Positions 1 through 64,000 of a stretch of DNA of 64,000 nt are shown piece after piece. Position numbers and translations under genes: made by a program. The stretch covers positions 313,476 through 377,475 of the forward strand of contig NZ_RJJW01000002.1 in the NCBI RefSeq assembly GCF_003781945.1, read 5' to 3'. Below the pieces are notes generated by a model. That model saw only the letters and a program-made list of their open reading frames with translations. It searched no databases and was not told where the DNA came from. Numbering within the stretch: position 1 is the first letter of the stretch; the number at the start of each line of letters is the position of its first letter. Origin of the DNA: Halorubrum sp. CSM-61 (GTDB lineage: Archaea; Halobacteriota; Halobacteria; Halobacteriales; Haloferacaceae).

Positions 1-41
1 AAACGGGCGTGCGGGTCGCGAGGCGGTGAGGAGTCGGCGAA

Positions 42-77
42 CCGGCGGACCGGCGGACCGGCGGACCGGCGGACGCG
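42..77. repeat. Short tandem repeat, 9-bp period
   Basis: Four consecutive copies of a 9-base unit (ccggcggac) lie in the otherwise gene-free first 130 bases. No coding role is apparent. It looks like a slippage-type tandem array. Confidence 0.7.
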
Positions 78-131
78 TCGCTCGCCGATCGGCGGGTGCA
101 CAAAAAATGAAGAGCGGAAAGCGCGTCCGTC

Positions 132-299
132 TTAGAGGTCGCGAGGCTGGACCGTCTTCCGGTCGTTGGCCTCGGCGCGGCGCGCGGCGTCTTCGAGCAG
201 CTCGTCCACTTCGTCGTCCAGCGCGTCGTAGAAGTCCGAAGCGACGTTCTTGTCGTCCAGGGCTTCCTTGACGGCCGCTTTGACAATAAGGTCTGCCAT
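132..299 (-). CDS. DUF1931-like small histone-fold protein
   Basis: A 55-residue acidic, helical protein beginning MADLIVKAAVKEAL and ending KTVQPRDL. This matches the short haloarchaeal proteins annotated as DUF1931, a histone-fold-like family. The role in haloarchaea is not known; DNA or protein binding is only an inference from the fold. The start at 299 is preferred over an in-frame ATG six codons upstream because a TATA-like cttattaa on this strand (about 323-330) sits about 26 bases before it, the usual spacing for a leaderless haloarchaeal mRNA. It is transcribed divergently from larB. Confidence 0.75.
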   Translation of the reverse strand: MADLIVKAAVKEALDDKNVASDFYDALDDEVDELLEDAARRAEANDRKTVQPRDL

Positions 300-485
300 G
301 CGCTCGACGCTATCCATCGACAGTTAATAAGAGTTCCTGAATTCGCCCGCGAGGGAGGCCGTGCGGGCGGTTCGCGGCGATGTACCGGAGCGCTCCCTTA
401 TAAACTTTGTGAGAGCGAGAGGCGATCGGCGCCGAGATCGGTGGAGATCGATAGGTATGACACCGTTCGGCCCCCACGAGCGACC

Positions 486-1268
486 ATGCGCGACACGCTC
501 GAGGCGCTCGACGCCGGGGATATCGGCGTCGCGGAGGCGGAGTCACGGCTCGCTGGCTACGCGACCACGGCGGCGGGTCGGTTCGACGCCGCGCGTGAAG
601 GACGGCGCGGGATCCCGGAGGCGATCCTCGCGGAGGGGAAGACGCCCGCGGAGGTCGCGGCGCTGACGACGACCGCGGTGGAGACGACGGGTCGGGCGCT
701 CGTCACGCGGACGGACGCCGACGACGCGGCCGCGATCCGGACGGCGTTCACGCCGGGCCCCGACGCCGACGGCGAACTGAGCGCGACCGTTGACCACGAC
801 GAGCGGACCGGCACCGTCGTCGTCCACGCCGGCGACTTCGAGCGCCCGGACCTCGACGCGACCGTCGCGGTCGTCGCGGCCGGCACCGCGGACGCGGCGG
901 TCGCGGGGGAGGCGGCGGTCGTCGCCCGCGAGATCGGCGCGACGATCGACCGGATCGACGACGTGGGGGTCGCGAACCTCGACCGGATCTTGGACCAGCG
1001 CGACCGGATCCGCGAGGCGGACGTTGTCGTGGTCGCCGCCGGCCGCGAGGGGGCGCTGCCGACCGTCGTCGCGGGGCTCGTCGCCGCGCCGGTGATCGCG
1101 CTCCCGGTCTCGACCGGCTACGGCGTCGGCGGCGAGGGCGTCGCGGCGCTGGAGGGCGCGCTCCAGTCCTGTTCGGTGCTCACGACGGTGAACGTCGACG
1201 CCGGCTTCGTCGCCGGCGCGCAGGCGGGGCTGATCGCTCGGGCGGTCGACGCGGCCGGGTCCGAGTGA
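486..1268 (+). CDS. larB: Nickel pincer cofactor biosynthesis protein LarB
   Basis: A 260-residue protein of the LarB family. Known LarB proteins carboxylate nicotinic acid adenine dinucleotide in the pathway to the nickel-pincer nucleotide of lactate racemase-type enzymes. The N-terminal part has the typical LarB sequence (GYATTAAGRFDAAREGR, PEAILAEGKTPAEV). The C-terminal half is a PurE/AIR-carboxylase-like domain (from about VAVVAAGTADAAVAGEA through ALPVSTGYGVGGEG). The start at 486 is chosen because the protein then begins MRDTLEALDAGD, like relatives; an upstream in-frame ATG at 441 adds unconserved residues. A TATA-like ttataaa at 398-404 may serve this gene. No larC or larE is seen nearby. 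Confidence 0.85.
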   Translation: MRDTLEALDAGDIGVAEAESRLAGYATTAAGRFDAAREGRRGIPEAILAEGKTPAEVAALTTTAVETTGRALVTRTDADDAAAIRTAFTPGPDADGELSATVDHDERTGTVVVHAGDFERPDLDATVAVVAAGTADAAVAGEAAVVAREIGATIDRIDDVGVANLDRILDQRDRIREADVVVVAAGREGALPTVVAGLVAAPVIALPVSTGYGVGGEGVAALEGALQSCSVLTTVNVDAGFVAGAQAGLIARAVDAAGSE

Positions 1269-1345
1269 CTGTCAGCTCCGAGCGACGGCTCTGAGCGACT
1301 GTCGAGCGCGAGCGACCGCCGGGGTGACGCCCGAATTCGGTAGCG

Positions 1346-1353
1346 TTTATAAG
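1346..1353 (+). promoter_or_regulatory. TATA box for the small zinc-finger gene
   Basis: The sequence tttataag is a canonical haloarchaeal TATA element in the 170-base gap after larB. A start of transcription would fall near 1375, leaving a leader of roughly 60 bases before the ATG at 1439. Confidence 0.5.
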
Positions 1354-1438
1354 TGATTTTCCGGAATCTGACGGGGGTGAGAAAGGGTATTTGTTCGTCG
1401 AACGCCTACGATCGGTCGCCGGTGAAAGCCGGTACCAA

Positions 1439-1591
1439 ATGCCACGATGTGACCACTGCGGGTCGCACGTCTCGGACCGTTTCGCGCGCGTGTTCGCAGA
1501 CGAGCACGGCGACCTGAACGCCTGTCCGGACTGCTCCGCGAACGCCGGGATCGCCGAGGTCTCCCGGGACCGCGCCGGCACCGGAGACTGA
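1439..1591 (+). CDS. Small CxxC-CxxC zinc-finger protein
   Basis: A 50-residue protein with two CxxC pairs (Cys4/Cys7 in CDHC and Cys29/Cys32 in CPDC), the pattern of the haloarchaeal small zinc-finger or rubredoxin-like proteins. It probably folds around one zinc. Function is unknown; such proteins often have regulatory or RNA/protein-binding roles in haloarchaea, but nothing here decides that. The start at 1439 (MPRCDHCGSHV) is preferred to a longer frame starting at 1391 because the first Cys pair is N-terminal in relatives. Confidence 0.75.
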   Translation: MPRCDHCGSHVSDRFARVFADEHGDLNACPDCSANAGIAEVSRDRAGTGD

Positions 1592-1666
1592 CGCGCCGAT
1601 CCCGCCGCGAAGCCGAGCGCGAGCGAGACCGGCAGCTATTCGTTTCCGTCGCGCCGAGCCGGTGGC

Positions 1667-1939
1667 GTGTCGACGCCGAGTCGGGAGTCGTCCCACTACG
1701 TGTACGTCATCGAGTGCGCCGACGGCACGCTCTACACCGGCTACACCACCGACGTGGAGCGGCGCGTCGCCGAGCACGACGCCGGCGAGGGCGCCAAGTA
1801 CACCCGCGGGCGGACCCCGGTGACCCTGCGCCACGTCGAGTCGTTCGAGTCGCGGTCGGCGGCGATGTCCCGCGAACACGCGATCAAATCTCTGTCGCGC
1901 GCCGAGAAGGAGGCGCTCATCGAGACCGACCGCGACTGA
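1667..1939 (+). CDS. GIY-YIG domain nuclease family protein
   Basis: A 90-residue protein of the small standalone GIY-YIG (UPF0213-like) family. The signature appears as YVYVIECADGTLYTGYT, followed by the conserved Arg of VERRVAEHDAG and the later Glu (SREHAIKSLSRAEKEAL). Members are presumed single-domain DNA-cleaving nucleases; the substrate is unknown. The start is a GTG, giving MSTPSRESSHYVYV. The convergent hisG stop is only 21 bases beyond the stop of this gene. Confidence 0.8.
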   Translation: MSTPSRESSHYVYVIECADGTLYTGYTTDVERRVAEHDAGEGAKYTRGRTPVTLRHVESFESRSAAMSREHAIKSLSRAEKEALIETDRD

Positions 1940-1960
1940 GACTCCGGTTCCCCCTCGTCC

Positions 1961-2851
1961 CTACTCGACGAGCCGCTCGATCTCGGTGACGAGGATGCCG
2001 GTCGCGCCGACCGCCTTCAGCTCCGAGATCGTCGCGAACACGTCGCGCTCCTCGACGACGGCGTGGACCGCGACCATGCCGTTGCCGTCCTCGTCGGCCT
2101 CGACGTCCATCACGGTCGGCCCGCCGAGCCCGGGGATCACCTCTTTCACCTCGTCGAGCCGCTCTTTCGGGGCGTTCATCATCAGGTACCGGCGCCCGTC
2201 GGCCGCGAGCACGGACTCGAAGGCGGTCAGCACCTGCGTCACCTTCGGGTCGTCGACCACGTCCGAGCGCGCGAACAGCCGCACGGAGGAGTCGAGCACG
2301 TCGTCGATGACGGCCAAGCGGTTCACCTTCAGCGTCGTCCCCGTGGAGGTGATGTCGACGATGGCGTCGGCCATGTCGACGTGGGGAGTGAGCTCCGTCG
2401 CGCCCGTCACGGTGACCACGTCGGCGTCGACCCCCACCCGGTCGAGGTAGTCGCGGGTGACCGCCGGGAACTCGGTGGCGACCGTGCCGCCGGCGAGGTC
2501 CCCGACGACCGAGATGTCGCCGTCCTCCGGCGCCGCGAGGACGAGCTTACAGGAGCCGTACCCCAGATCGAGAAGGTCGACGAGGTCGTCGTCACCCGCC
2601 TCGCTCGCGGAGTCGGCGACGCCGCCGGACTCCGCGGCCTGATCGAGACCCGTGATCCCGACGTCCGCCGCGCCGTCGCGGACGTACTCGGGGATGTCGG
2701 CCGCGCGAGCGAAGAGGATCGACACGTCGGGGTCGACGGTGTCGGCGTACAGCTGGCGGTCGGCGGTCTCCTCGACGTGGAGCCCCGCGCGCTCTAACAG
2801 CGAGAGCGTCGGATCGTGTAAGCGGCCCTTGTTGGGGACGGCGATGCGCAT
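1961..2851 (-). CDS. hisG: ATP phosphoribosyltransferase (long form)
   Basis: HisG joins ATP and PRPP in the first step of histidine biosynthesis. The 296-residue protein begins [15 protein letters not shown], has the periplasmic-binding-protein-like catalytic fold ([27 protein letters not shown]), and ends with the ACT-like regulatory domain of the long form ([26 protein letters not shown]). The long form is usually feedback-inhibited by histidine. The open frame continues 126 codons upstream into repeat element R1, but [11 protein letters not shown] is clearly the true start. No other his gene is adjacent, which is normal in haloarchaea. Confidence 0.95.
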
Positions 2852-2934
2852 ACGGAGAGCCTCGCGGGGAGGCGGGGAAACGTTTTCGTCCGGGGAGCGG
2901 CGGGGAGCAGCGACGCGGACACGCGAACCGACGA

Positions 2935-3340
2935 ATGCGGTGGCGCGCGCCTCCGAGCACCCTTTGGGTGCGAGGAGCGCCGCGCGAGGGAGTCGCTGGC
3001 GCCATCGGCGCCAGCGACAAGGCTGGGGAGGCGTGAGGCTGCGGTCCCGCGGGCGACCGACAGGAGTGAGCGGGAGCGTGGAAGTCGCAGCCCGCGCAGC
3101 GAACGGAGTGAGCGAGCAGGACCAGGGCGAGACCTCCGGTCTCGCTTGCTCACGCGGTGAAACCGCGTGACCGTCTTCCAGTGGTGCTGTGCGGGGCTGG
3201 GTGGGACTCAAAGGGGCCGCCGGTTTCAAGCAGAGCTTCGCTCTCGCCCCGCCGCGAGGGCGAAGCCTGACGACCTAAGTATCGCAAGGAGTGAGCGAAG
3301 CGAACGACTGAGCAACGCAACGAGTCACGCGAGTCGTCGC
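2935..3340 (+). repeat. Dispersed hairpin-rich element R1 (degraded copy)
   Basis: First of five related elements. It begins tgcggtggcgcgcgcctccgag, shows the conserved blocks gaggagcgccgcgcgaggga, gctggggaggcgtgagg and gggtgggactcaaaggggc in that order, and fills the gap upstream of hisG. Perfect hairpins sit at 2957-2971 (loop ttt), 2992-3018 (12-bp stem, loop atc), 3127-3145 (loop tcc) and 3150-3170 (loop gaa). The 3' arm and the tail module found in other copies are missing, because the sequence runs into the tnpB remnant at about 3341. The 5' TATA-like sequence is also absent. Confidence 0.8.
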
Positions 3341-3341
3341 C

Positions 3342-4045
<704 letters not shown>

Positions 4046-4049
<4 letters not shown>

Positions 4050-4588
4050 TGCGGCGCGTTGAAGCTCACGTCGTCGTCGAGCTCGTTCGACATGCGCTCC
4101 AAGTACGAGTACACCGCGCCGTGCGGGGCCCCGTCCAACAGCATCCCGACCGCCCGCCGAACCACTTCCAGCTCCTCGGGCTGACCGACGGCGCCCACGG
4201 TCGAGCCGTAGACGACGACGTTCGCGCCCGACAGCTCCTCGATCAGCTCCCGCGTGCGACCGTTCTCGCCGATGATCCGGCCCTTCTTGCGCTGGAGGTC
4301 GTTGTCGTTGCGGGTGTGCTCCGAGAGGTCGATCAGGTCGAGCGTCCGGAGGTCGTGGTCGAGGATCGACAGCGCCGTCTCCGGCTTGAACCCCCGCCCG
4401 ATCGCCTTGATGATGTCCGGGGCCACCAGCGCGGCGACCGGGTCGTCGCGCTCCTCGATGGCGACGCTGCCCGACTCCGAGTCGATGTCGAGCCGCACGT
4501 TCGCCCGCTCCTCGATCTCCCGCATCGTCTCGCCGCCGGCGCCGATGACGACGCCGATCCGGTCCTGCGGAACCGTCACGTGTTGCAT
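4046..4588 (-). CDS. Archaeal Dim2/Pno1-like KH-domain RNA-binding protein
   Basis: A 180-residue protein with two KH domains: an N-terminal GxxG loop (GAGGETMREIEERANV) and a second one (GENGRTRELIEELSG) ending near VGMLLDG. This is the archaeal counterpart of eukaryotic Dim2/Pno1 (Krr1 family), which acts in 30S/40S ribosomal subunit maturation near the 3' end of 16S/18S rRNA. The gene follows rio1 on the same strand, a classical archaeal ribosome-biogenesis pairing. Its stop codon overlaps the end of an IS200/IS605 remnant, so the very last residues may have been altered by the insertion, but the protein looks complete. Confidence 0.88.
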
Positions 4589-4690
4589 ACCACGAGTTAC
4601 CGTCGGAGCCTTTTAAGCGTGTTCCGCCGCGGGAGGTGTGTGGCCGCGTGACGGTGGTCTTCGGAGGATTCAGAGCGATTTCACCGCGAT

Positions 4691-5665
4691 CTACTTCTCC
4701 GACTCCCCGCTCGGCTCCGGGTCCGACCCTCCGTCCGCTCCCGGCTCCCCGCTCGGCTCCGGTTCCGGCTCCGTCACGTACGCGCGGAGGTCGTCGGGGT
4801 CGACGTCGATCCCCTCCCGCGTGAAGAAGGTCGCCACGTTCTCGCAGTCCCGCTCTAAGAACTCCCCCGCGTTCGGGTGGTGCACCGTCACCGCCTGCCC
4901 CAGATCGATGATCACCAGCTCGCCCTCGTGGATGATCATGTTGTACTCGGAGAGGTCGCCGTGGATCAGCCCGGCGCGGTAGAGCCGGCGCATGTACTCG
5001 CGGACGACCTCGTAGGCGGTCTCGGGGTTCTCGACGTCGACCTCGTTCAGCCGCCGGGCGCGGTCCTCGGCGTGTCCCACGAGCTCCATCACGAGGACGT
5101 TTCGCTGGACCGCGATCGGCTCGGGAACCCGCACGCCGGCCTTGCGCGCGCGTTTGAGGTTCGCGAACTCCTTGCGGGTCCACGCCAGCACGACCGCCTT
5201 CTTGTCGCTCGCGATCCCCTCGAAGCGCGGGTCGCCCTCGAGGTACTCGCGCATGTGCCGGAAGTTCGAGGAGTTGATCCGGTACACCTTCACCGCGACC
5301 TCGCGCTCCGGCGTGACGCCCTCGGGACCGCCGCCCGCGGCTTCCGACCCCGGCTCCGGCCGCTCGCCCGCCTGCCCGCCGAGCGCCTCGAAGACGCTCG
5401 CCTCCTTCCCGGTGGACACCGGCCCGCCGAAGGCGTCGATATACCCGTCTTGGACGAGTTTATAAAGGGCCGCCAGCGTCGCGTCGTCGAACACCGACTC
5501 CTGGAGTTTGAACTGCTCGGTGTCTTTGATCCGCTTGCGGAACTCGTCGAACTCCCGGTCCTGTCGGCGGGCGATCCGGTCCGCCTCCGTGTCGGAGACG
5601 TCCAGCTGTTCCCACTCGTCGCCGGGCTGATCGTCGGGTTCGAGCAGGACGAACTCCTCGCTCAT
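4691..5665 (-). CDS. rio1: RIO1-type serine/threonine protein kinase
   Basis: A 324-residue RIO kinase. The RIO ATP-loop STGKEASVFEA, the catalytic Lys in VAVKVYRI, the catalytic loop HGDLSEYNMII and the metal-binding IDLGQAV are all present, preceded by the RIO1 N-terminal helices. RIO1 phosphorylates or autophosphorylates and acts late in small-subunit maturation. An acidic insertion (AGERPEPGSEAAGGG) and an acidic, proline-rich tail (EPEPEPSGEPGADGG) are halophile-type additions. The start at 5665 (MSEEFVLLEPDD) is chosen over longer frames that read into basic, non-coding-like residues. Confidence 0.92.
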   Translation of the reverse strand: MSEEFVLLEPDDQPGDEWEQLDVSDTEADRIARRQDREFDEFRKRIKDTEQFKLQESVFDDATLAALYKLVQDGYIDAFGGPVSTGKEASVFEALGGQAGERPEPGSEAAGGGPEGVTPEREVAVKVYRINSSNFRHMREYLEGDPRFEGIASDKKAVVLAWTRKEFANLKRARKAGVRVPEPIAVQRNVLVMELVGHAEDRARRLNEVDVENPETAYEVVREYMRRLYRAGLIHGDLSEYNMIIHEGELVIIDLGQAVTVHHPNAGEFLERDCENVATFFTREGIDVDPDDLRAYVTEPEPEPSGEPGADGGSDPEPSGESEK

Positions 5666-5738
5666 TCGCCTCGACGTTCGACGCCGCGAGGGATAAGCGA
5701 GGGGGTCTCCGCGCGCCGAACGCCCGTCTCGCCGCGGG

Positions 5739-6293
5739 TCATAACACGTCGAGCGCGTCCTCGACCGGCATGTGCCCCTCTCGCACCGCCTCCAGTATCT
5801 CCCGGCGCTCCTCCGCCTCGGGGTCGACTCCGTCCCCCGCGCCCTCACCGCCGCCGTCGCCGACCTCGCCGAGCGTCACCTTCTCGGTCTCGCCGACGAA
5901 CTCGGGGAAGTCGGTCCCCTCCGCGAGCGCTTTCTCCTTTTTCACCCGGTAGGACCCGGCGTCAGTGGTGTACAGGTCGCCGGGGTGGAAGAAGTACCAG
6001 TCCTCGCGGTCGAACCGGACCGCGATCCGCGCCTTCGCGCCGAAGTTCCGCGCGAAGAAGAGGAGCGCCTCCACCTCCTCGCCGGTGAGGTAGATCGGGT
6101 CGCCCGCGCTCGACTTCGCCTCGATCGCGTAGAACGTGTCGCCGTCGCCCGCGAGCACGTCGGGGAGCTCCCGCTCCGTCGCGGCGCCGCTGGCCGGGGC
6201 GCGCATCACGGCGAACCCAGCGTCGTCGAGGGCGTTCACCAGCTCCCGCTCGCGGCGGTCGCCCTTCCGGTTAGCGGACACGGTCGTCGTCAC
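5739..6293 (-). CDS. hjc: Holliday junction resolvase Hjc
   Basis: Archaeal Hjc, a PD-(D/E)XK nuclease that cleaves four-way DNA junctions. Conserved features are the N-terminal [13 protein letters not shown] (Glu), the catalytic [10 protein letters not shown] (Asp) and YAIEAKSS (Glu-x-Lys). The C-terminal 60 residues are a haloarchaeal extension with a glycine-rich linker and a final helical segment ([10 protein letters not shown]). The start is uncertain: GTG at 6293 gives [12 protein letters not shown], while a second GTG at 6281 would give [12 protein letters not shown], closer to many relatives. It is upstream of and co-directional with rio1. Confidence 0.9.
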
Positions 6294-6374
6294 CCGGTTC
6301 GGTCATGGGCGTCGTAGAGGGGAGTCGTTCAAAAGCGCGGCGGGTCGCGGCAGCCGACCCGCCTCGGTCCCTGA

Positions 6375-6914
6375 TCACTTCCGCAGCCGCTCCGCGTGCT
6401 CGACGACGACGCGCGCCAGCGTCTCCGTGCGCCGCCGGACGTCGTCGTCGACGATCGCCGGGTTCTCTCCCGTCTCGACTGCCCGCGACGCCCCCTCTAT
6501 GCCGACCTCGTGGGGCACCGTCCACGCGTGGACGTTCCGGAACGTCGACCGGAGGTGTTCGAGCGTCCCGCCGTACGAGCCCCCGCCGGCGGTCGCGAGC
6601 AGCCCCACGGCGGTGTTCGCGTACTCGTCAGAGCCGCAGAAGTCGTGGAAGTTCTTGAACGTCGAGGAGTAGGAGCCGCGATAGACCGGGCTGCCGGCGA
6701 GGACGCCGTCGGCCTCGCGGACGCGCCGCGTCAGCGCCTCGCTGTCGCCCTGTACGTCCTCGTCCGGGTGGTACAGCGGGAGGTCGACCGCGCCCAGATC
6801 GATCAGGTCGGTCTCGGCGCCGGCGTCTCCCGCGGCGTCGAGCGCGACCGACAGCGCGGCCCGGGTAGTGCTCGCCTCCCGACGGCTGCCGGAGATGGCG
6901 ACGATTCGGGTCAT
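6375..6914 (-). CDS. NADPH-dependent FMN reductase family protein
   Basis: A 179-residue flavodoxin-fold protein. The N-terminal phosphate-binding loop is AISGSRREASTTRAAL, and the flavin-contacting region GSPVYRGSYSSTFKNF followed by GGGSYGGTLEHLRS matches the NADPH-dependent FMN reductase / chromate reductase family. Expected activity is NAD(P)H-dependent reduction of FMN or quinones and similar acceptors; the physiological partner is unknown. Its 5' end faces element R2. Confidence 0.85.
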   Translation of the reverse strand: MTRIVAISGSRREASTTRAALSVALDAAGDAGAETDLIDLGAVDLPLYHPDEDVQGDSEALTRRVREADGVLAGSPVYRGSYSSTFKNFHDFCGSDEYANTAVGLLATAGGGSYGGTLEHLRSTFRNVHAWTVPHEVGIEGASRAVETGENPAIVDDDVRRRTETLARVVVEHAERLRK

Positions 6915-6964
6915 ACGCCGGGTTCGAGGCGAGGCGACAAAAAACGCGGGCGATAGCTTGTACG

Positions 6965-7587
6965 TATCTGACAGTGGAGCGACGGTGAACGCTCCCGGAG
7001 TCCGAGCCGCTCGCTTATAAGTGGTTACTCACGGCGGATCGACGGTGAACACCTCCAAAGCCCCAGCCGCTGCGGGCGCCGCACGCTCGCTGTCGTTCGA
7101 AAGGCGCAGAGCGCCTTTCGTGATGACGAGAGAGCTTTGCTCTCTCGAACCACGCTCCTCACTCGGTCGCTCACGGCGTTCGCTCCCTCGTTGCGGTGTC
7201 GCCGGCGGCGAAGCCGCCGGCTGCCCGTGGCGCTACGCGCCACGCTGCTTACGTCGTCATCAGAACGCTTTGCGTTCTGATTGGCTCACGAGAGCGGAGC
7301 TCTCGTGAACGCCTGCGCCGCCCGCAGCGGCTGCCCCTTTGAGTCCCGCCCCGCCCGCACCGCAACCGCACCTCACGCCTCCCCAGCCTCGCCGCTCGCG
7401 CTTAAAAGCGCTCGCGGCGTCCCTCGCACCGGCGTCGCCGGCGGCGCTGCCGCCGGCTGACAGAGGGACCTTCGGTCCCTCGCTGTTCGCGGCCTGACGG
7501 CCGCTCACCGGGGCGCAGGGAGGCGCGACGCGCCTCTTGCAGCCGGCGGCGAAGCCGCCGGCGACGCCACCGCCGTTCATTTATAAA
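6965..7587 (-). repeat. Dispersed hairpin-rich element R2 (largest copy)
   Basis: Reads on the minus strand and fills the gap between two divergent genes. A TATA-like tttataaa at 7580-7587 precedes the element start. Long-range arms at 7314-7333 and 7064-7083 pair at 19 of 20 positions. At least nine perfect hairpins with 3-nt loops lie at 7098-7120, 7127-7147, 7201-7221, 7227-7243, 7260-7280, 7286-7308, 7463-7481, 7520-7536 and 7542-7562. A stem at 7392-7417 has a symmetric GA/GA internal loop. The tail module occurs twice, the second copy diverged (6965-7020). No gene is apparent in this 750-base gap. Confidence 0.85.
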
Positions 7588-7671
7588 TCGCAATCGACGC
7601 CTCGCTCCTCCACCCTTCGCGACCGGGAGGGGACACCGGGCATTATTGTCCCCGCCGCCGACGTGGCCGAC

Positions 7672-9072
7672 ATGGACGAGATTGCCTTCGGCACGGACGG
7701 GTGGCGAGCCACCCTCGACACCTTCACCGACGAGCGCGTGCGTATCGTGGGGCAGGCGGTCGCCGATCACCTCGCGGCGGCGGGACGCGACGAGCCGGTC
7801 GCGGTCGGCTACGACGCCCGCGAGACCTCGGAGGGGTTCGCCGAGAGCCTCGCCGAGGTGCTCGCCGGCAACGGCTTCGACGTGCTCCTCCCCGAGCGCG
7901 ACGCGCCGACGCCCGTGATCGCGCACGCCATCGTCGACCGCGGACTGGCGGGCGCGTGCATGGTCACGGCCTCGCACAATCCTCCCGAGTACAACGGCGT
8001 GAAGTTCATCCCGGACGACGGCGCGCCCGCGCTCCCCGGAGTGACGGAGGACATCGTCGACCGGCTCGCGGAGCCCGACCTCCTCCCCGAGGCCGAGCGC
8101 GGCGAGATCTCGCGAGTCGATCTGGTGAGCGACCACGCCGCCGCGGCCCGCGAGGTCGTCGGCACCGCGACAGGCGGCGAGGGGGTCGACCTCGACGGCC
8201 TCACGGTCGCGTACGACGCGATGCACGGGAGCGGACGGGGGGTCACCGACGCCCTCCTCGAGTCCGCGGGGGCCGAGGTCGTCCGCCTGCGCTGCGACCG
8301 CGACGTGACCTTCGGCGGGGGCTCCCCCGAGCCGTCGGCCGAGCACCTCGAGGAACTGACCGCCCGCGTGACCGACCCCGACAGCGACGTTGACCTGGGG
8401 ATCGCCAACGACGGCGACGCCGACCGGATCGCGGTCGTCACGCCCGAGCGCGGCGTACTCAACGCGAACCTCTTCTACGCCGCCTGCTACGACCGGCTCT
8501 TGGAACACGACTCCGGACCCGCCGTCCGCACCGTCTCCACCACGTTCCTCGTCGACCGCATCGCGGAGGCGCACGGCGAGGCGGTGTACGAGACCCCGGT
8601 CGGCTTCAAGTGGGTCGCCGAGGCGATGGGAGACCACGACGCGCTGTTCGGCGGCGAGGAGTCGGGCGGGTTCACCCTCCGCGGCCACGTCCGCGAGAAG
8701 GACGGCGTGCTGATGGCGCTGCTCGCGGCGGGTACCCACGCCGCGGAGCCGTTCGACGACCGGGTCGATCGCCTGCTCGACGAGCACGGGGAGATCGCCT
8801 CCGGGCGCGTGTCGCTCGACTGTCCCGACGCCCGCAAAGCGGGGGTTCTCGACGAACTCGAAGCGCACATCCCCGAGTCGGTCGCCGGCCACGGCGTCGC
8901 GAAGGTGGTCACCCTCGACGGCTTCAAGCTCCTCTTGGAGAACGGCTCGTGGCTGCTCGTCCGGCCCTCGGGAACGGAGCCGAAGCTCCGGGTGTACGCG
9001 GAGGCCGACTCCGAGGCGGCGGTCGACGACCTCCTCGCCGAGGGACGCGAGATCGTCGAACCGCTGATCTGA
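7672..9072 (+). CDS. Phosphohexomutase (phosphoglucomutase/phosphomannomutase family)
   Basis: A 466-residue alpha-D-phosphohexomutase. Domains in order: start FGTDGWRATLDTF; active-site phosphoserine loop TASHNPPEYNGVKF; metal loop NDGDADRIAVV; sugar-binding loop GGEESGGF; and phosphate-binding loop RPSGTEPKLRVYAEA. It interconverts hexose 1- and 6-phosphates (glucose, mannose or glucosamine), feeding glycan and nucleotide-sugar synthesis. The sequence alone does not settle the sugar. The start MDEIAFGTDGW at 7672 is chosen because upstream codons read from element R2. Confidence 0.9.
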   Translation: MDEIAFGTDGWRATLDTFTDERVRIVGQAVADHLAAAGRDEPVAVGYDARETSEGFAESLAEVLAGNGFDVLLPERDAPTPVIAHAIVDRGLAGACMVTASHNPPEYNGVKFIPDDGAPALPGVTEDIVDRLAEPDLLPEAERGEISRVDLVSDHAAAAREVVGTATGGEGVDLDGLTVAYDAMHGSGRGVTDALLESAGAEVVRLRCDRDVTFGGGSPEPSAEHLEELTARVTDPDSDVDLGIANDGDADRIAVVTPERGVLNANLFYAACYDRLLEHDSGPAVRTVSTTFLVDRIAEAHGEAVYETPVGFKWVAEAMGDHDALFGGEESGGFTLRGHVREKDGVLMALLAAGTHAAEPFDDRVDRLLDEHGEIASGRVSLDCPDARKAGVLDELEAHIPESVAGHGVAKVVTLDGFKLLLENGSWLLVRPSGTEPKLRVYAEADSEAAVDDLLAEGREIVEPLI

Positions 9073-9213
9073 ACCCCGAGCGACACCGCCGTCCCCCTCC
9101 GAGAGCGCACCCCGTCTCCGACGACTTTCAGTTCCGCTTTGCATTCGGCTCAAATACTTATGAATTAACCTCGTATCGTCGCGTGCGGTCGACCAGTCGG
9201 CCGCAGCCGTTCC

Positions 9214-9579
9214 ATGTACGACGAGATCCCCGCACCCCCGACGACGGACGTATCGAGCGACGATCGGAGCGGCGAGCAGAGCGCGAACCCCGAACCGGCC
9301 CCTACCCGGAGCGATCGGGAACCCGATCGTGTCGGCGCCGATCGAGACGGACCCGACCGATCCGAATCCGACCGTCCCCGCGACGGCGTCGATCCTCCCG
9401 CGGAGGTGGCCCGCGATCGATCGGAATCCGATCGGTCGGAACGCGATCGGAGCGAAAGCGACGGGGACGACGACGAGTGCGGTCCGGAGTCGGCCGAATA
9501 CCGGCTCGAACGCCTCCGATTGTGGCGAACCGTGGTCACGCTCGCGGTCGTCGTCGCCCGGCTGATCCGGTCGCTTTGA
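9214..9579 (+). CDS. Hypothetical acidic protein with C-terminal hydrophobic helix
   Basis: A 121-residue protein of low complexity. The first 85 residues are rich in Asp, Ser, Arg and Glu with repeated RSESDRSE-like units. The last 30 (LERLRLWRTVVTLAVVVARLI) could form a membrane or amphipathic helix. A TATA-like atacttatg lies 50-60 bases upstream. No family is recognised. Its position just before pcn on the same strand and its halophilic composition support a real gene, but codon periodicity in GC-rich sequence makes spurious frames common. Confidence 0.5.
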   Translation: MYDEIPAPPTTDVSSDDRSGEQSANPEPAPTRSDREPDRVGADRDGPDRSESDRPRDGVDPPAEVARDRSESDRSERDRSESDGDDDECGPESAEYRLERLRLWRTVVTLAVVVARLIRSL

Positions 9580-9640
9580 GCGTTTCCGTGCCGGTCCGAT
9601 CGGGTGCCTTTTTAGGTGATACCGCCCTAGCCGAACGTAT

Positions 9641-10384
9641 ATGTTCAAGGCCATCGTGGGCGCGTCGACGCTACAGGACGCGCTCGATTCGGTGAGCGTG
9701 TTGGTCGACGAGTGCAAGATCCGCCTCAACGAGGAGGAGCTCTCCATCCGGGCCGTCGACCCCGCCAACGTCGGCATGGTCGACCTCACCCTCGAGGCCG
9801 CCGCGTTCGAGTCCTACGAGGCCGACGGCGGCGTCATCGGCGTCAACCTCGCCCGCCTCGAAGACATCGCCGGCATGGCCAACTCCGGCGACCTGATCCA
9901 CCTCGAACTCGACGAGGAGACCCGCAAGCTCCACATCGAGATCGACGGCCTGAGCTACACCCTCGCGCTCATCGACCCCGACTCAATCCGGCAGGAGCCG
10001 GACATCCCCGACCTCGATCTCGCCTCCGAGATCGTCGTCGAGGGCGCCCAGATCGACCGCGGGATCAAGGCCGCCGACATGGTCTCCGACCACATCCGGC
10101 TGCGCGTCGACGAGACCGACGAGGCGTTCTTCATCGAGGCCGAGGGCGACACCGACGACGTCGACCTGCGGCTCGCCCGCGAGGACCTCATCGCGCTCAC
10201 CGCCGGCCCCGCCGACTCGCTGTTCAGCCTCGACTACCTCAAGGACATGAACAAGGCGATCCCCTCCGACGCCGAGGTCACCATCGAGCTCGGCGAGGAG
10301 TTCCCCGTCAAGCTCCACTACGGCTTCGCCGAGGGGCTCGGACATGTGACATTTATGCTAGCCCCTCGCATTCAGAGCGACTAA
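9641..10384 (+). CDS. pcn: DNA polymerase sliding clamp PCNA
   Basis: A 247-residue haloarchaeal PCNA. It starts [20 protein letters not shown], includes the inter-domain region ([16 protein letters not shown]) and ends PRIQSD. It forms the homotrimeric ring that tethers replicative polymerases, Fen1 and ligase to DNA. A TATA-like tttttaggt sits about 30 bases before the ATG, consistent with leaderless transcription. It is convergent with the histidine kinase gene, with a T-tract between them. Confidence 0.95.
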
Positions 10385-10423
10385 GGCGTTCGAATACGGC
10401 GCTTTTATAGATGTCATAGATCG

Positions 10424-10432
10424 ATTTTTTTT
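10424..10432 (+). terminator. Poly-T terminator after pcn
   Basis: A run of eight Ts (gattttttttctc) lies 40 bases after the pcn stop, in the short convergent gap. T-rich tracts of this kind terminate archaeal transcription. Confidence 0.6.
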
Positions 10433-10440
10433 CTCCCGAC

Positions 10441-12264
10441 TCACGCCTCCTCCACGACCGGGATCGACACCGTCACCCGCGTCCCGCGCGGTTCGCGGTC
10501 GGCGTAGTCGACCTCGGCGCCGATCGCCGCGGCGCCCCACTCGACGACCCAGAGCCCGAGCCCCGAGCCGTGTTCGAGCGCGGTCTCCCGGCCGGACTCG
10601 ACCGCCTCGACCTCGTGATCGGGGATGCCCGGGCCGTCGTCCTCGACGGTGAGGACGGATCGGGGACCGTCGCTCGCGTCGCCTGCACTCCTCGCGTCGT
10701 CTGCGTCGGCCTCCCTCTCGCTCTCTCGCCGCAGCGACGCCCGCACCCACGCTCCCCCGTCCCCCCGCTCGCTCCCCTCGCCGTCGTGGTGGTCGAGCGC
10801 GTTCTCCACGGTGTTCTCGACGATCGCCCGGAGCGCGTCCTCCCTGATGCGCGTGGTCCACTCGCCGTCGGCGAGGTCCTCTGCGACCAAGTCGACGGTC
10901 GCGTCGGGGTCGCGCTCTCGCGCGTCGGCGACCGCGGACGCGACGACCTCGTCGACCGCAACGGTGCTCGCGTCGACGTCGGAGACGAGGCGCTCGACGG
11001 TGCCGGCCTTCTCGCCGAGCGCGGCCAGTGCGCCGGCGCGGCGCTCGATCGCGTCGGCCATCCGGACCAGTTCGTCGTCGTCGAGGCGATCGCGGAGGAT
11101 CTCGCCGTAGCCGTGAACGACGCCGGCGTCGTTCCGGAGGTTGTGGCGTAAGATCCGGTTGAGAACCTCCAGCTGCTGGCGACGGCGCTCGCGCTCCGTG
11201 ATGTCCGAGAGGACGACCGTGTACCCGACGTGGGTCCCGTTCGGATCGGTCAGCCGCGAGGTCGACACCGCGTAGGTGCGCCGACCGGTCCCGGCCGCCG
11301 AGTCGACCTCGACCATCTCGCGGGAGCCGCCGGCGGGGTCCGCGCCGTCGGACTCCGACTCCGTTTCCGCGTCGCCGACGCGGACCGGCAGGTCGAGGAA
11401 GTCGGCGAGCGGGCGGTCGCGCGCGGTCTCGGCGTCGACGCCCAGAACCGGCTCGGCGGCGGGGTTGAGCCGGACGACGCGTCGGTCGAGCGCGAGCGCG
11501 ACGATGGGGTCCGCGAGGTCGTCGATCGCGGTGCGCTCGGCCGCGCGGCTGGTCGTCGGGTTGCGGTCGAACATCTCCGCGCGGTCGAACGCGTACGCGT
11601 CGAGCAGCACGTGCGGGACGAACATGATCGGCGCGAGCTGGAGCTGCGGCACCGGGCCGAGCTCCAGCGCCCACGCGACGAGCGCGAGACCGGGCGGCAG
11701 CGAGCTCAGCGCGACCGCAGCGCTCTCCCGGCGGTAGAGGGGGCCGTAGCTGAGCAGGGTGTCGACCAGCAGGAAGACGGCGCTGGCGACGAGCACGGTC
11801 TCGACGGCCACGACGAGGTACGCCCACGGGCCGAACGCGTACGAGACGGTCTCGACGCCGAAGACGGGGTCGAATCCGAACCCGGTCCAGAACGCCCCGT
11901 GGAGGGGGTTCGTGGCGACGAGCGCGGTCGAGAGGAGGCCGAAGCCGACGATCGCCGCGAAGGGGCGGCTCCGGACCACGTCGCTCCGTCCCGTGTACTC
12001 CAGCGCGAAGCCGAGGAAGGCGATCCCGGTCCAGACGATCCCGAGCCACATCGTCGTCTCCAGCGCCGCCCGAAGCGCCGGGTCCGTGACGAGCAGCCCG
12101 ACCCCGTAGGAGAGGCACCACGTCGCCTGCGCGGCGAACACCCCGAGGAACCAGTCGACGCCGGGGCGACCTCGGCGTTCGCGGATCGCCAGCGCGAGGC
12201 CGAGCGCCCCCGCCCCGCCGGCGATCGAACCGACGGCGGGCCACGCGGGGACGGCGTCGAGCAT
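10441..12264 (-). CDS. Membrane-bound sensor histidine kinase (7TM-PAS-HATPase)
   Basis: A 607-residue signal-transduction kinase. The first 215 residues hold about seven hydrophobic segments matching the N-terminal 7TM domain of haloarchaeal histidine kinases. A PAS domain follows (IDDLADPIVALALDRR to YTVVLSDITERE), then the phosphoacceptor helix NRILRHNLRND with His, and an HATPase domain with N-box ENTVENALDHHD and G-boxes DDGPGIPDHE and GSGLGLWVVEW. It should sense a membrane or intracellular cue and phosphorylate an unlinked response regulator, as none is adjacent. An acidic insertion (about residues 520-545) lies within the ATPase domain. Confidence 0.88.
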   Translation of the reverse strand: MLDAVPAWPAVGSIAGGAGALGLALAIRERRGRPGVDWFLGVFAAQATWCLSYGVGLLVTDPALRAALETTMWLGIVWTGIAFLGFALEYTGRSDVVRSRPFAAIVGFGLLSTALVATNPLHGAFWTGFGFDPVFGVETVSYAFGPWAYLVVAVETVLVASAVFLLVDTLLSYGPLYRRESAAVALSSLPPGLALVAWALELGPVPQLQLAPIMFVPHVLLDAYAFDRAEMFDRNPTTSRAAERTAIDDLADPIVALALDRRVVRLNPAAEPVLGVDAETARDRPLADFLDLPVRVGDAETESESDGADPAGGSREMVEVDSAAGTGRRTYAVSTSRLTDPNGTHVGYTVVLSDITERERRRQQLEVLNRILRHNLRNDAGVVHGYGEILRDRLDDDELVRMADAIERRAGALAALGEKAGTVERLVSDVDASTVAVDEVVASAVADARERDPDATVDLVAEDLADGEWTTRIREDALRAIVENTVENALDHHDGEGSERGDGGAWVRASLRRESEREADADDARSAGDASDGPRSVLTVEDDGPGIPDHEVEAVESGRETALEHGSGLGLWVVEWGAAAIGAEVDYADREPRGTRVTVSIPVVEEA

Positions 12265-12323
12265 GTGTCGGTCAGGTGGGCGACCCGCGAGGTAAAACTA
12301 TCGCGCTGCGACGGTTCGCTCCC

Positions 12324-13751
12324 TCAGTCCGCCGACCGTCCGGAGCCCGCCGACCGCCCGAACGCGACCGCGACGGGGACGAGGAGGAGCGCCCCGGCGA
12401 GGAACGGCGACGCGACGGCGACGGTATAGAGGACCGCCATCAGGGGCGGGCCGACGGTCCGCCCGAGGCTCGACGCGCCCTGCGTCACCCCGAAGGCGGC
12501 CCCCTGCTCCGCGTCGCCGGCGGAGGTCGAGACGAGCGTCGCCAGCGAGACGTTCACGAGGGCGTTCCCGAGCGAGAGCATCGCGAGCGCGGCGAGCAGC
12601 GCGACGAGTGGGAGCGTGAGCCACGCCGGGCCGCCGACGGCGACGCCGCCGGCCGCCCGGTCGACGAGCCCGGTCGCGGGGATCCCGACGAGTGCGGCCG
12701 CGAGCACGACCGACCCGGCCGCGACGAGCGTCCGCGAGGGGACGACCCGCGAGAGCCGGCCGACGAGCACCCCCTGATTTACCGCGCCGAGGACGCCGAC
12801 GTAGGTGAGGAGGAACGCCGCCGCCGTGGCGTCGTAGCCGAACGCGTCGGCGACGAACGGGATGAACATCACCTGAACGCCCGCGAACGCGACGGCGACG
12901 ACGAAGTACGCGACCGTCAGCGGCCGGAGCGCGGCCGAGGCGAGCGCGTCGCGGAACTGGCCGACCGCGGTCGTGCGCCGCCCGCCGGCCTCCGCTTCTC
13001 CCGCCGTCGGGCGCGTCCGAGTCGGCTCTTCGAGGAAGACGAACCCGACGGCGACGGCGAGGAAGCTCATCCCCGCCGCCGCGAAGCTCGGGAGCGAGTA
13101 GGCGGTGGCCGGGACGAACGACGGGAGGAGAGCGTCGGCGCGGGCGACCACGGGGTCGGCGGCGAGCAGGCCGCCGATCGCCGGCCCGAAGACGAATCCG
13201 AGGCCGAACGCGGCCCCGATGAGCCCGAGCGCGCCCGCCCGCCGGTCCCGAGGCGTGATGTCGGCGACGTACGCCTGCGCGGCGGCGATGTTGCCGCCCA
13301 TCGCCCCGGCGAGGGTTCGGGAACCGAACAGCGTCGCCAGCGCCGCGACGGTCCCGAAGCGCGCCCCCGCCTCACCGGCGTAGCCGAACGTCGTCCACGC
13401 GACCCCGGCGGCCGCGAGCGACGCGAGCAGGACGGGTCGGCGCCCGATCCGGTCCGAGAGCCGGCCGAGCGTGGGCGCCGCGAGGAACTGCGCGAGGGAG
13501 TACGACGCCGCGAGCAGGCCGATGAAGGCGTCGCTGACGCCGAACGATCTGACGTAAAAGGGGAGGATCGGGATCACGATCCCGAAGCCGACCAGGTCGA
13601 TGAAGACGACGCCGATCACCACGGCGAGCGCGCGCCGCGGATTGGCGACGGCCGGGGGTCTCGGGGGGTCGTCGCCGTCGCCGACGCGGTCATCGTCGAC
13701 GCCCTCGCTCGCGTCTCCGAACGACGCCGCGCCCGCCTCCGGATGTGTCAC
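12324..13751 (-). CDS. MFS transporter (TetA-like drug/metabolite exporter)
   Basis: A 475-residue Major Facilitator Superfamily protein with 12 predicted membrane segments. The motif between helices 2 and 3 is GRLSDRIGRRPVLL (MFS motif A), and the helix-5 region AGALGLIGAAFGLGFVFGPAIGG resembles motif C of antiporters of the tetracycline/multidrug type. The likely role is proton- or sodium-coupled efflux of an unknown compound. A 40-residue acidic cytoplasmic N-terminus precedes helix 1. It lies downstream of no obvious regulator. Confidence 0.88.
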   Translation of the reverse strand: MTHPEAGAASFGDASEGVDDDRVGDGDDPPRPPAVANPRRALAVVIGVVFIDLVGFGIVIPILPFYVRSFGVSDAFIGLLAASYSLAQFLAAPTLGRLSDRIGRRPVLLASLAAAGVAWTTFGYAGEAGARFGTVAALATLFGSRTLAGAMGGNIAAAQAYVADITPRDRRAGALGLIGAAFGLGFVFGPAIGGLLAADPVVARADALLPSFVPATAYSLPSFAAAGMSFLAVAVGFVFLEEPTRTRPTAGEAEAGGRRTTAVGQFRDALASAALRPLTVAYFVVAVAFAGVQVMFIPFVADAFGYDATAAAFLLTYVGVLGAVNQGVLVGRLSRVVPSRTLVAAGSVVLAAALVGIPATGLVDRAAGGVAVGGPAWLTLPLVALLAALAMLSLGNALVNVSLATLVSTSAGDAEQGAAFGVTQGASSLGRTVGPPLMAVLYTVAVASPFLAGALLLVPVAVAFGRSAGSGRSAD

Positions 13752-13826
13752 GATGGCGAAACGCCGCGCGGGGATTTAAAAATCAGGTGGACGCGGGAGG
13801 TCGCCGTGGTCGGTGGTCGCTCCGAG

Positions 13827-14420
13827 TTATAAATGCCGCTCGATGACGCGTTTCGCCGACTGTCCCTTCTCCTTCCAGCCGTACCCCTCGTCGTACACGT
13901 GGCGCTTGGCGTCGACGAGCTCCTCGGGCGTCGACTCCTCGAAGCCGCCGCGGTCCCACGCGCCGGACTCGCGGAGCCACTCGATCACGTTCTCGCGGGT
14001 CTCGGGCCACGAGAGCCCGACCATCTCGTACCACGCCACCATCGCGAAGACGGCGTTGTCGTGGCAGCCGGGGACGGAGCCGTGCTCGTAGACGGTCCGC
14101 ATCGGGTCGCGGGTGGGCTCGGAGACGCGCTCCTTGAACTCCGCCGCCGTGAGCAGCCGGAGCCGGTCGCCGTCCTCGACGACCCGCTGTTCGCGTTCCA
14201 GGGCGTCGAGCGCGGCCTTGTGGAGGCCGCCCCACTCGCCGTGGACCGCCTCGCGGAGCGTCGACTCGGCCATCCCGTTCGGCTCGGCGGTGAGGACGGT
14301 GAGCAGATCCGTGTACGCCTTCTCGATGGTCGGCCAGCTCACGCCCTCGAAGTCGCAGTCGGCGTCGTGGAGGCTGTTGGTCGTCCGACAGCCGGGACAC
14401 GGGTAGCGGAACGTCGGCAC
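13827..14420 (-). CDS. Uncharacterised haloarchaeal zinc-ribbon/wHTH-like protein
   Basis: About 197 residues. The N-terminus carries one zinc-ribbon-like [15 protein letters not shown], followed by a winged-helix-like region ([30 protein letters not shown]) and a conserved C-terminal helical part with [16 protein letters not shown] and [14 protein letters not shown]. The start is taken as a GTG at 14420 giving [11 protein letters not shown]; a longer frame to 14492 adds basic residues that look non-coding. I do not recognise a function. It is divergent from mdh. Confidence 0.7.
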
Positions 14421-14551
14421 TGGATGGGTGTGTGCGGCCGCCGGAGTTAGAGCTTTCGCGACGGCTCGGCGGAAGCGACGCCCCGAAACCACACGGACGC
14501 TTCTGGGGTTCCGAAACGTTTACTCGCCGCCCGACCCCGAGTTCACACGGT

Positions 14552-15466
14552 ATGACAAAAGTGAGCGTCATCGGTGCGGCGGGGACCGTCGGTGCCGCGG
14601 CCGGGTACAACCTCGCGCTGCGGGACGTGGTCGACGAGCTCGTCTTCGTCGACATCCCGGACCAGCGCGAGACGACGATCGGGCAGGCGGCCGACGCGAA
14701 CCACGGCGTCGCCTACGACTCGAACACGACCGTCCGGCAGGGCGAGTACGAGGACACCGCCGGCTCGGACGTGGTCGTCATCACGGCCGGCATCCCGCGC
14801 AAGGAGGGCCAGACCCGGATCGACCTGGCCGGCGACAACGCGCCGATCATGGAGGACATCGGTTCGTCGCTCGCCGAGCACAACGACGACTTCGTCACCG
14901 TCACCACCTCCAACCCGGTGGACCTGCTCAACCGCCACCTGTACGAGGCGGGCGACCGCGACCGCCACAAGGTGGTCGGCTTCGGCGGTCGGCTCGACTC
15001 GGCGCGCTTCCGCTACGTCCTCTCGCAGCGCTTCGACGCGCCCGTGAGGAACGTCGAGGCGACGATCCTCGGCGAGCACGGCGACGCGCAGGCCCCCGTC
15101 TTCTCGAAGGTGCGCGTGAACGGACGCGACCCGAGCTTCGGCGCCGACGAGAAGGAGGCGATCCTCGAAGACCTGCAGGAGTCCGCGATGGACGTGATCA
15201 GCCGCAAGGGCGCCACGCAGTGGGGTCCCGCCACCGGCGTCGCGCACACCGTCGAAGCGATCGTGAACGACACCGGCGAGGTGCTCCCCTGCTCGGTCGT
15301 GCTCGACGGCGAGTTCGGCCACGAGGACACTGCCTTCGGCGTGCCCGCGAAGCTCGGCTCGAACGGCGTCGAGGAGGTCGTCGAGTGGGACCTCGACGAG
15401 TACGAGTCGGAGCTGCTCGACGAGGCCGCCGACAAGCTCTCCGAGCAGTACGAGAAGATCGCTTAA
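14552..15466 (+). CDS. mdh: Malate dehydrogenase (LDH-like, NAD-dependent)
   Basis: A 304-residue halophilic malate dehydrogenase of the lactate-dehydrogenase-like type. The Rossmann motif is [18 protein letters not shown], the NAD-specificity Asp follows ([12 protein letters not shown]), the substrate-binding Arg lies in [12 protein letters not shown], and the catalytic His in LGEHGDAQ. It interconverts malate and oxaloacetate in the TCA cycle. The start at 14552 ([11 protein letters not shown]) excludes a non-conserved 40-codon upstream extension. Confidence 0.95.
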
Positions 15467-15562
15467 GAAACGACTCGGCCGGATCCGCCGCTGGCAACGT
15501 TCGATCTCAACGCCCCGATTTCTGTGACGCTGGCCGGAGTTCGAGACAGCGATGCGCACTCT

Positions 15563-15955
15563 ACTTATAACTGATGTGCGGTGGCGCGCGCCTCCGAGCG
15601 GCTGCCCTCGGCAGCCGTGAGGAGCGCCGCGCGAGGGAGTCGGCCGGCGCTTATAAGCGCCGGCCGACGAGGCTGGGGAGGCGTGAGGTGCGGTTGCGGT
15701 GTGGTCGGGCGGGACTCAAAGGGGCAGCCGCTGCGGGCGGCGCAGGCGATGCAAGCACTGGAGGGAGCGAGCAACGCGAGCGACTGAAGCGCGCAGCGAG
15801 CGTGCGCCGCCCGCAGCGGCTGGGGCTTTGGAGGTCTTGACCGCGGAATCATCGATCACGTAGTACCGAGCGGCTGGGGCTTTGGAGGTCTTGACCGTCG
15901 ATCGGCTGTTAGCAACTTATAAGCGAGCGGCTGGGGCTTTGGCGGTGTTCACCAC
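15563..15955 (+). repeat. Dispersed hairpin-rich element R3 (clearest copy)
   Basis: Fills most of the 560-base gap between mdh and a glutaredoxin-like gene. A TATA-like cttataa at 15564-15570 precedes the shared start tgcggtggcgcgcgcctccg. A hairpin with loop ctc is at 15599-15617. A perfect 30-base palindrome centred on ttataa is at 15639-15668. Conserved core blocks follow. Long-range arms at 15725-15744 and 15803-15822 are perfectly complementary over 20 bases. The tail module (gcggctggggctttgg...) occurs three times in tandem (15815-15955). No gene is evident inside. Confidence 0.88.
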
Positions 15956-16025
15956 ACCACCGGTACATTGACCACGTCTCCGACCGATCGAAAGCGACTC
16001 GGCCTCGACGACCCACCCGTCACGC

Positions 16026-16298
16026 ATGAGCGAGCCGGACGCCTCTGAGGCCGTCCCCGTCACGGTGTACACCCGCGAGGACTGTTCGCTGTGCGAGGTC
16101 GCCCGCGAGACGATCGAGGAGGTCGCCGCCGACCTCGACGTGGCGATCGACCTCGACATGGTCGACGTCGACGAGGACCCCGAACTGGCCGAGGAGTACG
16201 GCGAGCGCGTCCCCTACGTGCTCGTCGACGGCCACCCCGCGTTCAAGTACGAGGTCGACGAGCGCGACCTGCGGCTGAAGCTGTTGGCGGCGTCCTGA
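16026..16298 (+). CDS. Glutaredoxin/thioredoxin-fold small redox protein
   Basis: A 90-residue protein with the pattern VTVYTREDCSLCEVARETIEEV, a CxxC active site (CSLC) at the start of the first helix, and the cis-proline region RVPYVLVDGHPAF. This is the glutaredoxin-like DUF836 family. It is expected to be a dithiol-disulfide oxidoreductase in the cytoplasm; the substrate is unknown. Confidence 0.82.
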   Translation: MSEPDASEAVPVTVYTREDCSLCEVARETIEEVAADLDVAIDLDMVDVDEDPELAEEYGERVPYVLVDGHPAFKYEVDERDLRLKLLAAS

Positions 16299-16341
16299 TC
16301 GACTTTTAAGAGAACTCGAAAACCGCCCCGGCCGACCCGAC

Positions 16342-18003
16342 TTACTCGCCCGCCTCGACCGTCTCCGCTTCCGCGCCGGGAGCGTTCCGCTTCACCGACG
16401 TGACGGCCTCGACCGCGTTCGACCGGGAGACGTACCCCTCGCCGGAGTCGGCGACGATGTTGCCGTTGCGGTGGCGGAGCCGCCAGCGCCACTCGCCGCC
16501 GGCGTCCTCGTAGATCTCGAAGGCGGCGCTGCCGACGTCCAACACGTCGGCGTCGGGACCGTACTCGCGGACGCGCCCGATCGCGTCCCGCGCGTTCGAC
16601 CGGGAGGCGTACCCCTCGCCGGAGTCGGCGATGACGTTCCCGTTGCGGTGGCGGAGCCGCCAGCGGTACTCCTCCGCAGCGTCCTCGTACAGCTCGAATG
16701 CGGCGTTTCCGTCCCCGCTCTCGCGCTCCTCGCCGTCGACCTCGAGGGCCGCGTCGGCGGCGTTCGACCGCACGCTGTCGAGCCCCTGTCGGGCCTTCGA
16801 CCGGGAGGAGTAGCCCTCGCCGGAGTCGGCGAGGACGTTCCCGTTCTCGTGGATGAGCCGCCAGCGCCACTCGCCGCCGGCGTCGCGGAACACCTCGAAG
16901 GCGGTCGGGTCGACCCGGAGGTAATCCGCGGCGGCGACGTGCTCGCGGACCCGGCCGAGAGCGCGCTTCGCGTTCGACTTGGAGGCGTACCCCTCGCCGG
17001 AGTCCCCGATGACGTTCCCGTTGTCGTGGCGGAGCCGCCAGCGCCACTCGCCGCCGGCGTCCTCGAACAGCTCGAAGGTCGCCTCGCTCGCGATCTCCTC
17101 GTCGTCGCTCGGGACGGCCACGTCCGGGTCCGCGGCGTCCTCGGGTTCGGGGCCGTCGTCGGCGGCGATCGCCTCGGCCTCCGCGACCGGGGTCTCGATC
17201 CGGAGGATTCCGGCGCCGAGCGCGTTCCGCCGGACGCTGTGGAGCCCCTTCTGGGCCTTGCCGCGGCTGCTGTACCCCTGTCCGGCCGTCGCGATCACGT
17301 TGCCGTTGCGGTGGCGGAGCCGCCAGCGCGGCTTGCCGCCGGCGTCCTCGAACAGCTCGAACCGCGCCTTGCTCTCGCGCAGCGCCGCGGTCTCCGCGCG
17401 GGCGGCTTCGAGCTCGGAGTCGGCGGTCGCGAGCTCCTCGCGGGTCGTCTTCAGGTCCTCACGCGTCGACTCCAGATTCTCGCGGGTCGACGCGAGCTCC
17501 GCGCTCGTCTCGTCGCGCTCGGCCGTCGCGGCCGCGGTCTCGCTTTGCATCCGCTCGTAGTCCTCGCGGACCGGGTCGGTGATGAGCGGGACGACCGTCC
17601 CCGCGAGCCCGATGAGCCCGAGTCCGATTCCGTACACGGCGATCACGGTCGGGTCGCCGGAGGCGGTGAACCAGCCGTCCGGGAAGATGTTCACGAACCA
17701 GACCACCCCGAGGACGCTGACCGCCGTCCCGAGGTAGCCGAGGTACGTCCCGGCCCGTCGGAGCGGGAAGCGGATCACCGCGCCGAGCATGACGAACGGC
17801 GGGGCCAGCGCCGCCAGCGCGTACGCGATCCCGCGGGTCGTCGTCGCCGACTCGGTGAGGAAGAACAGGACGACCCCGGCCAGCCCGAGCAACACGCCGA
17901 AGCCGAACAGCCAGAACCCGTTCACCTCGTCGTCGGTCGTGGGGGTCCCGATGCGTTGCGCGTACAGCCCGCCGGGCGAGCCTGGTTGCTTGTCACTTGC
18001 CAT
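16342..18003 (-). CDS. Membrane protein with coiled coil and five DUF1508 (YegP/HVO_2922-type) repeats
   Basis: A 553-residue protein beginning MASDKQPGSPGGLYAQRIG. Four hydrophobic segments (about residues 25-145) are followed by a coiled coil (about 155-225, ERDETSAELASTRENLES and similar). Five DUF1508 repeats follow, each of the form FELFEDAGGEWRWRLRH - NGNVIADSGEGY - SxSNA. Standalone DUF1508 proteins are small conserved dimers of unclear role in bacteria and haloarchaea. Here five are displayed behind a membrane anchor and a spacer. The topology suggests a cytoplasmic array. The frame reads on 335 codons upstream, but the residues there are antisense to the amidohydrolase gene. Confidence 0.85.
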   Translation of the reverse strand: MASDKQPGSPGGLYAQRIGTPTTDDEVNGFWLFGFGVLLGLAGVVLFFLTESATTTRGIAYALAALAPPFVMLGAVIRFPLRRAGTYLGYLGTAVSVLGVVWFVNIFPDGWFTASGDPTVIAVYGIGLGLIGLAGTVVPLITDPVREDYERMQSETAAATAERDETSAELASTRENLESTREDLKTTREELATADSELEAARAETAALRESKARFELFEDAGGKPRWRLRHRNGNVIATAGQGYSSRGKAQKGLHSVRRNALGAGILRIETPVAEAEAIAADDGPEPEDAADPDVAVPSDDEEIASEATFELFEDAGGEWRWRLRHDNGNVIGDSGEGYASKSNAKRALGRVREHVAAADYLRVDPTAFEVFRDAGGEWRWRLIHENGNVLADSGEGYSSRSKARQGLDSVRSNAADAALEVDGEERESGDGNAAFELYEDAAEEYRWRLRHRNGNVIADSGEGYASRSNARDAIGRVREYGPDADVLDVGSAAFEIYEDAGGEWRWRLRHRNGNIVADSGEGYVSRSNAVEAVTSVKRNAPGAEAETVEAGE

Positions 18004-18207
18004 GGTCGGGAAATCGGCGGCCGGTCGGTTATAGGTATGGGTGTATGACACAAACCAACTTGTGACACGCCACCGGGTCGAGGGTGATCCGCGACGGCTT
18101 CCCGGGGCGGATACCCGCTCCGGGACGTGCTCCCGGAACTGGCCCCCGACCTGCGACGGACTACCGGGACCCGAGCGTTTACGAGTCGAACGCTCTCCTG
18201 TGGGAAC

Positions 18208-19383
18208 ATGCACGTGATCCGAGGCGGACGAGTGGTCGACGCCGACGGGACCCGCGAAGGCGACGTCGCCGTCGCGGACGGCGAGATCGCCGCGGTCGGG
18301 CCGAGCGCGGTCGAGGAGATCGGCGGCGAGGACGCGGTCGACGCCGAGACCGACGCGAGCGGGTCGGTGGTCGCGCCGGGCCTCATCGACGCGCACGTCC
18401 ACGTCATGATGGACGGGCGGCCGGACGTGGCCACCGCGGTCTCCGAGAGCGACTACACCGCGAGCTACCGAGCGGCCGGCAACCTCCGCGACGCGCTCGA
18501 AGTCGGGGTCACGACGGTCCGCGATCTGGGGAGCCGCGGGACGCTCGCGCTCGACGCGGGCGAGGCGGTCGCCGCCGGCGAGATCGACGGCCCACGCGTC
18601 CTCGCGTGCGGCCGCAACGTGATCATGACCGGCGGCCACGGCAACTGGTTCGGGCGCGAAGCTGACGGGCCGAGCGAGGTTCGGAAGGCGGCCCGCGAGC
18701 AGCTGAAGGCGGGCGCGGACGTGCTCAAGTGCATGGCGACCGGCGGCGTCCTCACCGAGGGCGCGGTGACGGGCGCGCCCGAACTCACCCCCGAGGAGCT
18801 CGAGGCGTTCACCGACGCCGCCGCGCCCACCGACACTCCCACCGCGGCTCACGCCCACGGCGAGGAGGGGATCAAGAACGCGGTCGAGGCCGGCATTTCG
18901 AGCGTCGAGCACGGAACCTTCATGGACCGCGAGGCCGCCGAGATGATGGCCGAGCGCGGCACCTACTGGGTGCCGACCGCGAGCGCGCTCCGCGGTATCG
19001 TCGATCACGGGACCGAGGCCGGTATCCCCGAGGACGCCGTCGCGAAGGCCGAGGACGCCGCCGACCGCTTCGACGACGCGTGGGACCGCGCGCTCGAGGC
19101 CGACGTGCCGATCGCGATGGGGACCGATGCCGGGACCCCCTTCAACTTCTTCGGGGACATCCCCCGGGAGCTCGAGTACATGGTCGACTACGGCCTCTCG
19201 CCCGAGGGCGCGCTGGAGGCGGCCACCGTCAACGCCGCCGACCTGCTCGGGCTCGACGACGTGGGCCGGATCGAGGAGGGGTACCGCGCCGACCTCGTCG
19301 TGCTCGACGCCGACCCGACCGAGGACGTGACGGCGTGGCAGGAGCCGGAAGCGGTGTTCGCCGCGGGCGAACGGGCGAGATAG
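18208..19383 (+). CDS. Amidohydrolase family protein (imidazolonepropionase/prolidase-like)
   Basis: A 391-residue TIM-barrel metal-dependent hydrolase. The N-terminal beta-sandwich (MHVIRGGRVVDADGTREG) leads to the metal motif GLIDAHVHVMMDG. Later come the histidines of TAAHAHGEEGIKNAV and SSVEHGTFMDRE, and the catalytic Asp in MGTDAGTPFNFFG. It belongs with the imidazolonepropionase-like subgroup that includes Xaa-Pro dipeptidase/arginine-carboxypeptidase-like members. The substrate is undetermined. The gene stands alone and is divergent from the DUF1508-repeat gene. Confidence 0.88.
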   Translation: MHVIRGGRVVDADGTREGDVAVADGEIAAVGPSAVEEIGGEDAVDAETDASGSVVAPGLIDAHVHVMMDGRPDVATAVSESDYTASYRAAGNLRDALEVGVTTVRDLGSRGTLALDAGEAVAAGEIDGPRVLACGRNVIMTGGHGNWFGREADGPSEVRKAAREQLKAGADVLKCMATGGVLTEGAVTGAPELTPEELEAFTDAAAPTDTPTAAHAHGEEGIKNAVEAGISSVEHGTFMDREAAEMMAERGTYWVPTASALRGIVDHGTEAGIPEDAVAKAEDAADRFDDAWDRALEADVPIAMGTDAGTPFNFFGDIPRELEYMVDYGLSPEGALEAATVNAADLLGLDDVGRIEEGYRADLVVLDADPTEDVTAWQEPEAVFAAGERAR

Positions 19384-19440
19384 CGAGCAGAATCCGGGGT
19401 CGGCACAAAGTATTCACCTGACTCGTTAGACCGGTCGTGT

Positions 19441-20157
19441 ATGACTGATGGTCGGCGGCGTGTGTTACGACTGGCCGGCGCGTGTCTGATCGGAATCCCG
19501 TCGGCCGGCTGTCTGTCGCCCGCCGATTCGGAGCCTTCGGGTAATTCCGAGTCTCCGGAGAACTCCGAGGCCTCGGAGAAGTCGGAGGCTTCCGGGCCCG
19601 ACTACGATCAGTGTCACTTGATCAAAATCGAGTATTCCCAGCTTCCTGACGACGTTCAAGCCGAAATCAACACCGTCCTCGAAGACGGCGAGTACCGATC
19701 GGAATCGTTGCTGTTCGACGATGCGGTCGACCCGTCCTACTCGTACATCGTCCTCTACGACACACCCTACGATCCCCGTGTCGAGGACGGTGACGGCGGG
19801 ACACAGATCCTCACGCTCACCGAGGTCGAATCGGTCAGAGCGCCGAATCCACCGGCGATCACCGTCAGAAACACCGCCGACCGCGAACACGAGGTCCGTA
19901 TCGAGGTGGTCGGCGAAGAGACCCTCATCGACGAGACCGTCACGATCGAGTCGGACGACTTCCGGAAATACCATCCCACCGATGAGTTCGGGAGCTACGA
20001 GCTGACCGTCGAGACCCTGACCGATGAGAAGGAGCCGCGTCGATACGACTTCGTCGTCGACGACTTTCGCAAGGAAGCGGATGTCACGATAACCGACGAC
20101 GACATTCACGTCTCTCAGGGGGTCGTCGACTACGCGCCGTGTGAATGGGACGGGTGA
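19441..20157 (+). CDS. Haloarchaeal lipoprotein of unknown function
   Basis: A 238-residue secreted protein. The N-terminus has a twin-arginine-like signal (GRRRVLRLAGACL) and a lipobox ending SAGC at about residue 25, the usual arrangement for haloarchaeal Tat-exported lipoproteins. A Ser/Glu-rich spacer (PSGNSESPENSEASEKSEAS) leads to a mixed beta-sheet domain (TVRNTADREHEVRIEVVGEE), probably an immunoglobulin-like fold exposed outside the cell. No enzyme motif is seen. A similar architecture appears in the lipoprotein at 36560. Confidence 0.8.
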   Translation: MTDGRRRVLRLAGACLIGIPSAGCLSPADSEPSGNSESPENSEASEKSEASGPDYDQCHLIKIEYSQLPDDVQAEINTVLEDGEYRSESLLFDDAVDPSYSYIVLYDTPYDPRVEDGDGGTQILTLTEVESVRAPNPPAITVRNTADREHEVRIEVVGEETLIDETVTIESDDFRKYHPTDEFGSYELTVETLTDEKEPRRYDFVVDDFRKEADVTITDDDIHVSQGVVDYAPCEWDG

Positions 20158-20160
20158 TAG

Positions 20161-22374
<2,214 letters not shown>

Positions 22375-22398
22375 CGACGGGACTCCCCTTAGCGTCTT

Positions 22399-22406
22399 AA
22401 AAAAAA
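22399..22406 (-). terminator. Poly-T terminator after gntP
   Basis: A run of eight As on the plus strand, reading as eight Ts on the minus strand, lies just beyond the gntP stop in the convergent gap with ligA. Confidence 0.55.
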
Positions 22407-22421
22407 TACGAGCCGCTCGCG

Positions 22422-23849
22422 TCAGACGAGCGGGAAGATCGTCGAGACGATCAGCACCGTGATGAGGCCGGTCACCGAGATGATCGTCGTCAGCGCGGTC
22501 CACGTCTTCAGCGTCTCCGTCTTGGTGAGTCCCCCGATCTCGCTGACGAGCCAGAAGCCGGAGTCGTTGAACCACGAGAAGATGTTCCCGCCGGCGCCGA
22601 TGACCATCACGAGGTAGGCCGGGTGGACGGTCAACTGCCCGGTGAGCGGCGCCATGATCCCCGCGGCGGTCAGCATCGCGGCCGTGGCGGACCCCTGCGC
22701 GATGCGGACGATCGCGGCGATGAGCCACGCCGTAACGAGCAGGCCGATACCAACTTCCTGGAGCGCGTTGGCCAGGTAATCGCCGATTCCGGAGGCCGCG
22801 AGCAGCGCGCCGAAGGCACCACCGGCCGCCGTGATCGCGGCGATGTTCCCGCCGCTTTTCAGGGCCTCGGTGAGTTCGTCGCTCCACTCGCTCCGCGTCA
22901 TGGAGTCGTAGCGGTAGAACGTGTACGCGGCGGCGAGCGCGGCGATGGTCAGCGCGACGTTCTTGTCGCCGAGGAAGTCGGTGATCGGCTGCAGCGAGGT
23001 CAGGACCGGAACGACCTCTTGGAACGTGTTGACGAACGTCGAGGACGCGATTAGCAGGACCGCGAGCAGGATCGGCGCCAGCGACTCGAGCACGCCCGGC
23101 AGCTCGCTGGTCGGCCGGTCGGCGACCTCCTGTAGCTCCTCCGTCGAGGTCGCCATCGTGTCCCGAAGCGGGATGTCGAGCCGGCTGTTGATCCAGCGCC
23201 CGTAGACGAGCCCGGACATGATCGCCGCCGGAACGGCGGTCACCAGCCCGATGACGATCGTCGTGAACAGGTTGCTGCCGATCTGGTCCGCGACCGCAAG
23301 CGGACCGGGCGTGGGCGGGACGAACACGTGCGTCGTCGCGGCCCCCGCGCCGACGACGACGATGAACAGCGTGTAGTCACGGCCGACGCGGGCGCGCATC
23401 GACCGGGCGAGCGGCGCCATGAGGTAGAACACGCTGTCGAAGAACACCGGAATCGCCAACACCGAACTGCTCCCGAGCAGCGAGATGTCGGAGTTGCTCT
23501 CGCCGAGCACGTTTTGGAACCCACGAACGACCCGCTGGGCCGCGCCGCTTTCCAACATCCCCTTCCCGATGATCGCCGCCATCAGGATCGGAATCCCGAT
23601 CCCCGCCATGCCGTCCCCGAACGCCGTCGCTACCTGACTTCCGGCGTCGGCGGCGGTGAAGTCCGCGACGAAGATCGTGTTCACGACCCCGACCAAGAAC
23701 GCCGAGATGATCAGCCCGATGAACGCCGGGAGATCCAGCCACACGAGCATCGCGACGACAATTATCAAACCAATTATAAATGTTAGTAGCGGACTGTGCG
23801 AGAACTGAACAGTTGCTTGGAGCGGTGTCGGTATCATCCCGGCTGACAT
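22422..23849 (-). CDS. GntP-family gluconate/organic acid permease
   Basis: A 475-residue membrane protein with 12 or more hydrophobic helices. The GntP pattern is clear: GMAGIGIPILMAAIIGKGMLE, VFFDSVFYLMAPLARSMR, THVFVPPTPGPLAVAD, and the conserved SWFNDSGFWLVSEIGGL near the C-terminus. It probably imports gluconate or a related hydroxy acid. An ATG at 23858 adds only MYI; 23849 (MSAGMIPTPLQ) fits better with a TATA-like run on the minus strand (about 23865-23880) for a leaderless start. No catabolic genes adjoin it. Confidence 0.88.
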   Translation of the reverse strand: MSAGMIPTPLQATVQFSHSPLLTFIIGLIIVVAMLVWLDLPAFIGLIISAFLVGVVNTIFVADFTAADAGSQVATAFGDGMAGIGIPILMAAIIGKGMLESGAAQRVVRGFQNVLGESNSDISLLGSSSVLAIPVFFDSVFYLMAPLARSMRARVGRDYTLFIVVVGAGAATTHVFVPPTPGPLAVADQIGSNLFTTIVIGLVTAVPAAIMSGLVYGRWINSRLDIPLRDTMATSTEELQEVADRPTSELPGVLESLAPILLAVLLIASSTFVNTFQEVVPVLTSLQPITDFLGDKNVALTIAALAAAYTFYRYDSMTRSEWSDELTEALKSGGNIAAITAAGGAFGALLAASGIGDYLANALQEVGIGLLVTAWLIAAIVRIAQGSATAAMLTAAGIMAPLTGQLTVHPAYLVMVIGAGGNIFSWFNDSGFWLVSEIGGLTKTETLKTWTALTTIISVTGLITVLIVSTIFPLV

Positions 23850-24159
23850 GATATACATAAATAATTAAAATTTTCGAAGTCGGGAAATTATTCCCGCGTC
23901 TATCGGTTTTCGAATATCGAAACGAACCTTCACTTTCGTCGGGGCGGAGGCGCTGCGAGCCGAAAAGGACAGTCAGATATCCTATAATCATTTCTTATAA
24001 TCATTCATCTGTCATTCAACCGGGTTCAAGTTTCGTTCTCGATGACGTCGTCGTGAGCGTCCTGTGCCCGGTGCCGTAGTCCCGACGCGCCGCTACGCGC
24101 TTCCCGACTCGCCGTCACGACCCACAACCCTTTATCCGGCGACGCGGCAACGGGGCGGT
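23850..24159. other. AT-rich intergenic region upstream of gntP
   Basis: About 300 bases with no gene, divergent between gntP and the ABC transporter. It contains two short inverted repeats near the gntP promoter: cgggaa-atta-ttcccg (23881-23896) and tttcga-ata-tcgaaa (23908-23922). Either could be an operator. A TATA-like ctttatcc near 24130 fits a leaderless start for the ABC gene at 24160. Confidence 0.5.
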
Positions 24160-25248
24160 ATGACCGCTATCGAACTGCGGGGCGTGACGAAGGAGTTCGC
24201 CGACGTCACGGCCGTTCGCGGCCTCGACCTCACCGTCGAAGAGGGGGAGGTGTACGGCTTCCTCGGTCCGAACGGCGCCGGCAAGTCGACGACAATCGAC
24301 ATGGTGCTCGACCTCGTCCGGCCGACCGAGGGGACGGTGCGCGTGCTCGATCAGGACGCCACCGCCGACGGCGTCGCGATCCGTCAGCGCACCGGCGTGC
24401 TCCCCGACGGGTTCGCGGTGTACGATCGGCTCACGGGCCGGAAACACGTCGAGTTCGCGGTCCGCTCGAAGGAGGCCGACGACGACCCCGACGCCCTCCT
24501 CGACCGCGTGGGGCTCCTCGACGACGCCGACCGCAAGGCCGGCGGCTACTCGAAGGGGATGCGCCAGCGCCTCGCGCTCGCGATGGCGCTCGCCGGCGAC
24601 CCCGACCTGCTCATCCTCGACGAGCCCTCCTCCGGGCTCGACCCGGCGGGCGCGAAGGAGATGCGCGAGATCGTCCGGGCCGAGGCCGACCGCGGCGCGA
24701 CCGTCTTCTTCTCCTCGCACATCCTCGAACAGGTCGAGGCCGTCTGCGACCGCGTCGGAATCCTCCGCGCGGGCGAGCTCGTCGCCGAGGACTCCGTCGA
24801 GGGGCTCCGCGAGGCCGTCGGCGGCGAGGAGACGCTGGAGATCGCGATCGCCGGCGGCGACGCGGACGGCGCGAGCGACGCGGCCGTCGACGCCGTCCGC
24901 GACCTCGACGGCGTGAGCCGCGTCGACCGCGACGGGGACACCCTCGTCGTGAGCTGCGCCGACGGGGCGAAGACGCGGGTCATCGGCGCCTTAGAGGACG
25001 CGGGCGTCGCCGTCGCCGACTTCCACACCCGCGAGGCCTCGCTGGAGGACCTCTTCTTAGCGTACACCGAGGGCGACGCGCCCGGTTCGGGAGACGCCGA
25101 CGCGGCGGACGGGCCTGACGCTGACGCCACCGTCGGCGACACAGATGACGCCACCGTCGGCGACGCTGATGACGCCGCCAGCGAGGGCGCGGATGATCCT
25201 GCCGGCGACGCAGACGACCCCGCCGACGCCGAGGAGGTGAGCCGATGA
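24160..25248 (+). CDS. ABC transporter ATP-binding protein
   Basis: A 362-residue ATPase of an ABC-2-type exporter (NatA/NosF-like). Walker A GPNGAGKSTT, signature YSKGMRQRLAL, and Walker B LLILDEPSSGLD are intact, and the H-loop is SSHILEQ. After the ATPase core is a small domain, then an unusual acidic tail of about 55 residues made of repeated Asp/Ala units (ATVGDTDDATVGDADD). It overlaps its permease gene by four bases (ATGA), so the two are translationally coupled. Confidence 0.92.
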   Translation: MTAIELRGVTKEFADVTAVRGLDLTVEEGEVYGFLGPNGAGKSTTIDMVLDLVRPTEGTVRVLDQDATADGVAIRQRTGVLPDGFAVYDRLTGRKHVEFAVRSKEADDDPDALLDRVGLLDDADRKAGGYSKGMRQRLALAMALAGDPDLLILDEPSSGLDPAGAKEMREIVRAEADRGATVFFSSHILEQVEAVCDRVGILRAGELVAEDSVEGLREAVGGEETLEIAIAGGDADGASDAAVDAVRDLDGVSRVDRDGDTLVVSCADGAKTRVIGALEDAGVAVADFHTREASLEDLFLAYTEGDAPGSGDADAADGPDADATVGDTDDATVGDADDAASEGADDPAGDADDPADAEEVSR

Positions 25249-26075
25249 GTCTCGCCGCCATCGCGGAGAAGGACTTCCAGGAAGCGGTGCGCTCCCGCGG
25301 AATGTTGATCCTCGTGGCGCTGTTCTCGCTGCTCGTCGCGGTCTTCGCGTACGTCGTCAGGCCGACCGGTCAGGGCGAGCAGTTCGCGACCGAGGCCCTC
25401 CTGAGCTTCGCCGTCGGCCCCTTCCTCGTGACGACGCTCGTCCCGCTGGTCGGCGTCGTCGTCGGGTACAACGCCGTCAGCGGCGAGCGCGAGTCGGGCT
25501 CGCTGAAGCTGCTCCTGTCGCTGCCGCACTCCCGGGCCGACGTGGTCTTCGGGAAGGTGATCGGGCGGGGCGCCGCGCTCGCGCTCGCGGTCCTCACCGG
25601 CTTCCTGCTGCCGGCGCTCGTGCTGTTCGGGCTCGCGCAGACCGGGGCGCTCGCGACGTTCAACGTGGGCGCGTTCCTCGGCTACACGGTCTTCGCTGCG
25701 GTCCTCGGCGTCGTCTTCGTCGCCATCGCGGTCGGCTGCTCGGCGGCCGCGACGACGCAGCGCCGCGCGCTGATCGGCGGGGTCGCGATCTTCGTCCTGT
25801 TCGTGGTGCTGTGGAGCTTCGTCACCGGGCAGCTTCTCGACGCCGCGAGCGGGCTGATCGACCCGCTGCCGGCCTCCCAACAGCAGGTCAGCGTGTTCCT
25901 GCGGGTCGCGAACCCGATAACCGGTGTCGAACTGCTGTCCAACGCGTTCCTCGGCGAACAGCTGTTCACGGGCGAGACCGTCAACCGGCAGGTCTCGGCG
26001 GTGTCGATGCTCGTGTTCTGGACGATCGCGCCGCCGCTCGCCGGGCTCTGGAAGTTCGACAGCGACGACCTGTAG
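25245..26075 (+). CDS. ABC-2 type transporter permease
   Basis: A 276-residue integral membrane protein with six predicted helices. It starts MSLAAIAEKDFQEAVRSRG and has the ABC-2/NosY-like hallmark GYNAVSGERESGSLKLLLSLP after helix 2. With the overlapping ATPase it forms an exporter whose substrate cannot be told from sequence. NosY-like permeases serve copper-enzyme maturation, but no nos genes lie nearby. Confidence 0.9.
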   Translation: MSLAAIAEKDFQEAVRSRGMLILVALFSLLVAVFAYVVRPTGQGEQFATEALLSFAVGPFLVTTLVPLVGVVVGYNAVSGERESGSLKLLLSLPHSRADVVFGKVIGRGAALALAVLTGFLLPALVLFGLAQTGALATFNVGAFLGYTVFAAVLGVVFVAIAVGCSAAATTQRRALIGGVAIFVLFVVLWSFVTGQLLDAASGLIDPLPASQQQVSVFLRVANPITGVELLSNAFLGEQLFTGETVNRQVSAVSMLVFWTIAPPLAGLWKFDSDDL

Positions 26076-26165
26076 GCTCGGCTCCGAGCGGACGGCGACT
26101 GCGGATGCCGAATTCGCTCCCGCCCCCGACGTCGAGCCCACACGCGACCGCATCTTTATCACTGA

Positions 26166-26184
26166 TGCATACGTAACTGCATAC
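26166..26184 (+). promoter_or_regulatory. Candidate VapB operator (tgcatac direct repeat)
   Basis: Two identical tgcatac heptamers lie at 26166-26172 and 26178-26184, 12 bases apart, immediately before the antitoxin ATG and just after a TATA-like ctttatca. The spacing of about one helical turn suits an autoregulatory site for VapB or the VapBC complex. Confidence 0.45.
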
Positions 26185-26442
26185 ATGGCGGGGGACACCT
26201 CCATCCGGGTCTCGCGAGACGCGAAAGAGCGGCTCGACCTCCACAAGCGAGACGACGAGAGCTACGACGACGTCATCCTGCGGCTCGCTTCGACGGACAA
26301 GTGGGCGGGATTCGGCGTCGCCAGCGGTGACCCCGAGGCGTCTCGCGAGGGCGTGGACGGCCTGCGGGACTCGATGCGCGAGTCGATGGACCGAGCCGTC
26401 GAACAGACGGACGATCGAGCTCGCGACGGACGGGACGCGTGA
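26185..26442 (+). CDS. VapB-type antitoxin
   Basis: An 85-residue protein starting MAGDTSIRVSRDAKERLDLHKR, with the SYDDVILRL segment typical of haloarchaeal VapB-like ribbon-helix-helix antitoxins. The N-terminal half should dimerise and bind DNA; the C-terminal half (GLRDSMRESMDRAVEQTDD) should cover the toxin. Its stop overlaps the toxin start by four bases (GTGA), the usual toxin-antitoxin arrangement. Confidence 0.82.
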   Translation: MAGDTSIRVSRDAKERLDLHKRDDESYDDVILRLASTDKWAGFGVASGDPEASREGVDGLRDSMRESMDRAVEQTDDRARDGRDA

Positions 26443-26849
26443 GCGTGCTCGTCCTCGACAACAACGTCCTCAGCGACTACCTAAACGGGACGGACGCGGC
26501 GAAAGAATTCCTCACGGCACACGAGAACGACCAGTGGGCGGTCTCGTCGATCGTGCTGTACGAGGCGTTGATGGGTGCGACGTACGGCTACATCGGCGCC
26601 GATCCGGCGACGGTGCGGCAGGCAGTGACCGGATCGATTCGGGTGCTCGACGTCACGGAGCGAACCGCGATCGAAGCTCGGCGGCTCCAAGACGACCTTC
26701 TCGATGAGGGTTCACCGGTCGATCAGCTCGATGCGCTCATCGCCGCGTCGGCAGTCGAACGCGGCGGGACGTTCGCGACCGCCGAGAAGACGTTCGGCAG
26801 CGACGCGGTGCGGTCAAAACTCGATGTCGCTGTGTACGAACCGGAGTGA
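26439..26849 (+). CDS. VapC PIN-domain ribonuclease toxin
   Basis: A 136-residue PIN-domain protein. The acidic catalytic residues are visible: Asp in VLDNNVLSDYL, Glu in SSIVLYEALMG, and Asp in PVDQLDALIAASA. VapC toxins cleave tRNA or rRNA when freed from VapB. A GTG start overlaps the antitoxin stop. The pair sits between an ABC exporter and metY with no sign of a larger mobile element. Confidence 0.88.
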   Translation: MSVLVLDNNVLSDYLNGTDAAKEFLTAHENDQWAVSSIVLYEALMGATYGYIGADPATVRQAVTGSIRVLDVTERTAIEARRLQDDLLDEGSPVDQLDALIAASAVERGGTFATAEKTFGSDAVRSKLDVAVYEPE

Positions 26850-26867
26850 GGTGACCGCTCTGCCGGC

Positions 26868-28172
26868 CTACGCCGACGCGCGCTCGATCGCCGCCTCGAG
26901 GTCGGCCACGATGTCGGCCGGGTCCTCGATGCCGACGGAGAGACGCACCATGTCGCCGGTGACGCCGGCGGCCTCCTGTTCCTCCTCCGTCAACTGTTGG
27001 TGGGTCGTCGACGCCGGGTGGATGACGAGCGTCTTCGCGTCGCCGACGTTGGCGAGAAGCGAGGCCAGATCCGCGTTCTCGACGGTCCCCTTCGCGGCCT
27101 CGTAGCCGCCCTCAAGCCCGAAGGTGATCATGCCGCCGTAGCCGCCCTCTAAGTACTCGCTGGCCTCCTCGTGGGTCTCGTGGCTCTCCAGTCCGGGGTA
27201 GTTCACCCACGCCACCTCGTCGTGGTCCTCGAGGTACTCCGCGACGATCCCGGCGTTCTCGCAGTGGCGGTCCATCCGCAGCGGGAGCGACTCGGTCTGC
27301 TGGAGGGTGTTCCACGCGTCGAACGGCGACTGCTGGTCGCCCAGGTCGCGCAGCCCGCGGGTGACCGCCGCGAAGGTGAACGCCGCGTCGCCGAACGCCT
27401 CGACGTAGTTTATCCCGTGGTACGCCGGGTTGTCCTGCGCGATCTCCGGGTACTTCTCGGCGTGCTCGCCCCACGGGAACGACCCGCCGTCGACGAGGAC
27501 GCCGCCGACGGTGGTGCCGTTGCCGGTGAGCCACTTGGTCGTCGACTCCCAGACGAGGTCCGCGCCGTGGTCGAGCGGGCGGCAGAGATAGGGGGTCGCG
27601 AACGTGTTGTCGACGAACAGCGGGACGCCGTGGTCGTGCGCGATGTCGGCGATCCGCTCGATGTCCGGCGTGACGAGGGCGGGGTTCCCGATGGTCTCGA
27701 GGTGGACGTAGGCGGTGTCCTCGTCGATCGCGTCGGCGTACCCCTCGTAGTCGAGCGGGTCGACGAACCGCGTCGAGACCCCGCGGCGCTCGACCGAGTG
27801 CGTGAGGTAGGTGTAGGTGCCGCCGTACAGCGCCGACGACGAGACGACGTTGTCGCCCGCGGACGCGAGCATGAACGTCGCGAGATCGAACGCCGCCATC
27901 CCCGACGACGTGGCGACCGCGCCCACGCCGTTCTCGAGCGAGGCGATCCGCTCCTCGAGGGCGGCGTTCGTCGGGTTCATGATCCGCGAGTAGACGTTGC
28001 CCGCCTCCTCTAACGCGAACAGCCGGGCGGCGTGGTCGGCGTCCTCGAACTCGTAGGAGGTCGTCTGGTAGATGGGCGTCGCCCGGGCCCCGGTCGCCGG
28101 GTCCGGGTTCGACCCCGCGTGGACGCTTCGCGTGCGGAACTCGCGGTCGACGTCGTCTTCGTCGGCTGGCAT
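26868..28172 (-). CDS. metY: O-acetylhomoserine aminocarboxypropyltransferase / sulfhydrylase
   Basis: A 434-residue PLP enzyme of the Cys/Met metabolism family. It begins with the typical TRSVHAGSNPDPATGARATPIYQTTS, binds PLP through the Lys of ESTTKWLTGNGT, and is of the long MetY form (insert around SFPWGEHAEKYPEI). It makes homocysteine from O-acetylhomoserine and sulfide. The start at 28172 (MPADEDDVDREF) excludes 45 upstream codons that look non-coding. No metX lies in the window. Confidence 0.9.
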   Translation of the reverse strand: MPADEDDVDREFRTRSVHAGSNPDPATGARATPIYQTTSYEFEDADHAARLFALEEAGNVYSRIMNPTNAALEERIASLENGVGAVATSSGMAAFDLATFMLASAGDNVVSSSALYGGTYTYLTHSVERRGVSTRFVDPLDYEGYADAIDEDTAYVHLETIGNPALVTPDIERIADIAHDHGVPLFVDNTFATPYLCRPLDHGADLVWESTTKWLTGNGTTVGGVLVDGGSFPWGEHAEKYPEIAQDNPAYHGINYVEAFGDAAFTFAAVTRGLRDLGDQQSPFDAWNTLQQTESLPLRMDRHCENAGIVAEYLEDHDEVAWVNYPGLESHETHEEASEYLEGGYGGMITFGLEGGYEAAKGTVENADLASLLANVGDAKTLVIHPASTTHQQLTEEEQEAAGVTGDMVRLSVGIEDPADIVADLEAAIERASA

Positions 28173-28338
28173 ACCCCTGCATGCGCGCGCCGAGCGCTTA
28201 AAGCCGCCCGACCGTCGCGGGCGTTTCCGGTACCTCGGAGACGGGTCTGGGAGTCGGAGATCCGCGAACGCCGGCGATTCCGAGTCGAACGACTCCTCTC
28301 GTGACAACCGTTAACAGCGTCGGCCCGTAACGTGGACT

Positions 28339-29568
28339 ATGGGAACACAAGGTCCGCGCGACGACGCCTTCGAGATCGGGGAGGCGACGGGGTCGATCCC
28401 GGACGCCGTCTGGCGGTACACGGCGCTCGCGGGCGCGCTCCTCGTCGGCTTCGCCCTCCTCAGCCAGAGCCTCGTCTACGGGGTCGGGGCGCTCGCGGTG
28501 TTGGTCGCGGCGGTCACGGTCGTCAGCGCGGTCGAAATCGTCGACGCCTACGACAAGGAGGCGCTCACGGTGTTCGGCGAGTACCGGAAGCTCCTCCAGC
28601 CGGGCGTCCACCTCATCCCGCCGTTCGTCTCCCGAACGTACGCGTTCGACATGCGGACGCAGACGATCGACGTGCCGAGCCAGTCGGCGATCACGCGGGA
28701 CAACTCCCCGGTGACCGCGGACGCCGTCGTCTACATCAAGGTGATGGACGCGAAGAAGGCCTTCCTCGAAGTCGACGACTACAAGAACGCCGTCTCGAAC
28801 CTCGCGCAGACCACCCTCCGCGCCGTCCTCGGCGACATGGAGCTCGACGACACGCTCTCCCGGCGCGACCAGATCAACGACCGCATCAACGAGGAGCTGG
28901 ACGAGCCGACCGACGAGTGGGGGATCCGGGTCGAGGCGGTCGAGGTCCGCGAGGTGAGCCCCTCACAGGAGGTCCAGCGCGCGATGGAGCAACAGACCGG
29001 CGCCGAGCGCCGCCGCCGCGCGATGATCCTCGAAGCGCAGGGGGAACGCCGCTCGGCGATCGAGCAGGCGGAGGGCGACAAGCAGTCGAACATTATCCGC
29101 GCGCAGGGTGAAAAGCAGTCGCAGATCCTCGAGGCGCAGGGGGACGCGATCTCGACGGTCCTCCGCGCCCGCTCGGCCGAGTCGATGGGCGAGCGTGCCA
29201 TCATCGAGCGCGGTATGGAGACCTTAGAAGAGATCGGGAAAGGCGAGTCGACGACGTTCGTCCTCCCGCAGGAGCTCACCAGCCTCGTCGGCCGCTACGG
29301 CAAGGCGCTGTCCGGTTCCGACGTACAACAGATGGAGGGGTTAGAGGGCAAGGAGTTCGACGAGGAGACGGAGAGGCTGCTCGGGCTCGAAGACATCGAG
29401 AGCGCGTTAGAGGAGCTCGACTCGGTCGCCGACAACGACCTCCGAACCGACGAGACCCGCGACGCCGACACCCTTCGGGACGCGGAGGTGTCCGGCGAGG
29501 CGGATCTCGACCGGGAGGGCGACCGAGATATCGAGCTGGAGGCCGAAAGCGAGCGACCGGGGGACTGA
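28339..29568 (+). CDS. SPFH/band 7 membrane protein (stomatin/prohibitin-like)
   Basis: A 409-residue protein. Two hydrophobic stretches (about residues 25-65) anchor it, followed by an SPFH domain (VEIVDAYDKEALTVFGEYRK, LQPGVHLIPPF, DMRTQTIDVPSQ) and a long helical region rich in Glu/Gln/Ala (AEGDKQSNIIRAQGEKQ). The tail is very acidic (DREGDRDIELEAESERPGD). Such proteins oligomerise into membrane scaffolds and often affect membrane proteases. Two degraded copies of its 3' tail are found at 29716 and 32941, flanking the ribonucleotide reductase genes. Confidence 0.9.
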   Translation: MGTQGPRDDAFEIGEATGSIPDAVWRYTALAGALLVGFALLSQSLVYGVGALAVLVAAVTVVSAVEIVDAYDKEALTVFGEYRKLLQPGVHLIPPFVSRTYAFDMRTQTIDVPSQSAITRDNSPVTADAVVYIKVMDAKKAFLEVDDYKNAVSNLAQTTLRAVLGDMELDDTLSRRDQINDRINEELDEPTDEWGIRVEAVEVREVSPSQEVQRAMEQQTGAERRRRAMILEAQGERRSAIEQAEGDKQSNIIRAQGEKQSQILEAQGDAISTVLRARSAESMGERAIIERGMETLEEIGKGESTTFVLPQELTSLVGRYGKALSGSDVQQMEGLEGKEFDEETERLLGLEDIESALEELDSVADNDLRTDETRDADTLRDAEVSGEADLDREGDRDIELEAESERPGD

Positions 29569-29646
29569 GAGCCGAGCGACGGGTGTCACGCGTCGTCGAC
29601 GGCAAGCGGGTTGCTACCACGACCGCGCCGGCGGCGCTACCCAGTT

Positions 29647-29698
29647 TTACGGAGAATCGGGGAGAAAGCCTCGCGCTTCAGCGCGGGGAGGATGTCAA
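29647..29698 (+). mobile_element. Solo IS200/IS605-type right-end element (52 bp)
   Basis: The segment starts with ttac, contains a hairpin (cctcgcgc-ttca-gcgcgggg) and ends gatgtcaa. It is identical except for one base to 37027-37078 and related to the end of the tnpB remnant at 4008-4049. In the well-studied IS608, ttac is the left target and tcaa the right cleavage site, so the boundaries fit a minimal derivative. No transposase is nearby. Confidence 0.7.
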
Positions 29699-29715
29699 AG
29701 ATCCTCGAATCCGAA

Positions 29716-29775
29716 GACATCGACCGCGAGGCGGACCGGGGCGTCGATCTGGAGTCGAAGACTGAGCGACCGGGA
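29716..29775 (+). pseudogene. Degraded copy of the SPFH gene 3' tail (copy 2)
   Basis: Translation gives DIDREADRGVDLESKTERPG, aligning with DLDREGDRDIELEAESERPG at the end of the SPFH gene, about 75% identical in bases. There is no matching stop codon. It lies between the solo IS end and the nrdA stop. With the copy at 32941-33037 it brackets the ribonucleotide reductase genes. Confidence 0.65.
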
Positions 29776-29803
29776 CGGCAGGCGAGCCGCCTACGAGGAG
29801 CGA

Positions 29804-31492
29804 TCAGCTCTCACAGGCCCTGCACTCGAGAATATCTCGACTGAATTTCTGTGCAGCGTTCACGCTGTGCTGATAGTAGAGGCTCTTTACCCCCTTCTTC
29901 CAGGCTTCTATGTAGAGCTGATTGATCTCCTTGACGCTCACTTCACTCGGGTCGATAGAGACGTTCACGCTCTGTGCTTGGTCTATGTGTTTCTGTCTCT
30001 GTGCTGCTTGGTTGATGATCGCCATCTGTGGTATCTCTGCAAAAGTCTTGAACACCTCTTTCTCTTCGTCCGTCAGACACTCGAGATGTTGAACGCTCCC
30101 GTCTTTGTTTGCGATGCTGTCCCAGACTTCGCGCGTGTCTTCGTCTCGCTCCGCCAGTATAGCCTGAAGGAATCTGTTTTTTTGCGTCGATTTCAGCTTC
30201 GCGCCGTCTCGCACGAAGTAGTTCGCTTTCAGCGGCTCGATGCTCGGACTGACCTGACCCAGAATAACGCTGCTCGATTTTGTCGGGGCCACGCTCATCG
30301 TCGTCGTGTTCCGCCTGCCGTACCCCTCTAGGACCTCCGGCTCCCCGAACTCGTCGGCAAGCGCTTCACTCGCCTCGTAGCTCCGCTCTTTGATCGTCCG
30401 GAACAACTCATCGTTCTTCTCCATCGCTTCCATACTGTCGAAGGGGATCATGTTGCTCTGGAGATAGCTGTGCCACCCGAGGACGCCGATCCCTATCGCT
30501 CTGTGTCGCTTCGCAAACCGCACGGCCCGCTCCATGAACCGTGTCCCCTCCGTTTTTTGAATGAATTCCTCCATCACCGCGTCCAGAAACCGCGTCAGTG
30601 TCTCCACTGCATCGGTATCCTTCCATTCGTCGTAGTGGAGAGCGTTCATACTCGAGAGACAGCAGACGAAGCTCTCGTCAGCCGTGGCCGGCAGTGCTAT
30701 CTCGGTACAAAGATTGGACGCGTTAATCTGGTAGTCCTTGTCCTTGTACACCTGCGGTTTCCCCTCGTTCATGTTCCCCCGGAAAATGATATACGGGACG
30801 CCGATGTTGATCCGGGTCTCGATGATATCTGCCCACGTCTCTCGTTTCTCTTCGTCGCCGTCGACCATCGCTTGGAACCAGTCATCGCCGATGATGACGC
30901 CGTAGTAGATGTCCTGTACCGGGTCCCCTTCGGTTTTGATGTTAAGCCACTCTTCCAAGTCGTCGTGTTCGACGTCGATATAGCCAGCGAACTGCCCTCT
31001 CCGGGTTTCACCCTGGCTGATGACGTTGATGATCGTGTCGAACAGCTCCGTGAAACTGTAGCTCCCGTTACTCTTGCCGTTGTCCGTTATCGGACTGCCT
31101 CGCGGCCGCAGCTCGCCGAAGTACCCGCTCGTGCCTCCGCCCTGCTTGGTCATTTCGCCCACCTCTGCCTGGGTGTGGAGAATACTCTCTATGTTATCCT
31201 CCATGTAGCTGCCGAAGCAACTGATAGGAAGGCCTCTGTCCAGTCCGAAGTTGGACCACACTGGGCTGGCGAGGCTATAGTAGCCTCGGCTCATGTACTC
31301 GTAGAACGTGTCGGCGAAGCCCTCGTCGTCGAGGATTTCTTCAGCGCGCTCCGCTATTTGTCTGACTCTCTCTTCGGCTGTGACGCCCTCAAGCAGATAC
31401 CCCTCTCTGAGGAACTCTCTGCTGTCCTCGTTCAACCAGTAGAACGGCTCTTCGTGCTGTTGATCGACGTGATCGAGTGCTGTTTGTGCCAT
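29804..31492 (-). CDS. nrdA: Class I ribonucleotide reductase, large (alpha) subunit
   Basis: A 562-residue catalytic subunit that reduces ribonucleotides to deoxyribonucleotides. Active-site residues are visible: Cys in LPISCFGSYMED, NLCTEI (Asn, thiyl Cys, Glu), the second redox Cys in FVCCLSSMN, the radical-transfer tyrosines in SLYYQHSVNAAQKF, and the C-terminal pair CRAC. The N-terminal ATP-cone (activity site) is absent, as in many viral enzymes, so dATP shut-off is unlikely. The gene is clearly lower in GC than its neighbours and uses different codons, suggesting transfer, perhaps from a haloarchaeal virus. It follows nrdB by two bases. Confidence 0.93.
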   Translation of the reverse strand: MAQTALDHVDQQHEEPFYWLNEDSREFLREGYLLEGVTAEERVRQIAERAEEILDDEGFADTFYEYMSRGYYSLASPVWSNFGLDRGLPISCFGSYMEDNIESILHTQAEVGEMTKQGGGTSGYFGELRPRGSPITDNGKSNGSYSFTELFDTIINVISQGETRRGQFAGYIDVEHDDLEEWLNIKTEGDPVQDIYYGVIIGDDWFQAMVDGDEEKRETWADIIETRINIGVPYIIFRGNMNEGKPQVYKDKDYQINASNLCTEIALPATADESFVCCLSSMNALHYDEWKDTDAVETLTRFLDAVMEEFIQKTEGTRFMERAVRFAKRHRAIGIGVLGWHSYLQSNMIPFDSMEAMEKNDELFRTIKERSYEASEALADEFGEPEVLEGYGRRNTTTMSVAPTKSSSVILGQVSPSIEPLKANYFVRDGAKLKSTQKNRFLQAILAERDEDTREVWDSIANKDGSVQHLECLTDEEKEVFKTFAEIPQMAIINQAAQRQKHIDQAQSVNVSIDPSEVSVKEINQLYIEAWKKGVKSLYYQHSVNAAQKFSRDILECRACES

Positions 31493-31494
31493 TG

Positions 31495-32523
31495 TTAAAA
31501 CATGTCCTCGGCGGTAACGCTCTGCGTGTGTTTGTTGTACGTGGTCGACCGCTTGCTGAAGAAATCGTTATCTTTCGTCATCATAATGTCCTCGTCGAAC
31601 CAGCGCGTCTCCTCAAGCAGGTCATCGTCTGTCTCGAATACCGGCTCCACGCCGACGTTTTTTAGACTCTGATTGAACCGGTCTCGCAGAAACGCGTTCA
31701 CGTGCGTTCGAGGGAGAAACTCCAGCTCTCCATCCTCGAAAATCCAATCGAGAATCTCCATCTCTGCCTCGTACGCCTGCTGACAAGCCTCCTGGACGTC
31801 CTCCTCGAAGTCGTCATCGAAGAGATCCGGGTTCTCCTCTCTGATCGTCTCTACCAGTTCGACCCCGAACAGACCGTGAATCTGCTCCTCTTTGCTGGTC
31901 GCTTCGACGGCGTTCGCTATCCCCTTGAATTTCTTTTCGTGCTTGTCGAAGCTCGTCATTATGAGGAACTGGCTGAACAGCGATACGTGCTCGACGAACG
32001 TGCTGAACAGCAGGATGCTCATCACGTACTCCCGTTCGTCGTCGCTCTCGCTCTTCTCCAGGTATTCGTCGAGATACTCGATCCGCTTTTTCATCGCTGG
32101 CTCCTCAGTCACCTGCTCGAAATCGTCCGTGATCCCCAAGACATCGAGTAAATGGCTGTAGGCGTCCATGTGCCGCACTTCACTCTCCGCGAAGGTCATG
32201 CCCACATTCCCGACCTCGGCCTTGGGCATCTCCTCGTAGATGTCCGACCAAAACGTCTTCACCTGTACCTCGATCTGTGCGATGGCCAACATCGTCCGCT
32301 TGATAACGGTCTGCTCAGCAGCGTTCGTGTTGACCTTGAAGTCTTGGACATCTCCGTCGAAATTAAACTCCGTGTGCACCCAGTAGCTGTTCCGAATCGC
32401 CTCGACGTAGTCGAGGAAGTCGGCGTACTCGTAGGGCTTCAGCTGTTTCCTCTCCGAAAAGATGTCCGTCTCTATATCTTCGCCTGTACTCGCGTTCGTG
32501 TTTGCGTTTTCGCTTTCACTCAT
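31495..32523 (-). CDS. nrdB: Class I ribonucleotide reductase, small (beta) subunit
   Basis: A 342-residue ferritin-like radical-generating subunit. Likely metal ligands are the Glu of AIAQIEVQVKTF, Glu and His of FAESEVRHMDAYS, Glu of FSTFVEHVSLFSQF, and Glu/His of SKEEQIHGLFG. The conserved C-terminus (FFSKRSTTYNKHTQ) would dock into NrdA. It is the first gene of the nrdBA operon and shares its low GC. Haloarchaea usually rely on a B12-dependent class II enzyme, so this pair may provide extra dNTP supply or be a viral legacy. Confidence 0.92.
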   Translation of the reverse strand: MSESENANTNASTGEDIETDIFSERKQLKPYEYADFLDYVEAIRNSYWVHTEFNFDGDVQDFKVNTNAAEQTVIKRTMLAIAQIEVQVKTFWSDIYEEMPKAEVGNVGMTFAESEVRHMDAYSHLLDVLGITDDFEQVTEEPAMKKRIEYLDEYLEKSESDDEREYVMSILLFSTFVEHVSLFSQFLIMTSFDKHEKKFKGIANAVEATSKEEQIHGLFGVELVETIREENPDLFDDDFEEDVQEACQQAYEAEMEILDWIFEDGELEFLPRTHVNAFLRDRFNQSLKNVGVEPVFETDDDLLEETRWFDEDIMMTKDNDFFSKRSTTYNKHTQSVTAEDMF

Positions 32524-32650
32524 CGTTGGTCATCTCGAACGTGACCGATCGCGTTAGATTGCCTCTGCCACTGTCTGGCGTCAGTCCGGTGAGTTCGACC
32601 GTGATCGCGTCGCTCGGAAGACGGTCTTACAGCGTACCGTGAGTTTGGCC

Positions 32651-32690
32651 GTGTGAACCGTATCGAATCACACAGACTCCACTGTTATAA
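32651..32690 (-). promoter_or_regulatory. Candidate nrdBA promoter with operator over the start site
   Basis: On the minus strand a TATA-like cttataa (32685-32691) would place the transcription start near 32662. That point lies inside an inverted repeat, gtgtga-N11-tcacac (32651-32673). An operator overlapping the start would allow repression. It implies a leader of about 140 bases, unusually long for a haloarchaeon. Confidence 0.45.
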
Positions 32691-32940
32691 GTATTACCAA
32701 TAAAATTGTAGTATAACAACCTCACTTTCATAATAGGGGAGCGGAGTTGTCCCTCCGATCCGCGAACGGGCGGTGCCGAGACGAAGACTGAGCGGTGATC
32801 TCCGGGTACTGGTGGTTGCTACGGCGCCGACTGGCGGCGTCAAGCCCGCGCCAGTCCAATCGCGAGGGCTCCACAGAGCGGTTCGGCGAGAAGTGCGAAC
32901 CCGATCCCGGACGCGAGCGGGGGACAGACAACGCGTGAGA

Positions 32941-33037
32941 CTCGGACAACGCCGACCCCGCCCGGCAGGACGAGGAGATCCGCGAGGCCGACCGGGACAG
33001 CGAACTTGAGGCGGAAAGCGAGCGGCCGAGCGACTGA
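32941..33037 (+). pseudogene. Degraded copy of the SPFH gene 3' tail (copy 3)
   Basis: Reads SDNADPARQDEEIREADRDS followed by ELEAESERPSD and a stop, closely matching the end of the SPFH protein (about 80% identity in bases over the last 42 bases, same stop). An in-frame stop precedes it, so only about 31 codons remain. The rest of the 32524-33082 gap holds the nrdB promoter and otherwise nothing I can assign. Confidence 0.7.
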
Positions 33038-33082
33038 GCACCGATCACGCGATTTCTCGATAGGGGGAGTTCCCGGCCCGAA

Positions 33083-33679
33083 TCAGGGCCGCCACGTCTC
33101 GGGATCGACCGCCCAGAGCAACCCCACCGCGCCGGCGCCGGAGACGCCACCAGTGACGAGTCCGAGCGGAGAGCCGGACCCGGCGACGACCGACGCGAGC
33201 AGCAGGGCCGCGCCGACGAGCAGCGTGACCGTGTCCTCCGTGATCGTGGCGCGGACCACGGGCGCGATAGCGGCGCCGGCGATGGCCCCGGCGGCGATCC
33301 GGGCGCCGAATCCGGATCGAAGGAGGTCGTACGCGGCCGGATCGGTCGCGGTCGCGAGGGTCGATTCGGGAGCTACCCCGAGACCGAGCCCGAACGCGAC
33401 CGCGGTCGCGGCACCTATCGCCGGCGCGGACAGCGCGGCGCGCGCGGAGAGGTCGGCGTCGGCGAGCGCGGCGACGCCGCCGACCAGCAGCACCGACCCG
33501 GCCGCGAGCAGGAGCGGCGAAGCGAGCAGCGAGACCGGCGAGGGCGTGACGACCGAGAGCCCCGTCGGGCTCGACGACGAGGGGACGACCGCGAGGGTGG
33601 TCTCGGACGCGAGGTACAGCGACGCCGCGGCGGCGAGGAGGGCGACCGATCCGACGAGACGACGGCGGAGGGTACTCAT
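33083..33679 (-). CDS. Hypothetical multi-pass membrane protein
   Basis: About 198 residues starting MSTLRRRLVGSVALLAAAASLYL, with five or six hydrophobic segments rich in Ala, Leu, Val and Gly, ending DPETWRP. No family motif is recognised. It is upstream of no obvious partner; the next gene on the same strand is a lipoprotein (33755). The start at 33679 is preferred because the nine earlier codons interrupt a positive-inside N-terminus. Confidence 0.65.
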   Translation of the reverse strand: MSTLRRRLVGSVALLAAAASLYLASETTLAVVPSSSSPTGLSVVTPSPVSLLASPLLLAAGSVLLVGGVAALADADLSARAALSAPAIGAATAVAFGLGLGVAPESTLATATDPAAYDLLRSGFGARIAAGAIAGAAIAPVVRATITEDTVTLLVGAALLLASVVAGSGSPLGLVTGGVSGAGAVGLLWAVDPETWRP

Positions 33680-33754
33680 GATCGGTCGGACACCGCGCGG
33701 ATACAAAACTGTCTCGGGAGGTGACTGTTCGTATCTCGTGATCGAGGGCCCGCG

Positions 33755-34285
33755 TCAGACGGTCACGCCGGCGCGGTCGCCCTCGATCGAGACGACCACG
33801 CGAGCGGGCGGCCCTCGCTCGTCCGCCAGTCGCAGAAGAAGGGTCTTGACCACCGGTTCGTCGGTCTCGACCTCGCCGCGAACGCCCGCGACGTCGACGG
33901 CGACGCGGAGTGAGTGGTCCCCGATGCGGCTGACCGACCCCAGCCGGAGTTCGACCTCGGGTGCGGTGAGCCGCTGCGCGGCGACGAGCACCGCCCTGCC
34001 GCCGTCGCCGACGAACGAGGTGGCCTCGACGAACGCCATCGTCTCCGGTTGATCGGGGAGAACCGCGGCCTTCGCCGCCGACTTCGACCGGAAGGAGGCG
34101 GCGTGGGTCACCAGTCCCTCCGGGCGCGAGCGAACGCTCTGTCCCTCGACGAGCGGGTCGCCGTCGACGTAGTCACTCCGGACGGCGAGGTCCCGCGGCG
34201 TCGACGCCGCCAGGTCGTGGAGCCGATCGGTACAGCCCGCGCTGGCGACGGTACAGAGGCCGGCCACCAGCGCGCGGCGCTTCAT
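33755..34285 (-). CDS. Haloarchaeal lipoprotein of unknown function
   Basis: A 176-residue secreted protein with a short signal (MKRRALVAGLCTVASAGCTD) and lipobox SAGC. The mature part is mostly beta strand (FVGDGGRAVLVAAQRL, HSLRVAVDVAGVRGEV). It probably stands anchored outside the membrane. No enzymatic motif is visible. Confidence 0.75.
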   Translation of the reverse strand: MKRRALVAGLCTVASAGCTDRLHDLAASTPRDLAVRSDYVDGDPLVEGQSVRSRPEGLVTHAASFRSKSAAKAAVLPDQPETMAFVEATSFVGDGGRAVLVAAQRLTAPEVELRLGSVSRIGDHSLRVAVDVAGVRGEVETDEPVVKTLLLRLADERGPPARVVVSIEGDRAGVTV

Positions 34286-34390
34286 GTGACGCGTTCCGAC
34301 GGTCGCGGTTAAAAACCCCGGCGTCGCGGGTCTCGGCGCGCGAGAATCGGAGCCGGGACGGGAGTAAGGGTAGGGAGTGAGAGCGGACCG

Positions 34391-36445
34391 CTACTCGTCG
34401 ATCATCGGCGCCGGCACGCCGTCGTCGCCGCCGTCGAGCTCGAACGCGCGGCGGAGCTCCGCGATCCGGTCGCGGATGTCGGCCGCCAGCTCGAACTCCA
34501 GGTTGCTCGCGGCCTCGTCCATCCGTTCTTCGAGCGCCTCGATCTGCGCTTTCGCCTCCTCTTCGCTCTCCACGTCGCCGACGCTGACCGACGAGGTGTC
34601 CGTCTTCGACCCCGGCAGGTTCGTCTCCCCGACCGGCTTGTCGATGGTGGTCGCCTCGTAGCCGTGCTCCTCGTTGTACTCGAGCTGGATCTCGCGGCGG
34701 CGCTGGGTCTCCTCGATGGCTTCCTCCATCGAGTCGGTCACCCGGTCGGCGTAGAGGACGACCTCGCCGTTGACGTTGCGCGCGGCCCGCCCCATCGTCT
34801 GGACGAGGGTCGTCGTGGAGCGGAGGAACCCCTCCTGGTCGGCGTCGAGGATGGCGACGAGCGAGACCTCCGGGATGTCGAGCCCCTCGCGCAGGAGGTT
34901 GATCCCGACGAGCACGTCGATGTTGCCCAGTCGGAGGTCGCGGATGATCTCGTGGCGTTCGAGGGTGTCCGTCTCGTCGTGCATGTACGCCACGTCGATC
35001 CCGGCCTCCTCGAAGTACTCCGTGAGGTCCTCGGCCATTCGCTTGGTGAGCGTGGTGACCAAGACGCGCTCGTCGCGCTCGATCCGGTCGTCGACCCGTT
35101 CGAGGAGGTTCTCGACCTGCCCCGTCGCCTCCGCGATCTCCACCTTCGGGTCGACGAGGTGGGTCGGCCGGACGATCTGCTCGACGATCTGATCGGAGGT
35201 CTCGCGCTCGTAGTCGCCCGGCGTCGCCGAGACGTAGAGGGTGCGGTCCGTCTTCTCCTCGAACTCCTCGAACGTGAGCGGGCGGTTGTCGTAGGCGGTC
35301 GGGAGCCGGAACCCGTTCTCGACGAGCGAGTCTTTCCGCGACTTGTCGCCCTCGTACTGGCCCTTTATCTGGGGGATCGTCTGGTGGGACTCGTCGACGA
35401 CGGTGAGGAAGTCGTCGGGGAAGTAGTCGAGCAGGGTGTAGGGGGCGTCGCCGGACTCGCGGTCGTCCATGTGGACCGAGTAGTTCTCGATCCCCGAGCA
35501 GTAGCCCGCCTCCCGTAGCATCTCCAGGTCGAAGGTGGTGCGTTCCTCGATGCGCTGGGCCGCCACGAGGTCGCCCTGCCGCTCGAAGTAGCTCACCCGC
35601 TTCTCCATCAGGTCCTCGATCTCCGCGATCGCCTGCTCCAGCTGGTCGTCCGGGATCGAGTAGTGCTCCGCGGGGTGGAGCATGACGGCGGGCTCCTCCG
35701 AGACGACCTCGCCTTTCATCGGGTCGACCTTGAGCATCCGGTCGATCTCCTCGCCCCACAGCTCCACCCGGACCGCGTACCGCCCGTACATCGGGTAGAT
35801 CTCGACGGTGTCGCCCCGAACCCGGAAGGTGCCCTGCGTGAAGTCCACGTCGTTGCGCTCGTAGTTCAGGTCGACGAGGTCGGCGAGCAGCCGCTCGCGG
35901 CCGACCTCCTCGCCCATCTCCAACCGGAGCGCCATGTCGCGGTAGTTCTGCGGGTCACCGAGCCCGTAGATCGCGGAGACGGAGGCCACCACGATCACGT
36001 CGTCACGCGTCAGGAGCGAGCGCGTCGCGGAGTGGCGCAGGCGGTCGATCTCCTCGTTTATCGACATCTCCTTGTCGATGAACGTGTCCGTCTGCTCGAC
36101 GTACGCCTCCGGCTGGTAGTAATCGTAGTAGGAGACGAAGTACTCGACGGCGTTGTCCGGGAACAGCTCGCGGAACTCCTCGTACAGCTGGGCGGCGAGC
36201 GTCTTGTTGTGGGCCAAGACGAGGGTCGGCTGATCGAGCTCCTCGGCGACCCACGAGACGGTGTTGGTCTTCCCGGAGCCGGTGACGCCCAGCAGGGTCT
36301 GCTTGTCGGCGCCCGACTCGAACCCCTCGACCAGCTTCTCGATCGCCTCCGGCTGGTCGCCCGCGGGCTCGAACGGGGCGTCGACGCGGAGGGGGCGGTC
36401 GACGGTCGGACGGTCCTCGGAGAGGGGGGAGTCGGCGTCGCTCAC
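34391..36445 (-). CDS. uvrB: Excinuclease ABC subunit B
   Basis: A protein of about 684 residues, the damage-verifying helicase-like subunit of bacterial-type nucleotide excision repair. Walker A is [11 protein letters not shown], the beta-hairpin region is [11 protein letters not shown], the helicase motifs end with [16 protein letters not shown], and the UvrB/UvrC motif closes the protein ([20 protein letters not shown]). The start is uncertain: GTG at 36445 gives [11 protein letters not shown], while GTG at 36472 adds nine residues. uvrA and uvrC are not in the window. Confidence 0.95.
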
Positions 36446-36559
36446 TATACGTGTCGTTGGGGGGCGAGACACTTGAGCGGCGCGGCCACACCGTGTCCTC
36501 GGGGGACATACAGCCGATTTCGACAGAAAGTATTTGCACCACCCGTGGCCTCACCGACT

Positions 36560-37015
36560 ATGAGACGACGAGCCCTCCTCGCCTGTGCGCTGTCGGCGGC
36601 GATCGCCGGCTGTACCGACGACGATCCGAACGACGGGAACAACGAAACCGACGGCGGGGAAGACGATCCGGGCGGCGGAAACGACCGGCCGGACGACGGA
36701 GACAACGAATCCGACACCGCGAACGGCGAAACCGACGATGGCGAGAACGGCGTCGAGGAGTCGAAATACAGGGTCGTCGTGGAGGCACCGGAATCGGACC
36801 CCGATGACGGGTCGGTCTGCGAGTTCGAGGCGCTCCCGGCCGCCGCCCGAGACGAGTTCGAGGCCGCGATCGAGGGCGTCGACTTCGAGAGCGCCGACCG
36901 CGGCGACTACACGTCCACGAGCTCACCGGCCATACTCGATACGGACTGTTACAACAGCTACGTCGCGTACGAGGGCGAGTACTACTGGGTCGGAGTCGAT
37001 GTCGGAGGCGGGTGA
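36560..37015 (+). CDS. Small acidic haloarchaeal lipoprotein
   Basis: A 151-residue protein beginning MRRRALLACALSAAIAGCTD with lipobox IAGC. A very acidic Asp/Gly/Asn-rich linker of about 50 residues follows, then a small domain with CEFEALPAAARDEFEAAIEG and a second Cys in DTDCYNSYVAYEGEYYWVG. The domain resembles the C-terminal part of the lipoprotein at 19441 in its pattern (short polar strand, xLPxxxxxEFxxA), suggesting a related family of surface proteins. Function unknown. Confidence 0.75.
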   Translation: MRRRALLACALSAAIAGCTDDDPNDGNNETDGGEDDPGGGNDRPDDGDNESDTANGETDDGENGVEESKYRVVVEAPESDPDDGSVCEFEALPAAARDEFEAAIEGVDFESADRGDYTSTSSPAILDTDCYNSYVAYEGEYYWVGVDVGGG

Positions 37016-37026
37016 GGACCTCCCTG

Positions 37027-37078
37027 TTACGGAGAATCGGGGAGAAAGCCTCGCGCTTCAGCGCGGGGAGCATGTCAA
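37027..37078 (+). mobile_element. Solo IS200/IS605-type right-end element (52 bp)
   Basis: Bounded by ttac and ending catgtcaa, with the same hairpin and only one base different from the copy at 29647-29698. It lies 11 bases after the lipoprotein stop and directly before a decapitated membrane-protein frame. Confidence 0.7.
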
Positions 37079-37286
37079 CCTCGCACTGTTCGTCTGGATG
37101 GCGACCGGCATCTGGGTGAATTTCGACGCCCACGCTCGCGGGAGCGACTATCCGGCCTTCTGGGGCGTTTTCGCGCCGGTTTCGGGCGTCATACTGTTGT
37201 ACTACCTGCTGTGGTGGCGTCGCGGACGGTCTCGCGAGTACCCGCCGTCTCGCTGGGAGCGATCCGCGTCCCACCACTCGATCTAG
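37079..37286 (+). pseudogene. Truncated membrane-protein gene
   Basis: Immediately after the solo IS end an open frame encodes LALFVWMATGIWVNFDAHAR followed by an aromatic membrane segment (GVILLYYLLWWRRGRS) and ends HHSI. This resembles the C-terminal part of a small two-helix haloarchaeal membrane protein. The frame reads back into the IS end without a start of its own, although an internal ATG at 37098 could give 62 residues. I regard it as a gene whose 5' part was lost. Confidence 0.55.
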
Positions 37287-37375
37287 GCTTCTATATAAAA
37301 GAGGCGTGTGAACGTGACTCATACTGCCCGATACTCCCCCACCGTGTTGCGGTTTCGCACGCACCGAACAAAGGA

Positions 37376-37383
37376 TTTATATA
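37376..37383 (+). promoter_or_regulatory. TATA box of the thermosome gene
   Basis: The sequence tttatata lies about 22-25 bases before the thermosome ATG at 37400, with a purine-rich BRE-like caaagg just upstream. It fits a strong leaderless promoter of the haloarchaeal heat-shock chaperonin type. Confidence 0.6.
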
Positions 37384-37399
37384 GAATCACAATCAATCA

Positions 37400-39094
37400 A
37401 TGGCTGTAATGTCACAGCGCCAGCGGATGGGCAATCAGCCCATGATCGTACTTTCCGAGGAGTCGCAGCGAACATCCGGAAAGGACGCTCAGAACATGAA
37501 CATCACGGCCGGGAAGGCGGTCGCGGAGTCCGTCCGCACCACGCTCGGCCCGAAAGGGATGGACAAGATGCTCGTCGACTCCGGCGGGTCCGTCGTCGTC
37601 ACGAACGACGGCGTCACCATCCTGAAGGAGATGGACATCGACCACCCGGCGGCCAACATGATCGTCGAGGTCAGCGAGACGCAGGAGGAGGAGGTCGGTG
37701 ACGGGACCACCTCCGCCGTCGTCGTCGCCGGTGAGCTCCTCGATCAGGCCGAGGAGCTCCTCGACCAGGACATCCACGCGACCACCCTCGCGCAGGGGTA
37801 CCGCCAGGCCGCCGAGAAGGCCAAGGAGATCCTCGACGAGGAGGCCATCGACGTCTCCGCGGACGACTACGACACGCTCGTCGAGATCGCCGAGACGGCG
37901 ATGACGGGCAAGGGCGCCGAGAACTCCAAGGACCTGCTCGCCGAGCTCGTCGTCGACTCCGTCCTCGCGGTCCAGGACGACGACGGCATCGACACGGAGA
38001 ACGTCTCCGTCGAGAAGGTCGTCGGCAGCTCGATCGACAAGTCCGAGCTCGTCGAGGGCGTCATCGTCGACAAGGAGCGCGTCGACGAGAACATGCCCTT
38101 CGCGGTCGAGGACGCCGACGTGGCGCTGTTCGACGGCGCAATCGAAGTGAAGGAGACGGAGATCGACGCCGAGGTCAACGTCACGGACCCCGACCAGCTC
38201 CAGCAATTCCTCGACCAGGAGGAGGAGCAGCTCCGCGAGATGGTCGACCACCTGACGGAGATCGGCGCCGACGTCGTCTTCGTCGGTGACGGCATCGACG
38301 ACATGGCGCAGCACTACCTCGCGCAGGAGGGCATCCTCGCCGTCCGCCGCGCGAAGTCCGACGACCTCAAGCGCCTCGCCCGCGCGACCGGCGGCCGCGT
38401 CGTCTCCAACCTCGAGGACATCGAGACGGACGACCTCGGCTTCGCTGGCTCCGTCGCCCAGAAGGACATCGGCGGCGACGAGCGCATCTTCGTCGAGGAC
38501 GTCGAAGAGGCGAAGTCCGTCACGCTCATCCTCCGCGGCGGCACCGAACACGTCGTCGACGAGGTCGAGCGCGCAATCGACGACTCGCTCGGCGTCGTCC
38601 GCACGACGCTGCTCGACGGGAAGGTGCTGCCCGGCGGCGGCGCCCCCGAGGCCGAGCTGGCACTCCAGCTCCGCGACTTCGCCGACTCCGTCGGCGGCCG
38701 CGAGCAGCTCGCCGTCGAGGCGTTCGCAGACGCGCTGGAAGTCATCCCGCGCACCCTCGCCGAGAACGCGGGTCTCGACCCCATCGACTCGCTGGTCGAC
38801 CTCCGCTCCCGCCACGACGGCGGTGAGTTCGGCGCCGGTCTCGACGCCTACACGGGCGACGTGATCGACATGGAGGCCGAGGGCGTCGTGGAGCCGCTCC
38901 GCGTCAAGACCCAGGCCATCGAGTCCGCCACCGAGGCGGCAGTCATGATCCTCCGCATCGACGACGTCATCGCGGCCGGCGACCTCAAGGGCGGCGGCAC
39001 CGACGACGGCGGCGACGACGGCGGCCCCGGCGGCGCGCCCGGCGGAATGGGCGGCGGCATGGGCGGCATGGGCGGTATGGGCGGCGCGATGTGA
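37400..39094 (+). CDS. Thermosome (group II chaperonin) subunit
   Basis: A 564-residue CCT/thermosome subunit that folds proteins in an ATP-driven double ring. Visible are [26 protein letters not shown] (ATP domain), [20 protein letters not shown] with the catalytic Asp, the apical domain, [17 protein letters not shown], and the flexible Gly-Gly-Met tail ([13 protein letters not shown]). Haloarchaea carry two or three paralogues; which one this is cannot be told here. A second ATG at 37409 is an alternative start. The promoter is described separately. Confidence 0.95.
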
Positions 39095-39392
39095 AGTTCG
39101 GTTAACGCCTTCACACCCCAACCGACCGCAGCCGCTTCGCCGAACCGCACCGCCTCTCGACCGACCGTCGCGCGCCCCTTCGGGCCTCGACGACACGCGA
39201 TTTTTATCGACGACCGCCTCGACGACCGCGGAGCCGCCGGCTCGCCGAGCGATCGCGTTCATCGGTACCGACCCGCATATTCGTCGTCGTCGACACGAGG
39301 GTAACACCCGCGTAACCACCGGACAGCGGTGTCCGCGAGCGGTTAAGTGACTCCCGGCCGTTCGATCCTCCGACGAGGTTTTTACCTTCACA

Positions 39393-40049
39393 ATGCCACA
39401 GCAGAAAGCCGACTACGCAGACGACGCCGAGATCGACGCGGAACTGGACGAACTTCCCGACGACGAGACCGTCGAGGAGACGGTCGCGAACCTCGAGGAG
39501 CGCGGCTTCGACGTGATCGTCGTCGACGACGCCGACGAGGCGCTGGAGGCGGTCCGGTCGCAGATCCCCGCGGGCGTCTCCGTGATGAACGGGCACTCGA
39601 CCACCCTCGAGGAGATCGGCTTCGACGACCTCCTCGGCGAGGGCGACCACGAGTGGGAGAGCCTCCCCGACGAGATCTGGAGCATCGACGACGACGCCGA
39701 ACGACAGACCGCGCGGCGCGAGTCGCAGACGGCCGACTACTTCCTCGGCGGCATCAACGCGGTCGCGCAGACGGGCGAGCTCGTCGCCGCCGACCTCTCC
39801 GGCAGCCGAGTCGGGGCGTACCCGTTCGCCGCCGGCAACGTGGTCATCGTCACGGGCACGAACAAGATCGTTCCGACGCTCGACGACGCGCTCGACCGGC
39901 TGGAGTCGGTCGCGTACCCGCTGGAGAACGAGCGCGCACAGGAGGCGTACGGCGTCGAGTCGGCGATCGCCAAGCAGCTCATCTACCGCCGCGAGACCGA
40001 GGAGGGCCGGACGACGGTCGTCCTCGTGCGCGAGCAGCTCGGGTACTGA
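39393..40049 (+). CDS. LUD domain (LutC/YkgG-like) protein
   Basis: A 218-residue LUD-domain protein. The N-terminal helical part (VEETVANLEERGFDVIVVDD), the SVMNGHSTTLEEIGF segment and the conserved VVIVTGTNKIVPTLDDALDRL match the family containing LutC and related proteins of lactate use. There is no neighbouring LutA/LutB homologue, so a link to lactate oxidation is only by family. A TATA-like ttttta sits about 15-20 bases upstream. Confidence 0.85.
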   Translation: MPQQKADYADDAEIDAELDELPDDETVEETVANLEERGFDVIVVDDADEALEAVRSQIPAGVSVMNGHSTTLEEIGFDDLLGEGDHEWESLPDEIWSIDDDAERQTARRESQTADYFLGGINAVAQTGELVAADLSGSRVGAYPFAAGNVVIVTGTNKIVPTLDDALDRLESVAYPLENERAQEAYGVESAIAKQLIYRRETEEGRTTVVLVREQLGY

Positions 40050-40163
40050 ACCCGGCACGCGCCTCGCCGGTTCGACGGCGACGCGTCACGCGTTCTTCCC
40101 CCGGTTTTCGCGCTCGTGAGCCGCGGCGCCGTCGCTTGTGGTGTTGTTAGCGGGAGTGATGGT

Positions 40164-40250
40164 GGGCCGGGAGGGATTCGAACCACGGTCGCACGATCGC
40201 CTCGCTTCGCTCGGCGCTGCGTGCTCTCTGGTTCGAATCCCTCCTGCCGG
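40164..40250. repeat. Inverted partial copies of a tRNA 3' end
   Basis: Bases 40164-40184 repeat the 3' 21 bases of the tRNA-Lys gene at 40291 in the same orientation, and 40229-40250 carry the reverse complement of nearly the same segment (tggttcgaatccctcc). The spacer between them is not tRNA-like. This is what is left when elements integrate into or leave a tRNA 3' end. Confidence 0.65.
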
Positions 40251-40290
40251 TTCCCTCACCGCCTCGCTGTCGCTCGGCGGTTCAGTGCAC

Positions 40291-40363
40291 GGGCCGGGAG
40301 GGATTCGAACCCCCGACCGTCCGGTTAAAAGCCGGACGCTCTCCCTAACTGAGCTACCGGCCC
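40291..40363 (-). tRNA. tRNA-Lys (anticodon UUU)
   Basis: Read on the minus strand the 73 bases fold as a standard tRNA: acceptor gggccgg/ccggccc, D arm GCTCAGTTAGGGAGAGC, anticodon stem gtccgg/ccggac with loop cttttaa giving anticodon TTT, and T arm with ggttcgaatcc. No intron and no encoded CCA are seen. Confidence 0.95.
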
Positions 40364-40475
40364 AGACACGAATCGGTACGGCGAGACCACGGATAAACGT
40401 TTAGAAACCGCGTGCAGCGAGGGGAGCGCCCGTCGACCCGAAACGGTTTCCCGGAACGCCACCGTCGCCGACCGC

Positions 40476-41843
40476 ATGGACTTCGACATGCGCGCGTTCG
40501 CCGCCGATCTCTGCCGGTTCGCCTCCACGGCCGGCGAGGAGGCGGCCGCCGCCGACTTCGTCGAGGGCGAGCTCGACGCGCTCGGGTTCGAGACGTACGC
40601 GTGGGACGCCGATCCGGACCTGCTCGCCGATCACCCCTCCTTCCCGGACGACCTCGACGAGGCGGACGTGACTGGTCGGCGGAGCGTCGCGGGCGTGCTC
40701 GAACTCGGCGGGGCCGACGAAGGGGAAAGCGACGACGAGGACGCGACCGACAACACTCCCACGGTCGTCTTGAACGGCCACATCGACGTGGTACCGGCCG
40801 AATCTGGGGAGTGGTCGAGCGATCCGTTCGAGCCGGTGTGGGGGGAGAGCGAGGGCGAGGAGGAAGGCGATACCGGCGAGACCCTCACCGCCCGCGGCGC
40901 CGCGGACATGAAGTCGGGGGTCGCGGCGTGCGTCGGCGCGGCCCTCGACGTGCGGGAGGCGGTCGAGACCGGCGCGCTCGATCTCCCGGACGCGGGGGTC
41001 CGGGTCGTCGTCGAGGCGGTCGCCGGCGAGGAGGACGGCGGGTACGGGGCCGCGACCGCGGCGCTCGCGAACCCCTACCCCTTCGAGCGCGACGCCGCGA
41101 TCGTCGCGGAGCCGACGGAGCTGAGCCCCGTGGTCGCCACCGAGGGGTCGCTGATGGCGCGGTTAGAGCTGACCGGGCGGAGCGCTCACGCCGCCACGCG
41201 CTGGCGCGGCGAGGACGTGCTCCCGCGGTTCGAGGCGATCCGAGGTGCGTTCATGGAGCTGGAGACGGAGCGCGCCGAGGCGGTCGAGCACCCCCTGTAC
41301 GGCGAGTTCCCGGTGCCGTGGCCGGTGGTGTGCGGGACGGTCGAGGCCGGGTCGTGGGCGTCGACGGTGCCGGCGACGCTGACCGCCGAGTTCCGGATCG
41401 GCGTCGCGCCCGGCGAGACGGTCGACGAGGTGGAGGCGGCGTTCCGCGCGCGGTTAGCGGAGGTCGTCGCGGACGACCCGTGGCTCCGCGAGCACCCGCC
41501 GACGTTCGAGCGGTTCTCGGTGCAGTTCGAGGCGAGCGAGGTCGCCGTCGACGAGCCGATCGTGGCGGCGGCGCGGGCGGGGCTCGTCGAGGCGGGACTC
41601 CCCGACGCGGAGCCGACGGGCGCGACCTACGGCGCGGACTCCCGGCACTACGTCGCGGCGGGGATCCCGACGGTCCTGCTCGGACCGGGGACCGTCACGG
41701 AGGCGCACTACCCGGACGAGACGATCGCGTGGGAGGAAGTCGAAAGCGGGAGAGAAGCGATCGCGGCCGCGGTCGGTCGGTTCGCGGCGGAGTACGCCGC
41801 GCCCGACTCGGAGGGCTACTCCGGGTCCGACTCGGCGAAGTAG
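40476..41843 (+). CDS. M20 family metallopeptidase / ArgE-DapE-type deacylase
   Basis: A 455-residue zinc peptidase or amidohydrolase. Metal and catalytic residues appear in NGHIDVVPA (His, Asp), RGAADMKSGVAA (bridging Asp), GEEDGGYG (Glu-Glu), EPTELSP, and the last His in EAHYPDE. A dimerisation domain (GSLMARLELTGRSAHAATRW) is inserted as usual. The substrate could be an N-acyl amino acid or peptide; the sequence does not settle it. An acidic insertion (GEEEGDTG) precedes the metal-bridging Asp. Its 3' end overlaps a convergent gene by 28 bases. Confidence 0.88.
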   Translation: MDFDMRAFAADLCRFASTAGEEAAAADFVEGELDALGFETYAWDADPDLLADHPSFPDDLDEADVTGRRSVAGVLELGGADEGESDDEDATDNTPTVVLNGHIDVVPAESGEWSSDPFEPVWGESEGEEEGDTGETLTARGAADMKSGVAACVGAALDVREAVETGALDLPDAGVRVVVEAVAGEEDGGYGAATAALANPYPFERDAAIVAEPTELSPVVATEGSLMARLELTGRSAHAATRWRGEDVLPRFEAIRGAFMELETERAEAVEHPLYGEFPVPWPVVCGTVEAGSWASTVPATLTAEFRIGVAPGETVDEVEAAFRARLAEVVADDPWLREHPPTFERFSVQFEASEVAVDEPIVAAARAGLVEAGLPDAEPTGATYGADSRHYVAAGIPTVLLGPGTVTEAHYPDETIAWEEVESGREAIAAAVGRFAAEYAAPDSEGYSGSDSAK

Positions 41844-42484
41844 TCGTCGAGCGCCTCGGCGACGAGGTCGCCGGGCTCGATGTTCCGGTTCGAGGCGCGT
41901 CGCCTGAGCTCGACGTAGGCGTCGAGCGGGAGGTCGATCTCGACGTGGCCGAGCTCGACGCCCGCCTCGCGGACCGCGGTCTCGACGTCGCTCCCGTCGT
42001 TGACGGCGGAGGCGATGGAGCGCACCTCCCGGACCGTGAGGTCGCCGTCGATGGTCGCCCACGCCAGCAGGTAGCGGTCGGTACCGCCGAGGCGCGCGAC
42101 GTGTTTCGCCGCGCTCGGCGCGATCCGCCCGCTCGCGACCTGCCTGCGGATCGCCTGCGGGAGGTCGTGGACGCGGGCCCACTTGCGGATGAACGCCACC
42201 GACACCTCGTCGCCCGCGCGCTCGGCGGCCGCCTTGTACGAGCCGACGCCGCGGACGAGCGCGGCGCAGGCGGCCGCCCCCCGGAGCATCAGCACGTGGT
42301 CGTCGTCGCCGACGTCGCCGGCCGCGAAGCGGGCGACCGTCTCGGCCGCCTCGGCGACGCTCTCGGGGTCGTCGGGGTCGAACCCCACCGCCTCGGCGGC
42401 GCGCTCGCCCGTGACCTCCGGGTCCGCCCGGACGACGGGCTCGCCGACGGGAGAGCGTCTGTCCGCGGGTGACTCCTCGTTCAT
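41816..42484 (-). CDS. Haloarchaeal protein with ParB/HTH-like centre, function unknown
   Basis: A 222-residue protein. The middle (SVAFIRKWARVHDLPQAIRR, ASGRIAPSAAKHVARLGG) looks like the helix-turn-helix part of ParB/Noc-type proteins, and the C-terminus (LDAYVELRRRASNRNIEPGD) like a ribbon-helix-helix segment. It could therefore bind DNA, but I know no studied member. It overlaps convergently with the M20 gene, so the two transcripts are antisense at their 3' ends. Confidence 0.75.
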   Translation of the reverse strand: MNEESPADRRSPVGEPVVRADPEVTGERAAEAVGFDPDDPESVAEAAETVARFAAGDVGDDDHVLMLRGAAACAALVRGVGSYKAAAERAGDEVSVAFIRKWARVHDLPQAIRRQVASGRIAPSAAKHVARLGGTDRYLLAWATIDGDLTVREVRSIASAVNDGSDVETAVREAGVELGHVEIDLPLDAYVELRRRASNRNIEPGDLVAEALDDYFAESDPE

Positions 42485-42648
42485 GTCCTACCCCTTCGGG
42501 TGCGCGCACATAAGCGGCCGGCACCGGGGCAGGTTTCGCTGACGACGGCGACGGTCGAAACGCCTGGATCGGCGGCGTCGCGAGACGCCGAACCGGCGCG
42601 TGCGGCCGATGAAGCGGGGTTTTTACCGGGCGACCGACACCACACGGC

Positions 42649-43803
42649 ATGGACGAACGCGTACGCGAACACGCGGCGGTGCTCGTCGACTGGAGCGCGC
42701 GGGTCGAGGCCGGCGACGACGTGGTCGTGAGCGTCGCCGAGGACGCCCACGAGCTGGGCGTCGCGGTCGCCGAGGCGCTCGGCGAGCGGGGCGCGAACGT
42801 CACGACGCTGTACGGATCGGACGAGGTCTCGCGGGCGTATCTGAAGGGGAGCGAGGCGGGAGCGGAGGGCGACGACAGCGCCGGCGACGGCGACGCGCCC
42901 GCCTTCGACGACGACCCGGCCGTCGAGCGCGCGCTGTTCGAGGCCGCGGACGCCTACCTCCGGATCGGCGGCGGGCGCAACACCACCGCGACCGCGGACG
43001 TGTCGAGCGAGACGCGGCGGGCGTACGCGAAAGCCCGACGGGACGTGCGCGAGGCGCGGATGGACACCGACTGGGTGTCGACGGTCCACCCGACGCGCTC
43101 GCTCGCCCAGCAGGCCGGGATGGCCTACGAGGAGTACCGGGACTTCGTCTACGACGCCGTGCTCCGCGACTGGGAGGCGCTCGCCGACGAGATGGCGGCG
43201 ATGAAAGAGGCCCTCGACGCCGGCGACGAGGTCCGGATCGTCACCGAGCGCGACGACGCCCCCGACACGGACGTGTCCATGTCGATCGCGGGCCGCACCG
43301 CGGTCAACTCCGCCGCCTCCGTTGCGTACGACTCGCACAACCTCCCCTCCGGCGAGGTGTTCACCGCCCCCTACGACACCGAGGGCGAGGCGTTCTTCGA
43401 CGTGCCGATGACGATCGACGCGACGCGCGTCCGGGACGTGCACCTCGTCTTCGAGGACGGCGAAGTCGTCGACTTCTCCGCGGGCGCCGGCGAGGACGCG
43501 CTCGCGAGCGTGCTCGACACCGACGCGGGCGCCCGGCGGCTCGGCGAGCTCGGCATCGGGATGAACCGCGGCATCGATCGGTTCACCGACTCGATCCTCT
43601 TCGACGAGAAGATGGGCGACACGATTCACCTCGCCGTGGGACGCGCCTACGACGCCTGCCTGCCCGAGGGCGAGTCGGGCAACGACAGCGCGGTCCACGT
43701 CGACATGATCAGCGACGTGAGCGAGAATTCCCGACTGGAGATCGACGGCGAGGTCGTTCAGCGGAACGGCACGTTCCGATGGGAAGACGGGTTCGAGGGC
43801 TGA
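42649..43803 (+). CDS. M29-family aminopeptidase
   Basis: A 384-residue metallo-aminopeptidase of the AmpS/thermophilic M29 type. Recognisable segments include YLRIGGGRNTT, the central MSIAGRTAVNSAAS, NLPSGEVFTAPYDTEGEAFF with a metal Glu, ELGIGMNRGIDRFTDSILFDEKMGDTIHLAVGRAY, and SAVHVDMISDVSEN. It removes N-terminal residues from peptides. The ATG at 42649 is preceded by a TATA-like ttttta about 25 bases upstream, suggesting a leaderless mRNA. Confidence 0.88.
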   Translation: MDERVREHAAVLVDWSARVEAGDDVVVSVAEDAHELGVAVAEALGERGANVTTLYGSDEVSRAYLKGSEAGAEGDDSAGDGDAPAFDDDPAVERALFEAADAYLRIGGGRNTTATADVSSETRRAYAKARRDVREARMDTDWVSTVHPTRSLAQQAGMAYEEYRDFVYDAVLRDWEALADEMAAMKEALDAGDEVRIVTERDDAPDTDVSMSIAGRTAVNSAASVAYDSHNLPSGEVFTAPYDTEGEAFFDVPMTIDATRVRDVHLVFEDGEVVDFSAGAGEDALASVLDTDAGARRLGELGIGMNRGIDRFTDSILFDEKMGDTIHLAVGRAYDACLPEGESGNDSAVHVDMISDVSENSRLEIDGEVVQRNGTFRWEDGFEG

Positions 43804-43830
43804 TCGAGGGGCGGCGTCAGAAACGATACG

Positions 43831-44196
43831 GTATTTAAACAAACACGGCGGTGCGGTGGCGCGCGCCTCCGAGTGGCCGCCATCGGCGGCCGCGAGGAGC
43901 GTCGTGCGAGGGACGCGGTGAGCGCTCGGAGAGCGCGAACCGCGAGGTTGGGGAGGCGTGAGGTGCGGTGCGGTTGCGGTCGGGTGGGACTCAAAGGGGC
44001 AGCCGCGCTCGGCGAACCCCAGCGACGTAAGCACCGCAGCGAGCAACGCGAGCGAGGAGCGCAGCGAGCTGTGGGAGCCGAGCGCGGCTGGGGCTTTGGA
44101 AGTGTTCACCGTCGATCGGCGGTCAACCACTTATAAACGAGCGGTTGGGCCTTTGGAAGTGTTCACCGTCGATCCGGCATTAACTACGGATAAGCG
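43831..44196 (+). repeat. Dispersed hairpin-rich element R4 (compact copy)
   Basis: Occupies the convergent gap between the M29 gene and pheT. A TATA-like tatttaaa (43832-43839) precedes the shared start. A hairpin with loop atc lies at 43875-43891, and a stem with a symmetric GA/GA internal loop at 43915-43943. The conserved gggactcaaaggggc block leads to arms 44000-44013 and 44077-44090, which pair perfectly over 14 bases although their sequence differs from the arms in R2, R3 and R5. Two tandem tail modules end the copy. No gene is visible in this gap of about 420 bases. Confidence 0.86.
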
Positions 44197-44226
44197 CCCG
44201 ACAGTAACGCAAAGACCGACTCCGAA

Positions 44227-45963
44227 TTACCGTAACGCGTCCAGGTGGAACTCGAAGGCGGCGACGGGAACCTCCAGGTCGTGTTCGACGAGGACCGCCG
44301 GGTGGATCTCACCGATCACGCCGACCTCCTCGCCGTCGATCACGACCGCGGCGGTCCGGCCGTCGATGAAGGAGGGATGCTCCGTGCGCGGGGTCTCCAG
44401 GTCCGCGCCGAAGTCGTCGCACACCGCCTTCAGGCGGCCCTTCGCGGCCTCGTAGGAGGCGTCGCGGCGGGCGACCGCGCCGGCGACGTGGCGGCGCTCG
44501 GCGACGTTCGTGTCCTGCGTCTCGTCGCGCCCGGCCGCGAAGCCGACCTCCGCGACGTCTTGCGGGTAGGCGTTGTGGGTGTTCCGCTCCAGCAACATCA
44601 GCAGCGACGGGACCGCCCACGTGCGGAGCTGGGTGTACTCCTCGCTGTACGGCTCCGTGATCTCGACGGCGTCGCCGCCGCCGAAGGCGTCGGTCCCCGC
44701 CTCCAGGTTCATCCGGTCGTAGTTCTCGGTCCCGCTCGTCATGTGGAAGTTGAGCAGGTCCTCGAAGCCGAGCCCGACGAGGCTCGTCCGGACCGCGTCC
44801 TCCAGCCGGGAGCGCTCGTGGCGGCCGCCGACCGTCCCCACGTCGGGGTAGCGCGGCTCCAGGTTGTCGAAGCCGTAGGCCCGTCCCACGTCGTCGACCA
44901 GATCGAGCGGGTGGAGTACGTCGACGCGGTAGGGCGGAATCTCCACTTCGTAGGTCACGTCCTCGTCGAGGGTGTAGGAGGCGTCGAGGCCGGCGCGCTC
45001 GAAGCAGTCGACGACCTCCTCGGGCTCGAAGTCGACGCCGAGGAGGGTCTCGATCCGGTCGTGGCCCACCGCCTTCTCGTCGGTGTCGAAGTTCGGACGG
45101 ACCAGCTCCGCGCCGTACTCGCTCGGGTGGGTCGCGCCGTCGGCGTAGTTCACCTCGACCTCCTCGATCGTCGCGCCGCGGGCGGAGAGGGCGTAACAGA
45201 CGATGTTGCACATCCGGTCGATCGTCCACTGGTCGGTGCCGGTGAGCTCGACGAACAGCTCGCGGGAACCCGTCGTCACCTCGGTGCGCTTCCCGTTGAT
45301 GACGGGCGGGAACGAGAAGAGGCCGAGCTCGTCGTAGATAGCGGGGTATCGGTCGAGATCCGCGACGAGGTCGGCGTACGTCTGCCCGGTGGCGTGTTCG
45401 GCGAGCACCTCGTTGGGCGTCAGCTCGTCGTTCGCGTCCAGCGGGACGAACGTGTCGCCGTCGGGGTCGACGCCGCGGTAGGTGATCGACGGCTCCGCGC
45501 CCTCCTGTAAGGGCGCTCCCTTGACCATCGCGAGGTCGTGGATGCCGATGGCGCCCTTCGCGCGGCCGCGCCCCATCGTCGCGTGGAGCTTCTCCTGCAG
45601 CTGGATCAGCGAGTCGAGCGCGCCCTCGTCGAGGTCGACGCCGCGGACCACGGCGCCGGTGACGTACGGGCGCTCGTCGGGGACCGATTCGTCGACCTCG
45701 ATGGTCCACTCGGGGTCGTTCGTCTCGGGGACGTAGACGCCGCGGTCGTCGCCGTAGTGGTAGCGCAGCGAGCGCGCGACGCCCTCGACCGAGAGCCGGT
45801 CGAGCCGGTCGGGCGCGAACTCGAACTGGAGGAGGCCGTCGTCGGTCTCCCCCTCGAACTCCAGCCCGAGCCCGAACAGGTCCTCCGTGAACTCCTCGTC
45901 GCTCGTGTCGGTGCGACCCGTCAACCCGCGCAGCTCGTCGGTGTCGATGTCGACGACGGGCAT
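44227..45963 (-). CDS. pheT: Phenylalanyl-tRNA synthetase beta subunit
   Basis: A 578-residue archaeal PheT. It starts MPVVDIDTDELRGLTGRT and shows the B3/4 editing domain, the B5 domain and the catalytic-like core that pairs with PheS (AYGFDNLEPRYPDVGTVGG, LRTWAVPSLLMLLERN, EVGFAAGRD). It helps charge tRNA-Phe and edits mischarged Tyr. Its ATG overlaps the pheS stop by one base (TGATG), so the subunits are translationally coupled. Confidence 0.95.
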   Translation of the reverse strand: MPVVDIDTDELRGLTGRTDTSDEEFTEDLFGLGLEFEGETDDGLLQFEFAPDRLDRLSVEGVARSLRYHYGDDRGVYVPETNDPEWTIEVDESVPDERPYVTGAVVRGVDLDEGALDSLIQLQEKLHATMGRGRAKGAIGIHDLAMVKGAPLQEGAEPSITYRGVDPDGDTFVPLDANDELTPNEVLAEHATGQTYADLVADLDRYPAIYDELGLFSFPPVINGKRTEVTTGSRELFVELTGTDQWTIDRMCNIVCYALSARGATIEEVEVNYADGATHPSEYGAELVRPNFDTDEKAVGHDRIETLLGVDFEPEEVVDCFERAGLDASYTLDEDVTYEVEIPPYRVDVLHPLDLVDDVGRAYGFDNLEPRYPDVGTVGGRHERSRLEDAVRTSLVGLGFEDLLNFHMTSGTENYDRMNLEAGTDAFGGGDAVEITEPYSEEYTQLRTWAVPSLLMLLERNTHNAYPQDVAEVGFAAGRDETQDTNVAERRHVAGAVARRDASYEAAKGRLKAVCDDFGADLETPRTEHPSFIDGRTAAVVIDGEEVGVIGEIHPAVLVEHDLEVPVAAFEFHLDALR

Positions 45964-47471
45964 CAGTAGCTCACCTCCGCGTCGCGCAGGAACTCGATGT
46001 CCGCCAAGGTCCCGTGGAGGTCGCGGATGTCCTCCGCGCCCGTCGTCAGCATCGCGAGCCGCTCCAAGGCCAGCCCCCACGCCATCACGTCGCAGTCGAC
46101 GCCGAGCGGGCCGGTGACCTCCTCGCGGAAGACCCCGGAGTTCCCGATCTCGATCTCCTCGCCCGTCTCGGGGTGTTCCCCGAACAGCTCGAAGGACGGC
46201 TCCGTGTACGGGTTGTAGTGGGGCTTGAACCGGATATCCGTAATTCCGAACTGCCGGTAGAACTCCTCGAAGGTGCCCATCAGGTCGCGGACCGAGAGGT
46301 CCTCGGCCATCACCCACCCCTCGATCTGGAAGAACTCCAGCAGGTGGGTCGGGTCGAGCGTGTCGTTGCGGTACACCTTCTCCACGGAGAAGTAGCGCTG
46401 CGGGGGTTCCAGCTCGGCGCCCGCGATCCCCGAGAGGTACCGCATCGAGAGCGAGGTGGTGTGACCGCGGAGGGCGACCTCGCGGGCGAAGTCCTGCGAC
46501 CACGGCGAGTGGTAGCCGTCGCCGTCGAGCCCCCAGCCGTCGCGGTGGGCCGCCTCGACGCGAGCCATTAGCTCGTCCGGGATCCCCTCCATCGGCGGCA
46601 CGTCCAGCGCGAACCGGTCCCAGTGGGTCCGCGCCGGGTGGTCCTGCGGCATGAACAGGCAGTCGTTGATCCAGAAGTCGCTGTCGGCGTGGGGACCCTC
46701 CATCTCCTGAAAGCCCATCCCGACTAACACGTCCTTGACGCGGTCCGCGGTCCGGCGGAGGACGTGTTTCCGGCCGCCCCGCGCCGCGGGCGCGTCGGCC
46801 TCGACGTTGTACTCGGAGAACTCCACGTCGCGCCACTCGCCGCTGGCGAGCAGCTCCGGCGTGACCTGCGCGACCGTCTCGGTCGCCTCGACGCCCATCA
46901 TCAGCGCGTCGACGCCGTCGTCGGTGAGCGTCACCGACCGGGTGACCGACTCGCCGCGGTCGACGAGCCCGCGCGAGTCGAGCTGGTCGAGCACGGCCTC
47001 GTCGACCGCGGGGTCGTCGCCGTCGGCGAGCGCGGCGAGCGCGGCGGCCTCCGGGTCGGCGCCCGGATCGGCGTCCGGATCGGCGGTCAGTTCGCCCGAG
47101 TCGATCGAGCCGAAGCCCTTGCGCGCGAAGTTCGAGAGCGCGATGTCCACCTCGGGACCGTCGAGGTCGGCCTCGCCGATGACTCGCCCCATCGAGACCG
47201 GTGACTCGTCGGCGCCGACCGCGAGCCCGGCCCGGTAGAGCCGCGTCTCGGGGAGCGCGTCGTCGACGTACCGTCGCCCCTCGTCGGTGAGATCGAGGGT
47301 CTCGGCGGCGGTCTCGACGACGGAGAGGAGCCCCTCGTCGCGGAGGTCGAAGGCGGCGCCGGTGACCGTCTCGGGTTTCAGGCCGGTCTCCGCCGCGATC
47401 TCGTCTATCGTCCGTTCGTCGGTCGCGCTCGCGGCCTCGAGGACCGCGAGCTGTCGTTCCGGGAGTCGCAT
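45963..47471 (-). CDS. pheS: Phenylalanyl-tRNA synthetase alpha subunit
   Basis: A 502-residue archaeal PheS. The N-terminus has winged-helix DNA-binding-like repeats (RLPERQLAVLEAASATDER) that contact tRNA. The class II core shows motif 1 (DVLVGMGFQEMEGPH), motif 2 (YFSVEKVYRNDTLDPTHLLEFFQIEGW) and motif 3 (DVMAWGLALERLAML). An acidic, Ala-rich insertion (about residues 132-165) is a halophilic expansion. The start at 47471 is chosen because MRLPERQLAVLEAA matches relatives; 16 further upstream codons are open. Confidence 0.95.
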   Translation of the reverse strand: MRLPERQLAVLEAASATDERTIDEIAAETGLKPETVTGAAFDLRDEGLLSVVETAAETLDLTDEGRRYVDDALPETRLYRAGLAVGADESPVSMGRVIGEADLDGPEVDIALSNFARKGFGSIDSGELTADPDADPGADPEAAALAALADGDDPAVDEAVLDQLDSRGLVDRGESVTRSVTLTDDGVDALMMGVEATETVAQVTPELLASGEWRDVEFSEYNVEADAPAARGGRKHVLRRTADRVKDVLVGMGFQEMEGPHADSDFWINDCLFMPQDHPARTHWDRFALDVPPMEGIPDELMARVEAAHRDGWGLDGDGYHSPWSQDFAREVALRGHTTSLSMRYLSGIAGAELEPPQRYFSVEKVYRNDTLDPTHLLEFFQIEGWVMAEDLSVRDLMGTFEEFYRQFGITDIRFKPHYNPYTEPSFELFGEHPETGEEIEIGNSGVFREEVTGPLGVDCDVMAWGLALERLAMLTTGAEDIRDLHGTLADIEFLRDAEVSY

Positions 47472-47681
47472 TCGAGTTGTCTCTATAGGCGTCTGGCTGG
47501 TTGGTAACGGTTCCGGCACGTCGCCGCCGCCGAGCGCGGTTTCACCGCCCGGCCGCGGGGCGGAATCCGCCGCGCGCGACTCACGCGAGAACGAATCCGA
47601 ACTCGAACGCTCATCCGCAAAATTTCAATAACGATATACGCGGGTGGGGTTTTTATATAGATGTTCGGAGCCAATTCCCGT

Positions 47682-47987
47682 ATGAGCAGCGTAACGTCGA
47701 ATTCCCGGGGCGAGGAGTCGGCCCCGGAGGCGGTTCGCGTCGAACACGGCGACGGCGGACTGTCGCCGAGCCACGCCGTCGTCGAGGCCCTCGCCGGCGT
47801 CGCCGGCGTCGATCCGGTGGACCTCGCCGACGAGGCGGGGATCTTCCTCTACGACCACGTCGACCTCGAGGCGCTGGACGAACTCGTGGCCGGCCAGCGC
47901 GGAGCCGATCTCTTCGTCTCGCTTTCGGTCGACGACTACGAGATCAGCGTCGACGCGACGGCGGTCGTCGCCGAGCACGCGCAATAG
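47682..47987 (+). CDS. HalOD1 output domain protein
   Basis: A 101-residue protein consisting almost only of the haloarchaeal HalOD1 domain (SPSHAVVEALAGVAGVDPVD, DHVDLEALDELVAGQ, VSLSVDDYEISVDA). HalOD1 domains often sit at the ends of haloarchaeal signalling proteins; their role is not established. A TATA-like tttttatata at 47649-47658 is about 25-30 bases before the ATG at 47682, so a leaderless start there is preferred over an ATG at 47661. Confidence 0.82.
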   Translation: MSSVTSNSRGEESAPEAVRVEHGDGGLSPSHAVVEALAGVAGVDPVDLADEAGIFLYDHVDLEALDELVAGQRGADLFVSLSVDDYEISVDATAVVAEHAQ

Positions 47988-48010
47988 CGTTCAAACGCGG
48001 AGGCAACGGC

Positions 48011-48706
48011 TCACGCCGCTTCCGATCCCTCTCGCTCCCGCAGCGCCGCGATCCGATCGCCGAGCGGCGGCTGCACCTCGAACCACGTCGACCAGTCGCC
48101 GGTCTCCGGCTCGACCCCGCGGATCGCCGCCGCGCGCTCGAACGCGTCGGCGACCCGGCCCGCGCCGACCGCGTCCGCGGCGCGGTCGTCGGCCGCGTAC
48201 TGCACCCGCCGCCCGACCCAGAACGCCGCGAGCCCGACGGCGACGAGCGACGCGAACCCCGCGTCGAACGGCACGGTCGCGGTGACGATCGCCGCCAGCA
48301 CGCCCACGACCGCCGCGACCGCGACGGCTCGGAACTCGCCGTAGTACGTCTCGACGCGCCCGGTCTCGGCCGCGAGGAGGCCGACCGCGACGTCCTCGTC
48401 CAGGTCGTCGAGCACGGCCTGCGAGAGGAACAGCACGCGCCGGCGGGGCGGGCCGCGGACCGCGACCTCGATGCGGCCGACGGCCTCACTCCCGTTTTTG
48501 TCTCCGGTCTCGGCCTCACCGCGCCGCTCGATCGCGACCCGGTCCACGTCGAGGCCGGCCGTCTCGCGGAGGTAGTCGAGGCGCCCGCGCTCGGCGTCGG
48601 TCGGCTCGCGGAGGTCGCGGAACCGGTCGGCCGCGTACAGGGGACCGATCTCGACGGCGAGAAACGTCAGGACGGCGACGCCGACGAGGAAGGCGACCGT
48701 GAGCAT
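48011..48706 (-). CDS. M48-like membrane protein lacking the zinc-binding motif
   Basis: A 231-residue protein with an N-terminal hydrophobic helix (MLTVAFLVGVAVLTFLAVEI), a central domain similar in layout to M48 peptidases (RRRVLFLSQAVLDDLDEDVAVGLLAAETGRVETYYGEFR), two further membrane segments, and a final helical part (PPLGDRIAALRERE). Where M48 proteases have HExxH the sequence reads AAETGR, so zinc hydrolysis is unlikely. A pseudoprotease or regulator is the best guess. The 3' end is in a short gap facing the HalOD1 gene. Confidence 0.7.
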   Translation of the reverse strand: MLTVAFLVGVAVLTFLAVEIGPLYAADRFRDLREPTDAERGRLDYLRETAGLDVDRVAIERRGEAETGDKNGSEAVGRIEVAVRGPPRRRVLFLSQAVLDDLDEDVAVGLLAAETGRVETYYGEFRAVAVAAVVGVLAAIVTATVPFDAGFASLVAVGLAAFWVGRRVQYAADDRAADAVGAGRVADAFERAAAIRGVEPETGDWSTWFEVQPPLGDRIAALREREGSEAA

Positions 48707-48780
48707 CGTCGGGGATCCGTCCCGGAGCGGTAAAAAGGCGGGAGTTCGCGAGTCGTCGAGAGGGGCGGAGTCGCCGCCAC

Positions 48781-49431
48781 TCAGGAGGGCACCCGCCGAG
48801 CGATCTCCCGGACCGCTTCCGCCGCGACGCTGTCCGGCGCGTCGTCGACGACCGGTCGCTCCTCGGCGACCGACCTCCCGACCCGCGGGTCGGCGGGGAC
48901 GACCGACGCGGGCGCGCCGAGCGCGTCGGCGATCGCGTCGGTCGGCGGATCCTCGGTCACGCGGTTGACCGCGCAGCCGACGAGCCCGGCGTCGAGCTCG
49001 CGGGCGAGCTCCCGGGTTCGGATCGCGTCGGCCAGCGCGAACGCCCGCGGCGACACGACGAGCAGGCACGCGTCCGCGACCGCGAGCGGCACGCCGGCGT
49101 CCGCGCGCCGCCCCGCCGGACAGTCGACGACGACGGTGCCGCGCTCCCGCTCTATCGCCGCCACCGCGGCGTCGAGCCGCCGGAGGTCGGCCGCCCGCGC
49201 GCCGGCGAGGGTCCGGCCGCAGGGGACCATGTCGACGGGACCGGCGCGCAGCGTCTCGATCGGGTCGGCCGCGCCGGCGAGCACGTCGTGGAGGTCCGGA
49301 CCGCGGCCGCCGGGGAGGTCGGCCATCCCGAGGTCGGCGTCGACGACGACCGCGTCGAGCGCGGCGGCGACGTTGTACGCGAGCGTCGTCTTCCCGACGC
49401 CGCCCTTGCCGCCGGCGACCGCGAGGATCAC
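48781..49431 (-). CDS. MinD/ParA-like P-loop ATPase
   Basis: A 216-residue deviant-Walker ATPase: ILAVAGGKGGVGKTTLAYNV, Walker A' VVVDADLGMAD, and VVVDCPAGRRAD. Such proteins position cell components or chaperone metal clusters; the haloarchaeal MinD paralogues are diverse. The GTG start overlaps the stop of the upstream gene by four bases (GTGA), so it is coupled to the coiled-coil protein next door. It is shorter than typical MinD (about 260) and lacks an obvious C-terminal membrane helix. Confidence 0.88.
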   Translation of the reverse strand: MILAVAGGKGGVGKTTLAYNVAAALDAVVVDADLGMADLPGGRGPDLHDVLAGAADPIETLRAGPVDMVPCGRTLAGARAADLRRLDAAVAAIERERGTVVVDCPAGRRADAGVPLAVADACLLVVSPRAFALADAIRTRELARELDAGLVGCAVNRVTEDPPTDAIADALGAPASVVPADPRVGRSVAEERPVVDDAPDSVAAEAVREIARRVPS

Positions 49432-50261
49432 GCTAGCCGCTCCAGCGCCTCGACCGGCGCGTCGGTCTCCTCTGCACGCGTCGCGAGCGCCGACGCGCGT
49501 TCGCTCAGCTCTCGGAGCCGATCCGCGTCGGCGGCGACGCGCTCGTCGAGTCCGGAGAGCGCCTCGACGCCGTCGACCTCCGCGACCGCCTCCGTCGCGG
49601 TCGCCAGGTCGGCGTCGGTCAGACGCTCCGTCCGGTCGATCCGTTCCTCGACCGCGCTCAGTCGGGCGTCGACCGCGTCGAACCACTCCATCGTCGCTTC
49701 CGGCGGCGAGGTGGAGGCGGCGGAATCACCGGCCGCGTCGTCGGCGTCGATCGCATCGTCGGTCGCGTCGGCACCGGCGTCGGCGGTGGGACCCGGCCCG
49801 CCCGCGTCACCCTTCAAACCCGTCGCCTCGCCTCTCGAACCCGCCGTGTCGAGCTCGGCCGCCCTACCCGCGACCGCGTCCCTCGGCGGGCGGTGGTCGC
49901 CGAGCCGCCGGAGGGCGGCGGCCGTCGGCGACGCGGTCGCTTCGTCGCTCTCGGTCGGCCCCCCTCCCCCCTCATTTTCGGCCGGATCGACCGCCGCCAC
50001 CTCGGCGATCTCGACGGGGGGATCGGTCGGCGGAGCGCGGGCCGCGAAGCCGAGCGCCCGCCGTTCACCGGGGTCGAGACGCAGCGTCACGCCCGATTCG
50101 TCCCACCCGTCCTCCGGGACGCCGCCCCGCCGGGGCGGGAGCACGGGCGCGTCGAGCCGGCTCTCGATCCGAACGCGCCGCGGGACGGCGTCGTCGTTGC
50201 GCACGCGACACCGGACAAGCGACACGTCGCCCTCCCGATCGACGTCCCACGCGAAGTCCAT
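49428..50261 (-). CDS. Uncharacterised haloarchaeal protein coupled to a MinD-like ATPase
   Basis: A 277-residue protein. The N-terminal 75 residues form a beta-rich domain (MDFAWDVDREGDVSLVRCRV, SGVTLRLDPGERRALGFAAR). A long acidic Ala/Asp/Gly linker follows (about 80-185), then a C-terminal coiled coil (WFDAVDARLSAVEERIDRTE, LDERVAADADRLRELSERAS). It overlaps the ATPase gene (GTGA). The linkage suggests it is the partner or adaptor of that ATPase. I recognise no studied homologue. It is divergent from queD. Confidence 0.72.
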   Translation of the reverse strand: MDFAWDVDREGDVSLVRCRVRNDDAVPRRVRIESRLDAPVLPPRRGGVPEDGWDESGVTLRLDPGERRALGFAARAPPTDPPVEIAEVAAVDPAENEGGGGPTESDEATASPTAAALRRLGDHRPPRDAVAGRAAELDTAGSRGEATGLKGDAGGPGPTADAGADATDDAIDADDAAGDSAASTSPPEATMEWFDAVDARLSAVEERIDRTERLTDADLATATEAVAEVDGVEALSGLDERVAADADRLRELSERASALATRAEETDAPVEALERLA

Positions 50262-50396
50262 ACGCCGGGTGCCGCGGTATCGCACTTAAACTGCGGGCCG
50301 GAGCGCGGTGGGGGCGACAACGCGGGGGTCCGACCGGGCGGGTCAGCGAGCGAAAGAGAATGCAACCGTTAAATAGTCCCTGAGTATTCTCCGAGT

Positions 50397-50858
50397 ATGC
50401 CTCGAAGCACATCAAGAGGGGAAGGCGACGCCAGCCTCCTCGAGTCCGCCGGGGAACGGCGGCTCGTGATCGGCGGCGACAGACCGATCCGGATCAGCGC
50501 CGGTCACCGCCTCCTCCACCACGACGGCAAGTGTTCGCGGCCGCACGGTCACAACTACGAGATCGCCGTCGAGGTGACGGGGACGCTCGGCGAGGAGGGA
50601 TGGGTCGTCGACAAGGGCGACGTGACCGACGTCGTCGACGCGTGGGACCACCGGTTCCTCGTGGAGCGGGGGGACCCGCTGGTGGAGGCGTTCGACGCGT
50701 CGGGCGACGGCGAGTCGCTCGTCGTCCTCGACCACCCGCCGACGGCGGAGGTGATGGGGGCGCTCTTAGAAGAGCGGCTGCGCGAGTCGTTCCCGGACAC
50801 CGTCTCGGACGTGTCGGTGAGCGTCCGCGAGACCGGCGAGCTCTGTGCCACCTACTGA
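50397..50858 (+). CDS. queD: 6-carboxy-tetrahydropterin synthase QueD
   Basis: A 153-residue pterin-synthase-fold enzyme converting 7,8-dihydroneopterin triphosphate to 6-carboxytetrahydropterin, an early step to preQ0 and archaeosine. Zinc-binding histidines are in ISAGHRLLHHDGKCSRPHGHNYE, which also holds the catalytic Cys, and the conserved WVVDKGDVTDVVDAWDHRFL follows. The stop overlaps the queE start (TGATG). The first 25 residues are a haloarchaeal extension. Confidence 0.93.
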   Translation: MPRSTSRGEGDASLLESAGERRLVIGGDRPIRISAGHRLLHHDGKCSRPHGHNYEIAVEVTGTLGEEGWVVDKGDVTDVVDAWDHRFLVERGDPLVEAFDASGDGESLVVLDHPPTAEVMGALLEERLRESFPDTVSDVSVSVRETGELCATY

Positions 50859-51664
50859 TGCCGGTCGCGAGCGACGTCGACGAGCTGTCGCGAGACGGCG
50901 AGGCGACCGACGGCGAGGCGACCGACGACGAGGTGACCGACGACGGGCTCCCGATCAACGAGGTGTTCTGCTCGCTCCAGGGAGAGGGGACGCTCGCCGG
51001 GGTGCCGTCGGTGTTCGTCAGGACCGCCGGCTGTAACCTCCGCTGTTGGTTCTGCGACTCGTATAACACCTCGTGGGAGCCGAGCGGCGCGTGGCTCGAC
51101 GTCGACTCGATCGTGGACGAGGTGCGGTCCTACGAGCAGGCCGACCACGTGGTCCTCACCGGCGGCGAGCCGCTGATCCACGAGGCGTCGGTGCGGCTGC
51201 TCGACGAGCTCTCGGACGCCGGGTACCACACGACCGTCGAGACGAACGGGACGATCCACCGGGACGCCGCGATCGACCTGGCGAGCGTCAGCCCGAAGCT
51301 GGCGAGCAGCACGCCGACGCCCGAACGCGACCCGAAGGGCGACGGCGAGTGGGCGGAGCGACACGAGGAGCGTCGGATCGACGTGGACGCGCTCGCCGCG
51401 CTGGTCGACGACTACGAGAGTCAGCTGAAGTTCGTCGTGACCGACGCCGACGACCTCCCGGAGATCGAGGGGATCGTCGGTCGGATTCGGGAAGCGGCGA
51501 CGACGGGGGTGCGCGACGACGAGGTGTTGCTCATGCCCGAGGGGACGACGCGGGACCAACTGGATCGCGTCCGAAACGAGATCGCCGAGCTGGCGATAGA
51601 GCACGGCTACCGGTACACGCCCCGGCTGCACGTCGACCTCTGGAACGACGCGAAGGGGACGTGA
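50858..51664 (+). CDS. queE: 7-carboxy-7-deazaguanine synthase QueE (radical SAM)
   Basis: A 268-residue radical SAM enzyme that contracts the pterin ring to 7-carboxy-7-deazaguanine. The start of the core is INEVFCSLQGEGTLAG; the iron-sulfur Cys cluster motif is GCNLRCWFCDSYNTSW (CxxxCxxC); SAM-binding parts include VLTGGEPLIH and TTVETNGT. The ATG overlaps the queD stop. An acidic N-terminal stretch (DGEATDGEATDDEVTDD) is a duplicated halophilic extension. Confidence 0.94.
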   Translation: MPVASDVDELSRDGEATDGEATDDEVTDDGLPINEVFCSLQGEGTLAGVPSVFVRTAGCNLRCWFCDSYNTSWEPSGAWLDVDSIVDEVRSYEQADHVVLTGGEPLIHEASVRLLDELSDAGYHTTVETNGTIHRDAAIDLASVSPKLASSTPTPERDPKGDGEWAERHEERRIDVDALAALVDDYESQLKFVVTDADDLPEIEGIVGRIREAATTGVRDDEVLLMPEGTTRDQLDRVRNEIAELAIEHGYRYTPRLHVDLWNDAKGT

Positions 51665-51728
51665 GATGCGGCAAGGACGCGAGACGCGGTGCACAGAAGC
51701 GACATCGACCGCAGCTTAAACGACAGAC

Positions 51729-52427
51729 ATGAGCAACGGAAACGGCGACGGCGCGGTGATTCTGGTATCGGGCGGCATGGACAGCGCGACGGCGGTGTAC
51801 GAGGCGATCGAGCGCGGCCACGAGCCGTACTTCCTCCACACCTCGTACGGGCAGCGCACCGAGGACAAAGAGTACGCGTGTGCCGAGGCGCTGGCGGACG
51901 AAGTCGACGCCGCGGAGTTCCTTCGCGTTCGGACCGGCCACCTCTCGGCGATCGGCGCGTCGAGCCTCACCGACGAGGAGATGGACGTCGAGGACGCGGA
52001 CATGGAGAGCGACGAGATCCCGACCTCGTACGTCCCGTTCCGGAACGCGAACCTCCTCGCGATGGCGACGTCCTACGCCGAGGCGAACGACTGCTCGGCG
52101 GTGTTCATCGGTGCGCACTCCGAGGACTTCTCGGGGTATCCGGACTGCCGACCGGCCTTCTTCGAGGCGTTCCAGGGGGTCATCGACGCCGGCACGAAGC
52201 CGGGGACGGAGATCGATCTGGTCGCCCCGTTCGTCGAGTGGTCGAAGGCGGAGATCGCGGAGCGGGGACTGGAACTCGGCGTGCCGTACGAGCTGACGTG
52301 GTCGTGTTACCGCGACGAGGAGCCGGCGTGTGGCACCTGCGACGCCTGCGCGTTCCGGTTGGACGCGTTCCGGCGGGCGGGAGAGCGCGACCCGATCGAG
52401 TACGCGGAGCGACCGGCGTTCGACTGA
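51729..52427 (+). CDS. queC: 7-cyano-7-deazaguanine synthase QueC
   Basis: A 232-residue PP-loop ATPase that turns 7-carboxy-7-deazaguanine into preQ0 using ATP and ammonia. The PP-loop is LVSGGMDSATAVYEA, and the C-terminal zinc site is CYRDEEPACGTCDACAFR (four Cys). Third gene of the que cluster, 64 bases after queE. PreQ0 is then used for archaeosine at G15 of tRNA by enzymes not in this window. Confidence 0.95.
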   Translation: MSNGNGDGAVILVSGGMDSATAVYEAIERGHEPYFLHTSYGQRTEDKEYACAEALADEVDAAEFLRVRTGHLSAIGASSLTDEEMDVEDADMESDEIPTSYVPFRNANLLAMATSYAEANDCSAVFIGAHSEDFSGYPDCRPAFFEAFQGVIDAGTKPGTEIDLVAPFVEWSKAEIAERGLELGVPYELTWSCYRDEEPACGTCDACAFRLDAFRRAGERDPIEYAERPAFD

Positions 52428-52499
52428 GCGGTTCGAGGGGCGGCCGAGAGCTCCGAGACCGCACGGAGGATTTAGGACGGGACGCGCTCACGATTCGGT

Positions 52500-53663
52500 A
52501 TGAACGAGCCGGCGGTGTTCGATCGCGTGGTGACCGCGCTCGACGAGCGGAACTACGAGCCGCTGGTCCACGTCCCGCAGGCCCACAGCGACGCGTACGC
52601 GGACGTGCTCGATCGGTGCCGCCGCCACGAGATCGCGATCCGGGGACGGTACCCGGACGTGCTCGGCTTCACCGACGCGAACCGCGTGTTCGCGATCGAG
52701 GTGAAGGGCTCCTCGAACCTCCTCCGAGGCATCGGACAGGCGCTCACCTACCAGCAGGGCGCGCACGCCTCGTACCTTGCGGGCCACGGCGACGCCGTCA
52801 GACCCCACGCCGACCTGCTCCGCTCGAAGGGAATCGGCGTCATCGGCGTCGACGAGGACGGCGCGACGGCGTGGCGCTCGCCGCCGAGCGCGGAGTCGAC
52901 CGCGGAGGTCGCGGACATCGAGGGGCAGCTCTCCCTGCGGCTCCGGGGGAACGAGTTCGGCGGCGACGTCACGACGCTGAGCCTCGCCCAGCCGCTCAAC
53001 TACTTCGCACCGGTCGTCGCGCTCGATCGGTACGGCCCCCTCGCCCGCGACGAACTCGTCGACGCGATCGCCGACGAGTACGGCTTCGGTGCCGGCGGCG
53101 AGACGGTCGCGAGCGCGCGCACCCTCGGGCTCCTCACCGCGGGGTCGCCTCACGAACTGACCGAGCAGGGGGAGCTGGCCGCGACGGTCCTCCGGGGCTA
53201 CGGGATCGAGGACCTCGACGACCTGCGCCTGACGAAGGAGGACGTGGCCCGGCGCACCGTCGCCGAGGTCCACCCGCCGCTCGCGGTCCTGCTGAAGAAC
53301 TCGTTCGTCAGACACCCCGAGTTCGGGCTGCTGCTCGACGCGCTCCGGAAGGAGGGGCCGCGCGTGCACTTCCTCGACCTCGTCGAGCGGCTCGTCCGCG
53401 AGTACCCGAACGTCTTCCTGAGCGCGTTCTGCACGACCCGCGGCGCGGCCCGGGCCCGGGAGCTGATCGAGCGCGGCGAGACGGAGCGGCTCTACCGAGA
53501 CCGGAGCGTCTGGACCGACGTGATCCGGAACAACGTCCTGTTCAACTTCGTCCAGCAGCTGAAACACGTCGGCGTCCTCGCGCCCGAGACGCGCAGCCAC
53601 AGCGGCGCGATCGCCGAGTACGACCCCGACGCGAAGCCGTGGATCGTCGCGGACGCGGGGTGA
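52500..53663 (+). CDS. Putative PD-(D/E)XK nuclease-domain protein
   Basis: A 387-residue protein. An N-terminal domain carries the sequence RGRYPDVLGFTDANRVFAIEVKG, which fits the Asp and Glu-x-Lys of PD-(D/E)XK nucleases (residues about 55-75). A helical, partly winged-helix-like C-terminal part follows (LGLLTAGSPHELTEQGELAA, LVERLVREYPNVFLSAFC). I do not recognise a named family. Repair or restriction-type nuclease is a reasonable inference. It has its own TATA-like gatttagga about 30 bases upstream and lies at the boundary between the core and the accessory region. Confidence 0.62.
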   Translation: MNEPAVFDRVVTALDERNYEPLVHVPQAHSDAYADVLDRCRRHEIAIRGRYPDVLGFTDANRVFAIEVKGSSNLLRGIGQALTYQQGAHASYLAGHGDAVRPHADLLRSKGIGVIGVDEDGATAWRSPPSAESTAEVADIEGQLSLRLRGNEFGGDVTTLSLAQPLNYFAPVVALDRYGPLARDELVDAIADEYGFGAGGETVASARTLGLLTAGSPHELTEQGELAATVLRGYGIEDLDDLRLTKEDVARRTVAEVHPPLAVLLKNSFVRHPEFGLLLDALRKEGPRVHFLDLVERLVREYPNVFLSAFCTTRGAARARELIERGETERLYRDRSVWTDVIRNNVLFNFVQQLKHVGVLAPETRSHSGAIAEYDPDAKPWIVADAG

Positions 53664-53742
53664 GTCGAGGGACGGGTGTTCGTGGGAGGAGATTTCGGGG
53701 CCGACGGAACGATCCCGAAGCGCGACTCAAACAGGGATCGCC

Positions 53743-53916
53743 GTGACCGACGGCCCGGCGATCGTCGGTGCAGGCATCCCACGAGGGCGCGACGGGCGCT
53801 ACTTCGACTGTCGAACGACTCGACCTTTCAGGCGTGAGGCGGCCGAATTCGACGTCATTGAAACGGCGATATCTGACACCGTTCAGCCGGCGATGACAAA
53901 ATCTACACCGGTGTAG
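53743..53916 (+). pseudogene. Fragment (3' part) of an unknown small gene, copy 1
   Basis: A GTG-started frame of 57 codons ends RDGRYFDCRTTRPFRREAAE FDVIETAISD and a short tail, stopping 17 bases before doc. From 53785 on it matches the frame at 54692-54886 (RDGRWFGCRTDRPFRHEAAEF), while upstream sequence is unrelated. It is most likely a remnant, although its position right before doc leaves open that it is expressed. Confidence 0.5.
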
Positions 53917-53933
53917 CACCGACGCCAGAGCGA

Positions 53934-54422
53934 ATGGCCGACTCGTTGTGGTACCCGTCCGTCGAAGACGTCGTCGCCATCCACGACGACGTCGTCGCGG
54001 AGTATCCCGAGACTCCCGCCGGTGTTCGGAACCGCGGCGACATCGAGTTCGCACTGAACTACATCGAAGAGGGGAGCTTCGGCTTAGCGCCGGAAACCAT
54101 CCACGAGAAGGCGTATCATCTTCTGCGGCTCCTCGTCGCTAATCATCCCTTCGTCGATGCGAACAAACGTACCGCGCTCAACGTGACCGTCGTCTTCTAC
54201 TTCCTCAACGGGTACCGCTTCGAGTACGACGACGAAGTGAGGGCGATTCTGAAAGCGTTCGGTACCGACGAAGCGGCGGTGGATGAGGAAGAAACCACCG
54301 AGTATCTGCGCTCCCACACCGAAGAGTTGGATCTGGCCGGTGAGATCGAGGAGTGGCGAGACGAACTCGTCCGGTACGGGCTATCGGAGTTGACAGGCGA
54401 TTCGTCGGACCCGAACGGTTAA
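53934..54422 (+). CDS. doc: Fic/Doc-family toxin
   Basis: A 162-residue protein with the Doc motif HPFVDANKRTALN (HxFx[DN]xNKR), preceded by the expected helical fold (YPSVEDVVAIHDDVVAEYPE). Doc proteins phosphorylate elongation factor Tu and stop translation unless bound by an antitoxin. In known phd-doc operons the antitoxin gene is upstream; here no clear Phd lies upstream, and a 46-codon acidic ORF follows (54448). It is in the low-GC accessory region. Confidence 0.85.
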   Translation: MADSLWYPSVEDVVAIHDDVVAEYPETPAGVRNRGDIEFALNYIEEGSFGLAPETIHEKAYHLLRLLVANHPFVDANKRTALNVTVVFYFLNGYRFEYDDEVRAILKAFGTDEAAVDEEETTEYLRSHTEELDLAGEIEEWRDELVRYGLSELTGDSSDPNG

Positions 54423-54447
54423 CGGGGTTCGACACGTCCGTTCAGGC

Positions 54448-54588
54448 ATGGCCACCGAAGACGGCGCAGAAACGACATCACCGCTCGACGACGTGATGGA
54501 GGACATCCGGCGGGAGTTAGTTCGGCGGGTCGCGGCGGACGACCGCGATGCGAACCGAGACGTCTACGACGCCCTCGAAGACGAATAA
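54448..54588 (+). CDS. Very small acidic ORF downstream of doc, possible antitoxin
   Basis: Forty-six codons starting MATEDGAETTSPLDDVMEDI and continuing with RRELVRRVAADDRDANRDVY. The predicted product is one or two helices with many acidic residues. It begins 26 bases after the doc stop on the same strand. Its size and location suit an inhibitor peptide, but nothing in the sequence proves it. Confidence 0.45.
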   Translation: MATEDGAETTSPLDDVMEDIRRELVRRVAADDRDANRDVYDALEDE

Positions 54589-54691
54589 CCGGACGGTACT
54601 GAGCAATCGTTAGTCGGATCCGACCGGTGCAACCGATCTGCGAGTGATTTTCTCTATCGAATCCAGCTTTGCCTGTACGCGACCCCCACCG

Positions 54692-54886
54692 ATGCGCCAG
54701 TAGACGGTCACCTGTCGAACGAAAGCACGCGACTCGGATTATTACCGCGTCTACCCCGACGCAGCCATGCGATTAGAACGGTACGGGCGCGACGGGCGCT
54801 GGTTCGGCTGTCGAACGGATCGACCTTTCAGGCATGAGGCGGCCGAATTTAGCCGTTTCAAAACCGCCTTTTTGATAACTAAGTGA
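54692..54886 (+). pseudogene. Unknown small gene, copy 2, interrupted by a stop
   Basis: An ATG frame stops at codon 4 (tag) and then continues in frame as TVTCRTKARDSDYYRVYPDA, MRLERYGRDGRWFGCRTDRP, FRHEAAEFSRF to a stop at 54884. The first half matches 56585-56719, the second half matches 53785-53916. It is the longest of three copies but is broken. The rest of the 54589-54977 gap holds nothing else I can assign. Confidence 0.6.
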
Positions 54887-54977
54887 CATTCTGTACGACC
54901 CGTGGGAGATACAGAGCCCACATCTCACATCGGCCCTCCTCGGCTCAGTCGGAGTTGGCTCGTTCAGTATAGAGGAC

Positions 54978-55292
54978 TTACTTCCAATCGTGCTCCTCGA
55001 TGCCCTCGTAGTGTTTCAGGCGACTATCGATCTCCCAGGCTTCCCAGCCGCATTCGTGGTAGAGGACGTCGGCGAGTTTGTCGAAGCGGCTCTTGTTGAG
55101 TTCGATACCGCGGTTTCCCCGGTAGGTAATGTAGGGTTCGCTGCGAAGATCGGCGTAGACATCTCGCGCAGTCGGGTAGTCGCCGTCGATCGCTGAGAGA
55201 TTGAGGAGCGCCTCCTCCGCGATCGGTGTGCCCCACTTGTGTTTCGCTATCATCGTCGCCAAGAGGGCACATTTCACCGACGGCTTCTCCAT
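54978..55292 (-). CDS. Hypothetical haloarchaeal protein paired with an HTH gene
   Basis: A 104-residue protein, MEKPSVKCALLATMIAKHKW ... SRLKHYEGIEEHDWK, mostly helical with a central beta part (YITYRGNRGIELNKSRFDKL). The layout suggests a small winged-helix-like fold. No known family is recalled. It is divergent from the winged-helix gene at 55386 across a 93-base shared promoter region, so the two may be co-regulated. Confidence 0.6.
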   Translation of the reverse strand: MEKPSVKCALLATMIAKHKWGTPIAEEALLNLSAIDGDYPTARDVYADLRSEPYITYRGNRGIELNKSRFDKLADVLYHECGWEAWEIDSRLKHYEGIEEHDWK

Positions 55293-55385
55293 AGCGGAGG
55301 GATGAATCCACTCTCACATAAAAACTGTTAATGACGGTTAACGCTAGTGGGAACACTTATACACACACAGATGGTGTCTCTCTGT

Positions 55386-55724
55386 ATGAGTAGTATGGAA
55401 CAGGCGGACGACCGCGGGGCGAAAAAGGAGCTCCGGAAGGAGCACCCGAGCGGGTGGCTGTACCTCACGCAGCACGATGCGATCCCGATTCTCGTGGACG
55501 CGTTGCTCGATCTCCCGCCGAACCGCGAGTTCAACAAAACCGAACTCGCAGAACACGCCGGCGTCACGCGCCAGACCGTCGGCAACTACACTGACCTCCT
55601 GATCGAGGTCGAACTCATCGAGGAGGTTCCGAACACGTCACCGCGTCGGTACCGGGTCGCGGACAGTAACGTCGTCCGCGAGCTCTTCGAGCTGAACAGC
55701 GCGCTCAACAGCGTCGGCGAATAG
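55386..55724 (+). CDS. Winged-helix transcriptional regulator
   Basis: A 112-residue protein. A helix-turn-helix is clear: FNKTELAEHAGVTRQTVGNYTDLLIEVELIEEV followed by a wing (TSPRRYRVADSNVV). The start at 55386 (MSSMEQADDRG) lies about 22 bases after a TATA-like cttatac. The shared promoter with 54978 contains gttaa repeats (55328-55347) that could be its own binding site. Confidence 0.78.
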   Translation: MSSMEQADDRGAKKELRKEHPSGWLYLTQHDAIPILVDALLDLPPNREFNKTELAEHAGVTRQTVGNYTDLLIEVELIEEVPNTSPRRYRVADSNVVRELFELNSALNSVGE

Positions 55725-55924
55725 CAGTTGCCCGCGAGCATTCGCCAGGTATCCCGAGGGGCACGCTGGTCAGTCCACTACGAAATTCAAGGATCTGTTG
55801 AGATTCTCAGCTGGTGGTACCGTCAGACGCGGCCCCGGTCCATACAGGAAACTCACTGATCGCTCAGTACAGACACAGCGACGAGCGATTGCGGGAGTGG
55901 GTATAGTAAAACGGTGGAGTGGTT

Positions 55925-56310
55925 GTTTATAACCGATCGAGTGGCGTTGCTGTCGGCTGTTTATAAACGATCGACGGCACTGGGGTGATGGCTTTCAAAG
56001 CCCCAGCCGCTGAGAGCGGCGCACGCTCGCTGCGCTCCTCACTCGGTCGCGTTGCTCCCTCGTTGCGGTGCTTACGTCACCTGCGCCGCTCTCACCGACT
56101 GCCCCTTTGATTCCCACCCACCCGCAACCGCACAGCACCTCACACCTCCCCAGCCTCGTCACCGGACTACGTCCGGTTGCAAGCGAGAGCTTCGCTCTCG
56201 CCCTGTCGCTGGCGGCGACAGCCGCCAGCGACTCCCTCGCGCGGCGCTCCTTCGCGGCCGCCGGTGGCGGCCACTCGGAGGCGCACGCCACCGCATCGTT
56301 CGTTTATAGG
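55925..56310 (-). repeat. Dispersed hairpin-rich element R5
   Basis: Reads on the minus strand in the accessory region. A TATA-like ctataaac (56302-56309) precedes the shared start. Hairpins: 56256-56272 (loop ggt), 56205-56232 (12-bp stem, 4-nt loop), 56183-56201 (loop ttc) and 56161-56177 (loop tac). Long-range arms 56082-56101 and 56004-56023 pair at 18 of 20 positions plus one G-T wobble. The tail carries two further tttata motifs (55926-55980). The flanks 55725-55924 and 56311-56584 show no gene or further structure I can name. Confidence 0.83.
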
Positions 56311-56584
56311 CGATCGTCGCCGTCGCTCACGGCCGTTTACATACTGAATCCCTGCCACCGATCTGCGATACGTATTCCCGTACTCGATCAACAAGCAGTT
56401 CTCATCAAACGGCTGTTTCAGGCGAGAATATATCTGAAGAATAGGATGCCAACAAAGCCTCCTCTATGTAATAATTGAACTTTCATAGAACTCGGGTATT
56501 CTCTCCGATCACGCAAGAAGAATGAGTCAATCACCGATTGATTTTCTCTCCCTGCGCCAGTTTGGATGTACGCGAACCCCACCG

Positions 56585-56719
56585 ATGGACCAGCGGACGA
56601 TCACCTATCGAACGAAAGCACGCGCCTCGCACTATTACGGCGTCTACCCCGACGCTGTCATGCGATTAGAAGACTACGGGCGCGACGGGATAGCGACCCC
56701 GACCCGGAAAAGTTGGTAA
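56585..56719 (+). pseudogene. Fragment (5' part) of an unknown small gene, copy 3
   Basis: An ATG frame, MDQRTITYRTKARASHYYGV, YPDAVMRLEDYGRDG, matches copy 2 at 54692 and the bases upstream are also similar (56536 on). After GRDG the sequence diverges and stops after ATPTRKSW, just before the integrase gene. The junction looks like a recombination point. Confidence 0.55.
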
Positions 56720-56775
56720 TACGCTGAACGGGTGTCGAAGGCCGCGTAGTCGTGTGGTTCGAAACCGATCGAACC

Positions 56776-57789
56776 ATGGAACTCGAACCAATCGACCCCG
56801 AAACGGCGTTCGAGCTGTATATCGCGGAGAAAAAAAAAACTTCGGTTGCGGAGGCGACGGTCGTCTCTCACAAGTCACGTCTGAGTTTCCTGCTCAGATG
56901 GTGTGAGGAGCGCGAGATAGAGAACCTGAACGAACTGACCAGGCGGAGACTTCAGGAGTTTCGACTCTGGCGGCGCAACGTCGGCGACCTCACGAAGGTG
57001 AGCGAGAAGACGCAGATGGACACGCTACGCGTCTTCGTGAAGTGGCTAGAGTCAATCGACGCTGTTGAACAGAATCTTCATAAGAAGGTCCTCTCGCCGG
57101 ATATCACATCTCAAGAGAATAGTCGCGACGTGATGCTCGAAACTGACGACACTGAAGCGATGCTCGCGTACCTCGAGCGATACGAGTACGCCTCAATCAA
57201 CCACGTGACTGCGACGCTCCTGTGGCACACGATGCTCCGGATGGGCTCGGTGCGAGCGCTCGACATCAAAGACTACGACCCGGAAGAGCAGTCGCTACGG
57301 CTTCGGCATCGACCTGATACCGGCACACCACTCAAGAACAAGCAAGAAGGCGAGCGAATCATTGCCGTCTCAGGTGAGGTCTGTCTCGTTCTCGACGACT
57401 GGAACCGCGAACAACGGCCCGAAGTCATGGACGACTACGGTCGGAACCCGCTTCTCACGACAAGAAACGGGCGGGTTGCGAAGTCTACCCTCCGAAAGTA
57501 CTGCTACCAGATGACTCGTCCGTGTGAGTACGGCCAAGAGTGTCCGCACGACCGCGACACGACTGACTGTGCAGCCCTAGAGAAGAGTGGAGCATCGAGG
57601 TGTCCGTCTAGTGTTAGTCCGCATCCGTTCCGTCGTGGCGCGATCACGCACTACCTACAGAGTGACGTGCCCGAGACGGTGGTCGGCGACCGGGCGAACG
57701 TGACGTCCGACGTTATCGACCAACACTACGACCAGCGCTCGCAGAAAGAGAAGATGGAACAACGGAGGGGATACCTCGACGACATCTAA
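56776..57789 (+). CDS. Tyrosine recombinase/integrase (haloarchaeal type)
   Basis: A 337-residue site-specific recombinase. The N-terminal SAM-like DNA-binding domain (ATVVSHKSRLSFLLRWCEER, EKTQMDTLRVFVKWLES) is followed by the catalytic part: Arg in LRMGSVRALDI, HxxR in HPFRRGAITHYL, and nucleophile Tyr in VIDQHYDQRSQ. A Cys/His-rich insertion (CEYGQECPHDRDTTDC...RCPSS) may bind zinc. It is closely related to the integrase at 59109. An upstream in-frame GTG at 56752 is an alternative start. Confidence 0.9.
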   Translation: MELEPIDPETAFELYIAEKKKTSVAEATVVSHKSRLSFLLRWCEEREIENLNELTRRRLQEFRLWRRNVGDLTKVSEKTQMDTLRVFVKWLESIDAVEQNLHKKVLSPDITSQENSRDVMLETDDTEAMLAYLERYEYASINHVTATLLWHTMLRMGSVRALDIKDYDPEEQSLRLRHRPDTGTPLKNKQEGERIIAVSGEVCLVLDDWNREQRPEVMDDYGRNPLLTTRNGRVAKSTLRKYCYQMTRPCEYGQECPHDRDTTDCAALEKSGASRCPSSVSPHPFRRGAITHYLQSDVPETVVGDRANVTSDVIDQHYDQRSQKEKMEQRRGYLDDI

Positions 57790-57896
57790 AGGCACTCTCG
57801 GGCGCGGTCGCTGACTCTCCCACAGAACCATCCAATATAAATCAAACCGCCTTTTTCATATAAAGTTTAAATAGATAGAGAAACATATCCTTTGCT

Positions 57897-58589
57897 ATGA
57901 AAAGTAGCTCGAATATTATGGCCGAAGACGGGTTACAGATACTTCTCGATATACCGGCCCAAAGCGGGAATTTATTCGGTAGTACGGCCACAGACACAGT
58001 TCTCTCTTTTTTATCTCGCCATCATACCCAGGAGTTCTCGATTAGTGACCTCGTCGAGGCAGTGGACTATTCGCAGCCGAGCGTCTCCAAGGCGGTAACC
58101 GTACTCTCCGAAAACGATCTCGTCGTCGAACGACGCGAGGGCAACACTCGATGGGTCCGGATCAATCACGAGCGGCTCCACGTCCCAGACGATCCCTATT
58201 TACAGATTCCTCAGGTCGAGTTTCAAGAACCCGTGAGAGCAGCGGTAACCGAACTCCGCGAGGAACTCGCCGACGTGATCGGGGTCGTTCTGTACGGTAG
58301 CGTCGCGCGAGGCGAAGCGGACCGGCGGAGTGACATCGATCTCTGGGTGCTCGTCGAGGAAGAGCGAATGGCAAACCAGCGAGCGGCGAATCAGGTCAAA
58401 CAGGCACTCGAAGACGAGGAGTTCGAGAACGGTCGGTACGAATACGAGATCGACGTCGAGGCGCTTCAGGCGGTCCCGAAGTACGTCTCCGAGATACGGG
58501 AGGTGCTCAGCGACGGGATCGTAATCCACGAGACGGAGAAGTTCCAGACGGTCCGGAACATGGTTTTCCACGGTGATATCGATGAGTGA
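57897..58589 (+). CDS. HTH-MNT nucleotidyltransferase (antitoxin of a HEPN/MNT pair)
   Basis: A 230-residue fusion. The first 85 residues are a winged helix (FSISDLVEAVDYSQPSVSKAVTVLSENDLVVERREGNTRW). The second part is a minimal nucleotidyltransferase with YGSVARGEADRRSDIDLWV, the GSx10DxD metal site. MNT antitoxins of type VII systems modify their HEPN toxin by adding AMP; the HTH adds possible autoregulation. A TATA-like catataaag lies about 35 bases upstream. The stop overlaps the HEPN start by eight bases. Confidence 0.85.
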   Translation: MKSSSNIMAEDGLQILLDIPAQSGNLFGSTATDTVLSFLSRHHTQEFSISDLVEAVDYSQPSVSKAVTVLSENDLVVERREGNTRWVRINHERLHVPDDPYLQIPQVEFQEPVRAAVTELREELADVIGVVLYGSVARGEADRRSDIDLWVLVEEERMANQRAANQVKQALEDEEFENGRYEYEIDVEALQAVPKYVSEIREVLSDGIVIHETEKFQTVRNMVFHGDIDE

Positions 58590-59094
58590 GGAGTCCGATC
58601 CGCGGGATATCCGGACGGCTCTCGATGCGGCTATCGACGCGTTCAACGAGGAGGGATTCGGCGTCCCGAACCGCGAGGACGCGATCTCGACCGGCGACGA
58701 TTGGAAGACACAGCTCACGAAGGCGTGTCGGCTGCTGGATGCGGTCGCACGGATCGACGGAGAGGGACACTACACCGCTGCCATCGAACTTTGCTTCGGG
58801 GCGACCGAGCGGTCTATCGAGGCCTATGCCCTCGCAGTCGGTGGTGATGAACTGGACGATTTCTACGATCACACGCACTGTTACGACCGGGCAGCGGACC
58901 TCGGCCTGCTCTCGCGGACGGCGACACGGGAGCTTCGGGGACTCTACGACGACAACAGGACGGACAGCTACTACGGCGGCAAGCGGCCCACAGAGAAGCA
59001 AGCGGATAGTGTGTATGCGCTCTCTCGCAGCGTTCACCAGTACGTCACGGATCAGATACGGGAAGGCGGCGTCTGTGTCTGCGACACTCGATAG
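58582..59094 (+). CDS. HEPN-domain protein (putative toxin partner)
   Basis: A 170-residue helical protein with HEPN-like segments (DWKTQLTKACRLLDAVARID, YTAAIELCFGATERSIEAYAL, CYDRAADLGLLSRTATRELR). HEPN ribonucleases carry R-x4-6-H; the corresponding stretch reads NRTDSYYGGKRP, with Tyr in place of His. That Tyr could be the AMP-acceptor or the motif may be degenerate. Overlap with the MNT gene shows co-translation. Confidence 0.78.
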   Translation: MSEESDPRDIRTALDAAIDAFNEEGFGVPNREDAISTGDDWKTQLTKACRLLDAVARIDGEGHYTAAIELCFGATERSIEAYALAVGGDELDDFYDHTHCYDRAADLGLLSRTATRELRGLYDDNRTDSYYGGKRPTEKQADSVYALSRSVHQYVTDQIREGGVCVCDTR

Positions 59095-59108
59095 CCGGGA
59101 CGTAACGA

Positions 59109-60224
59109 CTAGGTGTACGATGAGCCACGACCGTCGACGTCGTCGAAGGCTTCCTGCCGCTGCTTCATTTTGTCCTCTTTCGACCGCACGTCGTAGTGCT
59201 GGTCGATAATTGTCGGCGAGACGTTACACCGGTCGCTGACGATTTCGACCGGAACGCCTGCCCGGAGCAGCTGCGTGATGTATCCTCGTCGGATCGGATG
59301 GGGCGTCACGCTCGACGGGCAACGTGCGGCTCGTGCCTCGTTCTTGACGGCTTCGCAGTCGTCGGGGTCGCGGTCATGCGGACACTCCCGACCTATCGCG
59401 CACGGCCGTGACCACCGGTAGACGTAGGTACGGATGGTCGACGTCCCCACGCGACCCCGCTGTGTCGCGAGGAGCGGCTTTCGGCCGTGGTCATCGACGA
59501 CGTCTGGGCGTCGCTGTTCGAGGTAGTCGTCGATCACGTCACACGCTTCTTCACTGATTGCGACGCGACGCTCACCCGGCTCCTTGTTCTTGATTGGCGT
59601 ATCTGAGTCCGGACGATGATGGATCTCGATGTGGGGCGTCTCCGCATCGGCTTGGTAGTCGCCCACGTCGAGGGCACGAGCTCCTCCCAAGCGTACACCC
59701 GTTTCCGTGAGGACGACCCAGCAGACGTGCTCCGTTGTGGCGTACTCGTATCGCTCGAGGTAGGCGAGGACCTCTTGGGCGCGTTCCGCGTTGAGCACGG
59801 TCTCTCGCGCGTTCTCACCGTTGTCTAGGTTCGGTGAGTCGACCTTGCGGTACAGTCCAGACTCGACGGCGTCGATGGTCTCGCACCACTCGATGAACAC
59901 GCGCAGCGAGTCCATCTGCGTCTTTTCGCTGACGACGTTGAGATCTTCGCGCCGCCACACGCGGAACTCGTGGAGGTCGCGAGCGGAGAGCTGGTCGAGC
60001 GTGTCGATGCCTTGGTCGTCACACCAGTCAACGAAGAAGCCGAGCCGAGAGCGATGGGCATCGACGGTCGCTTCCTGGCAGTCGCGGGCCTTGTCGTCGA
60101 GATAGAGTTCGAGTGCTCGTTCTGGATCGGTCGGTTCGAGCGATTCGGTCGTCTGCTCGAGCAGTTCCTCGAGACGATTCTCCAAGCTGTGCGACTCGGC
60201 GATGGAAGGGACCTCATTGGACAC
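59109..60224 (-). CDS. Second tyrosine recombinase/integrase
   Basis: A 371-residue paralogue of the integrase at 56776, in the opposite orientation. Shared segments include EKTQMDSLRVFIEWCETIDAVE, AYLERYEYATTEHV, CAIGRECPHDRDPDDC and RCPSSVTPHPIRRGYITQLL. Catalytic residues are Arg of GGARALDV, His/Arg of HPIRRG and Tyr of IIDQHYDVRSKED. A GTG start at 60224 is two bases after the stop of a ribbon-helix-helix gene, forming an operon. The two integrases bracket the HTH-MNT/HEPN pair. Confidence 0.9.
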   Translation of the reverse strand: MSNEVPSIAESHSLENRLEELLEQTTESLEPTDPERALELYLDDKARDCQEATVDAHRSRLGFFVDWCDDQGIDTLDQLSARDLHEFRVWRREDLNVVSEKTQMDSLRVFIEWCETIDAVESGLYRKVDSPNLDNGENARETVLNAERAQEVLAYLERYEYATTEHVCWVVLTETGVRLGGARALDVGDYQADAETPHIEIHHRPDSDTPIKNKEPGERRVAISEEACDVIDDYLEQRRPDVVDDHGRKPLLATQRGRVGTSTIRTYVYRWSRPCAIGRECPHDRDPDDCEAVKNEARAARCPSSVTPHPIRRGYITQLLRAGVPVEIVSDRCNVSPTIIDQHYDVRSKEDKMKQRQEAFDDVDGRGSSYT

Positions 60225-60226
60225 GG

Positions 60227-60487
60227 TTACTCCAACCTCTCGAGCATTTTCTTGACGAATTCATCTGGTGATTCTTCGGATAGATCCGTTGTCGTCGGCT
60301 GGTCAGGATCTTGGGTAGGGGAAGATTCGAGTGCTCGAAGATCGTGGGAATTCCGGTCGATGTGTTCCTCGATAACGCTCTCGAGGTATGCCGAGACGGT
60401 GAGGTCACACTCCTCGGCAGCACGGGTGATCTTGATCTTCGAGTCCGATTTGATACGAGCGGCGACCGATTCAGTGCGATTGGTCAC
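60227..60487 (-). CDS. Ribbon-helix-helix regulator upstream of the integrase
   Basis: An 86-residue protein whose N-terminal half (ESVAARIKSDSKIKITRAAE, ECDLTVSAYLESVIEEHID) is a ribbon-helix-helix or MobC-like DNA-binding segment, followed by an acidic tail. It starts an operon with the integrase. A TATA-like cctatatc on the minus strand is about 26 bases upstream, so translation is probably leaderless. Confidence 0.75.
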   Translation of the reverse strand: MTNRTESVAARIKSDSKIKITRAAEECDLTVSAYLESVIEEHIDRNSHDLRALESSPTQDPDQPTTTDLSEESPDEFVKKMLERLE

Positions 60488-60527
60488 GCCAGTGCGCAGA
60501 CCGAACGTACTGATATAGGTTAGTCAG

Positions 60528-60742
60528 AATTGGTGGTTGGGCGGCCTATATTCACCAATTCCTGCCAATGTATGCTGTAAACCCGGTATAGAAATGACAG
60601 AATGAGCTATTCTGCCACCAATTATGGTTCTGTATTTGTGTCTGGTTACCAACTACAGAGGCGAGATCACAGGTTATCTACCAACTCATATCGACGAGCG
60701 ATCTATCTCGTCAAATCGCCATACTGCACGTCTATATTGGTG
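60528..60742. promoter_or_regulatory. Repeated caccaatt/aattggtg motif upstream of the RHH-integrase operon
   Basis: The octamer aattggtg occurs at 60528-60535, its complement caccaatt at 60553-60560 and 60616-60623, and attggtg again at 60736-60742. The first two form an inverted repeat with a 17-base spacer just upstream of the RHH promoter. They are plausible operators of the RHH protein. The remaining 60488-60944 sequence contains no convincing gene. Confidence 0.4.
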
Positions 60743-60944
60743 TTTGATATCCCAGAAAGAGGTTCGTCCACTCACGAAAAAAGCATCAATATCAGGGTAT
60801 TCGTGGCGGGAAAGTTCTCGCGCGACATTGATGAGTTGATTCGATCAGTTCGTTCTGGACGCCCACTAGCTTGGAGGAGTACCCAAACTCGGTCTGGTCG
60901 CCACTATCAGCAGAACTAACAAGATATCCGAAGTGGCGTGACTC

Positions 60945-61997
60945 GTGGAGACCACTAGCGGCCTCCGGCACAATCAGTCCGTAACGGGTCCGTTGGAGGT
61001 GACGGTCCACGACGTCAACACCCATCCCAAGCCGCCTCGAGACGTGGAACTCATCGCGACTGATGCTGACGGGGTGGAGATACAGGTCGTTACTTGGAAG
61101 AAACACGACGTAACGGTCGAGTGGGAGGTCGGTGCTACGTACGCGATCAGGGGCGGAAGAGCGAAGCGATACATCGACGCTTCGGGTCCGGAGCTTCGGA
61201 TCCACAGTAACGCGGATTTTGCTGTCGAGCGGGTTACATCCGAATCAGACCGGTTACGGCTCCTCTTCCTCGGCGATACGCACGTCGGGTATCGCCATCG
61301 GGCGTCAAATACCAAGCCGCCGTGGGCCCAAGATGTGGACAACAGACAAACGTTCAGTCGGAGTCTCGCCCGTGCTCGGGGCCTCGACGTCGACGCGGTC
61401 GTCCACGCTGGCGACGTGTTCGACCACGAAATAACCCGAAACGATAGGGATCACGTTCGCGAGGAGATCCGACGCACCCACGATGCGGGGATCCCGCTGT
61501 ACTACATCCACGGGAACCACGACAACGAAGCGGGTAACAGGACGTTACGTCAGGGTCCGAGAATCCATATCGGTGGTGAGACCGCAGTGTTCGGCGACGG
61601 TGTCGTCCGACTTTCTGGACTTGACTACGGTGCGGGAGAGTTTTCGAGTCCGCAGCCGGAGAAGCCGGGCGACGATGGGGCATCGGTATCGATCCTTGTT
61701 ATACACGACACGCCGTATCCGGCAGTCGACGAGAACGGATCTCCGATCCATCGGACTGATCCGAATCATCTTGATCTCAGGGAGTTTCTCGACTCGGCTG
61801 AGGAGTGGTTGGACCTGATCGTCTCGGGGCATCTACACGTCGGGAGCCGCGCTTCGATAGCGGGCTACGAGACGCCTCTCATCGTCACGGGCCCGACTGC
61901 GGAGATTAGCACATCGACACAGGAGAACACTCCTTCCACCTGGTTGGTGACGGTGCTGAACGGAGAGGTTCAGGTTGAGCGGCAGCGATTGGTATGA
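60945..61997 (+). CDS. OB-fold plus Mre11-like metallophosphoesterase
   Basis: A 350-residue protein. The first 90 residues form an OB-fold-like nucleic-acid-binding domain (PLEVTVHDVNTHPKPPRDVE, VEWEVGATYAIRGGRAKRY). A calcineurin-like phosphoesterase follows: FLGDTHVGYRHR, HAGDVFDHE, YIHGNHDNE, ILVIHDTPYP and VSGHLHVGSR, carrying all metal ligands of Mre11/SbcD-type nucleases. A DNA end-processing or RNA-cleaving role is inferred. The first codon is taken as GTG at 60945, but this is uncertain. It is convergent with a GmrSD-type gene. Confidence 0.78.
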   Translation: METTSGLRHNQSVTGPLEVTVHDVNTHPKPPRDVELIATDADGVEIQVVTWKKHDVTVEWEVGATYAIRGGRAKRYIDASGPELRIHSNADFAVERVTSESDRLRLLFLGDTHVGYRHRASNTKPPWAQDVDNRQTFSRSLARARGLDVDAVVHAGDVFDHEITRNDRDHVREEIRRTHDAGIPLYYIHGNHDNEAGNRTLRQGPRIHIGGETAVFGDGVVRLSGLDYGAGEFSSPQPEKPGDDGASVSILVIHDTPYPAVDENGSPIHRTDPNHLDLREFLDSAEEWLDLIVSGHLHVGSRASIAGYETPLIVTGPTAEISTSTQENTPSTWLVTVLNGEVQVERQRLV

Positions 61998-62053
61998 GCC
62001 GGCTCTGTGGTCCCCCAACTATGTTTTCGACAGTCCTCAAGCAGGAGGTGAAA

Positions 62054-64000
62054 TCACTTCAGATCCATCTCTGCTTCGAACTGCTCGCGTTGCGCAGAAT
62101 CGAGCGTGAGAACCCATTCGAACTGGTCTCCTGCCCACGATGGGGACATGATCGAGTGGCGGAACTCCTTGGAGTGTTTCGACGTCAGCCCCGCGAGAAT
62201 ACCTGAAAGACCGCTACTGCCACCGACCGTCTCCCCGTACTCGTCTTCCATCCGTTCGATCAGGTCGTCGGTGAGCAACGGCTCTTCTGCGGCGTACAGA
62301 ACGCGGAACATCGCCTCCTGTTTGCTGGTGAGGCGGTCGAAGAAATCAGGTGGGAACCACCCGACAAACTCATCAGGGGCATCCGTTGAATCCGGCTCGG
62401 AGGACGCGGGATCGGTGGACCAGTGATCGAGCGCGAATTCGACAAGCGTGTCGGTCCGCTCGTCGATGGCCGACTGCCCGAAGGTGTCGAACGCCGCGAG
62501 TTCCCGCTGGACACGTAACGACGAGGAGGCATACTCTTTTTCGCGTCCACCGCTGGCGTGTTTCTTCTCGGAGAAGGGAAGATTGCCGTACGAGCTGTTC
62601 CAGTATCTACTGGCGAGCGTGAGGTTCCCGAGGCGGTGGACGTGTTCGTCGAACTCGTCGACAAGACTCTCCGGAATCGCATCAGTAGGAAGCTTTCGAG
62701 CAAGAATGTGTTCAACTTGGAACTCAGTCGAGAGGATATGTCCCGGACTCGTCAGGACCTCCTCACCAGCTTCGGACTCAACCTGTTGTCCGTAGCGATA
62801 GAGGAGGTACTTCGTGTCTCGGCTTGACGTACTCTGGTAGAAGTTTGGATCGCGGAGCCGACGCTCGAACCGGTCGTCGTCTGTGTATCGCTCCGTGATT
62901 GAGTCGAGTCGTTCGACAACAGTCTCGGGATCGATCGACTGTGTAGTGTGAACGTCGTGGGCGAGTCGGACCAGTCGGCCTCGACCCGTGTCCGAACGCC
63001 TCGAGTCGATCGCGTACATCCGGAATACGAGCGTTTCACACGCGTCGACGATGTCAGCAAAGCCATCGGGGTCATCACCAGCGAACTTCAGGTACGATGC
63101 CATCAGGACGGGGAGAACGTTCGCCAGTCGCCCGAGCTCCAAGAGTCGCGTGAGAGCGGGCTCGACAGAGTCTGGCACGTCCGGCTGGAGTATCGCAGCA
63201 AACGCCGTAGCAGCCTCACGGAGGTCCTGGACATACGAGTCAATTCCTGACTGGACGGCATCGAGTTCACCGGCACGGTACTGCTCGCGGAGCCGGTCTT
63301 TCAGTGTCCCGAATCCGTTGAAATACTCATTAGAATTATAGCCGTCGTACATCCCCCAGTGGAATCGGAGGAAACTGTCCTCGTCGAAGTCATTCACCCG
63401 ATTATGGCCGGTGTTGAAAACGAACAGATCTCGGAAGATGCTCCCAAACCGCTGCTTGATCTTGGTTTCAAGGGCACCGTCGTTGCTGGAGCGGTCGTCC
63501 ATGTACATCAGGAAGCTCTTCGTTTTGTCGAGCGTCGACAGCGGCCGGCCGCGGTCGTTAAGACTCTCGAATATCGAAGCCGCCTCGGAGCCGTCATCGA
63601 TTTCGACGACGTTGATCCGGCAGTCGTATCGGAGCGTCTCAGCGAGATCAAGTACGGCGTCCTGGTCCTCGAGCGCCTCGAATCCCTCTGTGAAGAAGTC
63701 AGTGGCGGCCTTGAGCCGCGTCTGTGACGGGGTCTCTGGATCGATAGATGAGGATCCAAGTAATCCGTCACGGAAATACTCGGTATCTTGATCCTGCGGA
63801 AGTAATCGCGGCCGTTCCTCGACAGGGAAGAGTAGGTTATCCTCGTCAAGCGTCGCCGCGACCGTGTCATCAAACTTCGAAGCGACGTACAGAAAGATGA
63901 TTGCCGATGTCAGACGCTGTTGGCCGTCCACGACGTCGTACTTATCAAATCGACGTCGACGATCCGTCTCGAACTGCGTGTCCTGCTTGCGAAGAATGAT
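62054..64000 (-). CDS. GmrSD-type restriction protein (DUF262-DUF1524), N-terminus beyond window
   Basis: At least 648 residues, open through the right edge. The DUF262 motif is YDVVDGQQRLTSAIIFLY, followed by FESLNDRGRPLSTLDKTKSF. Later comes the DUF1524 HNH-like part FQVEHILARKLP, with EHVHRLGNLTLASRYWNSSYGNLPFSEKK. A C-terminal winged-helix-like region ends EQFEAEMDLK. Single-chain GmrSD proteins are type IV restriction enzymes cutting modified (for example glucosylated) phage DNA with NTP hydrolysis. The start codon lies outside the window. Confidence 0.88.
   Translation of the reverse strand: MILRKQDTQFETDRRRRFDKYDVVDGQQRLTSAIIFLYVASKFDDTVAATLDEDNLLFPVEERPRLLPQDQDTEYFRDGLLGSSSIDPETPSQTRLKAATDFFTEGFEALEDQDAVLDLAETLRYDCRINVVEIDDGSEAASIFESLNDRGRPLSTLDKTKSFLMYMDDRSSNDGALETKIKQRFGSIFRDLFVFNTGHNRVNDFDEDSFLRFHWGMYDGYNSNEYFNGFGTLKDRLREQYRAGELDAVQSGIDSYVQDLREAATAFAAILQPDVPDSVEPALTRLLELGRLANVLPVLMASYLKFAGDDPDGFADIVDACETLVFRMYAIDSRRSDTGRGRLVRLAHDVHTTQSIDPETVVERLDSITERYTDDDRFERRLRDPNFYQSTSSRDTKYLLYRYGQQVESEAGEEVLTSPGHILSTEFQVEHILARKLPTDAIPESLVDEFDEHVHRLGNLTLASRYWNSSYGNLPFSEKKHASGGREKEYASSSLRVQRELAAFDTFGQSAIDERTDTLVEFALDHWSTDPASSEPDSTDAPDEFVGWFPPDFFDRLTSKQEAMFRVLYAAEEPLLTDDLIERMEDEYGETVGGSSGLSGILAGLTSKHSKEFRHSIMSPSWAGDQFEWVLTLDSAQREQFEAEMDLK

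Follow-up and report, generated by a model that had tools for sequence, protein, structure and literature searches.

The attC sites of integrons fold as single strands, and their covarying arms and conserved unpaired features form the recognition signal. In bacteria, the REP, REPIN and BIME sequences with their RAYT (TnpA-REP) transposases are high-copy, intergenic and non-coding, persist for long periods with turnover, and form hairpins recognised as single strands. REPs are palindromes of 20-40 nt tagged with GTAG or CGTC, and a REPIN unit consists of a pair of hairpins in inverted orientation separated by a short spacer. Haloarchaeal MITEs are short non-coding repeats with terminal inverted repeats and a target-site duplication, and Rfam RNA families, including the IS605/TnpB- and IscB-associated RNAs, have covarying multi-stem structures with conserved unpaired motifs. 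No archaeal counterpart was found described for the bacterial REPINs as persistent, high-copy and structure-selected repeat populations.

Five dispersed repeat copies (R1-R5) in a stretch of 64,000 nt from Halorubrum sp. CSM-61 (the window, meaning the whole stretch analysed) were compared with these systems. The family to which they belong resembles the REP/REPIN/BIME sequences in its copy number, its intergenic and non-coding nature, its persistence with turnover and its fold, and dyads outside Halorubrum show the paired inverted hairpins and the short spacer. It differs from them in residing in the archaeal class Halobacteria instead of in bacteria, and its P3 stem is about 115 nt long in a three-stem element, unlike the short tagged REP palindromes. 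Like MITEs it is short and non-coding, with inverted-repeat ends in some Halorubrum copies, but the internal fold is conserved instead of the ends, inverted ends occur in a subset only, and neither a target-site duplication nor clean ends were found, the flanks of the empty site of copy L028 being too diverged to read one. The covarying stems and conserved unpaired motifs are shared with Rfam families; in contrast to the IS605/TnpB- and IscB-associated RNAs, copies of the family do not accompany a protein gene, the exception being R1 with its neighbouring TnpB remnant. Its putative recognition signal also resembles in type that of attC, although attC sites lie in cassette arrays whereas the present copies are dispersed, have other conserved sequence and come without an integrase shown. 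The family is new and class-wide within the structured interspersed repeats. Of the defining features of REPINs, MITEs, Rfam families and TnpB RNAs that were tested, most were lacking or not clearly readable.

Results

Copies in the window and anatomy of the element

All five copies listed by the first-pass annotation (2935-3340, 6965-7587, 15563-15955, 43831-44196 and 55925-56310) were present, with their blocks in the order given there (Table 1). R3, R4 and R5 were intact copies, R2 was swollen by small palindromes and R1 was truncated. The arms of R3 (15725-15744 / 15803-15822) were perfect reverse complements across 20 nt, and those of R4 (44000-44013 / 44077-44090) were exact over 14 nt with a sequence different from that of R3, both as described before. 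The near-full pairing attributed to R5 was seen, and the R2 arms paired as claimed, R2 being additionally enlarged by several unrelated palindromes. R1, from which arm 2 had been reported missing, lacked it and ended beside a truncated TnpB-type gene that followed directly (3387-3998; PF01385, 2e-17; PF07282, 5e-14). Small perfect palindromes (e.g. GCCGGCGGC..GCCGCCGGC) were also observed inside L007 and L022 as well as R2 (6965-7587), which suggests that Halorubrum has another class of insert, consisting of tiny palindromes.

Table 1. Coordinates of the element copies and of the parts of R3 in the window
Feature	Position	Strand	Evidence
R1, degraded, without arm 2, adjoins truncated TnpB	2936..3340	+	core profile; covariance model 58.4 bits
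R2, core element swollen by inserted small palindromes	7040..7579	-	core profile, sequence
R3, complete core element (P1, P2, linkers, P3)	15577..15844	+	nhmmer core profile 229.9 bits, E 7.8e-69; covariance model 121.8 bits for P3 part
R4, complete core element; P3 part 43982-44098	43852..44114	+	core profile E 3e-50; covariance model 108.2 bits
R5, complete core element; P3 part 55996-56119	55981..56295	-	core profile; covariance model 124.8 bits
R3 stem P1 (GGCGCGCGCCTCC..GAGGAGCGCCGCGC and inner hairpin)	15584..15632	+	17 pairs, 96.8% of cells paired, 8 pairs with two-sided change, 26 copies
R3 hairpin P2 (GTCGGCCGGCGCTTATAAGCGCCGGCCGAC)	15639..15668	+	11 pairs, 90.8% of cells paired, 7 pairs with two-sided change
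Conserved G-rich unpaired linker GAGGCTGGGGAGGCGTGAGG and following	15669..15706	+	invariant or near-invariant alignment columns
R3 GGGCGGG, two conserved G-tracts directly 5' of P3	15707..15713	+	GGG-N-GGG conservation
R3 stem P3: CAAAG/CTTTG helix, GGG/GGG internal loop (15722-15724 / 15823-15825), arms 15725-15744 / 15803-15822, conserved apical part	15717..15830	+	
R3 extra 3' repeat unit GAGCGGCTGGGGCTTTGG	15868..15885	+	sequence; same tandem unit in other copies
R3 second extra 3' repeat unit	15925..15942	+	sequence

The core ran in the order TGCGGTGG, P1 with an inner hairpin, GAGGGA, P2, the G-rich linker GAGGCTGGGGAGGCGTGAGG, the two G-tracts of GGGTGGG, and P3. Each element had three covarying stems (P1, P2 and P3), beyond the single stem reported earlier. 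In P3, which has conserved ends GGGTGGGACTSAAAGGGGC / GGGGCTTTS, an outer helix was followed inwards by a symmetric GGG/GGG internal loop, then by long arms of variable sequence, and at the apex by a conserved part (AAGCACCGCAG..GAGGAGCGCAGCGAG). The outer helix was CAAAG/CTTTG in Halorubrum and GAAAG/CTTTC in most other genera, and many copies outside Halorubrum consisted of P3 alone or of head-to-head dyads. In a set not selected for the motif, GGG-N-GGG stood upstream of P3 in 152 of 167 copies. The inverted-repeat ends (GCGGGAGTG.., CAGTACAGAC..) were found in only a subset of Halorubrum copies (part of those in G000).

Ends resembling GGCTCTGTTGAAA lay near several copies (flanks of L018, L027, L028, L136 and L151) and perhaps belong to a separate IS-derived MITE sharing insertion sites. 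Units of about 57 nt that contain CGGCTGGGGCTTTGG were repeated in tandem 3' of R3 (15868-15942) and at L017, where up to four copies were counted, and a TTATAA motif occurred in most of these units.

Copy number and distribution

Searching the genome of the window with R3 gave 40 scored copies among 247 first-look candidates, with E values from 2e-137 to 2e-59, which excluded the chance GC-rich similarity named earlier as a refuting outcome. R1-R5 belong to an undescribed repeat family far exceeding five copies. In sampled stretches the density was about 50 copies/Mb in the window's genome and about 80/Mb in a second species. A covariance model of the long stem had been proposed as the check, and when it was run on Halorubrum and other haloarchaeal genomes a large class-wide family was recovered. 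The P3 model found 137 copies in a complete 3.1-Mb Halorubrum genome (G042) and at least 150 in another (G048).

By DNA search, the family occurred in all 52 Halorubrum genomes and in 84 of 119 genomes sampled from the same taxonomic family, and the covariance model detected the fold in 90 of 116 Halobacteria genomes representing 35 of 45 genera. When a collection of 84,980 genomes was scanned by pattern, all among the matches listed bore haloarchaeal names. The phage collection searched gave no match to the family, and the plasmid search gave three weak ones. With Rfam cmscan at the gathering threshold, tRNA-Lys was the sole match in the window and the repeats had none; no description of them was found in the literature searched, in agreement with the earlier statement that no described family matches.

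Covariation of the stems and the folded strand

Among 63 sequences from many genera, 97.4% of P3 pair cells were paired compared to 77.6% after shuffling, and 24 of the 30 P3 pairs showed two-sided change. The P3 covariation score was 0.489, against 0.137 for shuffled and at most 0.069 for slid controls, and it exceeded 500 of 500 shuffles and all slid controls. P1 and P2 covaried likewise (26 copies). Together with the mismatch bias given below, these results supported the proposal that compensatory change reflects selection acting on a folded molecule, either RNA or single-stranded DNA, the copies in the covariation sets being related to one another and not independent. Correction of palindromes within a strand could account for some of the covariation.

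The GGG/GGG loop was kept in 161 of 167 copies, though it could be repaired to pairs (the loci were fetched without a pattern demanding the loop, by a finder that required AAAG and CTTT). Arm mismatches were G.U in 35 cases and A.C in 7; with each sequence context counted once the numbers were 40 and 13, in a set that includes pattern-picked loci. Given the excess of G.U over A.C and a loop that is almost never repaired, the folded strand is probably the G-rich + strand. Transcription-linked mutational strand asymmetry could contribute to the excess of G.U. ViennaRNA gave an identical fold with and without its quadruplex option, in which a loop holding a long hairpin is, as far as we know, not representable.

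Genomic context

The copies sat in intergenic DNA, mostly between convergent genes; the flanking genes in Halorubrum were convergent in 28 cases, same-direction in 20 and divergent in 6. Orientation toward genes was only mildly biased, and a 3'-UTR element was rejected because this bias was not strong. On the chromosome scale, no replication-strand bias was seen in G042 and G048. In five non-Halorubrum genomes all 22 close pairs were divergent and 20 had a spacer of 18-28 nt, while in Halorubrum single copies predominated over dyads. The close pairs of G022 and G000 were inspected for an autonomous copy whose dyad encloses an ORF; none was found, and the genes between close pairs were housekeeping genes. 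A guide RNA of the TnpB/IS605 type, which would lie at the 3' end of tnpB, was rejected since most copies lie between host genes and R1 alone adjoins a TnpB remnant.

The Y1 transposase domain PF01797 was not detected in the element-rich genomes G015, G001, G029, G007, G066, G073 and G083, and REP/RAYT membership was rejected for this reason. The element-free genomes G056, G059 and G052 carry 5-10 such transposases. A resident Y1 transposase, the REPIN enzyme, is therefore not required.

Gain and turnover of sites

The G000 copy L028 was absent from all six relatives compared, with the flanks of the empty site too diverged to read the joint. At four orthologous loci (A, B, C and E), relatives had an element at the corresponding position but facing the other way. 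Syntenic copies across species were no more alike than random ones (similarity rank 14-44 of 45), despite flanking coding DNA that was mostly 80-95% identical. These results showed that sites turn over or are overwritten, and the overwriting of syntenic copies could be gene conversion instead of movement. Because sites are overwritten or replaced, the covariation is a sign less of a fixed function at each site than of selection on copies that replicate or interchange.

Discussion

A conserved fold with changing paired letters points to a mobile or RNA-like element, seemingly uncatalogued. In Halobacteria compensatory change maintains the fold of a high-copy, intergenic family that gains copies and whose sites undergo turnover or overwriting. 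The best explanation, to which we give an even chance, is that these are class-wide haloarchaeal non-autonomous interspersed elements, active in the form of their folded G-rich strand and working in a REPIN-like manner. A putative trans-acting factor would bind the folded strand as single-stranded DNA or RNA. It would recognise P3, including the GGG/GGG loop and the conserved apical loop and 3' tail, in many cases with two copies arranged as a head-to-head dyad. This factor may move or copy the element into intergenic sites, of which convergent gene ends would be best tolerated, and copies losing the fold would stop spreading and decay like R1. Two hairpins would thus work as one replicating unit, as in REPINs, with a putative enzyme other than the resident Y1 transposase.

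The strongest competitor, tentative and on balance rather unlikely, is a multicopy non-coding RNA family, in which the elements would be transcribed, act in trans or bind protein as folded RNA, multiply like RNA genes and co-evolve by gene conversion. Several features are consistent with RNA: G.U is tolerated more than A.C, the internal loops may contain tandem G.A pairs (as judged from the sequence), covarying pairs enclose an A.A mismatch that has been kept, and the apical loop is conserved. In addition, many Halorubrum copies carry TTTATAA about 12 nt upstream of the core. However, that box would place the transcript start inside P1, and no TATA-like box was seen upstream of the dyads of other genera. 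The mild orientation bias toward genes also argues against transcribed units, and more than 100 near-equal copies with rapid turnover of sites would be unusual for RNA genes.

The non-autonomous element can also be given a more specific, speculative form. All four G-tracts are conserved, and on this ground GGGTGGG may dock into the GGG/GGG loop and form a quadruplex of three tetrads flanked by two covarying helices, a fold that molar potassium inside the cell would favour. A mobile or selfish haloarchaeal element whose replication passes through a folded, G-rich molecule of this kind (RNA or single-stranded DNA) and which is spread by a non-Y1 enzyme is considered unlikely in all these details. 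The covariance model, together with simple mutants, makes mobility, RNA expression and quadruplex folding directly testable, and the family spans the whole class and is abundant in the cultivable Halorubrum, Haloarcula and Natrinema.

It is quite improbable that these are ordinary double-stranded palindromic repeats whose fold has no function, with template switching (quasi-palindrome correction) keeping them perfect and ectopic gene conversion spreading them. The small palindromes accumulating in R2, L007 and L022, the arms that often change wholesale and the overwritten syntenic copies would fit such repeats, but the GGG/GGG loop and the A.A mismatch stay uncorrected across the class, the unpaired linkers are conserved and the dyad spacing is exact (18-28 nt). 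Strand-neutral correction would also not give the asymmetry between G.U and A.C, though deamination of a transcription-displaced strand could mimic it. A host-useful bidirectional boundary between convergent genes (terminator, insulator or mRNA 3'-end stabiliser) is very improbable: the excess at convergent gene ends with a deficit at divergent promoters, and the close pairs flanking single housekeeping genes, would suit it, yet any tolerated insertion is expected to be depleted at promoters, congeners differ by gain and loss at sites, and a terminator needs far less than a sequence-specific three-stem fold.

The family also bears on genome plasticity, as inverted copies flank single housekeeping genes and one of these, msrA, is inverted between species. 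Among Halorubrum pairs less than 2.5 kb apart in G048 and G042 (e.g. L352-L370), 20 of 25 were in + then - orientation, a count that does not represent independent events since several of the loci are common to both genomes. The pairs bracket single genes such as cysS, msrA, hisA, thi4, SRP54 and ferredoxin (names read from translations). The idea of mobile gene cassettes bounded by two elements was rejected in the case of cysS because this gene keeps pheA and ilvA as neighbours in most relatives. The orientation of msrA relative to ribH in G009, G017, G036 and G037 was the reverse of that in G048, G042, G022, G025, G015, G045 and G001; msrA was flanked by inverted elements in G048 and G042, and in G036 an element lay between msrA and ribH.

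Follow-up and report, generated by a model that had tools for sequence, protein, structure and literature searches.

A haloarchaeal phosphoesterase of Mre11 type with an RPA-like OB fold, found in mobile islands near restriction systems, as a candidate accessory nuclease of defence

DP1 of PolD and the B-subunits of replicative polymerases carry an OB fold and a phosphoesterase domain on one chain. For DP1, a structure has been published (PMC4996933). The pairing of these two modules is not new in haloarchaea either. In the core chromosomal operon rfa2-rfa7-yhcR (RPA1-RPAP1-phosphoesterase), RPA-type OB folds and a phosphoesterase are encoded by separate genes, RPA1 is co-transcribed with the phosphoesterase YhcR/HVO_1336, and deletion of the phosphoesterase gene lowers survival of mitomycin C about 100-fold (PMC5924565). 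Mre11/SbcD enzymes share the phosphoesterase fold and combine it with a capping domain and a Rad50-binding tail. Among restriction systems, the GmrSD family includes BrxU, SspE-like proteins and PADLOC HEC-06, and DUF4268 reportedly occurs fused to GmrSD domains (PMC4619093). Here we describe a haloarchaeal OB-fold phosphoesterase (OB-PE) that touches on each of these systems; our literature search for haloarchaeal defence proteins of this OB-phosphoesterase type yielded no specific match.

The OB-PE gene lies in an island at the end of the window, i.e., the whole stretch of 64,000 nucleotides from Halorubrum sp. CSM-61 that was analysed (G000:C23:313476-377475). The relevant features are as follows:

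53934..54422, plus strand: gene of the Fic/Doc (death-on-curing) family in the left part of the island, by domain matches
56752..57789, plus strand: second tyrosine recombinase of the island, by domain matches
57897..59094, plus strand: HTH-nucleotidyltransferase (MNT-like) gene and an overlapping gene for a 170-aa partner without Pfam match
59109..60224, minus strand: tyrosine recombinase/integrase of the island, by domain matches
60227..60487, minus strand: small protein, weakly matching MobA/NikA/RelB-like families (ribbon-helix-helix type), encoded divergently from OB-PE and syntenic in relatives
60945..61997, plus strand: OB-PE gene, 350 aa, GTG start, with a predicted RPA-type OB fold and a predicted Mre11/SbcD-type metallophosphoesterase domain
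60945..61235, plus strand: predicted OB-fold domain (OB-PE residues 1-97), from the AF2 model, VIA matches and sequence profile
61239..61994, plus strand: predicted Mre11-like phosphoesterase domain (OB-PE residues 99-350), from ligands, profile and structure matches
62054..64000 and past the window end, minus strand: single-chain GmrSD type IV restriction enzyme, GmrSD_N and GmrSD_C both above cut-off

In the stretch between about 54 kb and the end of the window, the G+C content falls from about 0.69 to about 0.57. A search for an unoccupied counterpart of the island gave no clean case; in genome G004 the two genes that flank it are found on separate contigs. The MNT-like gene and its 170-aa partner are placed between the two tyrosine recombinases, in an order kept in relatives, and are likely a toxin-antitoxin pair of the MNT-HEPN type with the second gene as the putative HEPN member. 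As stated in a preliminary description of this DNA, OB-PE converges on a single-chain GmrSD, the 3′ ends of the two genes facing each other at a distance of 56 bp. This neighbour is a bona fide member of its family. It comprises 701 aa in full (L032:1530-3635), of which 648 aa lie within the window and the N-terminal 53 aa beyond it, and is intact, as are its VDGQQRLT and HNH motifs, with GmrSD_N (DGQQR) and GmrSD_C (HNH) on one chain. Beyond it come a short gene for a DDE transposase and, further on, genes that are kept in relatives. OB-PE itself is unrelated to GmrSD, which is also found elsewhere without it.

The predicted structure of OB-PE shows two domains. The AF2 model of the whole protein, built on a 33-sequence alignment, reaches a pLDDT of 89.5, and a model of residues 1-100 alone a pLDDT of 93. 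The latter superposes well to the OB domain of Methanosarcina mazei MM0293 (2ken; VIA Z 12.8, rmsd 1.8, 91 aligned residues) and to RPA70 DBD-A (VIA Z 11.9, rmsd 2.3, 98 aligned residues), and the sequence profile of this part matches the RPA70-like Teb1 with an E-value of 0.0012. On the model, the N-terminus of OB-PE thus adopts the RPA/SSB/POT1 type of OB fold. Pfam Metallophos spans residues 104-299 (E 6e-11), and the catalytic domain resembles Mre11 most closely (4fcx_B; VIA Z 25.4, rmsd 2.9, 228 aligned residues; Foldseek E 1.1e-11), while the calcineurin-like folds of Rv0805 and GpdQ reach a Z of about 20.6-20.8. The OB fold and the Mre11-like domain named in the preliminary description are therefore both borne out by the models. 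The metal ligands are D111, H113, D157, N191, H192, H254, H296 and H298. Across 40 homologues D111, H113, D157, H192 and H254 are invariant, and variation is restricted to N191 (one homologue), H298 (one) and H296, which is replaced by Asp in five. The number of full-length homologues with conserved ligands, together with a dN/dS of 0.10-0.18 among the four closest, argues against a chance open reading frame. In P. furiosus Mre11, the counterpart of model residues 104-350 is roughly the range 1-269, i.e., mainly the phosphoesterase core. As this range and the end of the chain at residue 350 coincide with the end of the Mre11 core, OB-PE appears to lack the capping domain and the Rad50-binding region.

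To place the catalytic domain among phosphoesterases, a profile of 33 OB-PE homologues was used. Among solved structures in the PDB it matches archaeal Mre11 (E 4e-20). We also used it to score the metallophosphatases encoded by two Halorubrum genomes and one relative, whose gene identities we assigned by position and sequence. The top scores, 134-187 bits, fell to SbcD-like and Mre11 proteins, several of which adjoin SbcC/Rad50-like genes. Candidates for the haloarchaeal RPA-associated phosphoesterase reached about 15-17 bits, and DP1-type proteins gave no match at E ≤ 1; nor were DP1 structures among the PDB matches of the profile. DP1 was likewise absent from the structural comparison, which by itself excludes nothing. 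PolD DP1, despite its like domain pair, and the RPA-associated phosphoesterase are thus ruled out by profile scores as the family of OB-PE. These scores place the catalytic domain in the Mre11/SbcD branch, and OB-PE is therefore best described as an OB-fused, Rad50-less offshoot of it. It stays below the curated cut-offs of that branch (Mre11_Halo, 47.6 of 550 bits; sbcd, 31.6 of 77.65). Gene calling showed no SbcC/Rad50 gene next to the window copy on either flank, whereas the genome's own Mre11 adjoins a Rad50-type gene. The absence of this partner, stressed in the preliminary description, hence holds, but the oddity of the architecture was overstated in view of PolD DP1. We further observed, besides the chromosomal Mre11, second SbcD-like genes adjoining SbcC/Rad50-like genes in two genomes (L205, G083:C7; L207, G029:C1:51406), whose proteins are the closest-scoring relatives of the OB-PE catalytic domain.

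We found 40-odd homologues of OB-PE, all of them in Haloarchaea; a genome-contig scan and a phylum sample gave matches covering both OB fold and phosphoesterase in Halobacteria only. The full-length protein is present in roughly 9% of 391 sampled class-level genomes. Outside Halobacteria, nearly all archaeal and bacterial matches start at about residue 80-105 and thus cover the phosphoesterase domain only. Some larger proteins that matched OB-PE were rejected as homologues, the OB fold alone being shared. Very large Halorubrum proteins of 1289-1711 aa (L048:8985-13610, L049:7841-12976, L050:6001-9870) carry an OB fold of the OB-PE type (33-36% identity over about 80 aa) along with HNH-repeat domains and a DEAD/ResIII helicase or a beta-propeller. 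Seven haloarchaeal plasmid records encode OB-PE, including pHLAC01 of H. lacusprofundi, an organism with two copies, one on pHLAC01, whose reading frame contains a stop, and one on CHR2. Its UNSW strain has lost pHLAC01 and a portion of CHR2 along with much else (PMC10544981). Halobacterium sp. DL1, archaeon DL31 and H. lacusprofundi encode identical OB-PE proteins, which indicates very recent transfer, and a plasmid-like element with OB-PE and an Mrr endonuclease is found in near-identical copies in genomes from different families (L039, L040, L041, L042, L081, L082, L083). A viral origin was considered and rejected, as no OB-PE was found among viral contigs or phage records.

Against PADLOC-DB 2.0.0 the window OB-PE had no match to a described defence model at E 0.001. 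The PADLOC candidate PDC-S10 shows a partial profile match in 8 of 33 homologues (best E 7.8e-11), and a weak one to residues 148-195 of the window protein (E 0.0015).

In the eight closest loci, from Halorubrum and G083, OB-PE or its remnant is invariably opposed by GmrSD, by a DUF4268 protein, or by both. The facing gene encodes DUF4268 in G006, G035, G029, G083 and G011, a run of DUF4268, a 113-aa protein and GmrSD is found in G037 and G016, and GmrSD alone in the window. Since DUF4268 has been reported fused to GmrSD domains (see above), we regard the facing modules as one kind. In G006 the DUF4268 gene is split by an element of the IS605/TnpB type (L033:5606-8020). OB-PE is intact in three of the eight copies and broken in the other five: residues 1-140 are missing in G037 and residues 63-322 in G016, the C-terminal part alone is left in G083 and G011, and the OB fold in G029 is interrupted by an in-frame stop. 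The GmrSD genes adjoining the broken copies in G037 and G016 are intact and under strong purifying selection (dN/dS about 0.05). Thus GmrSD does not need OB-PE, which argues that OB-PE is an accessory rather than an obligate partner.

For the wider set of homologues, neighbouring genes were called by a custom script and clustered, and selected neighbours were annotated with Pfam. Besides GmrSD, DUF4268 and Mrr, they include D12 methylase, PLD-like, TIR, NucS-like and BrxB (BREX) proteins, Eco57I methylase with SNF2 helicase and TBP, UvrD/PD-(D/E)XK pairs and ADP-ribosylglycohydrolase. The genes for the latter adjoin OB-PE or lie near it in three clades (L045:10768-11694, L102:4709-5638, L106:6221-7159, L107:9124-10062, L108:1284-2222, L109:8823-9761). 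For some homologues, such as those at L043, L046, L086 and L090, the neighbours annotated up to about three genes away include no evident defence gene. By counts read by eye, a GmrSD gene is located no more than 5 kb away at about 9 of about 45 OB-PE loci, and these fall into five separate clades of the homologue tree; with about 38 GmrSD genes in the 42 genomes that carry OB-PE, random placement would give about 0.1 such loci. In a defence-gene control, counted in the same way, GmrSD was this close to 3 of about 105 Mrr genes (Fisher p about 0.001, both for all loci and in a rough lineage-collapsed estimate). Mobile islands gather defence genes in general and the Mrr control removes this bias only partly, so that proximity alone is weak evidence. 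The GmrSDs near OB-PE belong to different subtypes with about 21-33% identity across clades, and their orientation varies; in L099 and L100, the GmrSD gene immediately precedes OB-PE and shares its strand. The survey bears out the proposed setting in defence and mobile islands, and homologues beside housekeeping repair genes, which it also looked for, were not found.

With the architecture, ligands, branch, purifying selection, restriction and defence neighbourhood and independent loss of OB-PE computed, its domains and context suggest how it might act. We favour, with moderate confidence, a stand-alone, Rad50-independent nuclease directed at ssDNA that the mobile islands of haloarchaea carry as an interchangeable add-on to restriction-type defence. 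Its nuclease activity, substrate, cooperation with restriction enzymes and antiviral role are each read from that context. Restriction systems such as GmrSD, DUF4268-type proteins or Mrr would cut incoming DNA first. The RPA-type OB fold, standing in for the missing capping and Rad50-binding parts, would hold ssDNA, or a frayed or hairpin end, and pass it to the phosphoesterase site. OB-PE, as a Mn-dependent nuclease of the Mre11/SbcD branch that requires neither ATP nor Rad50, might then degrade or process the single-stranded ends, so that the invader is neither repaired nor replicated.

The main rival is a role in repair or replication for the mobile element or its host, in which OB-PE would be a fused version of RPA1-RPAP1-phosphoesterase that processes ssDNA intermediates and has no part in defence. 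The mitomycin C phenotype of the yhcR deletion speaks for such a role, as do the several plasmid-borne copies and a Cdc6/Orc gene located two genes from OB-PE in some Halorubrum loci. We nevertheless consider it unlikely on balance, since the catalytic domain falls outside the RPA-associated branch (about 17 versus 134-187 bits) and the patchy occurrence, frequent decay and restriction neighbours are unlike those of a core repair gene; no RPA operon (rpa1, rpap1) lies beside OB-PE within the window. Quite improbable, in our view, is a phosphodiesterase whose substrates are nucleotides or signalling molecules. It would serve counter-defence or the turnover of signals, and its OB fold would interact with proteins or bind oligonucleotides. 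The good matches to Rv0805 and GpdQ and the nearby ADP-ribosylglycohydrolase genes would fit this idea, and an immunity-evading phage phosphoesterase is known from an excerpt of PMC12287305. However, Mre11 is consistently the best match in both structure and sequence, the OB fold is predicted to be of the ssDNA-binding RPA/POT1 type, and phages and viral contigs yielded no OB-PE.

The two-gene cassette of OB-PE and GmrSD envisaged in the preliminary description is not supported, and we give very little credence to an obligate antiviral pair. Their proximity recurs in five clades, the facing arrangement is conserved in the closest loci, and the same-strand order in L099 and L100 would suit a joint system. 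Yet for the majority of homologues the surrounding 5 kb contain no GmrSD, and since partners, orientation and GmrSD subtype vary and OB-PE is truncated next to intact GmrSD in G037 and G016, the two do not form an obligate pair. The least probable reading treats OB-PE as a neutral passenger: the island is hypervariable, and the gene would have no function under selection at this site. Five broken copies in the closest set of eight are in line with it, whereas the dN/dS of 0.10-0.18 among intact copies and active sites that are near-complete across 40 divergent homologues speak against it.

If the accessory nuclease that we favour is real, a Rad50-free nuclease of the Mre11 type would be a mobile accessory of many haloarchaeal restriction systems, and the haloarchaeal theme of RPA and phosphoesterase in DNA repair would be linked to immunity. 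Somewhat more tentatively, OB-PE could represent a hitherto undescribed, haloarchaea-specific class of antiviral nuclease, in which an RPA-like OB fold and a Rad50-independent Mre11-type domain form an end-processing module shared across GmrSD, DUF4268, Mrr, BREX, Eco57I-type and TIR systems. A mobile accessory of many restriction systems would be comparable to the nuclease-protease pairs repeatedly added to unrelated bacterial immune systems, as described in an excerpt of PMC12799240. OB-PE is a small, testable enzyme, and its hosts are genetically tractable.

A further observation concerns two distant genomes, in which a TATA-binding-protein gene stands in tandem with large methylase and helicase genes directly before OB-PE (L044:1117-8728, L105:2-7962). 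In L044, Pfam identifies the TBP and the Eco57I-type methylase, and L105 contains a member of the same TBP cluster. A basal transcription factor within a restriction-type operon is an odd arrangement.
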